The position numbers and the translations under genes were made by a program. The notes beneath the pieces are model-generated. The model searched no databases. It was not told where the DNA came from and saw only the letters and a list, made by a program, of their open reading frames with translations. From positions 14,942,001 to 15,006,000 of the forward strand of contig JAYKYS010000012.1 of the NCBI GenBank assembly GCA_036924285.1: a stretch of 64,000 nt of DNA. The letters are read 5' to 3'. Positions 1 through 64,000 of the stretch are shown piece by piece. The stretch comes from Asterella californica (Eukaryota > Streptophyta > Marchantiopsida > Marchantiales > Aytoniaceae). Within the stretch, counting starts at the first letter, position 1, and every line of letters begins with the position of its first letter.

Positions 1-430
1 ATATCTTAGTAAAACCCGATAAAAGTAGTTACGGCTGAGTTACCGGAGGGTACCAAAGTAAAAACCTAGAATGTATAAATAGAGGAGTAGAGAAGAGCTC
101 CTCATCCTTGTTTTCACATTGTCGTAATGACAACTTGAGTAATATAGAGAGTGTGGGATATTTTTAGCATGTGAGAACTTGAGAGACGTCGTTAGAATGG
201 AGGATTTTAGTTAAGGTGTTTAAGGAGATTTTTAGTTGATACGTTTGTGGGTGTATGAATGAGTGAACTCAGCATTTTCCCTTCAAGTTCATGGTGTGCT
301 TCCATCAAAGCCATCAGAGGTGACCCCTGAGTGAGAGACAGGTCCGACATGTTGCAGATTCGTGGATGACGATCGTGGAGGTTGAGAGATCGGGGGGGTA
401 GTTGATCGTTAGGACCGCGGAGGGTTTACA
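1..430 (+). repeat. 5' LTR, cut by the window edge
   Basis: Aligns without gaps to 4433-4862 with about three substitutions (near 114, 335 and 419). It ends in ...TTTACA, a normal CA terminus, and is followed four bases later by the primer-binding site. By comparison with the 3' copy about 119 bases of the LTR are missing to the left. Confidence 0.9.
74..81 (+). promoter_or_regulatory. LTR TATA box
   Basis: TATAAATA sits in the LTR and is repeated at 4506-4513 in the 3' copy. A GC-richer stretch with AGAGGAGTAGAGAAGAGCTC follows it, as expected between TATA box and transcript start. It is the likely core promoter of the gag-only element. Confidence 0.6.
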
Positions 431-434
431 TTTT

Positions 435-450
435 TGGTTCCGTTGCCGTG
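435..450 (+). other. Primer-binding site, Asp-tRNA-like
   Basis: TGGTTCCGTTGCCG lies four bases after the LTR. The complement of a plant tRNA-Asp 3' end reads TGGCGCCGTTGCCG, so all but two of these positions match. This primer is common among plant Ty3/gypsy Tat/Athila-type elements. The tRNA assignment is from memory. Confidence 0.6.
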
Positions 451-734
451 ACCTCACTTGAAGGGATCATTGAACGATGTTTAGAGTTCAGTTCTATATT
501 TGACAAAAGGAGATTATGAGAGAGCACATGGAGAGAACGTTGGGAGGAGAGAGAGCTAACGCGATGTTAGCAACGTTAGAACCTTTCGTGTATCCCGTAG
601 TGATATATGACGCGTTCGAAGTCATTCTTTACATCTTGTTCACTTAGAAAGAGTTTGAGGAGAGTTGAAAGAGGGTGCAACAAGAGTTGTAGAGAAAGGA
701 GGAGAGAAAAGTTATTAGAGGAGATAAATTTGTG

Positions 735-1200
735 AGTTTAGAAATTCTGCTCTCTGGAAAATTTGTACAGTCGCTGTCAACTTTTCTGTGAATTTTATTT
801 TCCTGAGAAACTTTCCAGTGTTTTAGATTGGCTGATAACCTATCTAAGACAAAAGAAATCATAGGAAAAGGTGGTCTAGAGAGGGAGCAATGATTTTTCA
901 AAGTTGATGGGGTCTATTCATGAGAGTTGAGGAATTCTGTTCTCTGGAAAAAGTTTACAGTCAGTGTCAGATTTTCTGTGAATTTTATTTTCCTGAGAAA
1001 CTTTCCATTGTTTTAGAGTGGCTGATAAGCTATCCAGGACAAAAGAAATCATGAGAAGATGAGGTCTGAAGAGGGAGAAAGAATTTTTCAAAGTGGAGGG
1101 GGTTGACAACCATGAGGGAAGTGAAAATATACAAATTTCAGTTCTCTGAAAATTTGTACAGTCATCACCATCTCTTCTGAGTAGGGAAGTTTCTGTTGAA
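735..1200 (+). repeat. Tandem repeats in the untranslated leader
   Basis: A unit of about 185 bases occurs at roughly 735-905 and 925-1095, with a shortened third copy near 1135-1200. Each holds TTCTCTGGAAAA, a run like GAATTTTATTTTCCTGAG and GGCTGATAA. No ORF crosses the units consistently. They could act in packaging, dimerisation or translation of the element RNA, or be neutral duplications. Confidence 0.75.
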
Positions 1201-1319
1201 ACTTCATGATTTAGTAGCTTGGAGGTTGAGTTACTGGAGACCACAAAAATCTTGGAGGGATCTCTTACCAACTAAGAGATATACGTTTCGGCATACAAGG
1301 AGGTCTCGTAGATACTTCA

Positions 1320-1637
1320 ATGGGGAATCCAGTTCGAATGACGAGGTGGAAGAAGAGACGTTTAGGAGTTCGAACGGAGTCGGAGAAGCCAAAGTTAAGT
1401 GTAGATGAGTTGCGAACACTTATCTATACTACTTGGGGTGCCCTCTTTACCCTATACCAAGAAGCTTCCGCGACCATTGGCGCAGATTTGAAGAAAACCG
1501 AGATGAAAGCATCATTCACTGTGGAGGCCACGAATGCTCCTGGTGAAGTAGAGTTGGATCCTTATAAGAGTGAGTTCAAGATGTCTGTTGTGATGAGTAC
1601 AAACGATGGTGAGGAGGATCATATCTTCGATAGTTAA
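1320..1637 (+). CDS. Small ORF upstream of gag (105 aa), unknown
   Basis: An ATG-started ORF between leader repeats and the zinc-knuckle ORF. It starts with a basic stretch (KKRR near residue 13) and has an acidic C-terminus. I recognise no domain. Its place in an otherwise orderly ORF series suggests an accessory or gag N-terminal ORF, but it could be chance; codon or family conservation is needed to decide. Confidence 0.3.
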   Translation: MGNPVRMTRWKKRRLGVRTESEKPKLSVDELRTLIYTTWGALFTLYQEASATIGADLKKTEMKASFTVEATNAPGEVELDPYKSEFKMSVVMSTNDGEEDHIFDS

Positions 1638-1775
1638 TTTTAGATTAGATTTTATTTCGTGTATAGCATGTATAATGCACGATTTCCAATATAAAGCTCG
1701 GAAGAGTTAAGAAAGTAATGTAGAATTATTTTCCTCTATGATATTTTGTCCACTTAATGGTTGAGAAGGTGCAAC

Positions 1776-2252
1776 ATGAGTGGAAATTCAAAAGATTGGA
1801 AAGTTAGACTTAGAAACCTTCCTCAAGGTTTAGATGTCATAGTAAGCGTCGGAGAGAGCTCGAAAGAGATTATCGTTGAGTTTGAGAACCCTAGTACAAA
1901 ACCTCAAGTAGAATCTCCGAGGAGAAGAGTAGAAACCGACTTGTGGTGTTATTTCTGTAGGGGGTTGGGACATAAAGTAGTGAATTGTCCAACTAGAATC
2001 AGAACCGAGAGAGCTAAAGGGAAGCGAGAGTTTACGGATTTAAGTCTTCGAGTGGGTCCATCGTCACCAGCGCCAATTCATCTTCTAGGAGAAGATCCTT
2101 GTCCAAGTTGTGGAGTGGGTGATCTATCAAGAGGACACAAGTGCGTCGATGTGGCCGCCCTACTTACGTCAGTAGTCGAGAAGTTGGACGAGACTCAAAG
2201 AGCTGAGACGGAGAAGTTGTCGACTTCAAAAGAGGACTCGGCTGAGTTGTGA
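1776..2252 (+). CDS. Zinc-knuckle protein of gag-only element
   Basis: About 158 aa from the first ATG (the frame is open a few codons further up). It contains a nucleocapsid-like CCHC knuckle, CYFCRGLGHKVVNC (spacing C-X2-C-X4-H-X4-C), and a second Cys/His cluster, CPSCGVGDLSRGHKC. The C-terminal third is charged and possibly helical. Such knuckles bind retroelement RNA. Having this ORF separate from, and upstream of, the main gag with its own knuckle is unusual: nucleic-acid binding is encoded twice. Confidence 0.65.
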   Translation: MSGNSKDWKVRLRNLPQGLDVIVSVGESSKEIIVEFENPSTKPQVESPRRRVETDLWCYFCRGLGHKVVNCPTRIRTERAKGKREFTDLSLRVGPSSPAPIHLLGEDPCPSCGVGDLSRGHKCVDVAALLTSVVEKLDETQRAETEKLSTSKEDSAEL

Positions 2253-2466
2253 TGGAGATCGTTATTCGGATGGTGGAAAAGACGGTGATGCGACTCAGGC
2301 TCATGATTACCTTGGGAGAAGAGATGGCACAAGAGGTGTTGTTACAACCATTTCCTTTCATTTTACCAATGGTAGATTATTCGCGAATGGAATTGATGAT
2401 GTTCGTACTCTTTTAAGCGAGTAGTTATTGCACAAAAATTAGAAGAGTAGAAAGAGTAGTTACAAG

Positions 2467-3990
2467 ATGGGAAAGCTACCCGTGTTTCATGGGAAGGACA
2501 ATGAAGATGTAGAACCGTTTGTTCGAGACTTCAAAAGGGGTTGCATCGGAAACAACGTGAGAAGGAAGGAAGAATGGGTGTTGTTACTGCCAGAGTTTTT
2601 AGAAGATTTTGCTCTTACGTGGTATGACGACCGAGTGAAGAGCAAGACACCTGGTGCAGTTGAGGACACATGGGAGACGTTGAGTAATGCACTCATCGAA
2701 GAATTTCTTCCAGAAGAGAGTTATGAGAAGCTCATGGTGGAGCTTACTCATTTGAAGCAACGTGACGACGAGAAAGTTCGGCAATATGCCGAAAGGGTGG
2801 ATAAGTTGGAGCAGCGATTTCGGACGGTCCTACGGAAGAGTGGAGACAATGTGGAACTAACGATGGCGGGGATTGGAGCAGTGCTGACCAAGAACTTGGT
2901 GGGAGGGTTGAGGCCTTCAATTCGAACCCAAGTGAGGTACGAGAAGCCAGCAACCAAAGCGGAGGCCATCAAGATAGCGACAAATATGGAAGAGAGTTTG
3001 GATGAAGGAGATATCATCCAACCTCATCATGTTGCTCTGGTGTCAACTCCGACTCCTGGTGTAGTCACCACGATCGCACCTGCACCATCACAATTGGTGA
3101 TTGCTTCAACGTCAGCTCCTACTCCAACGGTGGTGCCAAGATCATTTGTCCCTACAGCGATGTCTACTGCCACCTCTGATTTCCATGCTGAGTTGAAGAG
3201 CATCACCGATACTCTTGCGGATCTCAAGATAAACGTGGTGCAGTTACGAGAATGGAGGAACAAAGGTGGAGGAGGAGGTCAAAGAGGTTACGACAACAAT
3301 CCCAACCGAGGAAATCAAGGTAACTTTGGAGGAATCACTTGTTGGACGTGTGGCGGTTCTCATTTCCAGCGAAATTGTCCTAACAATGGAGCAAGAAATG
3401 CCGAAGCTGTCAGGATGAATGTGGGTGGAGGAAATCCATCACAAGGACGAGATAAAGGGGTGGCTACTATCGATGTCGTGCGAGATCCCATCTACGAGAA
3501 AGGAGAGAGTTCAAACTCTTCTCATGCACCGGTGGAGCTTTTAGCTCAAGAAAGGAAAAGAACTCGATTTTCTGATGAACCGGTTTTCATGGAGGAGTCA
3601 GCAAGTAGAAGTACTCGTTCGAGTAATGTTTTGAGTACACCAAGGGAGCCAAGAAGGAAGCTGGGGATGGCGGATTTCACCATTTCATCTTCCCAAGCGG
3701 GATATGATGTGGTTGAAGATGTGGGTGCTCAGAAAGCCAACATCACTGTTGGACAACTGATCGCACTTAATCCCAGCTTACGAAGGGAACTCAGAGGAGG
3801 ACTGAGTTCTAAGAGAAGCAAGAAGAAGAAACCCAAGAGCAAGACCTCGAAGTCAGTGGGAGTGGGTGTGGTGGATGTGCATGCTTCAGAGGTATGCACT
3901 AGGGCTTCAAAGATTGAAGTCCGGTTGAATGGTCACTACGTCTCTGACGTATTGGTGGATGGAGGGTCGGCTGTAAACGCCATATCGTAA
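2467..3990 (+). CDS. gag: Gag polyprotein with truncated protease
   Basis: 507 aa from ATG 2467. Residues ~1-185 match the Ty3/gypsy retrotransposon gag (capsid) fold: FHGKDNEDVEPFV, LTWYDD, EEFLP, and the RQYAERVDKLEQRF helix. A Pro/Thr-rich linker (190-235), a Gly/Asn-rich segment (267-290) and a zinc knuckle at C292-C304 (CWTCGGSHFQRNC, spacing C-X2-C-X3-H-X4-C) follow. The basic tail leads into a retropepsin start, VLVDGGSAVN (catalytic Asp ~498), and the ORF stops six residues later. The protease body and all of pol are absent. The frame is otherwise open, so a functional Gag is plausible. Confidence 0.85.
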   Translation: MGKLPVFHGKDNEDVEPFVRDFKRGCIGNNVRRKEEWVLLLPEFLEDFALTWYDDRVKSKTPGAVEDTWETLSNALIEEFLPEESYEKLMVELTHLKQRDDEKVRQYAERVDKLEQRFRTVLRKSGDNVELTMAGIGAVLTKNLVGGLRPSIRTQVRYEKPATKAEAIKIATNMEESLDEGDIIQPHHVALVSTPTPGVVTTIAPAPSQLVIASTSAPTPTVVPRSFVPTAMSTATSDFHAELKSITDTLADLKINVVQLREWRNKGGGGGQRGYDNNPNRGNQGNFGGITCWTCGGSHFQRNCPNNGARNAEAVRMNVGGGNPSQGRDKGVATIDVVRDPIYEKGESSNSSHAPVELLAQERKRTRFSDEPVFMEESASRSTRSSNVLSTPREPRRKLGMADFTISSSQAGYDVVEDVGAQKANITVGQLIALNPSLRRELRGGLSSKRSKKKKPKSKTSKSVGVGVVDVHASEVCTRASKIEVRLNGHYVSDVLVDGGSAVNAIS

Positions 3991-4303
3991 GGTGTTTAGT
4001 TATAACTAAGTGTTGAGAATGTTTATTGGCTGCCAAAGTACTTTAAGGAGGTATCAAGTTAGTCATGACTAGCTAAAAGTTAGTTATGGTTAAACTTAGC
4101 TGTACTTTTGGCAGAATTCAGATATTTGCTAAAGAGTGAGCACTACTATCTTGTCATCTTGTCTAAAAGGTAGAAAGGAGGTGGAAAGTATCCCTTATCT
4201 CCTTTTTGACTTGATATTAGTGGTTGGATTAAAGTTGTGGACTTTGTGGGCATTAAAAACAAGAAGAGATTCCACATGTTTCCTTTTTAGTGGGTCCTAG
4301 TGT
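3991..4303 (+). other. Non-coding 3' internal region of gag-only element
   Basis: Where a full element would carry about 3 kb of pol there are only about 310 bases without an extended ORF. Short direct repeats (AGTTAGT, AACTA motifs) occur at 4015-4110. I see no RT, RNase H or integrase remnant, so the pol loss looks like a clean deletion. Confidence 0.6.
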
Positions 4304-4313
4304 AGAGGGGGGG
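4304..4313 (+). other. Polypurine tract
   Basis: The purine run AGAGGGGGGG lies immediately before TGGAAATT, the deduced start of the 3' LTR. It would prime plus-strand DNA synthesis. Confidence 0.7.
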
Positions 4314-4862
4314 TGGAAATTCGAGATTCCTTGAGAATATTCCAGAATCCTTCTAGAAGTTGTTGACTTTGAAGGAATAAGCCCATGTGAAAAGGTAAAA
4401 AGCCCATGTGATTAATGCTTTTACCTTAAGTAATATCTTAGTAAAACCCGATAAAAGTAGTTACGGCTGAGTTACCGGAGGGTACCAAAGTAAAAACCTA
4501 GAATGTATAAATAGAGGAGTAGAGAAGAGCTCCTCATCCTTGTTTCCACATTGTCGTAATGACAACTTGAGTAATATAGAGAGTGTGGGATATTTTTAGC
4601 ATGTGAGAACTTGAGAGACGTCGTTAGAATGGAGGATTTTAGTTAAGGTGTTTAAGGAGATTTTTAGTTGATACGTTTGTGGGTGTATGAATGAGTGAAC
4701 TCAGCATTTTCCCTTCAAGTTCATGGTGTGCTTCCATCAAAGCCATCAGAGGTGACCCCTGAGTGAGAGACAGGCCCGACATGTTGCAGATTCGTGGATG
4801 ACGATCGTGGAGGTTGAGAGATCGGGGGGGTAGTTGATCGTTAGGACCGCTGAGGGTTTACA
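4314..4862 (+). repeat. 3' LTR of gag-only element
   Basis: About 549 bases, starting TGG after the polypurine tract and ending ACA. The final 430 bases match the 5' LTR at positions 1-430. TATA box at 4506-4513. The base after the LTR begins a different repeat (the inverted arm of element A1). Confidence 0.85.
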
Positions 4863-4867
4863 GATCT

Positions 4868-5267
4868 CATCTGTCTTTGACTTCCGACACGCAATCTAGC
4901 CTCACAACAGACATGAAACATCCATACTCTGTTCTTCTGACTCTTTATCTCTCATACACGCTTAGAAAAAGCTTGCTGCATGACGAGAAGACATGACCCT
5001 CGACCGTTCTCTCCAGATTCTGTCAGCAAGACTTCTCACAACTCTCTTCTAAATTCGGGAAGAAGAAGGAATAGGCTGTTATGGGTCGGGTAGAAGAGAC
5101 CCATAAAGGACCCTCACGTCTTCTCGCGCATTCTGCCAGCCTTTCCAATCTTCTAGTCTCTCTAGGAAGATGTGGATTGGGAAGCTCGGAAGATCGGGAG
5201 ACACAGGCCTGATTCCCAACTTCCAGCTTCTCGAAACAACAATCAACTCACCAAGTCACTCAGGATT
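4868..5267 (-). repeat. Inverted arm matching the A1 leader
   Basis: The reverse complement of this ~400-base segment matches 6272-6668, including the blocks CACGCAATCTAGCCTCACAA and AGTCACTCAGGATT. The arms are separated by about 1 kb, so this DNA could fold into a long stem-loop. The same leader exists once, without an inverted partner, in copy A3 at about 32180-32600. The 5' arm is therefore an extra inverted copy in this locus. Confidence 0.75.
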
Positions 5268-7091
5268 AGAAGTCGACTTCTTCGAAAGACGGAAGACGGA
5301 CATCTTCCGGGAAGACATCTTCTCGGTTGTGTCTTCCAGAAGGCGGAAGACGGGTGTCTTCCAGAAGACAGAAGACGGAAGATAGTGATCACGACTGCAT
5401 GGGCACCAACTACGCTCCACCTAGGCAAGGGGTAGGTGTACCTACCAGGTAGCCATCATGGTAGTAGGTAGGTCAAGGTAGTCGAACCCCTAATCATGCA
5501 GATACCGAGGCGAGACACATTAGCACGAAATCAGTCAACTGCTTCCCGCACCGAAGACCAACTACGCTTGAAGATCAATTGCAATCGGGTAGCAAAATTG
5601 AGTCGTGGAAGCAAGAAGAGTGGAATTGATAACTCATAGTACCGAATTGATGCAAGAGAGAGCGAGGTCGATTTTGTTAAGCTAAGAGCACAGTCAAGCT
5701 AAAAATATCTCTGAGGATTTCAAGAAGTAGACATCAAGAGTCAATTAGGAATCAAAGAAAAGCTCTGGGATAGAAGCGTGAAGCGATTGTAGCAGCAGAG
5801 GGGCGCAACTCAAGATCTACAACAAAAGCAGGATCGTGGTGCCACATCGAAGGTGGAATTGAAGTTTGGAAGCACACAGAAGACTGTAGACGCAACAGAA
5901 GCAGCCGGAAGCAGTACTGAGGTTCTTCCTAAGTTCTTTTCTCTTTCTCACCGCTTCCCGCCTCTGATTTGATGTCTCATGCGCTTCCTCGCTCGTTTAC
6001 AGGAAGCTCATCGATCGATTTCTCTACCCTGAACTTTCTTCTATGGAAATTGGACGCATAAGCGCTGTCCAATTTTCGACAGCCATCTTTTCACTTCTTC
6101 CCAAGTTGGAATCTAGCTTCCCCACCTCTCATTCTTGAATTCGATCACTTGACTATCAATTTCTCTACCCTACTGTACCTTTGTTCTCGAACCCATGGAC
6201 AGAAGACGACTGTTTGCAATTCGTACCAGGATTGGATTGGATTGGGTTTTGTGTTGAGAGAAGCTTGGTACGAATCCTGAGTGACTTGGTGAGTTAATTG
6301 TTGTTTCGAGAAGTTGGAAGTTAGGAACCAGGCCTATGCCTCCCGATCTTCCGAGCTTCTCAAATCCACATCTTCCTAGAGAGACTAGAAGATTGGAAAG
6401 ACTGACAGAATGCGGGAGAAGACGTGAGTGGGTCTCTTCTGTCCGACCCATACCAGCCTATTCTTTCTTCTTCCCGAACTTAGAAGAGAGTTGTGAGAAG
6501 CCTTGCTGGCAGATTCTGGAGAGAATGATCGAGGGTCATGTCTTCCCGTCATGCAGCAATCTTCTTCTGAGTGTGTATGAGAGATAAGAAGTCGGAAGAA
6601 CGGAGTATGAATGTTCCGTGTCTGTTGTGAGGCTAGATTGCGTGTCGGAAGTCGAAGACAAGTGAGATCAGTGATGGAAAGCCTGGTTGTGAGAAGTCTT
6701 CTAAGTATGTCAGTTAATCGGAAGCTGTCCCAGGAGTCTTCTTGGGAGTCACTGTCATCGCAGGAGTCCGCGACCCTCTCATGAATTTTTTTCGTACACT
6801 CTTCTTCTCACATATCTTGTATCTTCTGTTAGGAAGTAAGATGAAATGCAAGGTGGGTTTTCTTCTTGGGAATCCATGCGATGCCTTGCTTAGTTAGGAT
6901 TGTTTAGGTATAGCTCGGAAGACGAGAGGTACTTAGGAAGCACTGTTAGAATCCCGAAAGACGGAATAGCTGTCTTCTGGAAGACTAGCTTCGTCTTCTG
7001 AGAATGGAAGCTAGACTGTGAGGATTTTGGGAAAGATTGAGCCTTCGGCTCACAGCAAGTACGTGTGGCTTAGTGTAACAGAGGTTCGAAG
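5268..7091 (+). mobile_element. Element A1, 5' leader
   Basis: Non-coding region homologous, in the same order, to the minus strand of about 33720-31775 (A3): a block of GGAAGACGG-type repeats, GGTAGGTGTACCTACC, a CTTCC-rich section, then the leader arm at 6272-6668. There is no meaningful ORF. GAAGAC and CTTCC motifs are strongly over-represented here and throughout family A. I cannot identify a 5' LTR. Confidence 0.6.
6272..6668 (+). repeat. Right arm of the A1 inverted repeat
   Basis: Partner of 4868-5267 in opposite orientation and also homologous to A3 at about 32180-32600 (minus). This arm is in the native position of the family-A leader, upstream of ORF1. Confidence 0.75.
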
Positions 7092-10000
7092 CATGTCGAT
7101 GCATCCTCGAGGGTTGGTGTTACCGGCAGCAGAGTTGGCAAAGGCCAAACTCTTCATCAAGGAGTTGGATCTCGACTTCTTCGTGTGGGACTAGAACCTC
7201 GCGGACCAGGGTCTTCTGGAGGAGATTTGGATAGCAATGCCTCCTCGTAACCTTGTACCTGCGAAGGCAGAGGTCGCTCGGAGAAGATCATCTTCCTTGA
7301 CGATAGAGTGATGACGCATGATCTTTCACAGATCAGAATCCGAGAACCGAAGATACGAGCTCGAGAAGAAGATCTTACCTATGAACTCAAGGAAGTGGCA
7401 TGTCTCTGGAAGCACGACTTGCCTCTTCCTGGAAGATAGACAAGGGAGGAATGGGTGGAAGTAGAAGCTTATCGAGAGCCACAGAAACATCTTCTGACGA
7501 AGCTATTTCTTCACCTCTTTCCCAAAGGGAAAGCACAGAAGACGAGATACCTTGAAGATCAGGACGTGGAGTTCTTGGAAGCCGTCTAGGAGGGACTGTC
7601 CATCAATTGGGCGTCTTCTTTCACGCTTACGTTCAGACAGAGTTGGTGTACTTGGGCACCCCAGCAGGAGGACACCTCACCTCGTTCTTTTGTTATATGT
7701 ACGTTGTCGTGTCGTGGACCGGCTCCTACCTGAAATTCAAACTTCGATGCTTGTCGTTCCAAAGACACTCATGAGAAGACAAGCTAGGCCTCATCTTACG
7801 GGTTTTTGGCACCACTTCGGATCTTCGTTTTTATCGTACCAGTGGATAGAGCTCCTTGTCAGCTTTCCATAGGCACTTCATCTACTTCGTTTGGACGCCT
7901 AGTGGAAAAGTTACAAGACTCGAAGATGGAGAAAACAAGCTAGGCCCCAGCTTACGGGCTTTTGGCGCAACTTCGGATCTTCACTTTCATCACATAGATG
8001 GGTAGAGCTCCTTGTCAGCTTTCCATAGGCACTTTGTCTACTTCGTTTGGACGCCTAGTGGAGAAGTTACAGGACTCGAAAGATGGAGAAAATAAGCTAA
8101 GCCCCAGCTTACGGGTTTTTGGCACCACTTCGGATCTTCACTTTCATCACATGGATGGATAGAGCTCGTTGTCAACTTTCCATGGGCATCTTGTTTACTT
8201 CGTTTGGACATCCAGAGAAGAAGTTATGCGATTCGAAAGAAGGTAAAATCAAGCTAGGCCCCTAGTTACTTGCTGACTGGGTATTTAGGGCTTCAGACGT
8301 TATATCAAAGACGCAAGGGGTCTGCTTCTTATTATTCAGGATTCAGGAGAGAACTGTACGTACAGAGACTGTTGCAAGGGGCAGCTTAGGGGCTAGCTTG
8401 CGCCTGCGACCTATCAACGGACGGTTCAGGAGATTTAGGAGTCCAATGCAAGCGCGCAAGGCGTCGTTGGGTTCAGATCTGTGCAGGCTACGCAATGGTT
8501 CAAACGGTTTGAGAAGAGACGGATCGGGGGTTGTGTTCTGAGTGAAATTGAGACGCATGAAGCAGATTTGAAGTTTTCAGTTACCTGTGAAGGAGAGTTG
8601 GACCGTTCGGGCCGTTCCGGAGTCCAAACTTGCTGTCCTTGGATCCATCGGGATCAGAACACCGAGTTCTGCAGGAAATTGAAGACGATACCAGTTTTCA
8701 TCGGGCGGTTTGGAAATTCTGAGTGAAATTGGCTCGCAGGGAAACGCTTACATCAGATTTTCGTTCACCTACGACTTGAGGTTGGGCTGTTCTTCGCGAT
8801 CGATGAGCCAAGCTCTTCGTTCTTGGTGCCTACGCGATCAGGGAGTCTTCATCTACGCATAGGAGAAGACTGTACGTAGATTGGATTGTTGGTTTGGGTG
8901 TGGTGAGCAAGTTTGAGCCGCAGGGAGCTGATTTACGTCAGTTTTTTGCAACTTGCGATCAAATTTCTTGCGTCGTTTTGCAAGGGGAACTCCAAACGAC
9001 TTGTTTGGAATCTTGTTGGGTTCAGGGTAGCCAGATCTATCTGCCAGGGAAGACGGATATCAGTTCAGACGATCCGTTTGTGCAGTGTGTGCGGTTTTAA
9101 GCCGCAGGGAGGAAAATTTTGAAAGTTCGGTCACCTACGACCGAAAATTGACGATATCTCGGCTGTTGGGAGTCGGATCTGAAGGTTTCTTGGGTTAACG
9201 GAGTCAGCAGAGGAGACCCTATCGACATCTGAAGTCCGTTCGGCGAAAAGAGGAAGTTCACAGATAGACCTTTTTCGGTTTCTTCGCTAAGGGTTTTGCT
9301 CTTTTGAGTTCGTTAGAGTTCTGGTTGGCTATATACAGCTTGTGGTAGCTAGCTTTAGCTAAGAACTTGTACATGGATGTGGTTTGGACTTGGGTTTGGA
9401 TCACGTGATACTGCTGTGGCTCTGCTTGTTAGCAAAGGGAAGTTTCTCTTGCTTTGAGCTACGCTTCGATGTTTTTGGGTCAGGGTTGTGATTCAAGGGT
9501 TGTTTTTAAGGGCTTTGAAGCAGGTTACGGACCACTCTGGTCTGTTCCTCAGTTTTGTGCTGTTAGGAGAAAGAGACGGCAGTGTACATACATTTGGAGT
9601 GTATATATTGCGCGTTCGTTTTTCGTGGTTGTTCTTCTCTGTCTTGTCTCTGTTTCAGCACACAACATCTCCACAGCCAGGAACCTCACGTTTTCATGGA
9701 CATCCTTCACGCAATATCTGACACGACAACGTGTCCAAGGAGGACTTGACAGAAGACCAGTTGGCAAGGTATGGACCAACAGGACAGTGTGAGGAGAAGG
9801 AAGAAACCTCGGGAGAAGAAGATCGAGCAGCATACGTAACTCCTCCTCCCACTTTAGTGTCTCAGATCAGACAAGGTGTCTTCTGGAAGACGGGAAGTAG
9901 AGGTGTCTTTCCAAGTTTTTCGGTGGAAGAGATGACTTCCTCTGACCACTGTGAGGTCATCACAGCTCCTAGCGTCGGATCAATGCCACAGAAGAGTGAA

Positions 10001-10201
10001 GAATCGCAGATGGACTCAGTTTCCCAGAAGACGCTTCCGTCTTCTGAAGCCGTCCCAGAAGAGCAAGCCACGAACATTGAGGAGGAAGCCACCTCAGTCA
10101 CACCCGAGGTACCAGCAGGGCTTCCCACTTTATCAGAGGTCGATTTAGGAGTTCATGTAGGACCCGAACAGGAAGAGATCACACCCAGCGAATTAGAGTA
10201 A
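7092..10201 (+). pseudogene. Element A1 ORF, unknown gag-like protein, split by a solo LTR
   Basis: From ATG 7092 the translation reads MSMHPRGLVLPAAELAKAK, matching A3 (31774 downward, minus strand). A TAG at about 7190 stands where A3 has a Trp codon. Homology continues with short frame breaks to 7704, stops at the inserted B-family LTR, and resumes at 9733 with KEDLTEDQLARYG, then a Thr/Pro/Glu-rich disordered tail to the stop at 10201. A2 has about 1.2 kb of coiled-coil coding sequence that A1 lacks near position 9870. The N-terminal region (LFHAYV, YLGTP) faintly recalls gag-like or putative plant transposon domains, but I cannot assign a function. Confidence 0.55.
7705..9728 (+). repeat. 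Solo LTR of family B inside A1
   Basis: About 2024 bases starting TGTCGTGTCGTGG and ending CGACA, flanked by ACGT at 7701-7704 and ACGT at 9729-9732 (4-bp target duplication). It matches both LTRs of the full family-B element at 13873-21446. It holds three copies of a ~160-base tandem unit at about 7770-8250, where the full-element LTRs hold two; this explains the ~160-base length difference. No internal sequence remains, so LTR-LTR recombination removed the body. Short ORFs inside are chance frames. Confidence 0.85.
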
Positions 10202-11366
10202 GCAGCAAGTTAAGAAGACAGCTGACTTGCTAATTTGGTAGGCAGCGAAGTTTATTATCTTGGGAGAGACAACTCTCTTTGTAATTTTAGATGACTGTCC
10301 ATGTGGCATAGTAGGCAGCACAGGAGTAGAAAGTAAGTTTTCAAATTGAGAAGGGAGCCGACTGCATGTGAGGTGGTGGCCTTCTGACAACGTCCCATTT
10401 CCCTTGGCTGCGAGTGAGGATTGGAGGGGAACTCTCTCTTGCGACACAAGTACATAAGTATAAAGTAGGACATAGAGTAGGATTTTAAACACACATGTGA
10501 GAGACACATTATACACACATTACGCCCGTTGGTAGAGACATACGAATAGAATTGGATTACACAGGAGGGGTCTGCATTCTCGTTTCCAACAGTGGATCGA
10601 AGATGTAAGTAGACGTAATGGACATCCTATAGCAGGGAACGGCATCATCATGCAGTCCTATTTCTAAGCTGGTGTGTCGAGGAGTAGGAGCAGAAGTAGA
10701 GGGAGTGAGCTTCCCAACACCAAAGTACCTTCTTCTCATAGAATTGATTTCTGAATTGAGTGCAGAAGTTTTGTCTATGTCTTCTGGGTAGTGGGTTTTT
10801 TTCGAATTCACACCCAATTGTGCATGAGAAGCCTTCTTCTTGAGTGGCGATGATTGTTAGAAGCTATGCAGAGTCGAAGCTTGTCTCATCCAGTGGAGCA
10901 CTTAGGATCCATGTACGGACGGTCATGTGGTAAGCAATCTCAGACGACAGAGTAGTCAGAGCAACGACAGAAGAAGAAAGAAGTCTTCTTCCCACAGTAG
11001 AAGACGACATCCTTGAGTAGAAGACTATGTATCTGTAAGTCAATTTGTGGTCTTCTTTCCCAAATTACTACAAGCAGGGATGGCTTGTTAGTCAGGATCC
11101 GGACTAGAAGCCTGTCGGAGTCTTAATTTCTCATTTTCATCTTGTTTTCTCTTGTTTGGATTTTCTCTTCTTCCTCATCTTCTCTCATCTTCCCATCTTC
11201 CTATCTTCTTCTAGTGAGCTTCCGGGACTTCTATTGAGCTTTCGTGAAGATGAATGTCGTTGTAGTGCTGCCGGAAGACCGTTTGAGTAGGCAGAAGCCT
11301 GGGAAGGCTACAGAGGACATACACCTTGTGATTGATCTAACCCCGTTGGGAATTGGAAGAGCAATG
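10202..11366 (+). mobile_element. Element A1, 3' non-coding region
   Basis: Aligns with 25862-27089 in A2 in order: a GGCAGCCTTCTGACA-like block, ACACAC-rich segments, CTTCCCAACACCAAAG-like and GGGATGGCTTGTTAGTCAGG blocks. There is no coding potential. It is preserved after the ORF stop in two copies, so it is a genuine long 3' region of the family. Confidence 0.6.
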
Positions 11367-11764
11367 TGTGATAGACAGTGATAATTTGACGTCTACGAAG
11401 CAGGAGCAGTCTTCTGGAGGTGCGAGAAGCCGAGTTGAACCTCCAGAAGTCAAGAATTGCTTCAGGAAGATTGTCGTGAGAAGACTAGAAGCCGTGACCT
11501 GGAAGTAGAAAACGTCTTCTCGAGATTTCCTGTAGATTTTTGTGTGATATTTTAGGTTGTAGTTGTTTGTTTAGGTCCAGGGTACCTTCTGAAGGGTCTA
11601 AAAGCCGTGTGGTTTTGTGAGAAGACTGGATTTCTAGATAAAACCCGTGTGTTTGTGTGTTTGAACAGATCTTAGAACTTAGAGCAGCGATACTTGTGCA
11701 AATCCTCTATGAGAACGATATCTTTTATGCTAAATGGGCTAAAAGAGAAATCTTGCACACTACA
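11367..11764 (+). repeat. Putative 3' LTR of element A1
   Basis: A TG...CA-bounded block (TGTGATAG ... CACTACA) of about 400 bases preceded by a purine-rich tract (GGAATTGGAAGAGCAATG). It matches 27090-27486 at the end of A2. No matching 5' LTR is found in the window, so this might instead be a conserved 3' terminal sequence. Confidence 0.45.
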
Positions 11765-11769
11765 AGCAA

Positions 11770-11905
11770 TGTATAATAGGCATTAGTAATTTGACATCCA
11801 CGAAGCAGGGACAGTCTTTTGGAGGTGTCAAAAGTCGAATTGAACCCTTAGAAGTCGAGAATTGCTTCGAGAAGACCGTCGTGGAAAGACGATCAAGTAA
11901 GAAGG
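11770..11905 (+). repeat. Partial second copy of the A terminal repeat
   Basis: TGTATAATAGGCATTAG onward is a diverged copy of the first ~135 bases of the repeat at 11367, including the block with GAATTGCTTC. Homology ends at about 11905. It is a tandem remnant directly after the A1 terminus. Confidence 0.6.
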
Positions 11906-13345
11906 TATGATCCATCAAGATATTCTCTTTTGTCCGTAGTGAGTAACTCTTGCACTGGAGGATCAAACCTTAACATAGTGGATATGGTTTCTAAATTTTT
12001 GTGATGCACATCTATACATAGGTACATGATATGATATATTACGATAAATATCATATCTGTAAAGTTGACTAATAGAATATGAAATTTAATCAATCAAGGT
12101 GTAGTATTATTGCAATATCAAATATAATCCAATGATATTATACAATCAAATATATTTGGTTATACCATAATACTTTTCATATGATATTTACGAATATGTA
12201 AACTAACTAAAAGTTGGTTATGATGATATTTTTCTCATAATTATTTTAAATTTGAAATAGTTTATCTTAATGTTTTTTATGGATGGGTTTGAATCATATC
12301 GCATTGATTGTTATCGCTTTGTAAATGTGAATACATGTTTATAATCACACTTTGTTACAACCAAATTAATATGAGCTTGACTATAATATCTACTATACTA
12401 GTAAATACACATATATATTACTGGAAACAAGAAGAAACATTGTAATAATATATGTGTCACTACTTACATGAATGACGATACTTTGGTCTAGTTGTTAAGT
12501 ATATAGAGCAAATTTTGAAATCCACATTCAGATACAGAAAAATAGACCCCAAAAAATTAATAATATGAGTGTTTATAAGCAATGTTCACTCCATAACATG
12601 AATGAAAAATGTACTTATCAATGAGTATTTTAGGTTAATAGACTTTGAAACTTACCATCCGCAGGAGGTATCATCTCTATCCTTGTCATCTACACAATTG
12701 ACAGATACAAAAGCCTCCTCGTAAGGCTTCGCATTGAATTGCTGCAAACAGCAAAAATCTGTACAGTTATTCCAACTTTTGAAGGGATGGCCAAAGAGCA
12801 GTACATTATAATTCATAGACAACTATGTTCTACTAGACAACTATGATATTACAAGCATGCTTTTACCGAATCCAACATACTTCACTGCTAGAAGCAAAAT
12901 CATGCAATTGTGGATACTAGCGTTAGACCTTTCATTTGTCTTCTACAACTTGTACTCAATATTTCCATTGTAAAATAAGAGCCAGAGATTAAATAATATC
13001 TATAGCAAGTCTATGAGTCATATCAAGAGATAGATAGTAGTTGATAGTTATGAATATTTGTTGATTGCTATGAATTTGCAAACTTAACCGTTGATTTTGC
13101 ATCAGTTTGAAGAAAAAACACAATGAAAAATTACTGTCTTTTATAAACAGAAAATTGTTTTGAAGAAGAGTAGTCTATCAGCAATCAGGAGATAGCTCTT
13201 GATATAGGAGAAGTTTGATGGTATCAAGAGATAGTTGTCGACTTTGATAACTATTCGAGGTATAACTATCATATTTGATATTAGTTACGGGACTGAGACG
13301 TGGGTTCGAGTCTGGATCTAGATCACATGTTTTCAGAAAAATGAC
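11906..13345. other. AT-rich intergenic region, no gene seen
   Basis: Strongly AT-rich with scattered short direct repeats (AGATAGTTGT, GATATTTTT). No ORF with recognisable content, no RNA gene, and no clear homology to other parts of the window. Confidence 0.6.
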
Positions 13346-13872
13346 TAAGTGTTGGAGATCCAGCGATATTTTTAGGTTGTGGACGGAGCTCCACGTCAGA
13401 TCTCGAGGTCAGTAAGATATCATTGGAAAGATCTCGCCGAGAACCTTAAAGTGATATGTAGAACTCCTCGAACTGAACTCGGACCTGAGAATTATCGCCA
13501 ATCCTCTGATCGGGTTGTGGTATAATTTTCAAGGACCAAAGAGGAGGACGGGACCGCCGATCCCCAGAAGTATATATGAGGGTGGCTCGATGCTGTTTGG
13601 ACCGGGACGAGTCACCCGATCCCAAGGTTCGGCGGAAAGACTCTGGAGACATGAGGTGATGACTTGACCGGTTCCAAGACACGTTTCGGTCCAGACTTGG
13701 ACGTCTGAGACATGCAGCTGTGGTAGAGGCGAGGACGTCTGGACTTAAGAATGATCTAAAGGCTAGAGCAAGACTAAGGAACAAGACGACGGATTAGACC
13801 ACCGTTCAGGAGAGCCTAGACCCAGACGGACCTCACGGACGGTTGGACCGCTAGGTGTGTTAGAGGTACCGT
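13346..13872 (+). repeat. Possible LTR of another family, split by element B
   Basis: Begins TGTTGGAGATCCAG and contains a TATA-like AGTATATATGAGG near 13570 in moderately GC-rich DNA. The sequence stops at the CCGT target site of element B and may resume at 21451-21700, where no gene is seen either. The LTR reading is inference from composition, TATA box and TG start; no second copy is present. Confidence 0.3.
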
Positions 13873-15735
13873 TGTCGTGTCGTGGACCGGCTCCTATCTG
13901 AAATTCAAACTTCGATGCTTGTCGCTCCAAAAAACACTCATGAGAAAACAAGCTAGGCCCCAGCTTACGAGCTTTTGGCACCATTTCAGATCTTTGTTTT
14001 CATCACATCAGTGGATAGAGCTCCTTGTCAGCATTCCATAAGCACTTTGTCTACTTCGTTTGGACGCCTAGTGGAGAAGTTACAGGACTCGAAAGATGGA
14101 GAAAACAAGCTAGGCCCCAGCTTATGGACTTTTAGCACGACTTCGGATCTTCACTTTTATCGCATAGATGGATAGAGCTCATTGTCAGCTTTCCATGGGC
14201 ATCTTGTTTATTTCGTTTGGACATCTAGTGAAGAAGTTATGCGATTCGAAAGAAGGCAAAATTAAGCTAGGCCCTAGTTTATTTGCTGACTGGGTATTTG
14301 AGGCTTCAGGCGTTATATCAAAGACGCAAGGGGCCTGCTTCATTATTCAAGGAGAACTTCGTACTTACAGAGACTGTGAAAGGGGGCTGCTTAAGGGGCT
14401 TGCTTGTTTCTGCGATCTGTCGGTGGACGTTTCGGAGAATTGGGAAGTCCAATACACGCGCGCAAGGTGTCATCGGGTTCAGATCTGTGCAGGCTACGCA
14501 TAGGTTAAGACGGTTTGGGAAGAGACGGATCGGGGGATGTGTACAGAGAGAAATTGAGACGCAGGGAGGAGATTTGGAGATTTCAGTTATCTGTGAAGGA
14601 GAGTTGGACCGTTCCGGCCGTTCCGGAGTCCAGACTTGCTGTCCTTGGATCCATCGGGATCAGAACACCGAGTTCTACAGGAAATTGAAGACGATACCAA
14701 GTTTCATCGGACGGTTTAGGAGTTCTGAGTGAAATTGGCTCGCAGGGAAGCGCTTGCGTTGGGTTTTTCATCGCCTATGACCTAAAATTGGGTTGTTCTT
14801 CGCGACCGGTGTGCCAAGCTCTTCGTTCTTGGTGCCTACGTGTTTAGGGAGTCTTCATCTACGCATATGAGAAGACCGTATGTGAATTGGATTGTTGGTT
14901 TGGGTGAGGTGAGCGAGTTTGAGCCGCAGGGAGTCTATTTACGTCAGTTTTTTGCAACCTGCGATCAAATTTCTTGCGTGGTTTTGCAAGGGGAACTCCA
15001 AATGACTTGTTTGGATTCTCGTTGGGTTCGTGATAGCAAGATCTACCTGCCAGGGAAGACGGATATCAGTTTAGACGATCCGTTTGTGCGGTGTGTGCAG
15101 TTTTTAGCCGCAGGAAGGAGTTTTTGAAGGTTCGATCATCTGCGACCAAAAATCGACGATATCTCGGCTGTTGGAAGTCGGATCTGAAGGTTTCTCGAGT
15201 TAACGGAGTCAGCGGAGGAGACCTTATCGACATCTGAAGTCTGTTCGGCGAAAGGAGAAAGTTCACAGATAGGTCTTTTTCGGTTTCTTCGCTACGGATT
15301 TTGCTCTTTTGAGTTCGTTATAGTTCTGGTTGGCTATATACAGCTTGTGATAGCTAGCTTTAGCTAAGAACTTGTACATGGATGTGGTAGGACTTGAGTT
15401 TGGATCGCGTGATACTGTTGTGGCTCTGCTTGTTAGCAAAGGGAAGTTTCTCTTGCTTTGAGCTACGCTTCGGTGTTTTTGGGTCGGTGTAGTGATACAG
15501 GGGTTGTTTTTAGGAGCTTTTGAAGCAGGTTACAGACTACTCTGGTCTGGTTCTCAGTTCTGTGCTCTTAGGAGAAAGAACCGGCAGTGTACATACATTT
15601 GGAGTGTATATATCGCAGCGTTCGTTTTCGTGGTTGTTTTTCTCTGTCTTGTCTCTGTTTCAGCACACAACATCTCCACAACCAGGAACCTCGCATTTTC
15701 TTGGACATCCTTCACGCAATATCCGACACGATACG
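13873..15735 (+). repeat. 5' LTR of family-B element
   Basis: About 1863 bases, TGTCGTG...CGATA. The terminal TA corresponds to CA in the solo copy (9727-9728). It has two ~160-base tandem units near 13930-14270 and a TATA-like CTATATACAG near 15333. It matches 19585-21446 throughout. Confidence 0.85.
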
Positions 15736-15738
15736 GTG

Positions 15739-15756
15739 GTGAACTCGACGTGAAGG
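15739..15756 (+). other. Primer-binding site of family B
   Basis: TGGTGAACTCGACGTGAA occurs just after the LTR. The same 18 bases follow the LTR of element C (46252-46269), and a near-identical version follows the B-family fragment on the minus strand (30703-30720). Conservation across families supports a tRNA primer site; I cannot name the tRNA with confidence. Confidence 0.7.
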
Positions 15757-15809
15757 TCTGGGGTGGAGATTTCTTCTATGTGTGAACTTTGAAGAAGAGA
15801 TTGGCAGTC

Positions 15810-16780
15810 ATGAGTGGGGATGGAAAAGGTGATGGAGATGGAGCTAGTGGTTCAGGTGGGTTGCCGAAGGTGCAGTTGGATCCGGCGACTACATCGATGT
15901 TCCAAGCTTTCACTATGTTCTTACGGCAGCAACAGTCTGATTAGCAGAAGGAAGCTTTGGCAACAAAGGCGCTACAAGCGGTGATCGGTAGGATTGACCA
16001 GTTTGATGGGAGAGATGTCTCGAGATATCTGAGACATTATGTGAAAGAGATGGAGCTGAACCGGGTCTCAGAAGATGAGATGATTGAGATGTTTGAGTTA
16101 GCAGCAGCTCCAGAGATTATGGATCATGTTAAAATACTAACGAAGCATTTTAACAAGGATTGGGAGACGTTTGCTCGTGCCTTGATGGATGAGTACTTCT
16201 TGGAGGACTCTGATCGAGTCACCAAGAAGTCATTCTTGGAGTGGGTTGAGCAACCAAGGAAGGGTCTACAAGCTACTGAGTTGCTCAGGGAGTTTGAGAA
16301 GCAGTTTTCACGGCTGACTAGGATGGAGAAGTTGACTCTGCAGTCCAACAAGACAGAATTATTTCTTCGGGCTGCAGATGAGAAGTTGCAGGAGAAGCTA
16401 GAGGTACTTCTGGAAGACCGGGAGGAGGATGATGGATTGACTAGCAGCTGGAAGAAGGTTGAGGAAGCTGTTGGTCTGCTTACCAAGAGAGAGCGGAGAC
16501 GAGAGAAGGTTCCGGTTAGGAGACTGGCGCCAACACCTACAGCTGTAACACCTGTTCTTGTAGTCCGACCAGTGGTTCCTGTTGCTAGACAGGTAGTACC
16601 AGTTGCTCCAGCTGTTCCAATTGTTCCAGTTGTTCAGGCACCTATGGTATCTCCGAAGAAGGATGATTCAAACTTTGAGGAGATTTTGCGTGGAATGCGA
16701 GATCTGCAGATCAAGCTCACAAGATTGGAAGAGAAGGGGTCTACAAGCGGAGCAAGACCGGTGGAGTTGCTGAAGGAGAA
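15810..16780 (+). pseudogene. gag: Family-B gag, premature stop and C-terminal loss
   Basis: ATG 15810 opens a Gly/Asp-rich start then QLDPATTSMFQAF; a TAG at 15942-15944 interrupts at codon 45. The frame is open again to beyond 16780. The capsid core (SRYLRHYVKEMELNRV, FARALMDEYF, KKSFLEWVEQP, EFEKQFSRLTRMEKLTL) closely follows element C gag, with a Pro/Val-rich linker and the LTRLEEK segment after it. The CCHC knuckle that follows in element C is missing; the next codons already belong to RT. Confidence 0.85.
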
Positions 16781-17587
16781 GAGTTGGATGAAGATCTTGG
16801 AGTCGTCGTTTGCACCGTATTCAAGCAGATGGTTTACTGGACCAAAGAAGAATGGATCGCTGCGGGTCATCCAAGACATGCAGCCGGTGAACGCAGTAAC
16901 AATCAGAAATGCTGGGGTGGGACCGATTGTGGATGAGTTTGCAGAAGCGTTTGCAGGAAGAGCAATTTACTCGATGGGAGATCTTTACTCAGGGTATGAT
17001 CAGTTTCAACTAGCGGAGGAGAGCAGAAGCTTCACGACAATGAGGACACCTTTGGGGTTGGTTAGGATGTGTACCTTATCACAGGGAGCTACCAACTCAG
17101 TAGCACACATGATGAACGGGATGAATCGAGACTTTTCAGGGACTTCATCCCTGAAAAGACGATGCCGTTCTTGGATGACATCCCCATCAAAGGATGTGTG
17201 GAAGATGAGAAGGATGAAGCATTAGATCAGAGGGGGTGTCGGCGATACGTCACTGATCACATCGCAGACTGTGAGAAGATCTTATCTCAACTTGAGGAAG
17301 TTCATCTTACGTTGTCAGGTACGAAGTCTACATTTGGGGTTAGAGAAGTTTTGATCGTTTGTCATTTGTGTGGATCGTTTGGTTGGAAGCCAGATCCGAA
17401 CAAGGTGGATGCGATTGGAAGGATGAAGGAGGTTTGCAACTCGTTGACAGAAGTAAGAAGATTTTTGGGTGCTTGTGTATTCTACCATATTTGGATTCCT
17501 CATTATGCGCATGTGGCGGATCCGTTGTATGGATTGTTCCGTAAGGGTCATAAGTTCAGATGGGAGGAGAGCATACTGATGCGGTAA
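16781..17587 (+). pseudogene. pol: Family-B reverse transcriptase fragment
   Basis: Starts in the middle of the RT fingers (SSFAPYSSRWF, RVIQDMQPVN) fused to gag, then IYSMGDLYSGYDQFQL and the primer-grip region MRTPLGLVRMC. A frameshift near 17130 precedes the catalytic loop FLDDIPIKG. In the second frame ILSQLEEVHLTLSG and VRRFLGACVFYHIWIPH follow. A second frameshift occurs near 17570. The FLDD box replaces the usual Y-I-D-D and is shared with element C. Confidence 0.8.
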
Positions 17588-18480
17588 GGAAGCTGAAGTC
17601 TTTACTATCATCTCCTCGAGTTCTGAGAAGGATTGATTACAAGGGTGCTAGGCCGGTGGTTCTAACTGTGGATACAAGTCCAGTTGCAATTGGATGGGCA
17701 GTCGGACAGGATAATGAGGATGGAGACAGATTTGCGGTTAGGTTCGGAGCGAAGGTGTTAAGTGCTCGACAACGTGCTTACCCGCAAGTGAAGAGAGAGC
17801 TATGGGGTATTGTTTCAGCTATGAAAACTGAGAAAGAGTATTTGATTGGAGCAGTAGTGGTGGTTGAAACTGATTGCTTGCCGTTGTTAAGGATGATCAT
17901 GAATTGTTCAACTCCAGATATTGCGATGTTACGATGGATCGCATATATCAAGTCGTTAAACCCGGAGTTTAGACATATCGCAAGGAAGGATAATCCGATG
18001 GCGGATATGTTATCTCGAGCTCGATATGATGGGGAGGATGAGATGATAGAAGACGTTGACGACGTGAGTACAGAGTTCTATTCGATTGCACAGACAGGAA
18101 GAGAAGATGAGTTATTTGTTGAAGGGTTGTATGATGGTGATTTGCTTGATATCGGGAGGTACCTTAGTACGATGGTTAAGCAGACAGCTTGGACGGATGA
18201 GAGGTTTCGGAGAGTTCGAAGGAAGGCCTACAACTTCATGTTGCAGGATGAGTTTCTTTGGAAGCGACCGAAGCAGAAAGGTGGGGTACCGTTACGAGTG
18301 ATTTGCAACAAGGAAGATCAGCAGAAGTTGCTCAAGGTGTTCCATGAGAGTCTTTGGGCTGGACATCGAGGGATTTGGGCCACTTTTATCAAGATGAAAG
18401 AGCGGTATTGGTGGAAAAACATGTACAAGGATGTTGTATCTTTTGTGGAGTCTTGTTTGACATGTCAGATGTATTAGAAC
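17588..18480 (+). pseudogene. pol: Family-B RT connection/RNase H and integrase N-terminus
   Basis: Translation from about 17560 gives KLKSLLSSP, the RNase H start VVLTVDTSPVAIGWAVGQ, REL..IVSAMKTEKEYL, ETDCLPLLRMI and KDNPMADMLSRARY with the expected acidic residues, then the integrase zinc region WAGHRGIWATFIKMK ... CLTCQMY. It ends at a TAG at 18475-18477 where element C reads a sense codon. Confidence 0.8.
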
Positions 18481-19497
18481 ATCCGACATCGTGACGGATT
18501 ACACCCGACTTATCCGTTGGCAATCCATTTCAAGTGGGTGGTAGGCTTGGTGATTATGCCGGTGGGATTGTGGCAGATGAGATACTTGGTACTTGCTAGA
18601 GAAGATCTTTCAAATCAAGTCGAGGGTAGGGCGCTTCGGACAAAGACAACTTAAGGGGTATGTAGATTTCTCTTGGAAGAGGTTGTTTGCCGATATGGAT
18701 GTGTGGGAAAGATCACTGCAGATCGGGGAGAGTTAGATGCACACGAGGCCCGTGAATTCTTTGCAAGGTGTGGGGTGAGGTTGTCACTGACAACTGCTTA
18801 CAACCCCGAAGGGAATGCCAAGAGTGAACGTGGTCATCCACCCATTGTGAAGGCTTTGGTGAAGGCTTGCAACGGAAGGGTACGCGAGTGGCCTCGACTC
18901 TTACCATTTGCGTTATGGGCAGATCTAACAACACACAGCTCGGTGACAGGTTACATGCCAGTGGAACTTATCACAGGTCAGAAACCTATCATGCCGATTG
19001 AAGAACATGTTCTGACATGGAGTGTGTTATCTTGGGAAGACAATCTGACTAGGGAAGAGCTTCTTGCTATTCGAATTAGGCAGTTAGAGAGAAGACCGGA
19101 GGATATCCAAGCTGCTTTGGGTAGGCTGCGAGAAGCACGATTGAAGAACAAGATCAGATTTGATCAGCGACATCGTTTGAGACCTAGGAAAATCAAGGAA
19201 GGTGATTGGGTGTTAGTCTATGACAACAGTCTAGACAACCAGCATAGTGCACTCCGGAAGTTTTCCAGACGATGATTTGGTCCGTATGTGGTGAAGAAGG
19301 TTCATGACAACGCAACTTACGCTCTGCAAGAGTTGGACAGAACGAGCTTGAAGATGCCAGTGGCAGGTAAACGCGTAAAGATTTTCAAAAAGAGAGATAA
19401 GGAGATCGACCTTGCAGATATCTTGTCGGAGTTTCACTTTGAGGATGAGGATTATGAAGAAGACCTTGCAGATGAGGTTGGCTACGATAGGAAATAG
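18481..19497 (+). pseudogene. pol: Family-B integrase core and C-terminus
   Basis: Same frame as the preceding piece but broken by TAG (18475-18477), TAA near 18654 and TGA near 19273, each where element C has a sense codon. Integrase motifs: FKWVVGLV (where element C has the first catalytic Asp, VVDLV), ITADRGELDAHEA (second Asp), AYNPEGNAKSERGHPP (Glu). The C-terminus has RPRKIKEGDWVLVYD and a degraded GPYVV module. The possible loss of the first catalytic Asp is a further sign of decay. Confidence 0.75.
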
Positions 19498-19572
19498 GAC
19501 GATATGACGAAGTACGTGCCGGTCCACTCCTTGGTTGGTATCTCTGGTGCATACCGGAGGATGCACAGGTTT

Positions 19573-19584
19573 GGAGAGGGTGGA
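19573..19584 (+). other. Polypurine tract of family B
   Basis: GGAGAGGGTGGA directly precedes the TGTCGTG start of the 3' LTR. Element C has a similar tract (AGAGGGGGTGGA) in the same place. Confidence 0.7.
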
Positions 19585-21446
19585 TGTCGTGCCGTGGACC
19601 GACTCCTATATGAAATTCAAACTTCAATGCTTGTCGCTCCAAACAACACTCATGAGAAAACAAGCTAGGCCCCAGCTTACGAGCTTTTGACACCATTTCC
19701 GATCTTTGTTTTCATCACATCAGTGGATAGAGCTCCTTGTCAGCATTCCATAGGCACTTTGTCTACTTCGTTTGGACGCCTAGTGGAGAAGTTACAGGAC
19801 TCGAAAGATGGAGAAAACAAGCTAGGCCCCAGCTTATGGACTTTTAGCACGACTTCGGATCTTCACTTTTATCGCATAGATGGATAGAGCTCATTGTCAG
19901 CTTTCCATGGACATCTTGTTTATTTCGTTTGGACATCTAGTGAAGAAGTTATGCGACTCGAAAGAAGGTAAAATTAAGCTAGGCCTTAGTTTATTTGCTG
20001 ACTGGGTATTTGAGGCTTCAGGCGTTATATCAAAGACGTAAGGGGCCTGCTTCATTATTCAAGGAGAACTTCGTACGTACAGAGACTATGAAAGGGGGCT
20101 GCTTAAGGGGCTTGCTTGTTTCTGCGACCTGTCGGTGGACGTTTTGGAGAATTGAGAAGTCCAATACACGCTCGCAAGGTGTCATCGGGTTCAGATCTGT
20201 GCAGACTACGCACAGGTTAAGACGGTTTGGGAAGAGACGGATCAGGGGATGTGTACAGAGAGAAATTGAGACGCAGGGAGGAGATTTGGAGATTTCAGTT
20301 ATCTATGAAGGAGAGTTGGACCGTTCCGGCCGTTCCGGAGTCCAGACTTGCTGTCCTTAGATCCATCGGGATCAGAACACCGAGTTCTACATGAAATTGA
20401 AGACGATACCAAGTTTCATCGGGCAGTTTAGGAGTTCTGAGTGAAATTGGCTCGTAGGGAAGCGCTTGCGTTAAGTTTTTCATCGCCTGCGACCTAAAAT
20501 TGGGTTGTTCTTCGCGACCGGTGTGCCAAGCTCTTCGTTCTTGGTGCCTACGTGATCAGGGAGTCTTCATCTACGCATAGGAGAAGACAGTACGTGAATT
20601 GGATTGTTGGTTTGGGTGAGGTGAGCGAGTTTGAGCCGCACGGAGTCTATTTACGTCAGTTTTTTGCAACCTGCGACCAAATTTCTTGCGTGGTTTTGCA
20701 AGGGGAACTCCAAATGACTTGTTTGGAGTCTCGTTGGGTTCGTGATAGCAAGATCTACCTTCCAGGGAAGACGGATATCAGTTTAGACGATCCGTTTGTG
20801 CGGTGTGTGCGGTTTTTAGCCGCAGGAAGGAGTTTTTGAAGGTTCGGTCACCTGCGACCGAAAATCGACGATATCTCGGCTGTTGGAAGTCGGATCTGAA
20901 GGTTTCTCGAGTTAACGGAGTCAGCGGAGGAGACCCTATCGACATCTGAAGTCCGTTCGGCGAAAGGAGAAAGTTCACAGATAGGCCTTTTTCGGTTTCT
21001 TCGCTACGGGTTTTGCTCTTTTGAGTTTGTTAGAATTCTGGTTGGCTATATACAGCTTGTGATAGCTAGCTTTAGCTAAGAACTTGTACATGGATGTGGT
21101 TTGGACTTGGGTTTGGATCGCGTGATACTGTTGTGGCTCTGCTTGTTAGCAAAGGGAAGTTTCTCTTGCTTTGAGCTACGCTTCGGTGTTTTTGGGTCGG
21201 GGTAGTGATACAGGGGTTGTTTTTAGGGGCTTTTGAAGCATGTTATAGACTACTCTGGTCTGGTTCTCAGTTCTGTGCTCTTAGGAGAAAGAACCGGCAG
21301 TGTACATACATTTGGAGTGTATATATCGCAGCGTTCATTTTCGTGGTTGTTTTTCTCTGTCTTGTCTCTGTTTCAGCACACAACATCTCCACAGCCAGGA
21401 ACCTCGCATTTTCCTGGACATCCTTCACGTAATATCCGACACGATA
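19585..21446 (+). repeat. 3' LTR of family-B element
   Basis: About 1862 bases, collinear with 13873-15735, with single-base differences at roughly 4 percent over the first 190 bases compared by eye. Followed by the CCGT target duplication. Confidence 0.85.
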
Positions 21447-21719
21447 CCGTTTAGGACCCTGGACTTTATGGGAAATCCGCCCCAAATCATCTTATGACCT
21501 CTTCATGTTTGGGATCGACCTAGGCGGGTCTAAATTGAGACTTAAGGAATCTTGATCTTGATGATTAAGGAGACGGTCCGGCTCTGATCCAGACCAAACA
21601 AGGTTAAAGGTAAGTGGTGCATGAACGCTAACTTGTGATTGTGGTTTGCATGTTAGCGTTGTGAGTTTCGTGACCTACTGAGCAAGAGCTTCCGCTGGCG
21701 CAACAGGACGGTAGGTGCA

Positions 21720-24212
21720 CGAAAAAAATCTATTTTTGATACTTATCATTATCGTTCCAAAGACGCTCATAGAACTCAAAGTGAGTCTTTTTACACAACT
21801 TCGGATCTTCACTTTCATTACATCAACGTGTAGAGCTCGTTGTCAGCTTTCTATGAGCACTTCATCTACTCCATTTGGACGCCTAGTGGTGAAATTACAA
21901 GACTTGAAAAATGAGAAAATGTATTTGTGAAAACTTCACGTACTACAACTAATATAAGGGGGAAGCTTTAAGAGGTTAGCTTGCACTTATGACTTATCGA
22001 CGAACAGTGTCAGGTTAAGAGTCTTCCTGAGAAGGGCGAACCTTCTGGCTGTGATATGAGCTTGAAGGCTGTGTTCAATCTACTCGGGGAAGCGTTGGGC
22101 TCTTGGCTGTGGCTGGTTTACTCACAGGATAGGCTTCAGGTCTCAAGGTGATACTGAAAAACACTCATATAAGTCTCTAAGCTCTTCTGATATGTTCAGG
22201 AAGCAAAGTTCAGGCTTAACTAGCAATGATAAGATCAGATGGCGAACTTTGACACTCAGGATTGAGAAATATGTGAAGATTCAGACTTCAGAACTCCTCC
22301 TACATGTAAATGAGGTTCTACTGGATACACATACGAAATTTCAGCTTCAGATTAATTCAGAGCACTAAGATATGAGCAGAAACTTTCTGAGTAGAGAAAT
22401 TACGGCTGTTTCTGATACCCAGACAGCTATTTCGACCTATAACAAGGAATTGGCTCAATCACTTTGGGAAATTCTTACAGGATTTGCAGTACACAGCTTG
22501 ATGAACACTCCTGTGAAGTTGGGCCTCCTGATTCCACACAAAACTCCAGATCTCGCTCTCTGAAGTTGCTGCTCCAGATTGAGAGCTTTTCGGACCCCCT
22601 CTACTTCAGCGGTCGCCCTGAATTACTCACTGACTCAATTGACATGAAAATTTGGAGACAGTCGTAGCCCTGCTGACAGTGAACACCACCACGAAGGTTT
22701 GAAGCGATTTCCTCAATTCTGCTGCAAATGACACTCAAAACCCCAAATTGAACAGAAGTGCTGCAATTCTGACACAAATCGAACTTCAATCAGCCATAAC
22801 TCCTTGTTTATTGCCTCAAATCGATCAAAATTTTCGCTGACAGTGCTTGGCACGACGAGCTCTATCTCCCTGTGCTCTCAGATTTCGAAGTGTCCTCACC
22901 AATTGCTCGAAATCCACTCTAGAGCTCTGTTTCTAAACTTAGAGTTTTACAAAAGACAAAAATGGACCAATGGGAGTTCATAGCTCCATTTGGTTGTCAT
23001 TTTGTGCCTTAAACTACCTGGTAACTCAATTCAACCCATATGCTACCACGTCAAGTCCCCTAAAGCGCCAGCGTATAACCTAAACTACCTAGAACGACAC
23101 ATAGCCTTGAAAGTAAACTAAAACCAGCTAAAAGCGTGCATGGGCACCACGTAAGTACAACCCATCAACTAAAGCCCTATCTACATGGCAATTCAACCTG
23201 CTAAGACCCAAAATATATAACATCCTCAAGTGTCGACATCTCTGAGGTCTCAACTCTACTCAGAGAGACTAACGCTAGACAGAGAGGTGAATTATTTACA
23301 ATGTAAAATGATTCACATCACGACAACGGTTCGAGAGATTTGGAGGTCCAATGTAAATACGCAAGACATCATTGGATTCAGATTTGTGCAGGCTGCACTG
23401 GTTCAGACGGTTCGTGAAGAGACAGATCGGAGAGTGTGTTTTGGGAGAAATTGAGACGCAAGGAAGGTTTAGACATAGGTGAAGACTCCTTGATCGCGTA
23501 GGCACCAAGAACGAAGAGCTTGGCTCACCGATCGGAAGAACAATCCAATCTCATGTCACAGACGAAAAACTGACATAAGCGCTTCTGCGAGCCAATTTAA
23601 CTATGAGCGAATTTCACTCAAAACTCCAAAATCACCCGATGAAACTTCATACCGTCCTCAATTTCCTATAGAAGTCGATGTTCATCCCGATGGATCCAAG
23701 GAGAATAGAACTTTGGACTCCATAACGGCTCGAACGGTTCAAGTCTCATTCATAGATCATTGAAGGACGACCGTATGTGGATTGGATTGTTGGTTTGGCT
23801 GTGGTAAACGAGTTTCAGCCGCAGGGACGATTTATGTCAAGATTTTACATCTTGTGACCAAATTTCTTGCGTGATTTTACGAAGAGAACTCCACATGGCT
23901 TATTTGGAATCTCATTGGGTTCAGGGTAGCTAGATCTATCTATCAGAGAAGACAGATATCAGATCAGACGACCCGTTTGGACGGTGTGCGCAATTTTAAG
24001 CCGGAGGGAGGAGTTTCTGAAAGTTCGATCACCTACGACCAAAAATAGAGATATCTTGGCTGTCAAGAGTCGGATCTGAGGGTTTCTTGGGCTAATAGAG
24101 TCAAGGAAGAAGATCTTATCGATGTCTGAACATCATCTAGTGAAAAGAGAAAGTTCTCAGATAGGTCTTTTTTGGTTCCTTCGCTGCGGTTTTTACTCTT
24201 TTTGAGTTCGTT
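21720..24212 (+). repeat. Decayed family-B LTR, interrupted and truncated
   Basis: 21720-22007 matches the 5' part of the B LTR (GTTCCAAAGACGCTCAT, CGGATCTTCACTTTCAT, TTTGGACGCCTAGTGG). Homology resumes at 23326 after an inserted solo LTR and runs to about 24212 (TTTGAGTTCGTTAGAG), where A2 begins. The segment at about 23480-23765 is inverted relative to intact LTRs. Only one tandem unit is present. The left end has no clear TG terminus. Confidence 0.7.
22008..23325 (-). repeat. Solo LTR related to element C, inserted in the B LTR
   Basis: The reverse complement aligns with the 1370-base LTR of element C, with substantial divergence: shared landmarks are the CTTCTGGCTGTG end, the block around AACTTCACAGGAGTGTTCA, GACCAATGGGAGTTCATAGC and GCGTGCATGGGC. 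It starts TGTC and ends CGACA on the plus strand, flanked by ACAG (22004-22007) and ACGG (23326-23329), a 4-bp duplication with one mismatch. No interior sequence. Confidence 0.7.
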
Positions 24213-24811
24213 AGAGATCGCCAACATGGCAGCAGGAGACGAATGAGGAGACCTCGGAAGAAGACGATCGAGCAGCAGCGATGACTCCCCCTCCCACTCT
24301 GATGCCGCAACTGAGACCCGGCACTCATCAGAAGACGCTTCTGATGAAAGAAGACGACTCCAGTGGGTCGGAAGACGCCACGCCTCTGAGGAAGATGAGT
24401 CCTAGAAGTGTGCCTAGGAAGACCACCTCCCTCATTCGGGATCGGAGTCTTACTCACAGGAAGAGCCGCTGAGTACCCGATCGGAGCAGAAGACCGCTTC
24501 TGCAACACCAGGGAGTCTTCCGAAGACTCCAGAATACAAAGGATGGATGGATACTCCTACTGCGATGCGAGGAAGCGCAGTAAAGAGGACCGCTTCTACC
24601 ATGGGGAGAGATCTTCCACCCAGGAAGATGAGAAGAGTAGCTTCTTCTCGTGCGCAGAAGCAGAAGACCATAGTGGTAGAAGAGGCATTCTTGCTTCTGG
24701 AAGACAAGTCGACGCCTCCGAGCGGATCGTGGAGATGAACCTGTCTTCCGCAGGAAGAAGACTGGAAGAGTTCAGCGCCTTCTTCCACTCAAAGATCCAG
24801 CCCGCTATGAG

Positions 24812-25861
24812 TTGCTCGAGAGGAGAGCGAAGGTACAGGAGAAGCCCTTACAGTCTGGATTTGGTCTGCGCATCCTGATGCGTCAGGAAGAAGGCCAGGG
24901 CAGAGTCGCTGGTCTCCGCACCACCGAGAAGCTCGCAGCGAGGTACAAGGCGGAAGCAGCCGCTTCTGCCAAGGAGCTGATCCAACTGAAGAAGAGCAAC
25001 CAGGAGTTGCAGACGCGTTTACAGCAGCACGACCAGGAGGTTCTCCGAGTGCGGGGGAAGATCACCGTCCTCGCAGAGGAGAAGACGAGATGGAAGACGC
25101 AGCGGGAAGCCGCAGAAGCGCGAGTTGCAGCAGAGAGGATGCAGCGGGAAGCAGCGGAAGCTCGTGCGCAGGAGATGCTAGCACAATCGGTGGAAGCACT
25201 TCGGAAGAAGTTCAACTTCATCGCGGGTAGGAAGCTTCTTACCTTGGCTAGAGAATGGGACGACGAGTCCAAGACGATGTTGGTAGATTGCAAGGAGAGT
25301 ATGTTCAGGTATTTGGATCGGCAGATAGAGGGAGTGAAGACACTCTATGGTCTTCCCTCGACTCCGCCACCTGCAACTACATCTTCCCAAGCTCCAGCAC
25401 CATCGACTGGATCCGAATTGGAGAAGGAGGAGTTCGACCTCGCTGTCCACTTAGTAGTGACAGCGTTGAAAGCCGAGAAGACTCCGGAAGAAGCCCCGAA
25501 AGACAAGATGTCTTCTGGAAGACAGGAAGAAGAGCTGTCTTCCCAAGTATTCCGAGTGGAAGAAGCGACTTCCCCAGATCCCTACGAGGTCACCATGGCT
25601 CCCAGTATCGAACTAGTGCCGCAGAAGAGCGAGGAAGCACAAGTCGACTCCGCTTCTCAGAAGACGCTTCCGTCTTCCGAAGTCGAAGCAGAAGCTGAGG
25701 AGGAAGCAGCAGCAGCGACAGCAGAGCCAGCGACGATTATTGAGGAAGCCACTCCAGTGACATCTGAGGTAATTGCAGGGCTTTCCAGCTTATCAGAAGC
25801 CGAGCTAGTAGTTCCGATAGGAGCAGATCACGTAGAGATTGCCTCCGAGCAATTAGAGTAG
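24812..25861 (+). pseudogene. Element A2 coiled-coil protein, C-terminal part
   Basis: An open frame of about 350 codons. Residues ~20-150 are an Ala/Glu/Gln/Arg-rich heptad pattern typical of a coiled coil (KLAARYKAEAAASAKELIQL, QREAAEARVAAERMQREAA). A conserved-looking helix follows (FIAGRKLLTLAREWDDESK), then a Pro/Ser linker and an acidic, Glu/Ser-rich tail (LPSSE, SEVIAGLSSLSEAELV) that matches A1. Upstream, 24240-24811 encodes a Ser/Pro-rich region with frame breaks. No enzyme domain. A structural, gag-like role in particle formation is a guess. Confidence 0.5.
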
Positions 25862-27089
25862 GTAGCAATCGTAGGAGACAAGTTGACATTTCCAAACTTA
25901 GCAAAGAACCGAACATGCTATCTTAGGATGGCAGTTCCAGTGTAAATTTAGTTAGGCAATGTGGCAGAGTAGGAAGCGCAAGAACATGAAGGGGAAACCG
26001 CTTGCATGTGGGGTTGGCAGCCTTCTGACAGCGCCCATCTCTCCCTGGTGGTAGTTCCCTCTGTTTCTCGAGGCAGACGTTTAAGTAGGATCGAAGTGTA
26101 GGAAATTCAGTTCTGCACACACACATCGATTTTACGGTGCAGACACACATGGCACATTGAGGCGCATTGAAGCATATCGACGAAGAGACTGACTGACTGC
26201 ACACACACCAGATTTTTTGATGCAGGAGACAGATTAGACACTAGAGGTGCACCGTGTACACTACGTTCGATGTTGGAGTAAAGAGAATTACGCAGGAAGA
26301 AGTCTGCATTCACTTACTACCAGCAGCGATGCAGAGATGTAGATAAAAGTAGTGCGTAGTCTAGGAGCAGGGAACGGTATCCTCATGTAGTCCTGTTGGC
26401 TAGACTGTTGTGTCGAGGAGTAGAAACAGGAAGTAGAGAGAGTGAGCTTCCCGACACCAATGTAACTTCTTCTCAGGGAATGGATTGCTGATTTGAGTGC
26501 AGAAGCTTAATCCGTGTCTTCTGGGTGGTGGGTTCCTTGAATTCGCTCCCGATTGTGCATGGGAAGCATTCTTCCTGAGTGACGATGACTGTCAGCAAGT
26601 TGTGTAGATTCGCAGCTTGGCTCGTCCAGTAGAGCACTTCGGATCTACGTACGGACGGTCTTATGGGTAAGAGATCCCAGAAGACAGAGTAGTCGGAGCA
26701 GCGAGAGAAGAAGAAAGAAGCCTTCTTCCCACAGCAGAAGACGACATCCTCAAGTAGAAGACTGTGTGACTGAACGCACGTTTGTTATCTTCCTCCCCAA
26801 ACTATTACAAGCAGGGATGGCTTGTTAGTCAGGATCCGGACTAGAAGCCTGTCAGAATCTTAATTTCTTATTCTTATCTTGTCTTTCTCTCGTTTGGATT
26901 TTCTCTTCTTCCCCATCTTATCCCATCTTCCTCATCTTCTTACCTTCTTCTAGTGAGCTTCCGAGACTTCTATTGAGCTTCCGTGAAGGTGAATGTCGTT
27001 GTAGTGCTGCAGGAAGACCGTTTCCGTAGACAGAAGCCTAGAGAAGACCCTGTGATTGATCTAACCCATTGGGATGTGGAAGAGCAAGG
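25862..27089 (+). mobile_element. Element A2, 3' non-coding region
   Basis: Collinear with 10202-11366. No coding potential; ACACAC tracts at 26115-26220. It contains a tract of TCTTC/CTTCC runs at 26880-26960 also seen in A1. Confidence 0.6.
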
Positions 27090-27486
27090 TGTGACAACCA
27101 TTGCTAGTCGACTTCTGCAAAGCATGACAGTCTTCTGGAGGTGTGAGAAGCCGAGTTGAACCTCCAGAAGCCGAGAATTGCTTCGGGAAGACGGTATTGA
27201 GAAGACCGGAAGAAGTGACCTGGGAGCAGGAAGCGTCTTCCCGAGCTTCTCTGTAGATAGTTGTGTGATATTTTAGTTAATATTTGTTTATTTAGGTCCA
27301 GAGCACCTTCTGACGGGTCTGGAAGACGTGTGGTTTTGTGAGAAGACGGGATTTCTAGACAAAACCCGTGTGTTTGTGTGTTTGAATAGATCTTAGAACT
27401 TAGAGCAGCGTTACTTGTGCAAATCCTCTGTGGGAACGATATCTTGTATACTAAATGGGCAAAAGGAGTAATCATGCGACACTACA
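27090..27486 (+). repeat. Putative 3' LTR of element A2
   Basis: TGTGACAACC ... GACACTACA, homologous to 11367-11764, preceded by the purine-rich GGGATGTGGAAGAGCAAGG. Ends at the junction with the methyltransferase-family fragment, sharing a few CACA bases. Confidence 0.45.
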
Positions 27487-28127
27487 CACATACACAAGTG
27501 TACCACAATCGCCCCTCTAACTGACACTTAGGTCTCTCTAACTCCAAATAGCTCCATATCCCAACTACGCGATATACACCTTCATGGGTGCAAAGATCAG
27601 GAGGCCGGATGCTACATCGCCTCATCGTTAGTCGTCTGTCTGCAATCCATACCACGTAAAGATCTAATCGACTATCACTGTTATATACATCTAGGACAAA
27701 CCCACCGTCCAATAGGAAGGACAGTGAGAGGTGAAGTCAAACATGACATGTGCTAACCTCTCGAACAACCATCACACACCAACATACGGGCTGCTCCACC
27801 AGCAGACCCACGCAACATACATCTCAAGCCAGCGCGTACAACTGCCAAGCATGGGTCAACGGTATCATCGATGTTGAGAAGATGATATGACGTGCAATTA
27901 CGCACATGGTCCTTCCATACAACACCATCACGGCTCTCTAACATGAGTGCTCCAGAAGATAACACCTCACGCACTCATAAAATAGTGCGTCATGCGGTCA
28001 CATCCAAAGTCGTCGGTGCAGTCTACTACAGATAGATATAATCCTCAAGATGAAACCTACGAATCGATGATCGATAACCTCCTCCTCGGATAGTTGCATA
28101 TCGCAACATGTCTCTATGCTGAGCAAT
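27487..28127 (-). pseudogene. Fragment of a methyltransferase-family element: integrase tail and PHD finger
   Basis: Reading on the minus strand, VLSSGALMLESRDGVVWKD, the Cys-rich LRCMLRGSAGG and MLVCDGCSRG match the C-terminus of the integrase/PHD ORF at 48022-49527. The second PHD cysteine is replaced by Arg and the frame breaks. The polypurine tract (about 27510-27520) and the first ~25 bases of the LTR are present, then the sequence abuts A2. The other end is cut at 28127 beside element F2. A second copy of this family is thus present. Confidence 0.75.
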
Positions 28128-28905
28128 GCAACACACAAGAAAATCAAAAGATGTTCGAAAGTAGTAATTTAAGGATCGAACTCACAGAGATGCAAGTAAA
28201 GATCATCTAAAAGTAGTAAACATGTGACAAAGGTGATTCTTTATGATTGTCTTTTATTCTCACGGGCAGAAATCAGTCTCGGTAGAAATCAGACTCAAGT
28301 CTATCCAACAAGATAGAGTTGATAATCCTGACAGATAACATAACAAGTACTAAACATGTCAGAGGACCTCAAGAAAAAGATAAACAACAAAGAAACAGAG
28401 CCACAGAGATAAATCTCATAAGGAAGAAGTACTGCTGAAGTGCTACTAAGTAGCTTCTAACACCATAAACGCTAAGTTTCTTCACACTAAGTTATCTCTA
28501 CTACTACTGCTCTCGGAAAACTCTGACAAAGAAGACTCTTCTTCCGCCGAAGTACCAAGTTCAACTTCTTCCAAAGTGTCTTCACTAAAGAACAACTTCG
28601 TCCAAAGTCAACTTCGTCCAAAAACTTCTTCGTAATAAACTAACCTCGCAGGTGCTGATCTATTCTCAGACTTCGTCTCAAACTCCTACTCTGATTTCGG
28701 ATGTCAAACAGCAAGGTCTTCGGCATCCAGACTAATTCCTACCACAACAAACTACAATACTTCATAAGTAAATCCCCGAAGTTGACACACACATTGACTC
28801 CGTAAACTCAGGAAATAGAAAATTCAAATAACAAACACATAGAGGTACTGAGCACGAACGACACAACGCTTATATACTGATTTCTCCGAAGATTGACGGA
28901 TCTTC
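28128..28905 (-). repeat. 3' LTR of element F2
   Basis: Reverse complement aligns with 42939-43755 in F1: shared landmarks are CAGTACCTCTATGTGTTTGTT, TTTACGGAGTCA, a CTTGTTGGATAGACTTGAGT-like block and ATAAAAGA near the end. A TATA box (TATATAAG, minus strand, near 28870) suits an LTR promoter. It ends at the junction with the fragment at 27487-28127. Confidence 0.65.
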
Positions 28906-29610
28906 TCCTTAAGAAGTCGGGTGTACATCTGGTCCGTCGGATGAAGGTCCTGTGCCCGAAACGACACCAGGAACAACACCATATTCTATCACTAACTCCT
29001 TAGTTATCTCACTAACCGAGAACTCAACGGTCGCTCTAACCTCTCGGAGCTCTCTAACTATTCGTTGTCCTAATCTAGCTACTCGGTTCTTCGTCGAAGA
29101 ACCCTCTACATCTGTCGATGTTAACTCCTGTCTAATCTCTTGAAGAATCTTCAGCTCCGAAGTATCCAAGTCTGTGGTGAAGTAGTTCTTCAGGGTTGGC
29201 TAGACTCTGCTCCGAAGTTGTGCTACCTGCTCCTCGGTCTTCACACATCGCCGCTTTAAGTCTTCAATCTCCTTCGTCATCTCCACGATGATGTCTTGGT
29301 TCCTGTTTCGTTGGAGTCGCATCTCATCCAACTTCTTCTTCGCAAGTGAAAGAACCTTCTCGTGCTCCTTCTCTTGTTCCGTCTTCTGACGAAGTATTTT
29401 CTCTCTCTCCGAAGTCAAGGTTTTGGCTTCTTCGGTCTTCGCCGCTACTTCCTTCTTCGTCTCAAGAACTGCTGCGCGCAAGTCTCTTTCTCATGTAGCC
29501 ATTATCTTCGGCCGAAGTGCATCGTCTGAACCAACTCAGCCAAGTTCAGCTTCCTCCCCACGACTTCCTCGTAAGACCCCAGGTTACTCTCTAAAGAACA
29601 ATGAGAAAAG
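28906..29610 (-). pseudogene. Element F2 coiled-coil protein, C-terminal part
   Basis: On the minus strand two neighbouring frames encode a heptad-rich region (KKEVAAKTEEAKTLTSEREK, MTKEIEDLKRRCVKTEEQVA) and then DTSELKILQEIRQELTSTD with VRELREVRATVEFSVSEI. The same order occurs in F1 at 42310-42910. No enzyme motif. Protein class unknown; the arrangement (coiled coil just upstream of an LTR, no pol) parallels family A. Confidence 0.5.
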
Positions 29611-31115
29611 TTGAAACATCGATGCCGTAAGAACAATGTATCAGTGAACTCTTTGCAATCTCTACGTGGATGATCTGTACCATCGCATCAGATACATCGT
29701 TGGATCCAGCCTTGCTTTCCAAACGATTTTGCTCCGCTTGTAGACCTCTACTCCTCCATCTTGTGAGCTTGTCTACAGATCTCGCATTCTACACATGATC
29801 TTCTCAAGGTTTGAATCATCCTTCTTCGGAGATACTACAGGTGCTTGGACAACCGGAACAACTGATGCCATCTATCTAGCAACAGGCCACGGTTCAAACC
29901 ACATGAACATGTGCTACAGCAATCAGTGCTGGTGCTGGTCTCCTAACATGAACCTTGTCTCGTCTTCACTCCCTCTTGGTAAGCAGACCAACCGCTTCCT
30001 CAACTTTCTTCCAACTACTGGTCAATCCATCGTCTTCCTTTAGATCCTCCAAAAGTACCTCCAGCTTCTCTTGCAACTTCTCATCTGCAGCCCGAAGAAA
30101 TAACTCTGTCGTTTTGTACTACAACGTTAACTTTTCCATACTAGTCAGCCAAGAAAACTGTTTCTCAAACTCCCTGAGTAACTCAATGGCTTGTAAATCC
30201 TTCCTCGGTTGCTCAACCCACTCCAAGAATGACTTCTTGGTGACCCGATCAAAGTCCTTCAAGAAGTACTCATCCATCAAGACACGAGCAAACGTCTCTC
30301 AATCCTTGTTAAAATGCTCCGTTAGCATTTTAACACGACCTCTAATCTCTGGAGCTGCTGCCAACTCAAACGTCTCAATCATCTCATCTTCTGATACTCG
30401 ATTCAACTCCATCTCCTTCACATAAAGTCTCAAATATCTTGAGGCATCTCTTTCACCAAATTGATCAATCTTGTTGACCACCGCTTGAAGCGTCTTTGTT
30501 GCCGAAGCTTCCTTCCGTTCATCAAACTGTTGCTGCCGTAAGAACAATGTAAAAGCTTGAAACATCGATGTAGTCACCGGATCCAACTGCACCTTCAGCA
30601 ATCCACCTGAACCAATAGCAATCCATCACTGTTCTCATCGTCACTCATGATTATCGATCTCTTCTTCAACATTCAAACACAGAGAAATCTCAACTGTAGA
30701 CTTTCACATCGAGTTCACCACCGTATCGTGTTAGATTTTTGTGTGAAGGTTGTCCAGGAAAATGCGACGTTCTTGGTTGGGGAGGATAGTGTGCCGAACG
30801 GAGACAAGACAGAGAGAACAACCACGAGAACGCAATGTATACCAACTCTTACTTTATATACATTCCCAATTCTTCTTTTCAAAGAATGCAAAGTAGAGAA
30901 ACAAACTTGAGCAGTATGTAATCTGCACCAACCTCTCTAAAACAAGCCCTTGAATCTCAACCCTGACCAAAACTATCGAAGCGTAGCTCAAAGCAAGAGA
31001 AACATATCTTTGCTAACAAAAACAGCTACACCGATATCACATGATTCAAATCCAAGTCCAAACAACGTTCACGTATAAGCCCTTAGCTAAAGCTAGCTAC
31101 CACAAGCTATACATA
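29611..31115 (-). mobile_element. Truncated family-B element (LTR end plus gag)
   Basis: Minus-strand order: the last ~390 bases of a B LTR (31115 to 30725), the primer-binding site (30720-30703), a short leader, gag from ATG at about 30649 downward, and the start of nucleocapsid. The gag has frame breaks. A knuckle CI*CDGTDHPRRDC is visible near 29690, with TGA where element C has a Trp codon; the knuckle is present here but deleted in the full B element. Both ends are cut, at F2 and at A3. Confidence 0.75.
29730..30649 (-). pseudogene. gag: Family-B gag, second copy
   Basis: Minus-strand translation gives VQLDPVTTSMFQAFTLFLRQ, DERKEASATKTLQAVVNKID, RYLRLYVKEMELNRVSEDEM and EIRGRVKMLTEHFNKD, closely matching 15810-16780. 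It has the intact codon where the 13873-21446 copy has TAG 15942. Downstream frames break near 30300. The capsid region continues to the LTRLEEK-like segment near 29740. Confidence 0.75.
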
Positions 31116-31774
31116 ACCCCATATCTCGCCAACTGATCTGTGGTCAGATCTCTCTTAGCCACGTACAGGTAGCAGAGAAAAGGTGTCAAGTGTCCTCATG
31201 CCGGGGTGCCTAAGTACGCTAGCTCCGCCTATACATACGCGTGGAAGAGTGCGCCCCAGTTGACATTCTCTCCCGCGCACACTGCTTCTAGGAACTCCAC
31301 GTCTTGATCTCCCATGTATCTTGTCTTCTGCGCTTTCCTGTTGGGAAAGAGATGCAGAAACAGCTTCATCAGAAGTCGCTTCTTCGGCTCCCGGTAAGAT
31401 TCTACCTTCCATCCGTTCCTTCCCTGTCTGTCTTCTCGGAAGAGACAGGTTGTGTTCCTGGGTACGTGCCACTCAATCGAAATTCTGGATAAGATCTTCT
31501 TCTCTGGCCAACAACCTTGGTTCTCGGATTCTAACCTGTGGAAGGCCATACGTCACCAATCTTCGGTCCAAGAAGATGGTCTTCTCCGAGCCACTCCTGT
31601 CTTCGCAGGTACACGGTTGCGAGGTGGTAAAGCTGCCCACACCTCCTCCAGAAGTCCCTGGTCTGCGAGGTTCCAGTCCCATAAGAAGAAATCAAGACCC
31701 AATTCTCTGAGGTAAGGTGTGGCCTCGGCCAACTCTGCTGCCGGTAACATCAACCCTCGAGGGTGCATCGACAT
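31116..31774 (-). pseudogene. Element A3 ORF1, unknown gag-like protein
   Basis: ATG 31774 (minus) starts MSMHPRGLMLPAAELAEATP, then LGLDFFLWDWNLADQGLLEE. After frame breaks near 31560 and 31480 the recognisable pieces are LLMKLFLHLFPNRKAQKTRY, MGDQDVEFLEAVCAGENVNW, GALFHAYV and LTTDQLARYG. The copy shows a Trp codon where A1 has TAG. Function unknown; length and position before a coiled-coil C-terminal half suggest a structural protein of the element. Confidence 0.5.
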
Positions 31775-33720
31775 ACTGGAAGACTTATTGCACTAAGCCA
31801 CACGTACTTACTATGAGCCGAAGGTTCAGTCCTTCCAAGCTCTCACAGTCTAGCTTCCACTCTCAGAAGACGAATCTAGTCTTCTAGAAGACAGCTACTC
31901 CGTCTTCCGTGATTCTAACAGTGCTTCCTAAATAGCTCTCGTCTTCCGAGCTATATCTAAACAATCCTAACTAAGCAAGGCCTCGCATGGATTACCAAGA
32001 AGACAACCCATCTTGCATTACATCCTACTTCCTAACAGAAGATACAAGATATGCGAGAAGTAGAGTGTATGGCAAGTTCAGAAGATGGTTGCGGGCTCCT
32101 GCGGTGACAGTGGCCTCTGGAAGACTCCCGGGACAGCTTCCGATTCAATGTCTTTCTCGGAAGACCTCTCGAAGCTAGGCTTCCCTTCACTGGTCTCATC
32201 TGTCTTCTGCTTCTTACACGCAATCTATCCTCACAAACAGACTCAAGACATTTGCACTCTGTTCTTCTGACTTCTCATCTCTCATACACACTCAGAAGAA
32301 GCTTGCTGCTCGGTGGGAAGACATGACCCTCGACCATTCTCTCCAGATTCTGCCAGCAAGACTTCTCACAACTCTCTTCTAAGTTCAGGAAGAAGAAGGA
32401 ATAGGATGCTATGGGTCGGATAGAAGAGATCCGTAACGGACCCTCACGTCTTCTCGTGCATTTTGCCAGCCTTCCAGCCTTCTAGTCTCTCTAGGAAGAT
32501 GTGGATTTGAGAAGCTTGGAAGCGCGGGAGGCACAAGCCTAGTTCCCGACTTCCAACTTCTCGAAATAACAAAACAACTCACCAAGCCACTCAGGATTCG
32601 TACCAAGCCTCTTTTAACACCAAAGCAAAGCAAATCTACTCTTGATACGAATTGTACACAGTCGTCTTCCGAAGACAGTCAGGCTTCCGAAGCGTCTTCC
32701 GAAGATGTTCAGGTTTCAGAAGCGTCTTCTGAAGATGTTCAGATCTTCCGAAGCGTCTTCTGTTCAAGGTTTCGGGAATAGAGGGATGGTAGGGTAGGGA
32801 AATTGATAGCTGGGATCTCCAATTTGAGGGCTAGGAGTAAGGAAGCTCGAATTGCACTCGGGAAGAAGTAAGAAGATGTCTGACGGAAATTGGGCAACGC
32901 TTCTGCACCCAATGTCACAAAAGGAAAAACGTGGGGAGGGAATTGATCGATCGGGTTGCCTGCAAACAACTGGGGAAGCGCGGGGGATACCAAACAAAGG
33001 TGAGAAGCAATGGGGAAGGAAAAAGAACATGGGAAGAACCTCTACTATCTTCTGTCTGCTTCCCGAGCTGTCTTTGCTCTTCTGCACGCTTCCGGTTCTG
33101 ATTCCAACTTCAATGCGACACCACCGAGCTGCTTCCTCCGTTAGCTCCTTACTACACTTCAATCGATCAAGCCTTCCACCTTCGATTCCACTCAGCCGTC
33201 CTCCAATGTCAGCTTCCGGGAGTTCACATAAAACTCCTTCAGCTCGATATGCTTCTGCTCTCAGTAATTCGACCTTGCCTCTCTTCTAGCTTCGAATCAA
33301 TCCTGACCTCTCTCAATTTCACCCCGCTGCTTCCTCATTCAAAGCTCACCCTCGAATCGATCTTCTAATCAAAACGCGCCTTTGCTGCAGGAAGCTGAAA
33401 ATGTGCTAATGCGCTTCCTGCGCATCTTTCCCGCAGTTTAGGGGTGTCGACTCTCCCGACCTACCTAACCTATTCGGTGCTACCTGGTAGGTGCACCTAC
33501 TCCTTACGTGGTGAGGCTTCCGCGGTTGCCGTCTTCCGAAAGATACGTGTCTTCCATCTTCCATCTTCCGCCTTCCGCCGTCTTCCACCTTCGGCAGACA
33601 CAACAGAGAAGATGCTTCCTGGAAGACGGTCGTCTTCCGAAGAAGTCAGCTTCTTATTACAAAAAGATCGTAAGATCATCTTCCTTCTAAGGAAGCCGTA
33701 ATCTTAAGTAACAACGCTTC
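31116..33720 (-). mobile_element. Element A3: leader and ORF1, inverted, 3'-truncated
   Basis: Minus-strand order matches A1: the GGAAGACGG-rich block (33700-33530), the palindromic GTAGGTGCACCTAC (near 33490), the CTTCC-rich section (33430-32760), the leader arm (32600-32180), then ORF1. Homology to A1 ends at the DQLARYG codons near 31130, where the B-family LTR fragment begins. The join has a short GTTGGC-type homology. Confidence 0.65.
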
Positions 33721-33790
33721 TTTAGTTATACAAACAAGTTATTAATCTTAAAAATTTCAAAAATTCGTGAATCTTGTAAATTATGGGCAC

Positions 33791-34280
33791 CACAATGTGT
33801 ATGACATCGTCCATGTGTTGTGTATGTGTGATGTATCTCTGACAGCGATGTATGTTATGTAGCGATGTGTATGCGCACGACAGCTGTCACGTCAGTTTGG
33901 TACCTCGGCTAGGTTGACTGAGTGCAATGTGAATCTCGGTAAGACCGTTAGTGCCATTAGGACAAGTTGGTGAGAGTGCCCACTAGGGATATACTTCGCA
34001 GGTAGGGCTTGGAGACCTCAGTTCTTCAAGTTGAGTCTTCAAGCTCCTGGTTATGGTGGTAGTCTTAGTGCGTACAATTTGGATTCTCTACGAGCACAAA
34101 GTGGATTTGGCTCGACTGTAGTGATTGTGTAGTGTCTGTTGGCTTGGTGGAGTGAGTACATACCCGTTTATCATTGTGGTACACTTGTGTATGTGTATGA
34201 CATCGTCCATGTGTTGTGTGTATGTGTGATGTATCTCTGACAGCGATGTATGTTGTGTAGCGATGTGTATGCGCACGACA
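33791..34280 (+). repeat. LTR of the methyltransferase-element family
   Basis: Has the same order as the 3' LTR at 47340-47849, in the opposite orientation: a ~105-base GT-rich segment (X), GC, a ~290-base middle (Y, starting TGTCACGTCAG) and a second X ending GCGCACGACA. The first X lacks its first bases and there is no clear target duplication, so this is a 5'-trimmed solo LTR or the terminal fragment of a lost element. The Y part is diverged from the one in the full element. Confidence 0.7.
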
Positions 34281-35574
34281 CGGAGGACTGAAATCTAATG
34301 TCAAGATTATTGTAATAAACTTTATGAGGATGAACAAGAGAGTTTGTGGAATACTTTAAATGAGGAGAAATGATCTCTTACTTTCTTCGTTTTCTGGTCA
34401 TAGGTTGGAGATGAGTGCATCAAAGGAACCGAGGCACATCTCGATGTAAGACCGCACCAAAAGAAGAGATATGAGATAATATAGAATGTATATTAGGGAT
34501 ATTATTTCTTGTTGTAGGTCATGAGAGCAGCCAGAGTTATATCACGTGCATTACCCGTCGACAGTGTCACGTATCTCCCACAGACAAAAACTGTAGGTCA
34601 GGTGTGGAGATTGCCGTGAAAGCAAGTCGTGATAGTTGCTCGATCTATTAACACAGGTGCAGCATGAGAAGAAAACGGATTACACTTTAGTCATGCTTAT
34701 AGTCATGCATAGTCATCCTCTTCCGAGTTCGGATGAGGAGGAAATGCATGTAGGTTTAATTGAACACCTGCTTAAAATTATGTATTCATGAGTACAGTAC
34801 CCCGGACGTGTACCTTCTGAACCGCGAGAATCCAGTCTACACTTATGGGTTTTGTCCTGCTCTCTCTGTGTTTCCGGCATAATAGATAACGTCTATAGAA
34901 TATTTTAATTATTTATATCTACTTAGTATATATATTTTATTTAATACTATATAATTCTCTAATAACAAAAGGAGAACACAAGTTCCCCGAAGTTCAGTTT
35001 GCATGCATATTGTCACGGGTGGACGCTTGACAATCAGATAGTCCGTGAAAAAAAAAAAAAAGTCTGAAATCAAAAACAGCAGGTACCAACGTTTCTCTGG
35101 GACGAAGAAATGACACCCCTACTGTGCAGAGAGGGTGCAAGCAGGCTCCTGTTAGTAGTCATTCATGAATACTATAAATTGAACAAGTGCTAAAGTTCTT
35201 TGTTATTCCTCCTTCACTGGGGCATGGTTGCGGACCTTGTCTGGATCTTATTTATTCACCTCTTCTATTTGAAGATGAAAAAGAGCAACAAGCTTCATTT
35301 ATTATTTATTTATTTATTTTAATTTTCAATCAGTGAAGGTTAAATAATAAATTAATATTTAAAGTGAATTAATGAACTATAGTTTTGGAACTGTGTGAAC
35401 CAGTCAAGAAATTTGTTATCGACAGGCGCGAGTGTTCTTACAGAGGCGCGGGTGTACCTAGATTTTGAAATTATATGTTCGAGAATTTTCTTGAATAATA
35501 ATTCCAAAACCCTTCTGGAATTTGCTTTACGTTACCAGGAGATTTGTAGAGGTGTATGGAATGTATCTACTTCT
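34281..35574. other. AT-rich region, no gene seen
   Basis: Contains a diverged member of the double-hairpin repeat (34746-34885, with the CTTATGGGTTTTGTCCTGCT block), a 14-base poly-A run at 35048-35061 and TTTA-type simple repeats at 35300-35325. No ORF with recognisable content. Confidence 0.55.
34746..34885 (+). repeat. Double-hairpin repeat, degenerate copy
   Basis: GCATGTAGGTTTAATTGAAC followed by CCCCGGACGTGTACCTTCTG and ACTTATGGGTTTTGTCCTG aligns with the better copies at 35588-35810 and 36128-36350, but the hairpin arms no longer pair well. Confidence 0.5.
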
Positions 35575-36655
35575 CTATGTATCGACTTCCTTGCATATTC
35601 ACCTCCTCCATCGGAAGATGGAGGACGTAAATATGCAAGGAGTTTAATTTAATACCTAACCCTTCCGGCAGGAAGGGTTAGGTATTAAATTAAACTAAGT
35701 ATATATTAGTGTATTAAAGAGTGTACATTCCCGGTCTTGTATGTTTTGAAGCGCAGCACTCTGGCCAAGCTTTATGGGTTATCTCCTACTCTCCCTGTGT
35801 TTATAAGTATTTCTAAAAATATAAATTAAATAATAAATTTTATTTATTTATTTATTTATTTATATAAATAAATAATATTTTGATTTATATTCTATAATCT
35901 GGTGCGTCTGGTACTATTTTCTGTTTGACATGCCCCCGAATGACTTTTTTTTTTTTTTACATGCAAGGAAGTGAACAATCTGTTAATAAATAAACAGTGG
36001 ACTGGACAAAGCTGGCGTTGCAGTCTGGAATGAGACATGCTGACTAAGAGAGAGAAAAAATATTTTTACATGTTTGTCTTTTTCCTCTACACGGCCATAA
36101 GTACGCTTTGGATGCATATTCAGACTTCCTTGCATTATCACTGCTTCCAAGTTCGGAAGCAGTGATAATGCAAGGACAGTTTAATTTAATACCTAACCCT
36201 TCCTGCAGGAAGGGTTAGGTATTAAATTAAACTGAGTATATTTTAGTGTATTTAAAGAGTGTACACTCCCGGTCTTATATGTTTTGAAGCGCAGCACTCT
36301 GGCCAAGCTTTATGGGTTATTTCCTACTCTCCCCGTGTTTCTAGGCATTTCTAAAAATAGAAATTAAATAATTTATATTATATTATATTATATTATATTA
36401 TATATAATACTTTAATGTATATTCTATAATCTGGTGCGTCTGGTACTATTTTCTGTTTGACATGCCCCGGATGATTTTTTATTTTTTTTGCATGCAAGGA
36501 AGTGATAATACAATCTGTTAATAAAGCAGTGCAGTGGACAAAGCTGGCGTTGCAGTCTGGAACGAGAGAGAGAAAAAATTAAATTTTACACGTTTGTCTT
36601 TTTCCTCCGCTTTCCTATTTGTGCACTTTGGATGCATATTTGGGCTGCTCGGCAC
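35575..36655 (+). repeat. Two tandem units (~530 bp each) with double hairpins
   Basis: Unit 1 (about 35575-36117) and unit 2 (about 36118-36655) share in order: hairpin 1, hairpin 2, a conserved block with TTTTGAAGCGCAGCACTCTG and CAAGCTTTATGGGTTAT, an AT simple repeat, CTGGTGCGTCTGGTACTATT, TTGACATGCCCC, and CAAAGCTGGCGTTGCAGTCT. Hairpin 2 has perfect 25-base arms in both units: 35642-35666/35671-35695 (loop GGCA) and 36179-36203/36208-36232 (loop TGCA). Hairpin 1 is 35588-35641 and 36128-36175; the latter has perfect 21-base arms. No coding sequence. Confidence 0.85.
35840..35870. repeat. (TTTA)n simple repeat
   Basis: Tandem TTTA in unit 1; the same position in unit 2 (36375-36402) is a TATTA-type repeat instead, so the slot is a fast-changing microsatellite. 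Confidence 0.8.
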
Positions 36656-37861
36656 TTCGCTTCCAGGAACTTCATTCCAACCCATAACACATTATTGGCA
36701 GGCGTTCCTGTTGTCTTTTCACCATTTTGGGTTCTACTTGCTCTTTCACTTTATATTTGAAGTGTTAAAATATATCCGAAATCAACAATCTATAAACATT
36801 AGCATGCATTAAAGTGTAATATCTAAATATTGCTGCCATAAATGAAGGAATGGATTGATGGTCATTAACCAACTTTCTTAAATATATTTTCATTAACACT
36901 CTTTAAATGTTCCAAAATCAATTACAGGAATATCTACGTGGTTAACACAGGCTGAACCAATACACTGTGATGAAATAAAAGCCATCACCATCCACCTCAG
37001 ATCTTATATGTCATAAACATATGTGATCTTATATGTCATAAACCACTCTTTAGCAAATGTTAGGGGCGAGCATGCAGATAAAGGGGTGAGGGCCAGTTGA
37101 AAATGTGCATCTTCAGAAGTATAATCAAAACTGTAAGAAAACAACCGAAAGAAATATTGAAACTAACCCGAACGTGAAGTAAATCGGCAAGTTTTATAAC
37201 TTTACCGGCTGGTGTATTCTGGAAATGCAATTAAATACCGGGAAAAACCTGTTTTCTCCAAAAACCTCCCGAACACTGCTTCGTAGTGTGATTTATCTGG
37301 TACTTTAAACACCTTACACACCTTGTTGTTTCTTCATAGGGCAATGCAACCTTAGGGCTAGGACTCCAAAGAGACTAAGAGTGTAATGTAAGAAATATTT
37401 ATGACAAGAGAAAAGTGACCGAAAGCGATGATTAAGATGAAAGGAATAAGATAAAAGGATTTAAGTATATTAAGTATATCAACTTACGTATTTATGAGCG
37501 TATGCACTGTCGAATATCAACACCCTACATCAGTATTGAATATTTCCAAACCAGTTCTTTTGAGGATAAAAGACGGCTCACTAATATCAGTCGCTCAGCA
37601 GAATAGTTAGAAAATAATGTCTTAAACCGAGAACAATGAATATGCATCCAAAACGAACCGCCGCCAGGGGAGAGAGGACAAGGACAAGCAGGGAAGACGC
37701 GGTGGCGTTCGAAGAAGCTAAACTCTTCTTCCTTGCATGCTGGATGAACTCCGGGAATTTTTGTTTGTTTAATATTATCGATAATATATATATATATATG
37801 TTAAATATAATATATATACTACATAAGTATAAATAATCAAAATATTTTATAAAATTTATCT
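36656..37861. other. AT-rich region, no gene seen
   Basis: Low GC with an (AT)n run at about 37783-37800. Scattered short ORFs show no recognisable domain. Confidence 0.5.
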
Positions 37862-38095
37862 GTTAGTCTATGTCTAGAAACACGGAGAGAGTAGAAGATA
37901 ACCCATAAGACTTGACTCGAATGCCTCGCTTCAGAACGTACAAATCTGAGAATCCACTTCAGAACGTAAATTAATATACACTGAGTTTAATTTAATATCT
38001 AATCTTTCTTGCCAGAAGAAATAAGTATTAAATTAATCTCCTGCATATTTGCCTCCTCTATCGGAAGGTGGAGGAAGTGAATATGCAAGGAAGTC
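37862..38095 (-). repeat. Double-hairpin repeat, inverted copy
   Basis: The conserved block is found reversed at about 37870-37935 (AACCCATAAGACTTGACTCG), followed by hairpin 2 (37984-38037) and hairpin 1 (about 38041-38093, GCATATTTGCCTCCTC / GGTGGAGGAAGTGAATATGC). The arms are imperfect but clearly still pair. Confidence 0.7.
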
Positions 38096-38524
38096 AGATA
38101 TTCATGAATATGAATACTAGACATTTCGTGCTTAACACTCACAATTTCTCTAGCGTGTACTGGGGTTCTTGCTTCGTTCATACATTAGTGCTTTTGTAAG
38201 TCCGATTGTTTCTTATAAATTATCGTACCTGTAGGTATATTAAAGGATATCTATAATACACATCACTTTTGCGTATCCCGATCCGGTAAGGGTCTTGGAG
38301 TCTTCTTCTCTGACCCAGTTTATCATCCACTGCTGTGACGAACGTTTCAATCACGTCACTTTCACCACTCTATCCACAACATGATAAGCTTGTCAGAACT
38401 CTGGACATGATAATATTTGTCAGCGAAGCTTGGCTAGTTATTTGGAGGATTTTTTCTATTTCTCCTGTATGGTACATGTTTCTTCATTTCGCAGTTCATA
38501 CGTCCATGGTTGAATTTTCCTTTC

Positions 38525-38986
38525 CGTCAAACCTCGTTATAGTCACACACTTGGTTACCTTGTATTTTGCGACTATAACGCTTAGTGACTGTAAATTTAT
38601 AGTTATACTATTGAATGAAAAGTATAAATGAGATTACATGTATATAAGCACTTTAATGAAGAACATTTGCAAATGTGACTATCAAAACTAGAGTTAGGAT
38701 AAAGAATAAATAAATGTGAATATTGTCTAGAGTGTCATGAACAATGAGAAACAATGTCTCACCAATGAAAGCAAGAAAAAAGGGGGTATTTGTGTAAGAA
38801 CAAATTTTCTGTGAAGACATTGAAGGTTATTTTGTAATAATCATATTTCTTTGTAATAATATGTTTATATATGATGTGATAGTGACTATAACGGATTAAA
38901 TTTATAAAAGATGAGATATCATCATTTTCATGATGACTATAATGCAATTTGTGACTATACCGAGTGTGAGTTTAACGAGGTTTCAC
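38525..38986. repeat. pogo-like MITE
   Basis: About 460 bases bounded by inverted ends: GTCAAACCTCGTTATAGTCA on the left and, reading in from the right on the minus strand, GTGAAACCTCGTTAAACTCA. Sub-terminal CGACTATAACG / GTGACTATAACGG motifs repeat inside both ends. The AAACCTCGTTATA end is characteristic of pogo-type Tc1/mariner elements. There is no transposase, so it is a non-autonomous miniature. The expected TA duplication is visible on the right only. Confidence 0.6.
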
Positions 38987-39743
38987 TATTCACGATAGAG
39001 AACATTTTCAGACTACTTATAAGACGTTTTAATTTTACTCTCTATTTTGACTAAAATTTACGAATACTGGTTGATCAGAGAGGAATCTTTAAGAACCAGT
39101 TGAAACGTGAGAATTTAGACTACATTTTCACAAGCATTTCCACAAGTCATGCTGTTCATTTCTTTATTACATTTACATTTTTTCATGTGGGAACTCGAAT
39201 CCATTCTTTATTTTGAAGTTTGTATATGATTGGACATGGGAACATTAAATGTAAGATTAGTGCAACACGACTCTCGTAGGATAGCCTTTACACCCAAGAA
39301 CGACTTCAGTTTGCCTTAGGCCGTGGCTCAAACATATGAATGTGGAAATACGGTCATTTCTTTTCTCCCACCATGGTTAACATCTTGGTACTTATGTCTA
39401 CATGTGCAGTAATAAGATGTAAACCTTGCTCCTAACGAAAAGAACTTGGTTCCTACGTCTTCTTGAGGGCATGACGAATCTCCAAATAATCTGATATATA
39501 TATTATTGATTGAGGGTCTATAGCCTCTCTCTGTAATAATGTTTACATTGGTGCATCAAAAGTTATAGAAATCCTTTTTCTTTTACCGGAATCACTAAAT
39601 TCGGAGGTCTGATTTTGCATAGGGATGATCCTCTATAAGCTTTGATATGTACTGGAACCGACGGTCCATGATACACACCAAATCTTGGTCGACTAGCCGA
39701 GTGAATTAGTGTCCTCATACATCCACACAATCAGGGATGAGGG
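38987..39743. other. AT-rich region, no gene seen
   Basis: No ORF with recognisable content, no RNA gene and no homology to other parts of the window noticed. Confidence 0.5.
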
Positions 39744-39846
39744 ATTGCATATTCGCCCCTTGATTGGAAGAGGTAAATATACAAAGGTTTAAATTTATTT
39801 CCTAATTCTTCTATCGAAAAAGGTTAAGTAATAAATCAACATTTCA
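39744..39846 (+). repeat. Double-hairpin repeat, diverged copy
   Basis: GCATATTCGCCCCTTGATTG with its partner GGAAGAGGTAAATATAC, then GGTTTAAATTTATTTCCTAA ... GGTTAAGTAATAAATCAAC. Order and arms match the other copies with mismatches. A short partial copy of hairpin 2 (TTTAATTTATTACCTAACCC) occurs at about 40409-40435. Confidence 0.6.
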
Positions 39847-40060
39847 TAGATGTATCCGGTTGGCGATCAACAGCTTGTATATATATTTTGGAGAGTGTAT
39901 CTATCTATACTTCTCTTATGATTTATATATAGTTCTTCTCGTGTTTCCAAGTTTAGCTAACAGTTATAAATACATGATTTTTCTTATCAGTTTGATATAT
40001 GACTTTTGTTTAACACTAATTTATTTTCCTGATAACAGCAAGCGAGAAAAAGTTCCCTGA

Positions 40061-40843
40061 AGTATATCTTACATACATGTTCACTCTATATGTCAGTTCG
40101 ATAGAAGACAAGGGTTATCATTATACTTTGTATAAGAGTTTTGATATCTCTAGTCTACAAGGAGGTTTTTTGGAGGATCCACCACACTTCCATTTAAATA
40201 TGCATGCAAGATCAACTTTGGGGAACTTTTGCTCCAGAAAAGATAAATATTATGTGAAAAATCCATATTAAGTTGATAGGAAAAAATAATTTATCTTTAA
40301 ATATCAAATGATGATTGCACCTAGAGTTACAAATATCTAGATCCATAAGAGGACATAAGTATTTTTGAAAACTACCTATCTGAGAGACTATTCAAAAACA
40401 TGCATAAATTTAATTTATTACCTAACCCTATCATCGAAGAACCCAACTTCTTTGAACAGATAATTTATCCCGAGGTTGATTGTGTCTGTCCCTGGAAGAG
40501 TGTCACGACTAACCTAGACACGACTCCCTGAAACTTGGAAATATCCTGAAAGAGCTATACTATTCTCTCCCAGAACTTCCCTGACGGAATTGGACTTCTC
40601 CTTATCATTCGTGTAGACATAACTCCTTGAATCACAACTTCTTTCCTATCTTGACTAGGTAAGTGTGAAGCCTTGATTTTTCATTTTTGTTAATTAACTG
40701 ATTAGTTGTAAAGTAAATAAGAAGAATAGGTAGTAGAAAATAGGAGATAGAAGTAGAATAGTGTTAATTAGAAATTTAGTGATGAAGATATGTTCTTGAA
40801 GAATCAATTGAAGTTGTGAAGTCAGTTTGGATGGAAATTCATC
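40061..40843. other. AT-rich region before element F1, no gene seen
   Basis: Includes the partial hairpin-2 copy near 40409. No 5' LTR matching 42939-43755 could be found here. Confidence 0.45.
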
Positions 40844-42930
40844 ATGGATAGAAATTCATCATGGATGGATTCTTCGGATGAAGAGCTTTCTAACGATATG
40901 TTGTGCGAGATAAACGGAGTCCAAATGACGAAGTTACTAACGACTGAAGAATCGATGAAGTCAGTGAGAAATGGCTCCTTTGTACTTCGGCTGACGAAGA
41001 ACTTCGGTGGAACAGCAAAACTCTAACTACAGCACGTGTGCTTAAGGCCATGACGATGTATAAGAGCAACGAGTTAGATCATTTGTCGTATTGCATCAAC
41101 AGTGTTAGGAAAAGTGGAAGGACTTGTAGAAGTTTATTGACGAAGAAGCTTATCTTCGGCGAAGACAATTTACAAGAAGAAATTTCTTTCTTCACACTCT
41201 ACTTCCTTCTTCGTACTTCACTCTCAACTTCGTTCTCTACTTCATTCTTATGTGAATGTGCGGGACGCAGAAATCCAAGCCACCTCGACTTCGAATGCTA
41301 GACGTGAACTACGTCGATCTTCACCGGTATGAGAAGGATCTTGAACATGAGTTTGTCATTCTTTCTCCTACCCTGGTGGTCGATGGTACCGGCAAAGCTG
41401 GTACAAGAGCTGCACGTGTGTAGAGAACATCTTTCCAATGAACCCTACGGAAGACATGAGAACTGGACCGATGAGAATTGATCCTTTGTCTTGAGATTCG
41501 ATGAAACGGAGAAGGACGGAGATCTTCTCTTCGACAACACTTCATCACATATACCAATGGAGGCGGTACGAAGTTTTCTTAGGCTGTTCTAGGAGCATAA
41601 GAGAGAAATGATTATCGCACCGACGACTTCCTCAATGCGAAGAAGAGAGGTGGAGGACGTGATCAAGACGATTTTCAGACTGTAGAGGACCACCTACATG
41701 TCGAATTGACAGATTCACTTCATCAAAGAACTCTTCATCAGAAAACGAGCGCACTAAGCGAGGATCCTTCATCGACATGTGTAGAAGTTATGGACTGAAG
41801 ATGACATGGTCTACATCGGTGCCTTCATATCAGTTTTTGACATGGGCATGGGCTGCTGACCGAAGAAGTTGGGCTCATCGATCAAGCGGAGGAAGATGAT
41901 CATGGTCGAGCCAACTCCATAGAGAAACGTACATATGGAGAAGCAGTTCGATGAAGTCACGGACGAAGAAGTAGCTACCGAAGAAGTGACTATAGCGACA
42001 ACTACCAAGAAACCTGAGATCGTCAACTTGGACGAAGATGAAGATGTTGAGGAGATTGCAACACCAATTCGAATAGGAGACCAAAGAAAGATCTTAGGGA
42101 ATACACCAAGATCAACGTCATCCACTTCGAGGAAGAAGATGAAGAGCAAGTGAATTGTGTGCGTTGAAAGAGATAATCATAAAGGAGTTGGTATGGAGAC
42201 CAAGGACACCATGTCGAAGTACCATGACGAAGTACTTATAGGAAGTAGTGGTACCTCTACTCTTCACCTTGGAGAGTAATCGAGGAATGAACGAGCAGGT
42301 TGTCGAACGACAACTGAACTTAGTTGAGCTTGTCTAGATGATGAACTTCAGATGAGAAAACTGACTGGAGGAGAAAGAGAACCTGCAAGCTGCAGTCTTG
42401 GCGTTGAAGAGGGAGAACACTGCGAAGTCTGAAGAAATTCATAGATTGACTTCGGAGCAGGAAGAACTACATCATCAAAAGGACGGAATACGGGAAAGAG
42501 TACGAGGAGGAAAAAGAAAGAGCTGATTGAGATGAGACAACAACGAGATCGATGCCAAGACATTGTAGCCGAGATGACGAAGGAGATCAAGGATTTGAAG
42601 ACAAAGTGTACTTCGATAGAAGAGCAAGCTGCGTGTCCTTGTAACAGAGTCGAGCTGACATTGAAGAACTACTTTGTCATCGACTTGGATACTCCGGAGC
42701 TGAGGATTCTTCAGCAAATTAGATAGGAGTTAGACGTAGTAGATGTAGAGAGTTCTTCGAATGAACAACCGAGTAGCTAGACTAGGCCAGAGGGTAGTGT
42801 GAGAACTTCGTGAGATTAGAGCGATTGTGGAGTTCTCGGTTAGCGAGATAGCTATGGACTTAGCGTTAGGTTCATGTGTTGTTCTTAGTGTCGTTTCAGG
42901 CGTATGACCTTCATCGAACAGTACCAATAT
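40844..42930 (+). pseudogene. Element F1 coding region, decayed coiled-coil protein
   Basis: Starts MDRNSSWMDSSDEELSNDML from ATG 40844 and breaks repeatedly. Readable pieces downstream are IHFIKELFIRKR, TEDDMVYIGAFISVFDMGMG (about 41790-41850), an acidic patch (EVATEEVTIATTTKKPEIVN, DEDEDVEEIATPIRIGD) and the heptad region at 42310-42720 (MTKEIKDLKTKC, DTPELRILQQIR) that matches F2. No pol motif. The N-terminal domain plus coiled-coil plan resembles family A but I see no sequence identity. Function unknown. Confidence 0.45.
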
Positions 42931-42938
42931 TCATCCTA

Positions 42939-43755
42939 CTTGTTAGGAAGTAAGATCCGCCATCTTTGGGTGAAGTTGTATTAAAAAGTTGTGTTGTTTG
43001 TTTTCAGTACCTCTATGTGTTTGTTATTTGGATTTCTATTTTCTGAAGTTTACGGAGTCATTGTGTATTTGTTTTCTTCATAGTTTTACCTACGAAGTTT
43101 TGTAGTGTGTTGTGATAAGAGTTAGTCTGAGTGACAAAGTTCTTGTCAGTTACAACAGAAATCAAAGTAAGAAGTTTCTGACGAATTCTGAGAACAAACC
43201 AGCAACTACGAAGTTAGTTTACTGCGAAGTAGTTTTAGGACGTAGTTACTTTGGAGAAAGTGTTCTTCTTAAGAACTATCTTTGTGGTGAAGTTCTTCTT
43301 AGGAAACAGTTCAGAAGGAGTGTACCTCGTACTTCAATAGAAGAAGAGTCTTCTTCGTCAAAGTTTTTGAGAACAGTAGTAGTGAAGATAACTTAGTGTG
43401 AAGATACTTAGCATTTATGGTGATAGAAGCTACTTAGTAGCACTTCAGCAGTACTTCTCTGTTGGGACTTGTTATCCGTGGCTCGGTATTCTTGTTGTTT
43501 ATCTTTTTCTTGAGGTCCTTGACCTGTTTAGTATCTGTTATGTTATTTGTCAAGATTATCAACTCCGTCTTGTTGGATAGACTTGAGTTTGATATCTATC
43601 GGGACTGATTTCTACCCGTGAGAATAAAAGATAACCATAAAGAATCATCTTTATCACTTGTTTACTACATTTGGATGATATTTACTTACATCTCTTTGGA
43701 TTTGCTCCTTGTTTTATTATTTTTGAGCATCTTTTGGTTTTCTTATGTGTTACAG
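42939..43755 (+). repeat. 3' LTR of element F1
   Basis: TGTTAGGAAGTAAGATCC ... TTATGTGTTACA, collinear with the reverse complement of 28128-28905. It has TG/CA ends. No matching 5' copy lies in the window, so the element is 5'-truncated or its 5' LTR is unrecognisable. Confidence 0.6.
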
Positions 43756-44168
43756 TAAGAAGGTTACTCTTGTGGAACACCGATCTTCCTGAATCATCTC
43801 TTCCATGTGTGATCTCTTTCTTCATTTTCCTCTTCTCATTGACTGATTCTCCTGTGGATCTCTTCCTTGGTTGGATTTCCAAGGTGATCAATTCATGATG
43901 GAACACCTTGGGTGATTCATGAATCTTCTACGGATAAACCCTGGACCTCTCCATGGTTACTCGGAGAGTTCACTCTATGTACTGTAGAGTTAACAAAGGA
44001 TTTTCTTTCCCTGTTGGCGCTTCGTGACTCCGGCTTAACTATTTTCTCTTCAAGGAAATCCTCAACTCTTCCCTGAACTAAGTCGTGGTCACCTCTGGTC
44101 TTGACAATGATGTTGACAAAACATACTCAACACACACACACAATCACACTCGTACACAATAGATATGC
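43756..44168. other. Unassigned region
   Basis: No ORF of note. A short CA-type simple repeat lies at about 44130-44150. Confidence 0.4.
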
Positions 44169-44466
44169 TGGTATGCCGACTCCTGATCCTCAGGAAGATT
44201 TTCTAATATTGATTTGCAGTATACAACTTTGACGAGTGTTTGCTCTTATTCCTTGGGGGACTACTCCTAATACTAGTATGCTGACTCTTGATCCTCAGAA
44301 GGATTTTCTAATATTGAGGAGTGTTTGCTCTTATTCCCTGGAGGACTAGTCCTAACACGGGTATGCTGACTCTTGATCCTCAGAAGGATTTTCTAATATT
44401 GATTTGAAGTATACAACTTTGACGAGTGTCTACGCCTATCCTCTAGAGGACTGCTCCTAACACTGG
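44169..44466 (+). repeat. Three tandem units of ~85-107 bp
   Basis: Each unit starts GTATGCYGACTCYTGATCCT and ends with GGACT followed by CTCCTAA or TCCTAAC. Units begin near 44170, 44275 and 44361. The middle one lacks ~21 bases (TTTGAAGTATACAACTTTGA region) that the outer two have. Non-coding. Confidence 0.85.
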
Positions 44467-44871
44467 TGTCTGAATTGACTAGGGACATCAGTCTAAATAG
44501 CCTATGCAATCTTAATTTTCTAACTAAATTCCAGTGATAGCGACCGTGGGTTGTCCTTCCATGGTGCTAGTCGTTCAATCTAATTATAATACACTAACCC
44601 TATGTATATGAATGTACCAACAACTCCTTCCTTAACATAAGTAGGGTCGTTCTCTCTGTCTTCTTGCCACCGCCGTCACGAGTCTTTACATGACGAGACC
44701 TACCATGATTCTGGTCCTTACATAGATCTTAGATCAAGGATCAAGACAGACGTTTGACATGTCTATGACATAGCTCCACAGTAAAATATTTGTTTGTCTC
44801 GGACAAACCTTTACTTCCTCTTGTACGAATAAGCCTTCATGGCATTTCAGAACTATGCTTCTTGGCTCCGG
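44467..44871. other. Left flank of element C, unassigned
   Basis: No recognisable gene or repeat. It ends with CCGG (44868-44871), the target duplication of element C. Confidence 0.45.
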
Positions 44872-46241
44872 TGTCGCGCTACTTGGCGGCTACATGCTTG
44901 ACTTCTACTCCGACGCTTAGGTTTAGTAGTTCTAGAAGTTAGCTCATATTACTTCTAGTCCTTTATATATATGTTTGACACCTTTGCATACGGTGTTAAT
45001 ACTATTTTGAGTCCTAGTAGGCTGATAGTATGCTAGTTCTCTTGTTCAAGCATTTGTGCGCTTGGGCAAGTGACTTCTTACTTGTCTATGACGTTCAATG
45101 CACATAACTTAGGGTTTCCATGCTGATAGGGGTTTGAGCTCATGGGTTGTACTTACTTGTCGCCCATGCACGCTTTCTAGCTGATTTAAGTTATTTTTTG
45201 GGCCTGCGTGTCGTTTTAGGTAGTTTAAGTTTTACGCTGGCACTCTAGGGAGCTTGACGTGGTAGCCTATGAGTAAAACTAAGTTGCCACGTGGTTTAGG
45301 GTACTAAAGGACAACCAAGTGGAGCTATGAACTCCCATTGGTCTGTTTTTGTCTTTTGTAAACTCTAAATTTAGAAACAGAGCTCTAGAGTGGAGTTCGA
45401 GCATTTGGTGAGGGATCTTCGAAATCTGAGAGCACAGAGAGAGAGGGCTCGTCATGCCAAGCACTTCCAGTGAAAATTTCGATCGATTTGAGTCAATAAA
45501 GACGGAGTTATGAGCAATTGAAGTTCGGATTGTGCCAAAACTGAATCACTTTGTTGGATTTAGGGTTTTCAGTGTCACTCGCAGCAGATTTGAGGAAATT
45601 GCTTCAAAACTTCGAGGTTGTGTTCTGTGCCAGCAGGGCTACGATTTCACAAAAAGTTTCATATCGATTGAGTGACTGAGTAATTCAGGGTGGCCGCTGA
45701 AGCAGAGGGGGTCTGAAAAGCTCTTAATCTAGAGCAGCGACTTCAGGGAGGGAGATCTGGAGTTCTACAAACAATCAGGAGTCCCAACTTCACAGGAGTG
45801 TTCAGGAAGCTGTGAACTGCAAATCCTGTAAGAAACTTCGAAATTGATCAAGCCAAACTCCTGTTATAGGTTGAAATAGCCGTCTAGGTACCAGAAATTG
45901 CCATAGTTTTCTTGCTCAAAACTTTTCTGTTCATATCTCCGTGTCAGAATTTGATCTCAGGCTGAAATTTCGTCTGTGAGTTCAGTAGTACCTCATTTGC
46001 ATGTAGGGGAAGTTTAGAGGTCTAAACCTTCATAGTTTTCCTCTCCGTGAGTGTCAAAGTTCACCGCCGGATCTTATTACTGCCAGCTAGACCTGAATTT
46101 CGCCTTCTGGGTACATTACTAGATCTTACACTTCTGTGTGAGTGTTTATAGCCCTGTTGTAACCTGAAAGCCAACCTCTTGAGTGAACAACCACAGCCAG
46201 AAGCCCGGCGCTTTCCTAAGTAGACGGATTACACTCCGACA
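44872..46241 (+). repeat. 5' LTR of element C
   Basis: TGTCGCGCTACTTGG ... CTCCGACA, 1370 bases, collinear with 61972-63341. A TATA-like TTTATATATATG occurs at 44962-44973. Apparent short ORFs inside are duplicated in the other LTR and not coding. Confidence 0.92.
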
Positions 46242-46251
46242 TACTCTCTTT

Positions 46252-46269
46252 TGGTGAACTCGACGTGAA
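46252..46269 (+). other. Primer-binding site of element C
   Basis: TGGTGAACTCGACGTGAA, ten bases after the LTR; identical to the family-B site at 15739-15756. tRNA not identified. Confidence 0.65.
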
Positions 46270-46316
46270 ACACCTAGGGTGGGAGTTTTCTTGAGAGTGT
46301 TACAGGATCAGATATC

Positions 46317-47339
46317 ATGGCCAACCAAGGATCATCAAGTGGAGGTGCTGCTGCTTCTCAGCAACCTGTTCAGCTTGATGCTGCTACGATGAAGATGTTC
46401 CAAGCTTTTTCCATGTTCATGCAGCAGCAGCAGAGCACAGAGAGGAAGGAGGTATTAGCAACCAAGGCATTGCAATCTGTGGTGCATCAGATGGACCAGT
46501 CAAGGGGACAGATATTTCCAAGTACGTGCGATACTATGCTAGGGAGATGGAGGTAAACAAGGTACCTGAGAAGGAGATGGTGGAGAACTTTGAACTTGCT
46601 GTTGTGCCTGAGATTCGTGGGCGTGTGAAGGAGCTCAAGCAGCAGCAAGGACAGAGTTGGGAGAGCTTTATGCGCGCTTTGAAGGAGGAGTACTACATTG
46701 AAGATTCAGAGAGGGTGACCAAGAGAACGTTCTTGGAGTGGGTGGTTAAGCCCAACAAAGGTTTGTCTGTAAATGAGTTGTTAAGGGAATTTGATCGTCA
46801 GTATGCTCAGCTTTCTAGGACAGAAAAGCTTACATTAGAGGTGGAGAAGACCGAGCTTTTCCTACAAGCAGCGGACGTGACTATTCAGGAGAAGCTTGAG
46901 CTGTTGCTGGAAGACAAGAGTGAGGAGAGAGGATTGAAGACTGACTGGAAGGAGGTTGAAAAGGCTGTCTCTTTGTTGACCAAGAGACAGAGAAGAAGGG
47001 ATAAGGTGGTGGTAAGTGAAGCAGCACCTTTGATAATTCCTGTCAAGCAGTTGCCTACTAAACCCGCTTTGGTAATTGCTAGAGAGGAAGACTCACCGCT
47101 TGATGAGTTGATTAAGGGTGTGAAGGAGCTTAAGCTTAAGCTCACTAGGTTAGAAGAGAAGGAGCAGAATGTACAGCCTGCTATGCAGAGACCTCAGATG
47201 AGAGAAGGCTTTGTTCATCGTTGTATATGGTGTGATAGCCTAGACCATGTAAGAAGAGATTGTGGGGAGTTTTCAGATGCATTGAGGAAGGATCTGATCT
47301 TCTTCAAAGATGGTAAGATCCATCTGAGAGAGACTGGGA
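46317..47339 (+). pseudogene. gag: Element C gag, N-terminal part
   Basis: ATG 46317 opens a Gly/Ala/Gln-rich start and QLDAATMKMFQAFSMFM. A one-base loss near 46500 (just after QMDQ) shifts the frame; in the next frame the capsid core runs DISKYVRYYAREMEVNKVPE, FMRALKEEYY, KRTFLEWVVKP, LLREFDRQYAQLSRTEKLTL, then the LTRLEEKE segment and a CCHC knuckle CIWCDSLDHVRRDC (C-X2-C-X4-H-X4-C). At codon boundary 47339/47340 the nested element interrupts; the frame resumes without loss at 57112. Confidence 0.88.
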
Positions 47340-47849
47340 TGTCGTGCGCATACACATCGCTACACAACATACATCGCTGTCAGAGAAACACCACACATAC
47401 ACATAACACATGGACGATGTCATACACATACACAAGTGTACCACAATAATCTGAATACAGAGATTACCATCTCCAACACCACAACAAGGATTACTCACAA
47501 ACGGTCAAGCCAAACCCACTCTAAACGCGAAGAGAATCCAGGTTACACTCAACTAGACTATCCACCATAGCCTGGAGCTTGAAGGCTCAACTCAAAGAAC
47601 TAAGGCCTCCAAGCCCTACCTGCGAAGTTTACCCCTAGTGGACTCTCCTCCCAACTCGTCCTAACGGCACTAACGGCCTTACCGGGATGCGCCACTTCGC
47701 ACTCGGTCAACCTAGCCGAGGTGCCCAAACTGACGTGACAGCTGTCGTGCGCATACACATCGCTACACAACATACATCGCTGTCAGAGAAACACCACACA
47801 TACACATAACACATGGATGATGTCATACACATACACAAGTGTACCACAA
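47340..47849 (-). repeat. 3' LTR (X-GC-Y-X) of the methyltransferase element
   Basis: On the minus strand: X (107 bases, 47849-47743, starting TTGTGGTACAC), GC, Y (294 bases, 47740-47447, starting TGTCACGTCAG), and X again (47446-47340, ending GCGCACGACA). X is rich in GTGTATG. The segment follows a polypurine tract and borders the GGGA target site. The other end of the element has only Y. Confidence 0.8.
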
Positions 47850-47850
47850 T

Positions 47851-47862
47851 CGCCCCCCTAAC
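47851..47862 (-). other. Polypurine tract of the methyltransferase element
   Basis: On the minus strand GTTAGGGGGGCG directly precedes the first X segment. The fragment at 27487-28127 has a similar G-rich tract in the same place (near 27510). Confidence 0.65.
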
Positions 47863-48021
47863 TGGCGGTTAGGTCCCTCTAACTCCAGATAGCTCCATAT
47901 CCCAACTACGTGATACACACCTTCATGGGTGCAAGGATCAGGAGGCCGGGTGCTACATTGCCCCATCGTTAGTCGCCTGTCTGCAATCCATACCACGCAA
48001 AGATCTAATCGACTATCTCCG
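47863..48021 (-). other. Short 3' non-coding region of the methyltransferase element
   Basis: About 160 bases between the integrase/PHD stop and the polypurine tract; also conserved in the fragment at 27520-27700. Confidence 0.5.
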
Positions 48022-49527
48022 CTATATACATCGAGGACAAACCCACCGTCCAGTAGGAACTACACTGAGAGGTGGAGTCAAACATGACATGTGCCAACCT
48101 CTCGAACAACCATCACACACCAACATACGGGCTGCTCCACCAGCAGACCCACACAACATACACCTCAAGCCCGCGCGTACAACTGCTAAGCTTGGGTCAA
48201 CGGTACCATCAATGTTGGGAAGATGACATGGCGCGCAATTACGCACATGGTCCTTCCACACAACACCATCACGGCCCTCTAACATGAGTACTCCAGAAGG
48301 TAACACCTCACGCACTCGTAAAATAGTGCGCCCTGCGGTCACGTCCAACGTCGTCGGTGCAGTCTGCTGTAGATAGATATAATCGCCAAGATGAAACCTG
48401 CGAATCGACGGCCGATAACCTCCTCCTCGGATAGTCGCATACCGCAACGTGTCTCTATGCTGGGCAATCGCTAGGTTCTCAAAAGCCATAGGCATAACTC
48501 TCCGAAATGTCTCTGCTCGTTGAGAACATGCTCTCACCCACATATCCGGGTCATCAAGGTCCAGCACCTCAGTAGAATCACGACGAATGGCCGAAGGTAG
48601 ATCTGGATCTCGGCCATACAATAAGAAATACGGTGAGAAGGAAGCCAAAGATGCTTGTCGGCTAAAACGGTAGCCCATAGCCAACCATGGTAACTGCACA
48701 TCCCAGTCTCCCAAGTGGCCCTTCTGCAAGCCATACTTGCGCAATCCTCTCTTCACCGTCTGAACTACCCTCTCCGCCAAACCATCCGCCTCAGGATGAT
48801 CTCGAGATGTAGTTCGATGATCAATCAGCGCCTGATCACACAAGGCCTGAAACTCACCAAGGAACTCTGTACCTTGGTCTGTCAGCACTTCAGCTGGTGC
48901 TCCGAAACGACTCAGCACTCGATCTAAGAACGCGTACGCCGTCCCTTCACTCGCCTTGTCTGGTAATGCCACCAACTCAATCCACTTGGAGAAGTGCTCC
49001 ACCATCACCAACACATACCGGTGGTGACGTACGGTCAACGGTAAGGGTCCCGCAAAATCCAAACTCCAACGGTAACCCAACCCCATAATCGATAAGGGGT
49101 GTAACTGTGGAGTAGGAGCATTAAACGATGCTCGTACTCGATCACAAACCACACATCGTGCGACAAACCGTTGCACATCGATGTGCATACCACGCCACCA
49201 ATATTGTCCTTGGAGTAAGCTATGCGTACGCTTCACTCCAAAATGTCCCAACTCCTCATGGGCATGTCGTACTAACTGTGCCCTCTGGGATGGATGTGGC
49301 ACTATCCGTACTCTCCCATCACCCCACACTCGAAGTACATGTCGTCCTTCTCGTCGAAATCTCTTTGCTCGTTGAAGGACACGATCTCGCTCCTTGGCAC
49401 TTACTGTGCCTACTACCACACCAGTACGTAGATACTCCATCACGGTCACATCATCATGGATATCTCGCTGGTGAAATGACTCTCTCTGAAACACCATCTC
49501 CACCCTCATGATCTGGAGACTCATCAT
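48022..49527 (-). CDS. pol: Integrase with C-terminal PHD finger
   Basis: 501 aa from ATG 49527 (the frame overlaps the RT ORF by 74 bases). The HHCC zinc domain is at ~H90/H95 and C125/C128; the DDE core is D157 (WSLDFAG), D217 (LTDQGTEF) and E252 (EADGLAER). After a C-terminal basic/SH3-like region (HLGDYIYLQQ, VLMLEGRDGVVWKDHVR), residues ~456-501 form a complete PHD finger: CMLC, MLVCDGC, GWHMSC, GRWVCPRC (Cys4-His-Cys3 pattern). Many plant Ty3 elements carry a chromodomain here to direct integration; a PHD finger could read histone H3 tails in the same way (inference). All catalytic residues are present. Confidence 0.92.
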   Translation of the reverse strand: MMSLQIMRVEMVFQRESFHQRDIHDDVTVMEYLRTGVVVGTVSAKERDRVLQRAKRFRREGRHVLRVWGDGRVRIVPHPSQRAQLVRHAHEELGHFGVKRTHSLLQGQYWWRGMHIDVQRFVARCVVCDRVRASFNAPTPQLHPLSIMGLGYRWSLDFAGPLPLTVRHHRYVLVMVEHFSKWIELVALPDKASEGTAYAFLDRVLSRFGAPAEVLTDQGTEFLGEFQALCDQALIDHRTTSRDHPEADGLAERVVQTVKRGLRKYGLQKGHLGDWDVQLPWLAMGYRFSRQASLASFSPYFLLYGRDPDLPSAIRRDSTEVLDLDDPDMWVRACSQRAETFRRVMPMAFENLAIAQHRDTLRYATIRGGGYRPSIRRFHLGDYIYLQQTAPTTLDVTAGRTILRVREVLPSGVLMLEGRDGVVWKDHVRNCAPCHLPNIDGTVDPSLAVVRAGLRCMLCGSAGGAARMLVCDGCSRGWHMSCLTPPLSVVPTGRWVCPRCI

Positions 49528-51160
49528 TTACTCTCTGACCAGAGAAAGATACGACTTGGCCCTCCATACTAGAGTTCATGGCCAACACACAAAGAAAGGC
49601 AGATGCATGCCACCCTGGCACTATCTCCTCATCAACCTCGTCATGCCAGCGAGCCCCAGTCTGATCCTGCTGACTCGTGCACGGGTTGCGACTCAACCCG
49701 TCGGCATCTAGGTTTGCAACTCCAGGTCTATGTACTACCTGGAAGTCATACTCCTGTAAGATCAGAGCCCATCGTGCAAGCTTCCCTGTAAGCTTGTCGG
49801 ACTCCATCAACCACTTGAGCAGCTGGTGATCAGTGATGAGAGTAAAGGGGTTCCCAAACAGATAACATCGAAAGTGTGCAACAGCCCACACTGCCGCCAA
49901 ACACTCTCCCTCATACGAACTATACCTCGCCTCCGCTGAATTGTTGGAGCGACTGGCATACGCCACCACGAACTCCTTTTTCTCATCATCATGCTGAGTC
50001 AGCACTGCTCCAAGTCCTAACATACTCCAATCGGTGTGCAGTTGGAAAGGACGCCCCCTAACGGCTCTCCTCAAGATGGGAGCAGATGTCAACCTATCCT
50101 TGAGCTCTACAAAAGCTCGCTCCTGCTCATCTCCCCACTGCCACTCCTGGTCCACCTTCATCAGCTTGGTCAACGGCTTCGCAATTGCACTAAACCCTTT
50201 CACGTATCGACGATAGAAGTTCGCCAAACCAACAAATGCTCGAACTCGACTCACATCTGTGGGGCGTGAGATACGTGCAATAGCCTCAACCTTCGTCTGT
50301 TGAACACCCAATCCACCTGGATAGATGGTGTGGCCCAGATACTCTACCAACTCCTGGAAGAACTTACACTTCCCAGGGTGTAACTTCAACCCATGAGCTC
50401 TCAACCGCTCAAACACATCCCGTAAGTGTCTCTCGTGCTCCTCCACTGTAGCACTATAGACTAAGATGTCGTCAATATAACATCTGACAAAATCCAATCC
50501 TGCTAGGATTCTGTCCATCACCCTTTGGAACTCAGCAGGGGCGTTCTTCAACCCAAATGGTAAGAACCGCCACTGATACAAACAATCCTTGCCGTGAGAG
50601 TCAATTCCCCAAAATGCTGTCTTGGACTTATCTTCTTCTCTCACTGGCAACTGATGATACCCTGCTCGAAGATCCAAAGTACTGAAGACCTTCACATGCC
50701 CCACTGCATCAAAGATCTCCTCAGGTGTCGGCATGGCATACTTATCGGACTTCGTCTGCCGATTGATAGGACGGTAGTCTCCACACATCCGCCTATCCGT
50801 GTAGTTGCCATACATATCCTTCTTGGCTGACATAACTGTGGCAGATGCATACTCTCCATGCGACATCTCCACCAACCCAGCCTCCAACAAGTCTTGAGTC
50901 CGACTCTGGATCAAGGCTCTCTCCATGTCACTGTACCTGTAAGGACGTCGAAAGATTGGCGTGTCATTAGCCAAGTCGATCCGTATACCAGGTCCCTTCA
51001 AGGTACCCAAATCCTTCATACTGAAGGCAAAACAATTCCTGTAGCTCTTCAGGAATCTTTGGACTCTTCGTCTCTCCTCTCCTATAAGCTTGGGTCCGAT
51101 CTCCGGCTCCCAAGTATCCTCTGTCACCATGCTAGAGGTAGAAGACGAAGTCGTTGACTG
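49454..51160 (-). CDS. pol: Reverse transcriptase and RNase H
   Basis: ATG 51130 begins 558 codons; the frame is open back to the TAG at 51161-51163. RT fingers/palm: RRMCGDYRPINRQT, FSTLDLRAGYHQL (catalytic Asp ~153), FLPFGLKNAPAEFQRVM, YIDDILVYS (~218-226), EYLGHTI, then RAFVGLANFYRRYV. RNase H: LHTDWSMLGLGAVL, SYEGECLA, LITDHQLL, VANLDADGLSRNP with the acidic set intact. It is a standard Ty3/gypsy RT, of a different lineage from elements B and C. The C-terminal ~25 residues overlap the integrase ORF in another frame. Confidence 0.93.
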   Translation of the reverse strand, partial: QSTTSSSTSSMVTEDTWEPEIGPKLIGEERRRVQRFLKSYRNCFAFSMKDLGTLKGPGIRIDLANDTPIFRRPYRYSDMERALIQSRTQDLLEAGLVEMSHGEYASATVMSAKKDMYGNYTDRRMCGDYRPINRQTKSDKYAMPTPEEIFDAVGHVKVFSTLDLRAGYHQLPVREEDKSKTAFWGIDSHGKDCLYQWRFLPFGLKNAPAEFQRVMDRILAGLDFVRCYIDDILVYSATVEEHERHLRDVFERLRAHGLKLHPGKCKFFQELVEYLGHTIYPGGLGVQQTKVEAIARISRPTDVSRVRAFVGLANFYRRYVKGFSAIAKPLTKLMKVDQEWQWGDEQERAFVELKDRLTSAPILRRAVRGRPFQLHTDWSMLGLGAVLTQHDDEKKEFVVAYASRSNNSAEARYSSYEGECLAAVWAVAHFRCYLFGNPFTLITDHQLLKWLMESDKLTGKLARWALILQEYDFQVVHRPGVANLDADGLSRNPCTSQQDQTGARWHDEVDEEIVPGWHASAFLCVLAMNSSMEGQVVSFSGQRVNDESPDHEGGDGVSERVISPARYP

Positions 51161-52129
51161 CTATCTTGCAGCCTCTGGAGCAGTTTCCTTCTGCTCACCA
51201 CCAACAACCTCCACCGCTACTGTGTGTAAAACTTCTGCAGTTCTAGCTGCAAACTCCACACTCTCTCTTATGACATCCCATGATGTCCAAGGATGACGAA
51301 CTCCACGTGCCTCGCCCCCAGCCTTTGCCTCCACCGACCCGGTAGGCAAAGAGCTCAAGAGTGCTCGAGCAGTAACACCCGTCGATCGCATCCGACGCTG
51401 TTCAGCCAATCCAAGACTAACAATCCATGTCAAGCAATTCAAGTCCATTGCTTGACCCAATACTTGACGACGTGCAGCCTCCGACACCGAAGCTACTGCC
51501 GTCGTACCCGTAGTGAAACCCATCGCTCGCTCTCTCTCATCGGCATTGGGCTCCACCAACTGCCGTAATTGAGCATCCCACACAAGCCCAGGTCCTCCAT
51601 CTCTGTAAGCATGTGACGCTGGAAAGCTTACCAATGTGGGTAACGCTACCATGGACCGTCCCACTAGGTTCACCACTGCCATGGGTGACCTATCGACGAC
51701 TCTCACTACTTGAGATCGTCGTCCTGCATCCAAGATGCTATCAACAGTGAGATGTGCTGGTCGTCTCACTCCATCGTGTGCTCGCTTAAGCACCTCTCTC
51801 GGTAACAAGTTCGTCCACCACAACCGTGGACGATGTGCACGAGATCCTACTCTCGCTGCATCTAACAACACTGCTGGTCCAATCCAAGACCGCACTTGGT
51901 GCACACTCGCCATCATCTGTGTACGAGCATCACCCAACAAAGGAACGTTCTCCAAGATGTACGCTGGAGAATCCATCTGATGCATCTGGAGATGTCGTAA
52001 GATCCGTAACATCTCCCAGAACATCCTAGATCGCGGGTCATGTAAACCCTGACCTCTCCCTACACGCGTGTGACCTTGACATGGCCATCCGGCTATCACC
52101 AAGTGAATGGTGCCCACAAACGTAAGATC
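51161..52129 (-). CDS. DNMT3-like cytosine-C5 methyltransferase, catalytic half
   Basis: Same frame as the ORFs on both sides, bounded by TAG 52130-52132 and TAG 51161-51163. Motif IV: LVIAGWPCQG with the catalytic Cys at 52079-52081. Then DPRSRMFWEMLRIL, motif VI ILENVP, motif VIII-like DAARVGSRAHRPRLWW, and the C-terminal motif IX/X region ERAMGFTTG ... ARRQVLGQAMDLN. These match DNMT3/DRM enzymes, which set DNA methylation de novo. The target-recognition part between motifs VIII and IX is about 90 residues. An Ala/Glu-rich linker leads to RT. The S-adenosylmethionine-binding motif I is in the preceding piece, across one stop codon. Confidence 0.9.
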   Translation of the reverse strand, partial: DLTFVGTIHLVIAGWPCQGHTRVGRGQGLHDPRSRMFWEMLRILRHLQMHQMDSPAYILENVPLLGDARTQMMASVHQVRSWIGPAVLLDAARVGSRAHRPRLWWTNLLPREVLKRAHDGVRRPAHLTVDSILDAGRRSQVVRVVDRSPMAVVNLVGRSMVALPTLVSFPASHAYRDGGPGLVWDAQLRQLVEPNADERERAMGFTTGTTAVASVSEAARRQVLGQAMDLNCLTWIVSLGLAEQRRMRSTGVTARALLSSLPTGSVEAKAGGEARGVRHPWTSWDVIRESVEFAARTAEVLHTVAVEVVGGEQKETAPEAAR

Positions 52130-54049
52130 CTACGCCCCCAGCAGCGAAATATCCGACGGTAATGCTTGTTGGTATCCTCTAACAGCTGATATGGGCAACA
52201 ACTCAGGATATCTCAGCACCAAACGTGCCACATGTCGCAATGAGATGCGTCTCGTAATCTCATCTCTCTCCACATACAAGTATCGCTGTACTTGTATACC
52301 TGCCTGCAATACCGCAGCCAAACCTGTGCTGATCCCTCCAAACAGCTCCAGCACACATACACCTTCCTCTGGATACTGCCACACAATGGGAGTCGTATCC
52401 AACGGTGATAAGGTCACAGGGTCAGTAGCAGGAACAACCCTTTGTTCCTCTACTGGTGATACAAAAGCTTCACTCCAAGCCTGCTGCACCAACTGATCAG
52501 CATACTGCTGCAACTCTCCACTCGAACTCCAAAGTGGCACATCCAAGGCAGATGGTATTAACGTAGACATGCTAGGCATGTCCTCCACCTCCTCATAGAT
52601 CGGAGTATCCTCCGCATGGACATTACCCTCCAACAACTCGTCCGGCCAAGTGATGATCGAACTGAACCCTGCAACGGATGTCATCGTTCCTGGTGTAGGC
52701 TCCGTCGTCCCAACTCTAGCACTGAACCGCACTGGTAAGCGGCTCACTCGTCCCTCACCGGACTGCCAACCTGGTCTGTAAGATGCTGTCTCTGCCCAAT
52801 AGTCAATCACGAACCCCATAGGGTACAACACAGCACCTCCCACCAATACATCATAAGACTCTGCGGCTGTAACAATGGCCTTGGCCTTCACCATAGAGCC
52901 ATCCGTGGGGTGATCTGGCCGAACTCTCACCGTCAACATCTCCCGTGTCATGTGTAGAGCCGTACCTCCTGATCCCCCTAGAGATGTCTGCAACTGGAAT
53001 GGACATCTCTCTATCTCGGACTTCTTCAGACCCAAACCAATACACGCCGCCTTTCCCAACATTAACGGTTGGGCTCCAGAGTCTAACAAGACCTTCTGGG
53101 GTCGATACACTTTCCCTGAAGGTGCCACCAAACAGAAGATACCACTTCTGTTGTCCAACAACACCACACCTGGTGCCAAACTAGCACGGTCAATCGCCGG
53201 CCTAGCTGGTAACTCATCTAACCTAGCAGCCGCCGCTTGCCAAGTACCACTGGTAGCTGTCCTGATCCTCGACTCCATGGACACGTCTACCGCCTCTCGC
53301 TGAACTACTTCAGCACTAGAGGTAACTACATCCTCGCTCTCACTGAGCGTGGCCGCCAACTGGAACACTGGAGCCAAGTTGACTCCCAATGCCCTCATAT
53401 CCGTGGCTGAGAATAGTGGGGCTCGCAAAACTGCTGTAGCCGCCCCCAACATCGGGTTCGACGTCGCATCCACAGACGTCGAAGGTGGACTCACATCACA
53501 CCCACTCCTGGATGTCGATGCCTCCAACTCTACTGCACCATCGGTAGGTTGTTTAAGAACCATAGATGTGGTCCTCAACGCCTCCGATAACGTGAACGAT
53601 TGGGGAAGCCTGGCTTGTCTACCAGCCTCCCCGCGTTGTGGATCCAACTCCACTGACGCACCTCGTGGCTCAGAGGCACGCACTGCACCTCTAGTCACTG
53701 CTGCAGATGCCTCAATCTGCGCCACACCAGCCATGAAGTCGAAGTCACCTCCTTCTCCTCCATAAGACGTGGAAGCCTCTGTTCCACCTGATCTCCGCTG
53801 AGCCATAGCCATACTAGCTATCTTCTGCTCCAACTGCTCAATCCGAGCAGCCATACCTGCTTCCGACGTTGTAGCAGGCGGTGGACCGACCGGTCCTCTC
53901 CCAGGTGCTGGACCTCTACCTCCAGCTCGACCACCACGGCCTCCCTGAGCTCCTCCGCCTCGTCCACGATCAGCCTTCCCTTGCCGCAACTCGGGATGGA
54001 GATCAAAACAACGGTCACTACTGTGACCAGGTCGTCCGCAATGCTCACA
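52130..54049 (-). CDS. Nucleocapsid knuckle, protease and methyltransferase motif I
   Basis: In frame with gag, starting right after its TAA (54050-54052). The first residues are a CCHC knuckle, CEHCGRPGHSSDRC, then an RG/GP-rich basic region, a helix (ARIEQLEQKIASM) and a long Ser/Ala-rich linker. The retropepsin has its active site at VLLDSGAQP (Asp about 303 residues after the 53989 codon) and a VLVGGAVLYPMGF segment. The C-terminus holds methyltransferase motif I, VLELFGGISTGLAAVL (52307-52354), GIQVQRYLYVERDE (motif II) and LPSDIS (motif III region) before the TAG at 52130. No ATG lies near the start, so expression requires stop readthrough or an originally fused ORF. Confidence 0.88.
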   Translation of the reverse strand, partial: CEHCGRPGHSSDRCFDLHPELRQGKADRGRGGGAQGGRGGRAGGRGPAPGRGPVGPPPATTSEAGMAARIEQLEQKIASMAMAQRRSGGTEASTSYGGEGGDFDFMAGVAQIEASAAVTRGAVRASEPRGASVELDPQRGEAGRQARLPQSFTLSEALRTTSMVLKQPTDGAVELEASTSRSGCDVSPPSTSVDATSNPMLGAATAVLRAPLFSATDMRALGVNLAPVFQLAATLSESEDVVTSSAEVVQREAVDVSMESRIRTATSGTWQAAAARLDELPARPAIDRASLAPGVVLLDNRSGIFCLVAPSGKVYRPQKVLLDSGAQPLMLGKAACIGLGLKKSEIERCPFQLQTSLGGSGGTALHMTREMLTVRVRPDHPTDGSMVKAKAIVTAAESYDVLVGGAVLYPMGFVIDYWAETASYRPGWQSGEGRVSRLPVRFSARVGTTEPTPGTMTSVAGFSSIITWPDELLEGNVHAEDTPIYEEVEDMPSMSTLIPSALDVPLWSSSGELQQYADQLVQQAWSEAFVSPVEEQRVVPATDPVTLSPLDTTPIVWQYPEEGVCVLELFGGISTGLAAVLQAGIQVQRYLYVERDEITRRISLRHVARLVLRYPELLPISAVRGYQQALPSDISLLGA

Positions 54050-55081
54050 TTACCTAGGTACTGCTTGAGACGTCCCTGATGTCCCTGACGTCTCATAACC
54101 TCTCCTCTGTGGACAGTCCCTCTGCTGATGAGGACCATCACATGTCCAGCAAGGACCCGCTTGCTGCTGACTAGAGAAAGACGGCATGGGCTTCTGCCCA
54201 CCAGATCCTCCTACACCTCCCTGCGATCGTGACTGCTCTGCACGATCCTTACCACCACCACCACCACGCTGTTGCGTAGCCTGTGATCCTCGAGAAGAGG
54301 TGGTCGCTCCATGTGGTGTCTCCTTGCTGAACCCAGCAACCACCACCCTCTCCTCCACCATGTTGAGCTCAATCCGCTCAGCCAGACTAAAGACAACCGC
54401 CAACGTCGGAGCGGTATCTCTAAGAAGAGTAGCATCTCTAACTCTCCTACGCAGCTCCCGGTCTAGTATCCCATACCAGAACTGGACTGCCTGTGCTTCC
54501 GTCACCCCTTGGGTAACGCTGATCAACCGCCTCATGCGAGTAAACGCCTCGCGTAGGCTCTCTCCAGTCTTCCGCTGGAACTCCTGCAGACTCCTCAACT
54601 TGTCGGTCCGCACACCCTGATAGTTCTTCCTCAAACATTGGAAGAACTGAACCACAGGGTTAAACCCTGGTGGTATCCCGCTCACACTACCACCTGCTCC
54701 ACTACTTGTGGATGCACCGGTAGTAGGTACTCCGCCACCTGTGGCTGCACCACTGCTACTGGCACCCGAACTCGCAGGTGCTACGTCTCCCGAAACTGCG
54801 CCAGTAGTGATAGAAACGTAGTTGGGAGACCAATGTTGTCTCCACAACTCGATCTCAACACTGTAATCTCGCCTGAACTCATGATAATCGTCCATCGGCG
54901 GTCCCTCCAAGTGCTGGAACAAACCCTTCCACGCCATGAAGGGTGTAAACAGCTGTGGGTTCCGCATCTGCTGCAGATCGCACCAACTGTCGAACTCCTG
55001 GATGAAGTCATCCAGCTCAATGGTACCAACTGTACCCGAGTAACGTCGAGGCCCTTTCGTGGCCCCATAGATCTCGTCCAT
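54050..55081 (-). CDS. gag: Gag capsid/nucleocapsid
   Basis: From ATG 55079-55081 about 343 codons (the frame is open slightly further up). N-terminal RRYSGTVGTIELDDFIQEFD, a Gly/Ser/Ala-rich linker, and the retrotransposon gag core VVQFFQCLRKNYQGVR, LRSLQEFQRKTGESLREAFT, GILDRELRRRVRDATLL. The C-terminus is Gly/Arg-rich with a knuckle CWTCDGPHQQRDC (C-X2-C-X3-H-X4-C). It ends at TAA 54050-54052, after which the same frame continues with a second knuckle and protease. Confidence 0.9.
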   Translation of the reverse strand: MDEIYGATKGPRRYSGTVGTIELDDFIQEFDSWCDLQQMRNPQLFTPFMAWKGLFQHLEGPPMDDYHEFRRDYSVEIELWRQHWSPNYVSITTGAVSGDVAPASSGASSSGAATGGGVPTTGASTSSGAGGSVSGIPPGFNPVVQFFQCLRKNYQGVRTDKLRSLQEFQRKTGESLREAFTRMRRLISVTQGVTEAQAVQFWYGILDRELRRRVRDATLLRDTAPTLAVVFSLAERIELNMVEERVVVAGFSKETPHGATTSSRGSQATQQRGGGGGKDRAEQSRSQGGVGGSGGQKPMPSFSSQQQAGPCWTCDGPHQQRDCPQRRGYETSGTSGTSQAVPR

Positions 55082-56817
55082 GTCCCACAACAACGGTGTT
55101 GCGACACTAGACTCACCACCAGAAAACGCGCTGTCTGCGTCTTACTCGTCCTCTGGAACAACCGACGGTAATGGTGTAGGTAGTCGGTACCTCACCCCAC
55201 TCCGTGTATACCCACTGTCCGAGAAGTCCCCACCAGAACCTCCCGAGAACTCTGTGATGAGAGAATCCCGCTAAGACACTCCCCAACCGGAATGTCGCAA
55301 TCTCCGTCACCACCGTAACCACCACTTGCCTAACCCCGCTCCTACTGAGCTCACCTATCCCCTACTAGGACGGTCAAGGTAAGGGCAACCTGTACCTGCC
55401 ATCACCACAGGCAGCCTCTCACGGTCTGTTGGTCGTCACTCCAACCGCACCGTGAGAGAGACAAAGATAGTCTGACTGGTCCGCAACTCCAGCCTCACTA
55501 TCGACAGCACACTGGAGTGAACTCACTCCGGAAATCAAGCGCCAACACAAGCAAACGCGGCGCACAAACAGGAAGCAGAGTATGGAGGGGTTCCAACCAC
55601 AAGAAGTCCAAACGATAACCCTCCACACTCAAACATTCACATAAAGAGAAACCCAGCCCCACCCGGACTGACGACTCCTTGTCGGTGACCACATGCACAA
55701 TATATGATCACCAACAGTCGTAACTGACACTGGAGGTCACTAACTAGATGTCCACACCTCTAGTAGCTCCAAAAACATCCACGTGATAGCTCTACTAGCT
55801 CACCCAAGACAACTGCCACCAATTGCCTCCATACGCGCCTCTACGGTGTAGGCAAACACTACCACAACTATAGCTTCCCCCTAACACTGTGGGGTCGCCC
55901 TACCACTCCTCTAGGGACGTGCGAGAAGGTCTCCTACTACCTTATACAAGTCCATAAGTACTTGCACGCATCCCTGTAGGACACCAAGAGCTATTGGTCT
56001 AGTGGTAAAGCCAAAGCTAAGACTACAGATCAGGAGTCCAGGTCCACGAATAGTGTTGGGATGGGTGACCAGCTGGTTTTACCCTTCCCACACACCTGAA
56101 GCTTGGATACCTCTCTCACGCACGCCAGCAAGCTGGCTTGCGGCGGGCGCGGGCTCGGGCTCAGGCTCAGCTCAGCTCCGCTCCGCCTCCGCACTCTCGC
56201 ACTCCGCTCTCACGCCTCCGCACTCACGCACCTCTGCTCCTCGAAGAGCCTCCAAATCCAACCCGAACACCATCAAAACAGATTCGCAAATGCACCACAC
56301 ACACTTCGCGGATGCACACACACACAAAACAACTACTAAACTCGAGTTTCCTCACGAAATTGAGCCAAAATCTGACGTAACTAGCCTTTTAGTGCTTACG
56401 GGTTTCACGGCAGCGAACTTCGACATGCCATAACTTCTTCAATCCTTGGCCAAACTCCACGAAACTTAGTGCGCTAGAATCGTCTCTCCAATGCGCTTCC
56501 AAAGAGTCCACTCCGGCCCGACATTGACAAGTATTTCAGCTGCTACGCCCAAACGCGCAATCCGGCTCCAACAACACACTTCAAGAACATTCCGCAAAAT
56601 TTCTGCAGCGCTTCCGCATGACAGAAATCTCCACTCAACCCCAACAACAGCAAATCGATCTGCGACAGCAATGTAGCACGGCGCCCACACACCTCGATCA
56701 CAGCTCCAAACAATCAACCACGAACAACAACGCCCGAAGATACCAGCGGACGATTTCCGATTTCAGATCTGCGAGCTCTTACTGAACTCCGTCTCGACCT
56801 GCACTCAGTTCTTTGAG
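55082..56817 (-). other. Leader of the methyltransferase element
   Basis: About 1.7 kb between the 5' LTR segment and gag, without a coherent ORF on the minus strand. It includes a plus-strand Pol III-like segment at 55985-56090. I could not find a primer-binding site starting TGG beside the LTR end. Confidence 0.5.
55985..56090 (+). other. tRNA/5S-like sequence (possible SINE or Pol III remnant)
   Basis: TTGGTCTAGTGGTAAAGCC fits the A box of a tRNA gene (TRGYNNARNGG). About 60 bases on, TGTTGGGATGGGTGACC resembles the 3' internal region of plant 5S rRNA (TACTGGGATGGGTGACC). No complete cloverleaf or full 5S can be built, so it is a remnant or chance resemblance. Confidence 0.3.
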
Positions 56818-57111
56818 TAATCTGAATACAGAGATTACCATCTCCAACACCACAACAAGGATTACTCACAAACGGTCAAGCCAAACCCACTCTAAACGCG
56901 AAGAGAATCCAGGTTACACTCAACTAGACTATCCACCATAGCCTGGAGCTTGAAGGCTCAACTCAAAGAACTAAGGCCTCCAAGCCCTACCTGCGAAGTT
57001 TACCCCTAGTGGACTCTCCTCCCAACTCGCCCTAACGGCACTAACGGCCTTACCGGGATGCGCCACTTCGCACTCGGTCAACCTAGCCGGGGTGCCCAAA
57101 CTGACGTGACA
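56818..57111 (-). repeat. 5' LTR of the methyltransferase element (Y only)
   Basis: 294 bases, TGTCACGTCAG ... CAGATTA on the minus strand, differing from Y in the 3' LTR at two positions. It borders GGGA at 57112-57115. Neither of the two flanking X segments of the 3' LTR is present. Confidence 0.75.
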
Positions 57112-58464
57112 GGGATGATGTTGGGAACCAACTTTGGCAAGGGTGGTATGAAGAGGCTTGTGAATGAGATATCAGCATCACATGTTGTTTCTCTTGTGAA
57201 TGTTGCTACGTGTGGAGTGAAAGTGGAAATGGAAAGAGAGAAAGGGACTACTGGGTTGTGGTCTGATGTAGTGCGGTCCGTAGCTAGAATAGAGTTAGAC
57301 AAGGATGTGCTACGGAGGGTTGGCAACTCAATTCGAGAAACTACAGGATGGAATGACCCTGTGGACACTATGTCAGTGCATGCTTTTGTTGCAAGAAGTC
57401 AGCATGAAGCTCTACTAGAAGAAAAACGCAGGAGAGAGGATGCAGGTGAGGCTTCTACAGCCAAACGACCTGCTACAAGGAGTGAAAGGGCTAGACCAGA
57501 GGCAAGGCAGGAGACAACACCTACTCGGGAGGAGACTATGGAGGATCTACCACCTACAACACCAAAGGAGAAGGAGAGAAGCAAAGAGAAGGGTAAGATG
57601 CCTGCATACAAACTTCAGTCTGACATTGAGATTGCTACAGACTTGAAGCAAGTGTTAGAGAATCGTATCTTGAATGGGAAGGTTGAGTTTACCCTGGGTG
57701 AGATTCTTGGGATTGCAAAGCGTGAGTTCCATGAGGTTATCATAGATATCATCAAGAGGAAACGTCAGATTTTGGGTGAAGCAGCTACGCTTAATGCTCT
57801 AGGGACCAAACTATCGGAGGATGAGGAAGATGAGATTGCTGGTTACTGCTCTCAAGTATCAGAGGGGAGATCCTATCAGCACGTGAGGTTTGAAGATGAG
57901 GTGGAAGCATCACAGAAGAGCCATTACTCTCACAACCATTGGACAAGAGCAACCACAGAGACCTTAGTGAAGCTGGGAGATCTAGAGGAACCTGTGGTGG
58001 CGTTGATTGATCATGGCTCAGAGATTAATCTGATGTCTAAGGAGCTGTACAAGCGTGGGAGATGGCCCATAGACACCGACCATGGATGGCTTATCCGCGC
58101 TGCCAACAACCAGAGGGGAGAACTCTATGGTGCTTGTCCCAACATCAAGGTAACTGTGGGTGACATCAGTGATGTTCAGAATTTCTTTGTACAAGACATG
58201 TCAACCTATCTTATCATTCTAGGGCAGCCTTACATTACTGCTGTGAGAATGGAGACACGAGTTATGGATGATGGTTCAGCCTTTGCTATGATACGTAGTA
58301 GAGACGGCAAAAGAGCTGTTCAGTTTTTGACCGTTGCTGCAGAACATGAGAGGAATCGTGATAGCTTGAGAGACCGTCCACTACCTAAGATTACTCAGGA
58401 GTTTAGAGAGTCTAGGGGTTTTGGCAGAGTACCATTGAAGAGCGAGACTTCAACGGTACAGTAG
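57112..58464 (+). pseudogene. Element C gag C-terminus and protease
   Basis: Resumes exactly in frame with 47339 (GMMLGTNFGKGGMKR). A basic/acidic linker (RRREDAGEAS, PTTPKEKERSKEKGK) leads to a retropepsin-type domain with VVALIDHGSEINLMSKELY (active site DHGS rather than DTGS/DSGS), LIRAANNQRGELYGACPNIK and LIILGQPYITAVRME. The frame is lost by a one-base change near 58430-58440; this reading frame then ends in TAG at 58462-58464, while the adjacent frame continues with DFNGTVEIGFSPDPVKQ. Confidence 0.85.
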
Positions 58465-59432
58465 AGATAGGATTCTCGCCTGATCCAGTAAAGCAGGAAG
58501 CTTTATCCACTAGCTTCTTGGGATTGACGTCATGTGGATCAGTATGTTATAGGAAGGTTGAGAATCTGAAGAGGTTTGAGAGGCAACATGTGAAGTATGT
58601 ACAACAGTCTTTGTGGGATAGTGGAGTTGAAAGAGATGAATACATATCTGGAGTGTTTGAAGAGCAGTATTTGGTAGATACTATAGGGGAGTTGAAATCT
58701 ATATTAGAAAGCTCTACAGATGATGTAGATAGAGTGGTGAGAGTGAGCTCCAAGGAGCTTTATGATGTAATTGATAAGTTTATAGATCGACAAGAAGTGT
58801 ATGTGGAGACCAAGTACAAGTCAGTGGCAAAGAAAGTCAAACCAGTGGCTTTGCCTTTGTCACTCGATTACAATCAGAAGATGGAGCAAGCTGCACGAGA
58901 ACCGACGCTTAGAGGACCGAGAAGAATTGGGCACCAGTTCACAGAAACAACACTGAAGGAGCTGAAGATTGGAGGTGATGGATTTCTTACCGAGCAAGAG
59001 AAGAAGAGCTTCAGGGAGATGCTATCTAGGCATGGTAAGACGTTGGCGTTTGAGTCACATGAAGTAGGATGTGTAGATCCAAGTGTAGTTGCACCTATGG
59101 TAATCTTTACTATACCGCATGTGCCTTGGAATCTACGTCCTATCCCTGTACCTAGAGCTCATCTACCAAAGTTGATAGACTTGCTCAATGAGAGGATTAG
59201 GATGGGTATCTTGGAACCATCTATAGCTCCCTACTCTAGCAGATGGTTTACTGTTCCGAAGAAGAGTAGAGCTTTGAGATTTATCCAAGATATGCAGCCA
59301 GTTAACAAGGTGACTATCAGGAATATGGGTATAGGACCTATTGTAGACGAGTTTGCAGAGGCTTTTGTTGGTCATGCTATCTATTCAATGGGAGACTTAT
59401 ATTCAGGTTATGATCATTCAGTTATCCTCTGA
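58465..59432 (+). pseudogene. pol: Element C pol: spacer and RT N-terminus
   Basis: Opens with IGFSPDPVKQEAL and a charged helical spacer (KRFERQHVKYVQQSL, VSSKELYDVIDKFIDRQEVY), then the RT connection (EVGCVDPSVVAPMVIFTIPH, PRAHLPKLIDLLNERI), ILEPSIAPYSSRWF, RFIQDMQPVN and MGDLYSGYD (first catalytic Asp). A two-base loss near 59415-59420, after SGYD, shifts the frame and creates the TGA at 59430-59432. Confidence 0.85.
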
Positions 59433-61923
59433 GAGTAGAGACTTGACTACAATGAGGACACCTTTGGGGTTACTAAGGATGTGCACCTTGCCACAAGGTG
59501 CTACCAATTCTGTAGCACATATGATGAATGGCATGAATAAAGTTTTGAGGGATTTCATTCCTGAAAAAACTATACCATTCCTTGATGATGTGCCGATCAA
59601 AGGGTGTGCTGAGGAGGAGAAGAATGAGGTAAAGGATCAGAGGGGGTGCCGTAAGTTTGTTGCAGACCATATAGTTGACTGCGATAAGATATTGAGTCGA
59701 CTGGAGGAGGTTCATTTGACTTTATCAGGAGCAAAGTCTGTATTTGGAGAACAAGAGGTGTTGATTGTGGGGCACCTATGTGGATCTTATGGTCGGAAAC
59801 CTTGTCCAAACAAGGTTGATGCCATCCGAAGGATGAAGGAGACATGTGGATCGGTTACTGAGGTGAGAAGGTTTCTAGGTGCATGTGTGTTTTATCATAT
59901 ATGGATTCCACACTTTGCACATGTAGCAGATCCGTTGTACAAGTTGCTGAGGAAGGGGCGGAGATTTCAGTGGCAAGAGGAGCAAAGCGAGTCCATGAAG
60001 AAGTTGAAGGATCTTTTGTCTTCACCACCAACTCTACGGAAGGTAACATATGAGTTGGGGAGATTTGTTATCCTTACTGTTGATACTAGTCCTATTGGCA
60101 TTGGATGGGCTGTAGGGCAAGACGATGAGGATGGGAATAGATATGTGGTGCGTTTTGGTGCTAAGGTATTAAGTTCACGGCAGAGAGACTACCCTCAGAT
60201 CAAGAGAGAGCTATGGGGAGTAGTTACTGCGATGAAGAGTGATAAGGAATACTTGATAGGAGCACCTGTGGTTGTGGAGACAGATTGTTTACCTCTCTTG
60301 GGAATGATCACTAGCTGTACAACTCCAGATATTGCTATGTTGAGGTGGATAGCATATATCAAGTCCTTGAACCCAGAGTTTAGACATATTGCAGGAAAAG
60401 ACAATCCTGTGGCAGATATGTTATCAAGGGCTAGATATTACGATGAGAAAGAAATGATAGATGATCAGGAGGATGTGGGAACAGAGTTCTATTCTAGTGC
60501 TCTTGCTAGAAGGGATAGAAGCTGTTTTGCAGCCTCGTTGGAGTTTTTTGAGGAAACTGTGTATGATGGCGAGTGGTTGGATCTTGGGCGCTATTTGAGT
60601 TCACTGGAAAGGCAAGAAGGCTGGTCTGATGCAGATTTCAAGAGGATCCGTAGAATAGCTTATGGTTACTTTTTACATGGAGGACATCTATGGAAGCGTC
60701 CTAAGCTACAAGGAGGTATACCGCAACGGGTGGTATGTGACTTGGAATTGCAGCAGCAGCTGATCAAGGAGTTTCATGAGAGTCTATGGGCCGGTCATAG
60801 AGGAGTTTGGGCAACATTTGCCAAGATGAAGGAGAAGTATTGGTGGAAGGGTATGTATAAGGATGTAGTACAGTTTGTTTCATCTTGTATACCTTGCCAA
60901 ATGTATTTTAACGTACGTCATCGTGATGGATTGCATCCTACTTATTCTTTAACCATTCATTACAAATGGGTAGTTGATCTGGTAACTATGCCATTTGGAC
61001 TTGGACAAATGAGGTATCTAGTCTTGGCTAGAGAAGATCTATCTAACCAGGTTGAAGGCCGTGCCCTGAGGACAAAGACCACTGCTAGTGTCTGCCGCTT
61101 TCTACTTGAAGATGTTATTTGTAGGTATGGGTGTGTGGGAAAGATCACTGCAGATAGGAGTGAGCTGGATTCACAAGAAGCAGTTGAGTTCTTCAAGCGA
61201 TTGGGAATCAAGCTGGCGTTAACCACTGCTTACAATCCTGAAGGGAATGGCAAGAGCGAAAGAGGTCATCCGCCCATCATCAAAGCTTTGGTAAAAGCTT
61301 GCAAGGGTAAGATCCGTGAATGGCCTAGACTGCTACCGTTTGCTTTATGGGCAGACCGTACAACTCATAGTACAGTTACAGGTTACATGCCAACAGAATT
61401 GATACTAGGACAGAAACCTGTGATGCCGATTGAGGAGGTTGTGCTTACTTGGAATGTTTTGCCATGGGAAGATGGTAGAAGTACGGAGGATCTTCTTGCA
61501 TTAAGGATCCAACAGTTAGAAAGGAGACCTGAGGATGTTGCCAAAGCTGTGGAAAGATTAAAGATTGCTAGAGAGAAAAACAAAGGAAGATTTGATAGAA
61601 CGCATAGATTACGACCCAAACCAGTTAAAGAAGGTGATTGGGTGTTAGTCTATGATAGTAGTCTTGATAATCAGCATAGCACTATCAGGAAGTTCTCCAA
61701 GAGATGGTTTGGACCTTATGTGGTGTTAGAAGTTTATGATAATGCCACATACTCCTTGAGAGAGTTAGATGGGGCAGTGCTCAAGATATCAGTCGCAGGA
61801 AAGAGAATCAAGTTCTTTAGGAGGAGAGGGGAGGACCAGAACGTTGCAGAGCTTACTGAGGATGAAGCTGAAGACTCAATGGAGGTTGAAGATGAATTTG
61901 AAGCTGAAGCTGAAGAGTCTTGA
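59433..61923 (+). CDS. pol: Element C pol: RT palm, RNase H, integrase
   Basis: A long intact frame. RT: LTTMRTPLGLLRMCTLPQGA and the catalytic FLDDVPIKG (instead of YIDD), then RKFVADHIVDCDKIL, VRRFLGACVFYHIWIPH. RNase H: VILTVDTSPIGIGWAVGQ, KRELWGVVTAM, ETDCLPLLGM, GKDNPVADMLSRARY. Integrase: WAGHRGVWATFAKM/CIPCQMY zinc region; catalytic D in VVDLVTMP, D in ITADRSELDSQEA, E in EGNGKSERGHPP. C-terminal RPKPVKEGDWVLVYD and RWFGPYVVLEVYD form a GPY/F module, followed by an acidic Glu-rich tail and no chromodomain. Confidence 0.92.
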
Positions 61924-61959
61924 TCTGGATCTGGCACATACCGGAGGATGTGCAGGTTC

Positions 61960-61971
61960 AGAGGGGGTGGA
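61960..61971 (+). other. Polypurine tract of element C
   Basis: AGAGGGGGTGGA immediately before the TGTCGTGCTACTTGG start of the 3' LTR. Confidence 0.75.
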
Positions 61972-63341
61972 TGTCGTGCTACTTGGCGGCTACATGCTTG
62001 ACTTCTACTCCGACGCTTAGGTTTAGTAGTTCTAGAAGTTAGCTCATATTACTTCTAGTCCTTTATATATATGTTTGACACCTTTGCATACGGTGTTAAT
62101 ACTATTTTGAGTCCTAGTAGGCAGATAGTATGCTAGTTCTCTTGTTCAAGCATTTGTGCGCTTGGGCAAGTGACTTCTTACTTGTCTATGACGTTCAATG
62201 CACATAACTTAGGGTTTCCATGCTGATAGGGGTTTGAGCTCATGGGTTGTACTTACTTGTCGCCCATGCACGCTTTCTAGCTGATTTAAGTTATTTTTTG
62301 GGCCTGCGTGTCGTTTTAGGTAGTTTAAGTTTTACGCTGGCACTCTAGGGAGCTTGACGTGGTAGCCTATGAGTAAAACTAAGTTGCCACGTGGTTTAGG
62401 GTACTAAAGGACAACCAAGTGGAGCTATGAACTCCCATTGGTCTGTTTTTGTCTTTTGTAAACTCTAAATTTAGAAACAGAGCTCTAGAGTGGAGTTCGA
62501 GCATTTGGTGAGGGATCTTCGAAATCTGAGAGCACAGAGAGAGAGGGCTCGTCATGCCAAGCACTTCCAGTGAAAATTTCGATCGATTTGAGTCAATAAA
62601 GACGGAGTTATGAGCAATTGAAGTTCGGATTGTGCCAAAACTGAATCACTTTGTTGGATTTAGGGTTTTCAGTGTCACTCGCAGCAGATTTGAGGAAATT
62701 GCTTCAAAACTTCGAGGTTGTGTTCTGTGCCAGCAGGGCTACGATTTCACAAAAAGTTTCATATCGATTGAGTGACTGAGTAATTCAGGGTGGCCGCTGA
62801 AGCAGAGGGGGTCTGAAAAGCTCTTAATCTAGAGCAGCGACTTCAGGGAGGGAGATCTGGAGTTCTACAAACAATCAGGAGTCCCAACTTCACAGGAGTG
62901 TTCAGGAAGCTGTGAACTGCAAATCCTGTAAGAAACTTCGAAATTGATCAAGCCAAACTCCTGTTATAGGTTGAAATAGCCGTCTAGGTACCAGAAATTG
63001 CCGTAGTTTTCTTGCTCAAAACTTTTCTGTTCATATCTCCGTGTCAGAATTTGATCTCAGGCTGAAATTTCGTCTGTGAGTTCCGTAGTACCTCATTTGC
63101 ATGTAGGGGAAGTTTAGAGGTCTAAACCTTCATAGTTTTCCTCTCCGTGAGTGTCAAAGTTCACCGCCGGATCTTATTACTGCCAGCTAGACCTGAATTT
63201 CGCCTTCTGGGTACATTACTAGATCTTACACTTCTGTGTGAGTGTTTATAGCCCTGTTGTAACCTGAAAGCCAACCTCTTGAGTGAACAACCACAGCCAG
63301 AAGCCCGGCGCTTTCCTAGGTAGACGGATTACACTCCGACA
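61972..63341 (+). repeat. 3' LTR of element C
   Basis: 1370 bases collinear with the 5' LTR; substitutions seen near 61976, 62123, 63003, 63084 and 63320. Followed by CCGG (63342-63345). Confidence 0.92.
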
Positions 63342-64000
63342 CCGGGTGTTATCGCCCAAGACTAGATAGTAGTCCTGAATATCACTACATCTTGTGTATC
63401 CTTGTGCTTATCCCAAACCAAATTAGATTTTTCTGAATGTCTCATGGATCATTGATATCCTTGGGATTTTAAAGCCATGAAAAGATATACAATCCATAGT
63501 GACCAAGAGTTAATCAACATATCTTTGGTACCTTCGAGTCGACAGTTGGATGTTTCAACAATGTGGTAAGAATGACTTCCAACGGAGGAGAAAACTTTGT
63601 GTTCGTGTAAGCCTCTAAACTCAAGGTAGGTGGTCTTGGACATTGATGAGACAGAGAAAATCAAAGTTGAGAAGATCCGAAGGATAGAAGAGATCCTCGA
63701 TGACTTCTCCTTGAAGATGCGTTGGAAGTACAATGTCGTACGTTAGGACGAAATGCTCCTAAAACGGAGATGTTCGGCAAGGAGGAATATGAATGTCTTG
63801 TACTAAATCTTCAAGGGGACGTACTCCACGCTACTCCTATCACGTTTCTATGTCGTGTAGCGACGTCTGACATCCTTCTTCATTAGATTTCTCGTCGCTC
63901 TCTCCATTGTCTGATTTATCCCTTGGCTTGACGTGGAGAGCACATGTTGCAAGAGCATCGTAGGATAGAGAGTACTCTAAGTGTTGCATCTTCTCGAGCT
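63342..64000. other. Right flank of element C, unassigned
   Basis: No recognisable domain on either strand. A 94-codon minus-strand ORF (63449-63733) has no features that suggest a real gene. Confidence 0.4.

Follow-up and report, generated by a model that had tools for sequence, protein, structure and literature searches.

The principle of a retrotransposon-borne Dnmt3 has been published since 2018 (de Mendoza 2018, PMC5890265), in agreement with the preliminary description of the present locus. According to the accessible text of that paper, KnitGypsy-Dnmt3 of Klebsormidium nitens is an LTR Gypsy element with an unpermuted Dnmt3-type DNA methyltransferase (DNMT), purifying selection and DIRS-style terminal repeats, features shared by the element reported here. 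In yeast, no DNA methylation was obtained with its domain, a result called inconclusive by the authors because human DNMT3B gave none either. The same text treats two further DNMT-bearing retrotransposons, SymbioDIRS-Dnmt3 and SymbioLINE-Dnmt, both of Symbiodinium; SymbioDIRS-Dnmt3 has the A-int-B-A-B repeats also found here and showed CG activity in yeast. The available part of PMC12344493, citing the 2018 paper, places some DNMT3 members in LTR (written Copia) and DIRS elements of streptophytes and dinoflagellates, and the available parts of PMC6338049 and PMC10538959 held nothing further on these points. The words PHD, protease and Ty3 are absent from the main text of PMC5890265, and in the open-licence PMC literature no account was found of a PHD finger, a UAG-CAR-YYA stop or bryophyte members among DNMT retrotransposons. 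Three points extend beyond the published accounts found: the Gag-side DNMT at a readthrough-type stop, the integrase PHD finger and the circle explanation of the DIRS-like repeats, repeats which KnitGypsy-Dnmt3 also has.

The window, a stretch of 64,000 nucleotides from Asterella californica (contig JAYKYS010000012.1, positions 14,942,001 to 15,006,000), holds a Ty3/gypsy-type element of ~9.8 kb (about 9.77 kb) on the minus strand at 47340-57111, on which all features below are read. It has TG...CA ends with GGGA flanks at 47336-47339 and 57112-57115, and sits within the gag gene of a second Ty3/gypsy element, whose gag reading, judged by eye, resumes across the insertion. The domain order PR-RT-RH-IN with a DDE integrase is present, the protease being recognised by alignment and by a sub-threshold Pfam match in ORF1 of a distant relative, L007 (Asp_protease_2, E 7.8e-4, below that family's cut-off). 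The gag region of ORF1 (54050-55093) is interrupted in the window copy by a stop at 54050-54052 and resembles Retrotrans_gag weakly (E 0.008, short of the Pfam cut-off); other copies carry the gag part in a frame of ~1370 aa. The remaining gag, the protease (LLDSGAQ) and the N-terminal DNMT portion, which includes motif I, form an ORF at 52130-53989, which has no Pfam match alone and is alignable to ORF1 of L007. The Dnmt3-like catalytic domain lies at 51390-52366, between protease and reverse transcriptase (RT) as first proposed, and is split between motifs I and IV by an in-frame TAG at 52130-52132. ORF2 is represented by RT and RNase H (49454-51130; RVT_1 3e-33, RT_RNaseH 9.5e-36) and by the integrase with its C-terminal PHD finger (48022-49527; rve 2.1e-14, Integrase_H2C2 1.5e-17), in differing frames in this damaged copy.

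All motifs named in the preliminary description were found, namely I (VLELFGGISTG), IV (GWPCQG), VI (ENV), the RxR of VIII (as HRPR) and the C-terminal GQAMDLN block. Motifs I, IV (PCQ/PCN), VI (ENV), VIII and X stand in unpermuted order, unlike the DRM-like arrangement of host locus L013. The piece at 51161-52117 matched Pfam PF00145 over residues 4-66 (E 2.9e-8, 34 bits, cut-off 22), and its top matches in a PDB sequence search were DNMT3A/3B (E 4e-7). A profile of 19 relatives matched DNMT3A at 1.5e-19, 4onj (titled 'DNA methyltransferase', a DRM) at 1.9e-9, DRM2 at 2.8e-7, M.HhaI at 2.1e-5 and a DNMT2-type enzyme at 1.5e-4; by profile E-value DNMT3A/3B are nearer than DNMT2, DRM or bacterial enzymes, and DNMT1 was missing from the 51 matches. 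With a model of a 71%-identical relative (mean pLDDT 66), the best 50 of 155 Foldseek matches (E <= 0.001) were all DNMT3A/3B/3C entries. Judged by profile, PDB matches and motifs, the domain is a C5-methyltransferase, as claimed earlier, and of Dnmt3 type. In a tree of 33 rows, from which P0079 and P0062 were left out (motif-I cut failed), 10 element DNMTs came out as a single long-stemmed clade (100/100), which joins L007, metagenomic relatives and the Asterella family and is not nested with the host Dnmt3 L012; the tree gave no firm sister to this clade, and its rows included no animal DNMT3 of known name. Viral scans gave no relative with the single DNMT protein and no close relative with the DNMT alignment (six weak matches, 34-48% over 31-59 residues), while a genome-contig scan gave L007 and four Streptomyces C5-methyltransferase loci, picked via conserved patterns such as IA[GR]WPCQ. 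In the tree, L008 and L010 lie remote from the element DNMTs, and on this ground a recent bacterial origin of the DNMT was dropped.

The domain is neither a chance reading nor a one-off capture, since 125/125 scored genome matches, themselves found by the domain, extend over residues 1-318 or 2-318 of the 318-aa piece, with identities of 96-100%. Unbroken ORF1 frames of 1366-1383 aa, crossing 52130-52132, occur in 46 of the 125, and the 322-aa frame that the stop there would produce in four, window copy included. The host genome carries hundreds of copies, and the family is high-copy, recently inserted and young; L043 (69.6% identity) was rejected as a divergent DNMT, being a frameshifted copy. 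Relatives were found in moss and liverworts (Sphagnum, Calypogeia, Riccia, Marchantia), and K. nitens has two IN+PHD relatives, the proteins P0251 and P0274. L007, with 50% DNMT identity, is on a contig binned with a cyanobacterium, and we infer a misbinned element of a streptophyte alga. By its sequence the Asterella element appears to belong to the streptophyte Gypsy-Dnmt3 lineage, the same kind as KnitGypsy-Dnmt3, whose published description it matches. Purifying selection acts on the DNMT domain: among copies picked for open frames, variants common to at least two of 16 copies gave a pN/pS of 0.13 (18 nonsynonymous to 45 synonymous), to be compared with 0.17 for gag, 0.21 for protease and 0.05 for both RT-RH and IN (12 copies). 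The ORF1 tail behind the DNMT is without constraint (6 nonsynonymous to 0 synonymous shared variants).

The DNMT may plausibly act on the element itself, placing CG methylation on its cDNA or circle prior to or during integration. A nearly even competitor, to which we give somewhat less than half the weight, does not have the DNMT mark the element's own cDNA: the enzyme would instead be a passenger, target host chromatin, RNA or competing elements, or have a dampening effect on the element. In favour of this competitor, the 2018 discussion, in its accessible text (PMC5890265), states that the roles of retrotransposon DNMTs are unclear, and the copies show plant-type decay, with C>T singletons in CG, CHG and CHH. 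Against it stand the purifying selection, the single DNMT clade across L007, metagenomic relatives and the Asterella family, the moss and liverwort relatives, and the placement of the DNMT inside the Gag-protease frame. CpG depletion marking element methylation was not seen (CpG o/e 0.75 in the element vs 0.72 in the rest of the window), and no CG-only mark is visible because C>T occurs in all three contexts and CpG o/e is near that of the window. The plant-type mutation spectrum neither shows nor excludes self-methylation.

ORF1 comprises Gag, protease and DNMT and ends at 51155-51163 in TAG CAG TCA, which fits UAG-CAR-YYA, the tobamovirus readthrough signal as defined in the accessible text of PMC3542737. 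Protease, DNMT and RT do lie in one frame as first described; the DNMT is not part of the RT polyprotein, the Gag-protease-DNMT frame having its own stop. This stop (51161-51163) is not damage, because 37/38 other aligned copies have TAG there, and its context is kept in 37/38. In a set of 20 copies selected by a long ORF1, this frame reaches TAG CAGTCA in 17, and 12 of the set have a full ORF2 in the frame of ORF1. Own-genome copies being young, the shared context may be plain descent, which leaves L007 as the independent support, with the same ORF plan and the stop context TAG CAA TCA. ORF2 (RT-RNaseH-integrase-PHD) would be entered in frame via readthrough of this stop. Since the DNMT lies on the Gag side of a readthrough-type stop, it is probably produced in amounts like those of Gag; readthrough would leave it in excess over RT, and the layout suggests an enzyme produced in large amounts. 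Access to ORF2 by reinitiation or an independent start is unlikely: a Met 11 codons past the stop in the own-genome copies and a GTG shortly past the ORF1 stop in L007 speak for it, but the first ATG-type Met of the L007 ORF2 lies >100 residues in, and UAG-CAR-YYA is kept by both elements despite different CAG/CAA codons. At the other end of ORF2, the integrase C-terminus is a PHD finger (48025-48177, Pfam PHD 6.8e-11), nearest in sequence to those of KMT2C, CHD4, DPF2 and KDM5B, and might steer integration by reading histone H3.

The element lacks complete identical LTRs at both provirus ends, the 5' end being A only and the 3' end B-A-B, and has DIRS-like split direct repeats in the order A-int-B-A-B. 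A1 (56818-57111) is 99.3% identical to A2 (47447-47740) over 295 nt, and B1 (47743-47850), of 108 nt, has 1 mismatch vs B2 (47340-47447), which forms the 3' end. The 3' block was found in 17/20 large copies plus the window. At the B1/A2 joint lies the palindrome GACA-GC-TGTC (GACAGCTGTC, 47737-47746), a candidate integrase cutting site, and its spacer was exactly GC in 18/18 copies having the joint (window included). Distant L007 has the B-GC-A joint too, with an identical ACGACAGCTGTCACG. A G-rich tract precedes B1 in 19/19 copies with B1, being exactly the polypurine tract TTAGGGGGGCG (47851-47861, immediately before B1 in the window) in 17; for this tract, exact TTAGGGGGGCGATTGTGG sites numbered 497 in the genome and 0 in the control, and TAGGGGGGG is present in L007 as well. 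Target duplications of 4 bp were exact in 15/18 copies with both flanks, the remaining three matching in 3/4 bases. B copies are homogenised within each copy, B1 and B2 differing at 7/1728 positions within 16 copies vs 2.42 per 108 between copies (0/10,000 permutations as low in difference).

Reverse transcription is probably self-primed, as in Tf1. The putative primer-binding site CTCAAAGAACT (56807-56817) immediately follows A1 and is complementary to an 11-mer within A, the candidate self-primer AGTTCTTTGAG (56962-56972, inside A1), a match that was spotted by eye before testing and reached by 2/2000 shuffles. By eye, no tRNA primer site (TGG expected) follows A1; L039 is without the self-primer complementary site. 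With the primer site after A1 and the polypurine tract before B1, self-primed reverse transcription would give a linear cDNA with the LTR B.GC.A, whose two ends would be joined (A|B) into a circle. The DDE integrase would then cut one internal GACA|GC|TGTC palindrome and insert the circle so opened, duplicating 4 bp, and opening there would yield the A-int-B.GC.A-B provirus. The element layout suggests such insertion through a circular DNA, and we lean slightly towards RT and integrase defining different ends, two-LTR circles with the LTR B.GC.A being inserted via cutting of an internal palindrome that mimics a joined-end site. In support of this route stand the 4-bp target duplications, the homogenised B copies and an A|B joint that varies where the GC joint is constant (18/18). 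The A2|B2 joint has the form ATT in 38/49 and departs from it in 11/49, and is off the commonest form in 17 among 100 listed of 288 sites (overlapping the 49-joint set); four joints were verified as B1.A2, remnant of the polypurine tract (PPT), B2. The predominance of one form (ATT, 38/49) would also follow from a templated mechanism. Two loci were left out of the joint count: L115 reads A-primer site start-PPT-B with a GAGT duplication, consistent with a joint in which primer site and tract were kept, with a solo recombinant or with an internal deletion; C52:7703651 also shows part of the polypurine tract.

DIRS-like replication, in which the B1-A2 block templates end closure as in tyrosine-recombinase DIRS/PAT, with the integrase gene as an acquired replacement, is improbable. 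A-int-B-A-B is the DIRS order, as the accessible text of PMC5890265 states for KnitGypsy-Dnmt3; but the element has a DDE integrase, no tyrosine recombinase (phage-integrase) was among the Pfam matches of the scanned ORFs, and its 4-bp duplications lie beside TG..CA ends. The tract adjoining B1 and its remnants at the A|B joint also count against templating, which does not predict them. A classification as DIRS was rejected because of the rve integrase and the 4-bp duplications. That an ordinary LTR element, with the LTR TG(A)..(B)CA, passively carries displaced B copies from an old rearrangement is the least probable reading. In its favour, target duplications and TG..CA termini are usual and DNA repeats can rearrange; against it, the B-A-B block is present in 17/20 large copies and the window, its B-GC-A joint recurs in L007, and homogenised B1/B2 are not expected of a passive extra B.

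The best explanation of the whole, with a probability of roughly 0.6, is membership of the streptophyte Gypsy-Dnmt3 lineage combined with a readthrough ORF2, integration from a circle and the proposed PHD and DNMT roles. Integration from a circle was proposed, and then discarded, for retroviruses. If true here, a retroelement would integrate from a circle, nuclear circular DNA would be a substrate for its DNMT, and the DIRS-like repeats, so far unexplained in such elements, would be accounted for by a concrete, testable integration route. An enzyme at Gag dosage sharpens the self-methylation hypothesis and makes it testable. The data suggest that Dnmt3 capture by Gypsy, far from being one alga's curiosity, marks a lineage that is under selection and has spread recently, its relatives occurring in mosses, liverworts and Klebsormidium; the same DNMT element also carries a histone-reader-type module.

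Compared with described systems, KnitGypsy-Dnmt3 has its DNMT in the Pol polyprotein ORF according to the accessible text of PMC5890265, whereas the Asterella element has a Gag-protease-DNMT ORF before a readthrough-type stop, an integrase PHD finger, hundreds of copies and moss and liverwort relatives. SymbioDIRS-Dnmt3 and SymbioLINE-Dnmt differ in using tyrosine recombinase or LINE machinery, and are of independent origin according to the authors in the same text. The self-priming Ty3/gypsy elements Tf1 and Tcn1 share the 11 bases complementary to the primer-binding site, which in Tf1 are the first 11 of the RNA (PMC7175516, available part). Tf1/Sushi and Tcn1 are chromoviruses (PMC6317226, available part), from which the Asterella element differs by its PHD finger and split repeats. 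As in chromoviruses, the integrase tail bears a module of histone-reader type, a chromodomain in chromoviruses and a PHD finger in the Asterella element.

The element under study occupies 47340-57111 on the minus strand of the window, within the gag gene of a plus-strand Ty3/gypsy element and with the 4-bp duplication GGGA on both sides. It encodes, from first to last, gag, protease, DNMT, RT, RNase H, DDE integrase and PHD finger, so that the DNMT lies between protease and RT as the preliminary description had it. The window copy is damaged by a stop in gag (54050-54052), a stop inside the DNMT (52130-52132) and a frame change between RT and integrase. The outer element has probable LTRs at 44872-46241 and 61972-63341, and since these are 99.6% identical over 1370 nt, both it and the DNMT element must have inserted recently. 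Two further fragments of the window are akin to the DNMT element, 27486-28127 to its 3′ end (91%) and 33795-34280 to its B-A-B repeat block (84%). A leader of about 1.6 kb (about 55100-56817) separates repeat A1 from the gag frame, and the first Met of the frame of about 1370 aa lies some 60 codons in.

Pfam identifies the DNMT domain as a C5-methylase, and its Dnmt3-like character, claimed from the sequence at first reading, was borne out by PDB sequence search, profile search and the fold predicted for P0002, a relative of 71% identity. Beyond the host genome there were 254 protein matches at E ≤ 1e-3, and among the 120 matches listed those of Sphagnum troendelagicum, S. jensenii, Calypogeia fissa, Marchantia polymorpha, M. 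paleacea and Riccia sorocarpa were 60-77% identical. A Calypogeia protein with protease fused to DNMT (P0101) and a Riccia gene model with DNMT fused to the start of RT (P0031) have the same domain order. The ten element DNMTs formed one clade with full support in a 33-row tree, and this clade was not nested with the host Dnmt3. The host's own Dnmt3-like gene (L012) occupies two frames or more, probably because an intron interrupts it, and a host DRM-like gene (L013) has permuted motifs; the element family thus coexists with ordinary plant-type DNMTs.

A one-off capture of the domain, which the preliminary description had set against its own reading, is contradicted by the protein search of the 516.7-Mb host genome, where all 125 matches scored out of 4112 first-look candidates were 96-100% identical over a 318-aa piece, 106 having no stop within the match and 46 lying in unbroken frames of 1366-1383 aa. 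Four of the 125, including the window's, have a 322-aa open frame, as if derived from one ancestor already carrying the DNMT stop, judging by frame length. The signature of polypurine tract plus B1 occurs at 497 exact sites in the host genome (control 0). Paired repeats inside copies differ by about 0.47% (28/5989), and the copies are therefore young. For variants common to at least two copies, pN/pS was 0.13 in the DNMT (18 nonsynonymous, 45 synonymous), 0.17 in gag and 0.21 in protease among 16 copies with unbroken ORF1, and 0.05 in both RT-RNase H and integrase among 12 with unbroken ORF2, all values being lowered by the choice of open frames. DNMT singletons gave 0.36. Shared variants showed no constraint on the 54 columns of ORF1 past the DNMT (6 nonsynonymous, 0 synonymous) and were too few in the PHD finger for a ratio (0 and 1).

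Twenty large copies were selected for a long ORF1; this frame reaches TAG CAG TCA in 17 of them, and in 12 of the 20 a complete ORF2 of 1038-1041 aa follows without a change of frame. TAGCAGTCA is kept at the stop in 37 of 38 distinct aligned copies, the remaining one having a 2-nt deletion (L046 and L053 were unplaced out of 40, and L014-L019, duplicates of other loci, were left out). The 9.3-kb contig CADCWO010000201.1 (L007) comes from a cyanobacterial bin, of which it is probably a eukaryotic contamination; its ends are identical over 127 nt, that is, it is circular in the assembly graph, and it codes for a Gypsy-Dnmt3-PHD element. Here gag-protease-DNMT (1158 aa) is followed by TAG CAA TCA and then RT-RH-IN-PHD in the same frame, with identities to one own-genome copy of 31% in gag, 41% in protease, 50% in DNMT, 64% in RT-RH, 72% in IN and 65% in PHD. 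Because the CAR codons differ synonymously (CAG versus CAA), the first ATG-type Met of ORF2 in L007 lies more than 100 residues in, and tobamoviruses use UAG-CAR-YYA as their readthrough signal (PMC3542737), ORF2 appears to be reached by readthrough. The DNMT would then likely be made at Gag-protease dosage.

The repeat order in element orientation is A-int-B-A-B, the 3′ B-A-B block being present in the window and in 17 of the 20 large copies; none was found within the fetched stretch of L021 and L022, and L028 has B only. Target duplications of 4 bp are exact in 15 of 18 copies with both flanks (that of L024 read by eye), and L023, L035 and L036 match at three of four bases. A G-tract adjoins B1 upstream in 19/19 copies, as TTAGGGGGGCG in 17, and CTCAAAGAACT adjoins A1 downstream. 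The latter is complementary to an 11-mer within A, first noted by eye and then tested (2 of 2000 shuffles as good), and is absent in L039. The L007 contig follows the same plan, with a G-tract, a short B and an ACGACA-GC-TGTCACG joint; its self-complement is 13 nt long with a spacing of 176 nt (155 nt in the window element).

From this G-tract and putative primer site, and the same plan in L007, LTRs of the form B.GC.A are expected from reverse transcription; joining of A to B would close a circle, and a cut of one GACA/GC/TGTC would give exactly the observed provirus. The spacer of the B.GC.A joint is GC in 18/18, whereas the A/B joint deviates from its most frequent form in 11 of 49 resolved joints (12 of 61 tried were left unresolved) and, by a pattern detecting short inserts only, in 17 of 100 listed among 288 sites, one by substitution only; the two sets overlap. 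Of five A..tract..B matches in the genome, four with B1.A2 upstream (L113, L114, L116, and L117, the same site as L097 of the joint set) are true A2/B2 joints in which at least GGGGGCG of the tract remains. The fifth, L115 (G000:C526:27698699-27699234), is ambiguous: a mini-insertion with A joined to B via primer-site start and polypurine tract, and an exact duplication GAGT. B1 and B2 differ at 7 of 1728 positions within 16 copies and by 2.42 per 108 between copies, the own B2 being as near as any other or nearer in 13 (0 of 10,000 permutations as low), so that B2 derives from the molecule or template that also gave B1. The A-int-B provirus L028, with exact duplication CCTC, is what a one-LTR circle, or recombination between B1 and B2, would give. 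Together these observations suggest that the element integrates from a circle.

The C-terminal end of the integrase is a C4HC3 PHD finger (E 6.8e-11), closest among solved structures to those of KMT2C, CHD4, DPF2, KDM5B and PHF12. Of the 120 best-matching integrase relatives 91, by our own count, have PF00628, including proteins of Klebsormidium nitens, Calypogeia, Marchantia and Sphagnum fallax; the 29 that lack it include many fragments but also one long K. nitens protein (P0326). The finger may take part in the choice of integration sites, like chromodomains.

Most likely, at about even odds, the DNMT is functional as a Dnmt3-type enzyme and has the DNA of its own element as target, as de Mendoza et al. 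proposed in 2018 (PMC5890265). C>T singletons per 1000 sites were 116 in CG, 138 in CHG and 89 in CHH for ORF1 and 75, 87 and 34 for ORF2, a decay of plant type that extends to every context. The CpG o/e of the element (0.75) compares with 0.72 for the remainder of the window. These data favour methylation by the host once copies have inserted and are neutral on a mark set on cDNA.

A retrotransposon DNMT was, as the preliminary description noted, already published in principle in 2018; the DNMT element of the window adds an extended taxonomic range, a likely Gag-level DNMT, a PHD-bearing integrase and genomic evidence for circle integration. KnitGypsy-Dnmt3 of K. nitens has a stated A-int-B-A-B order, as here, but its DNMT is worded as in the Pol ORF, whereas here it is in ORF1 ahead of the stop, a comparison by description only (PMC5890265). 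The repeat order is also that of DIRS, from which the DNMT element differs by its DDE integrase and 4-bp duplications. In self-priming Tf1 the primer site pairs with the 11 bases at the start of the RNA (PMC7175516), and the like pairing of CTCAAAGAACT with an 11-mer within A suggests that the DNMT element may be self-primed as well.
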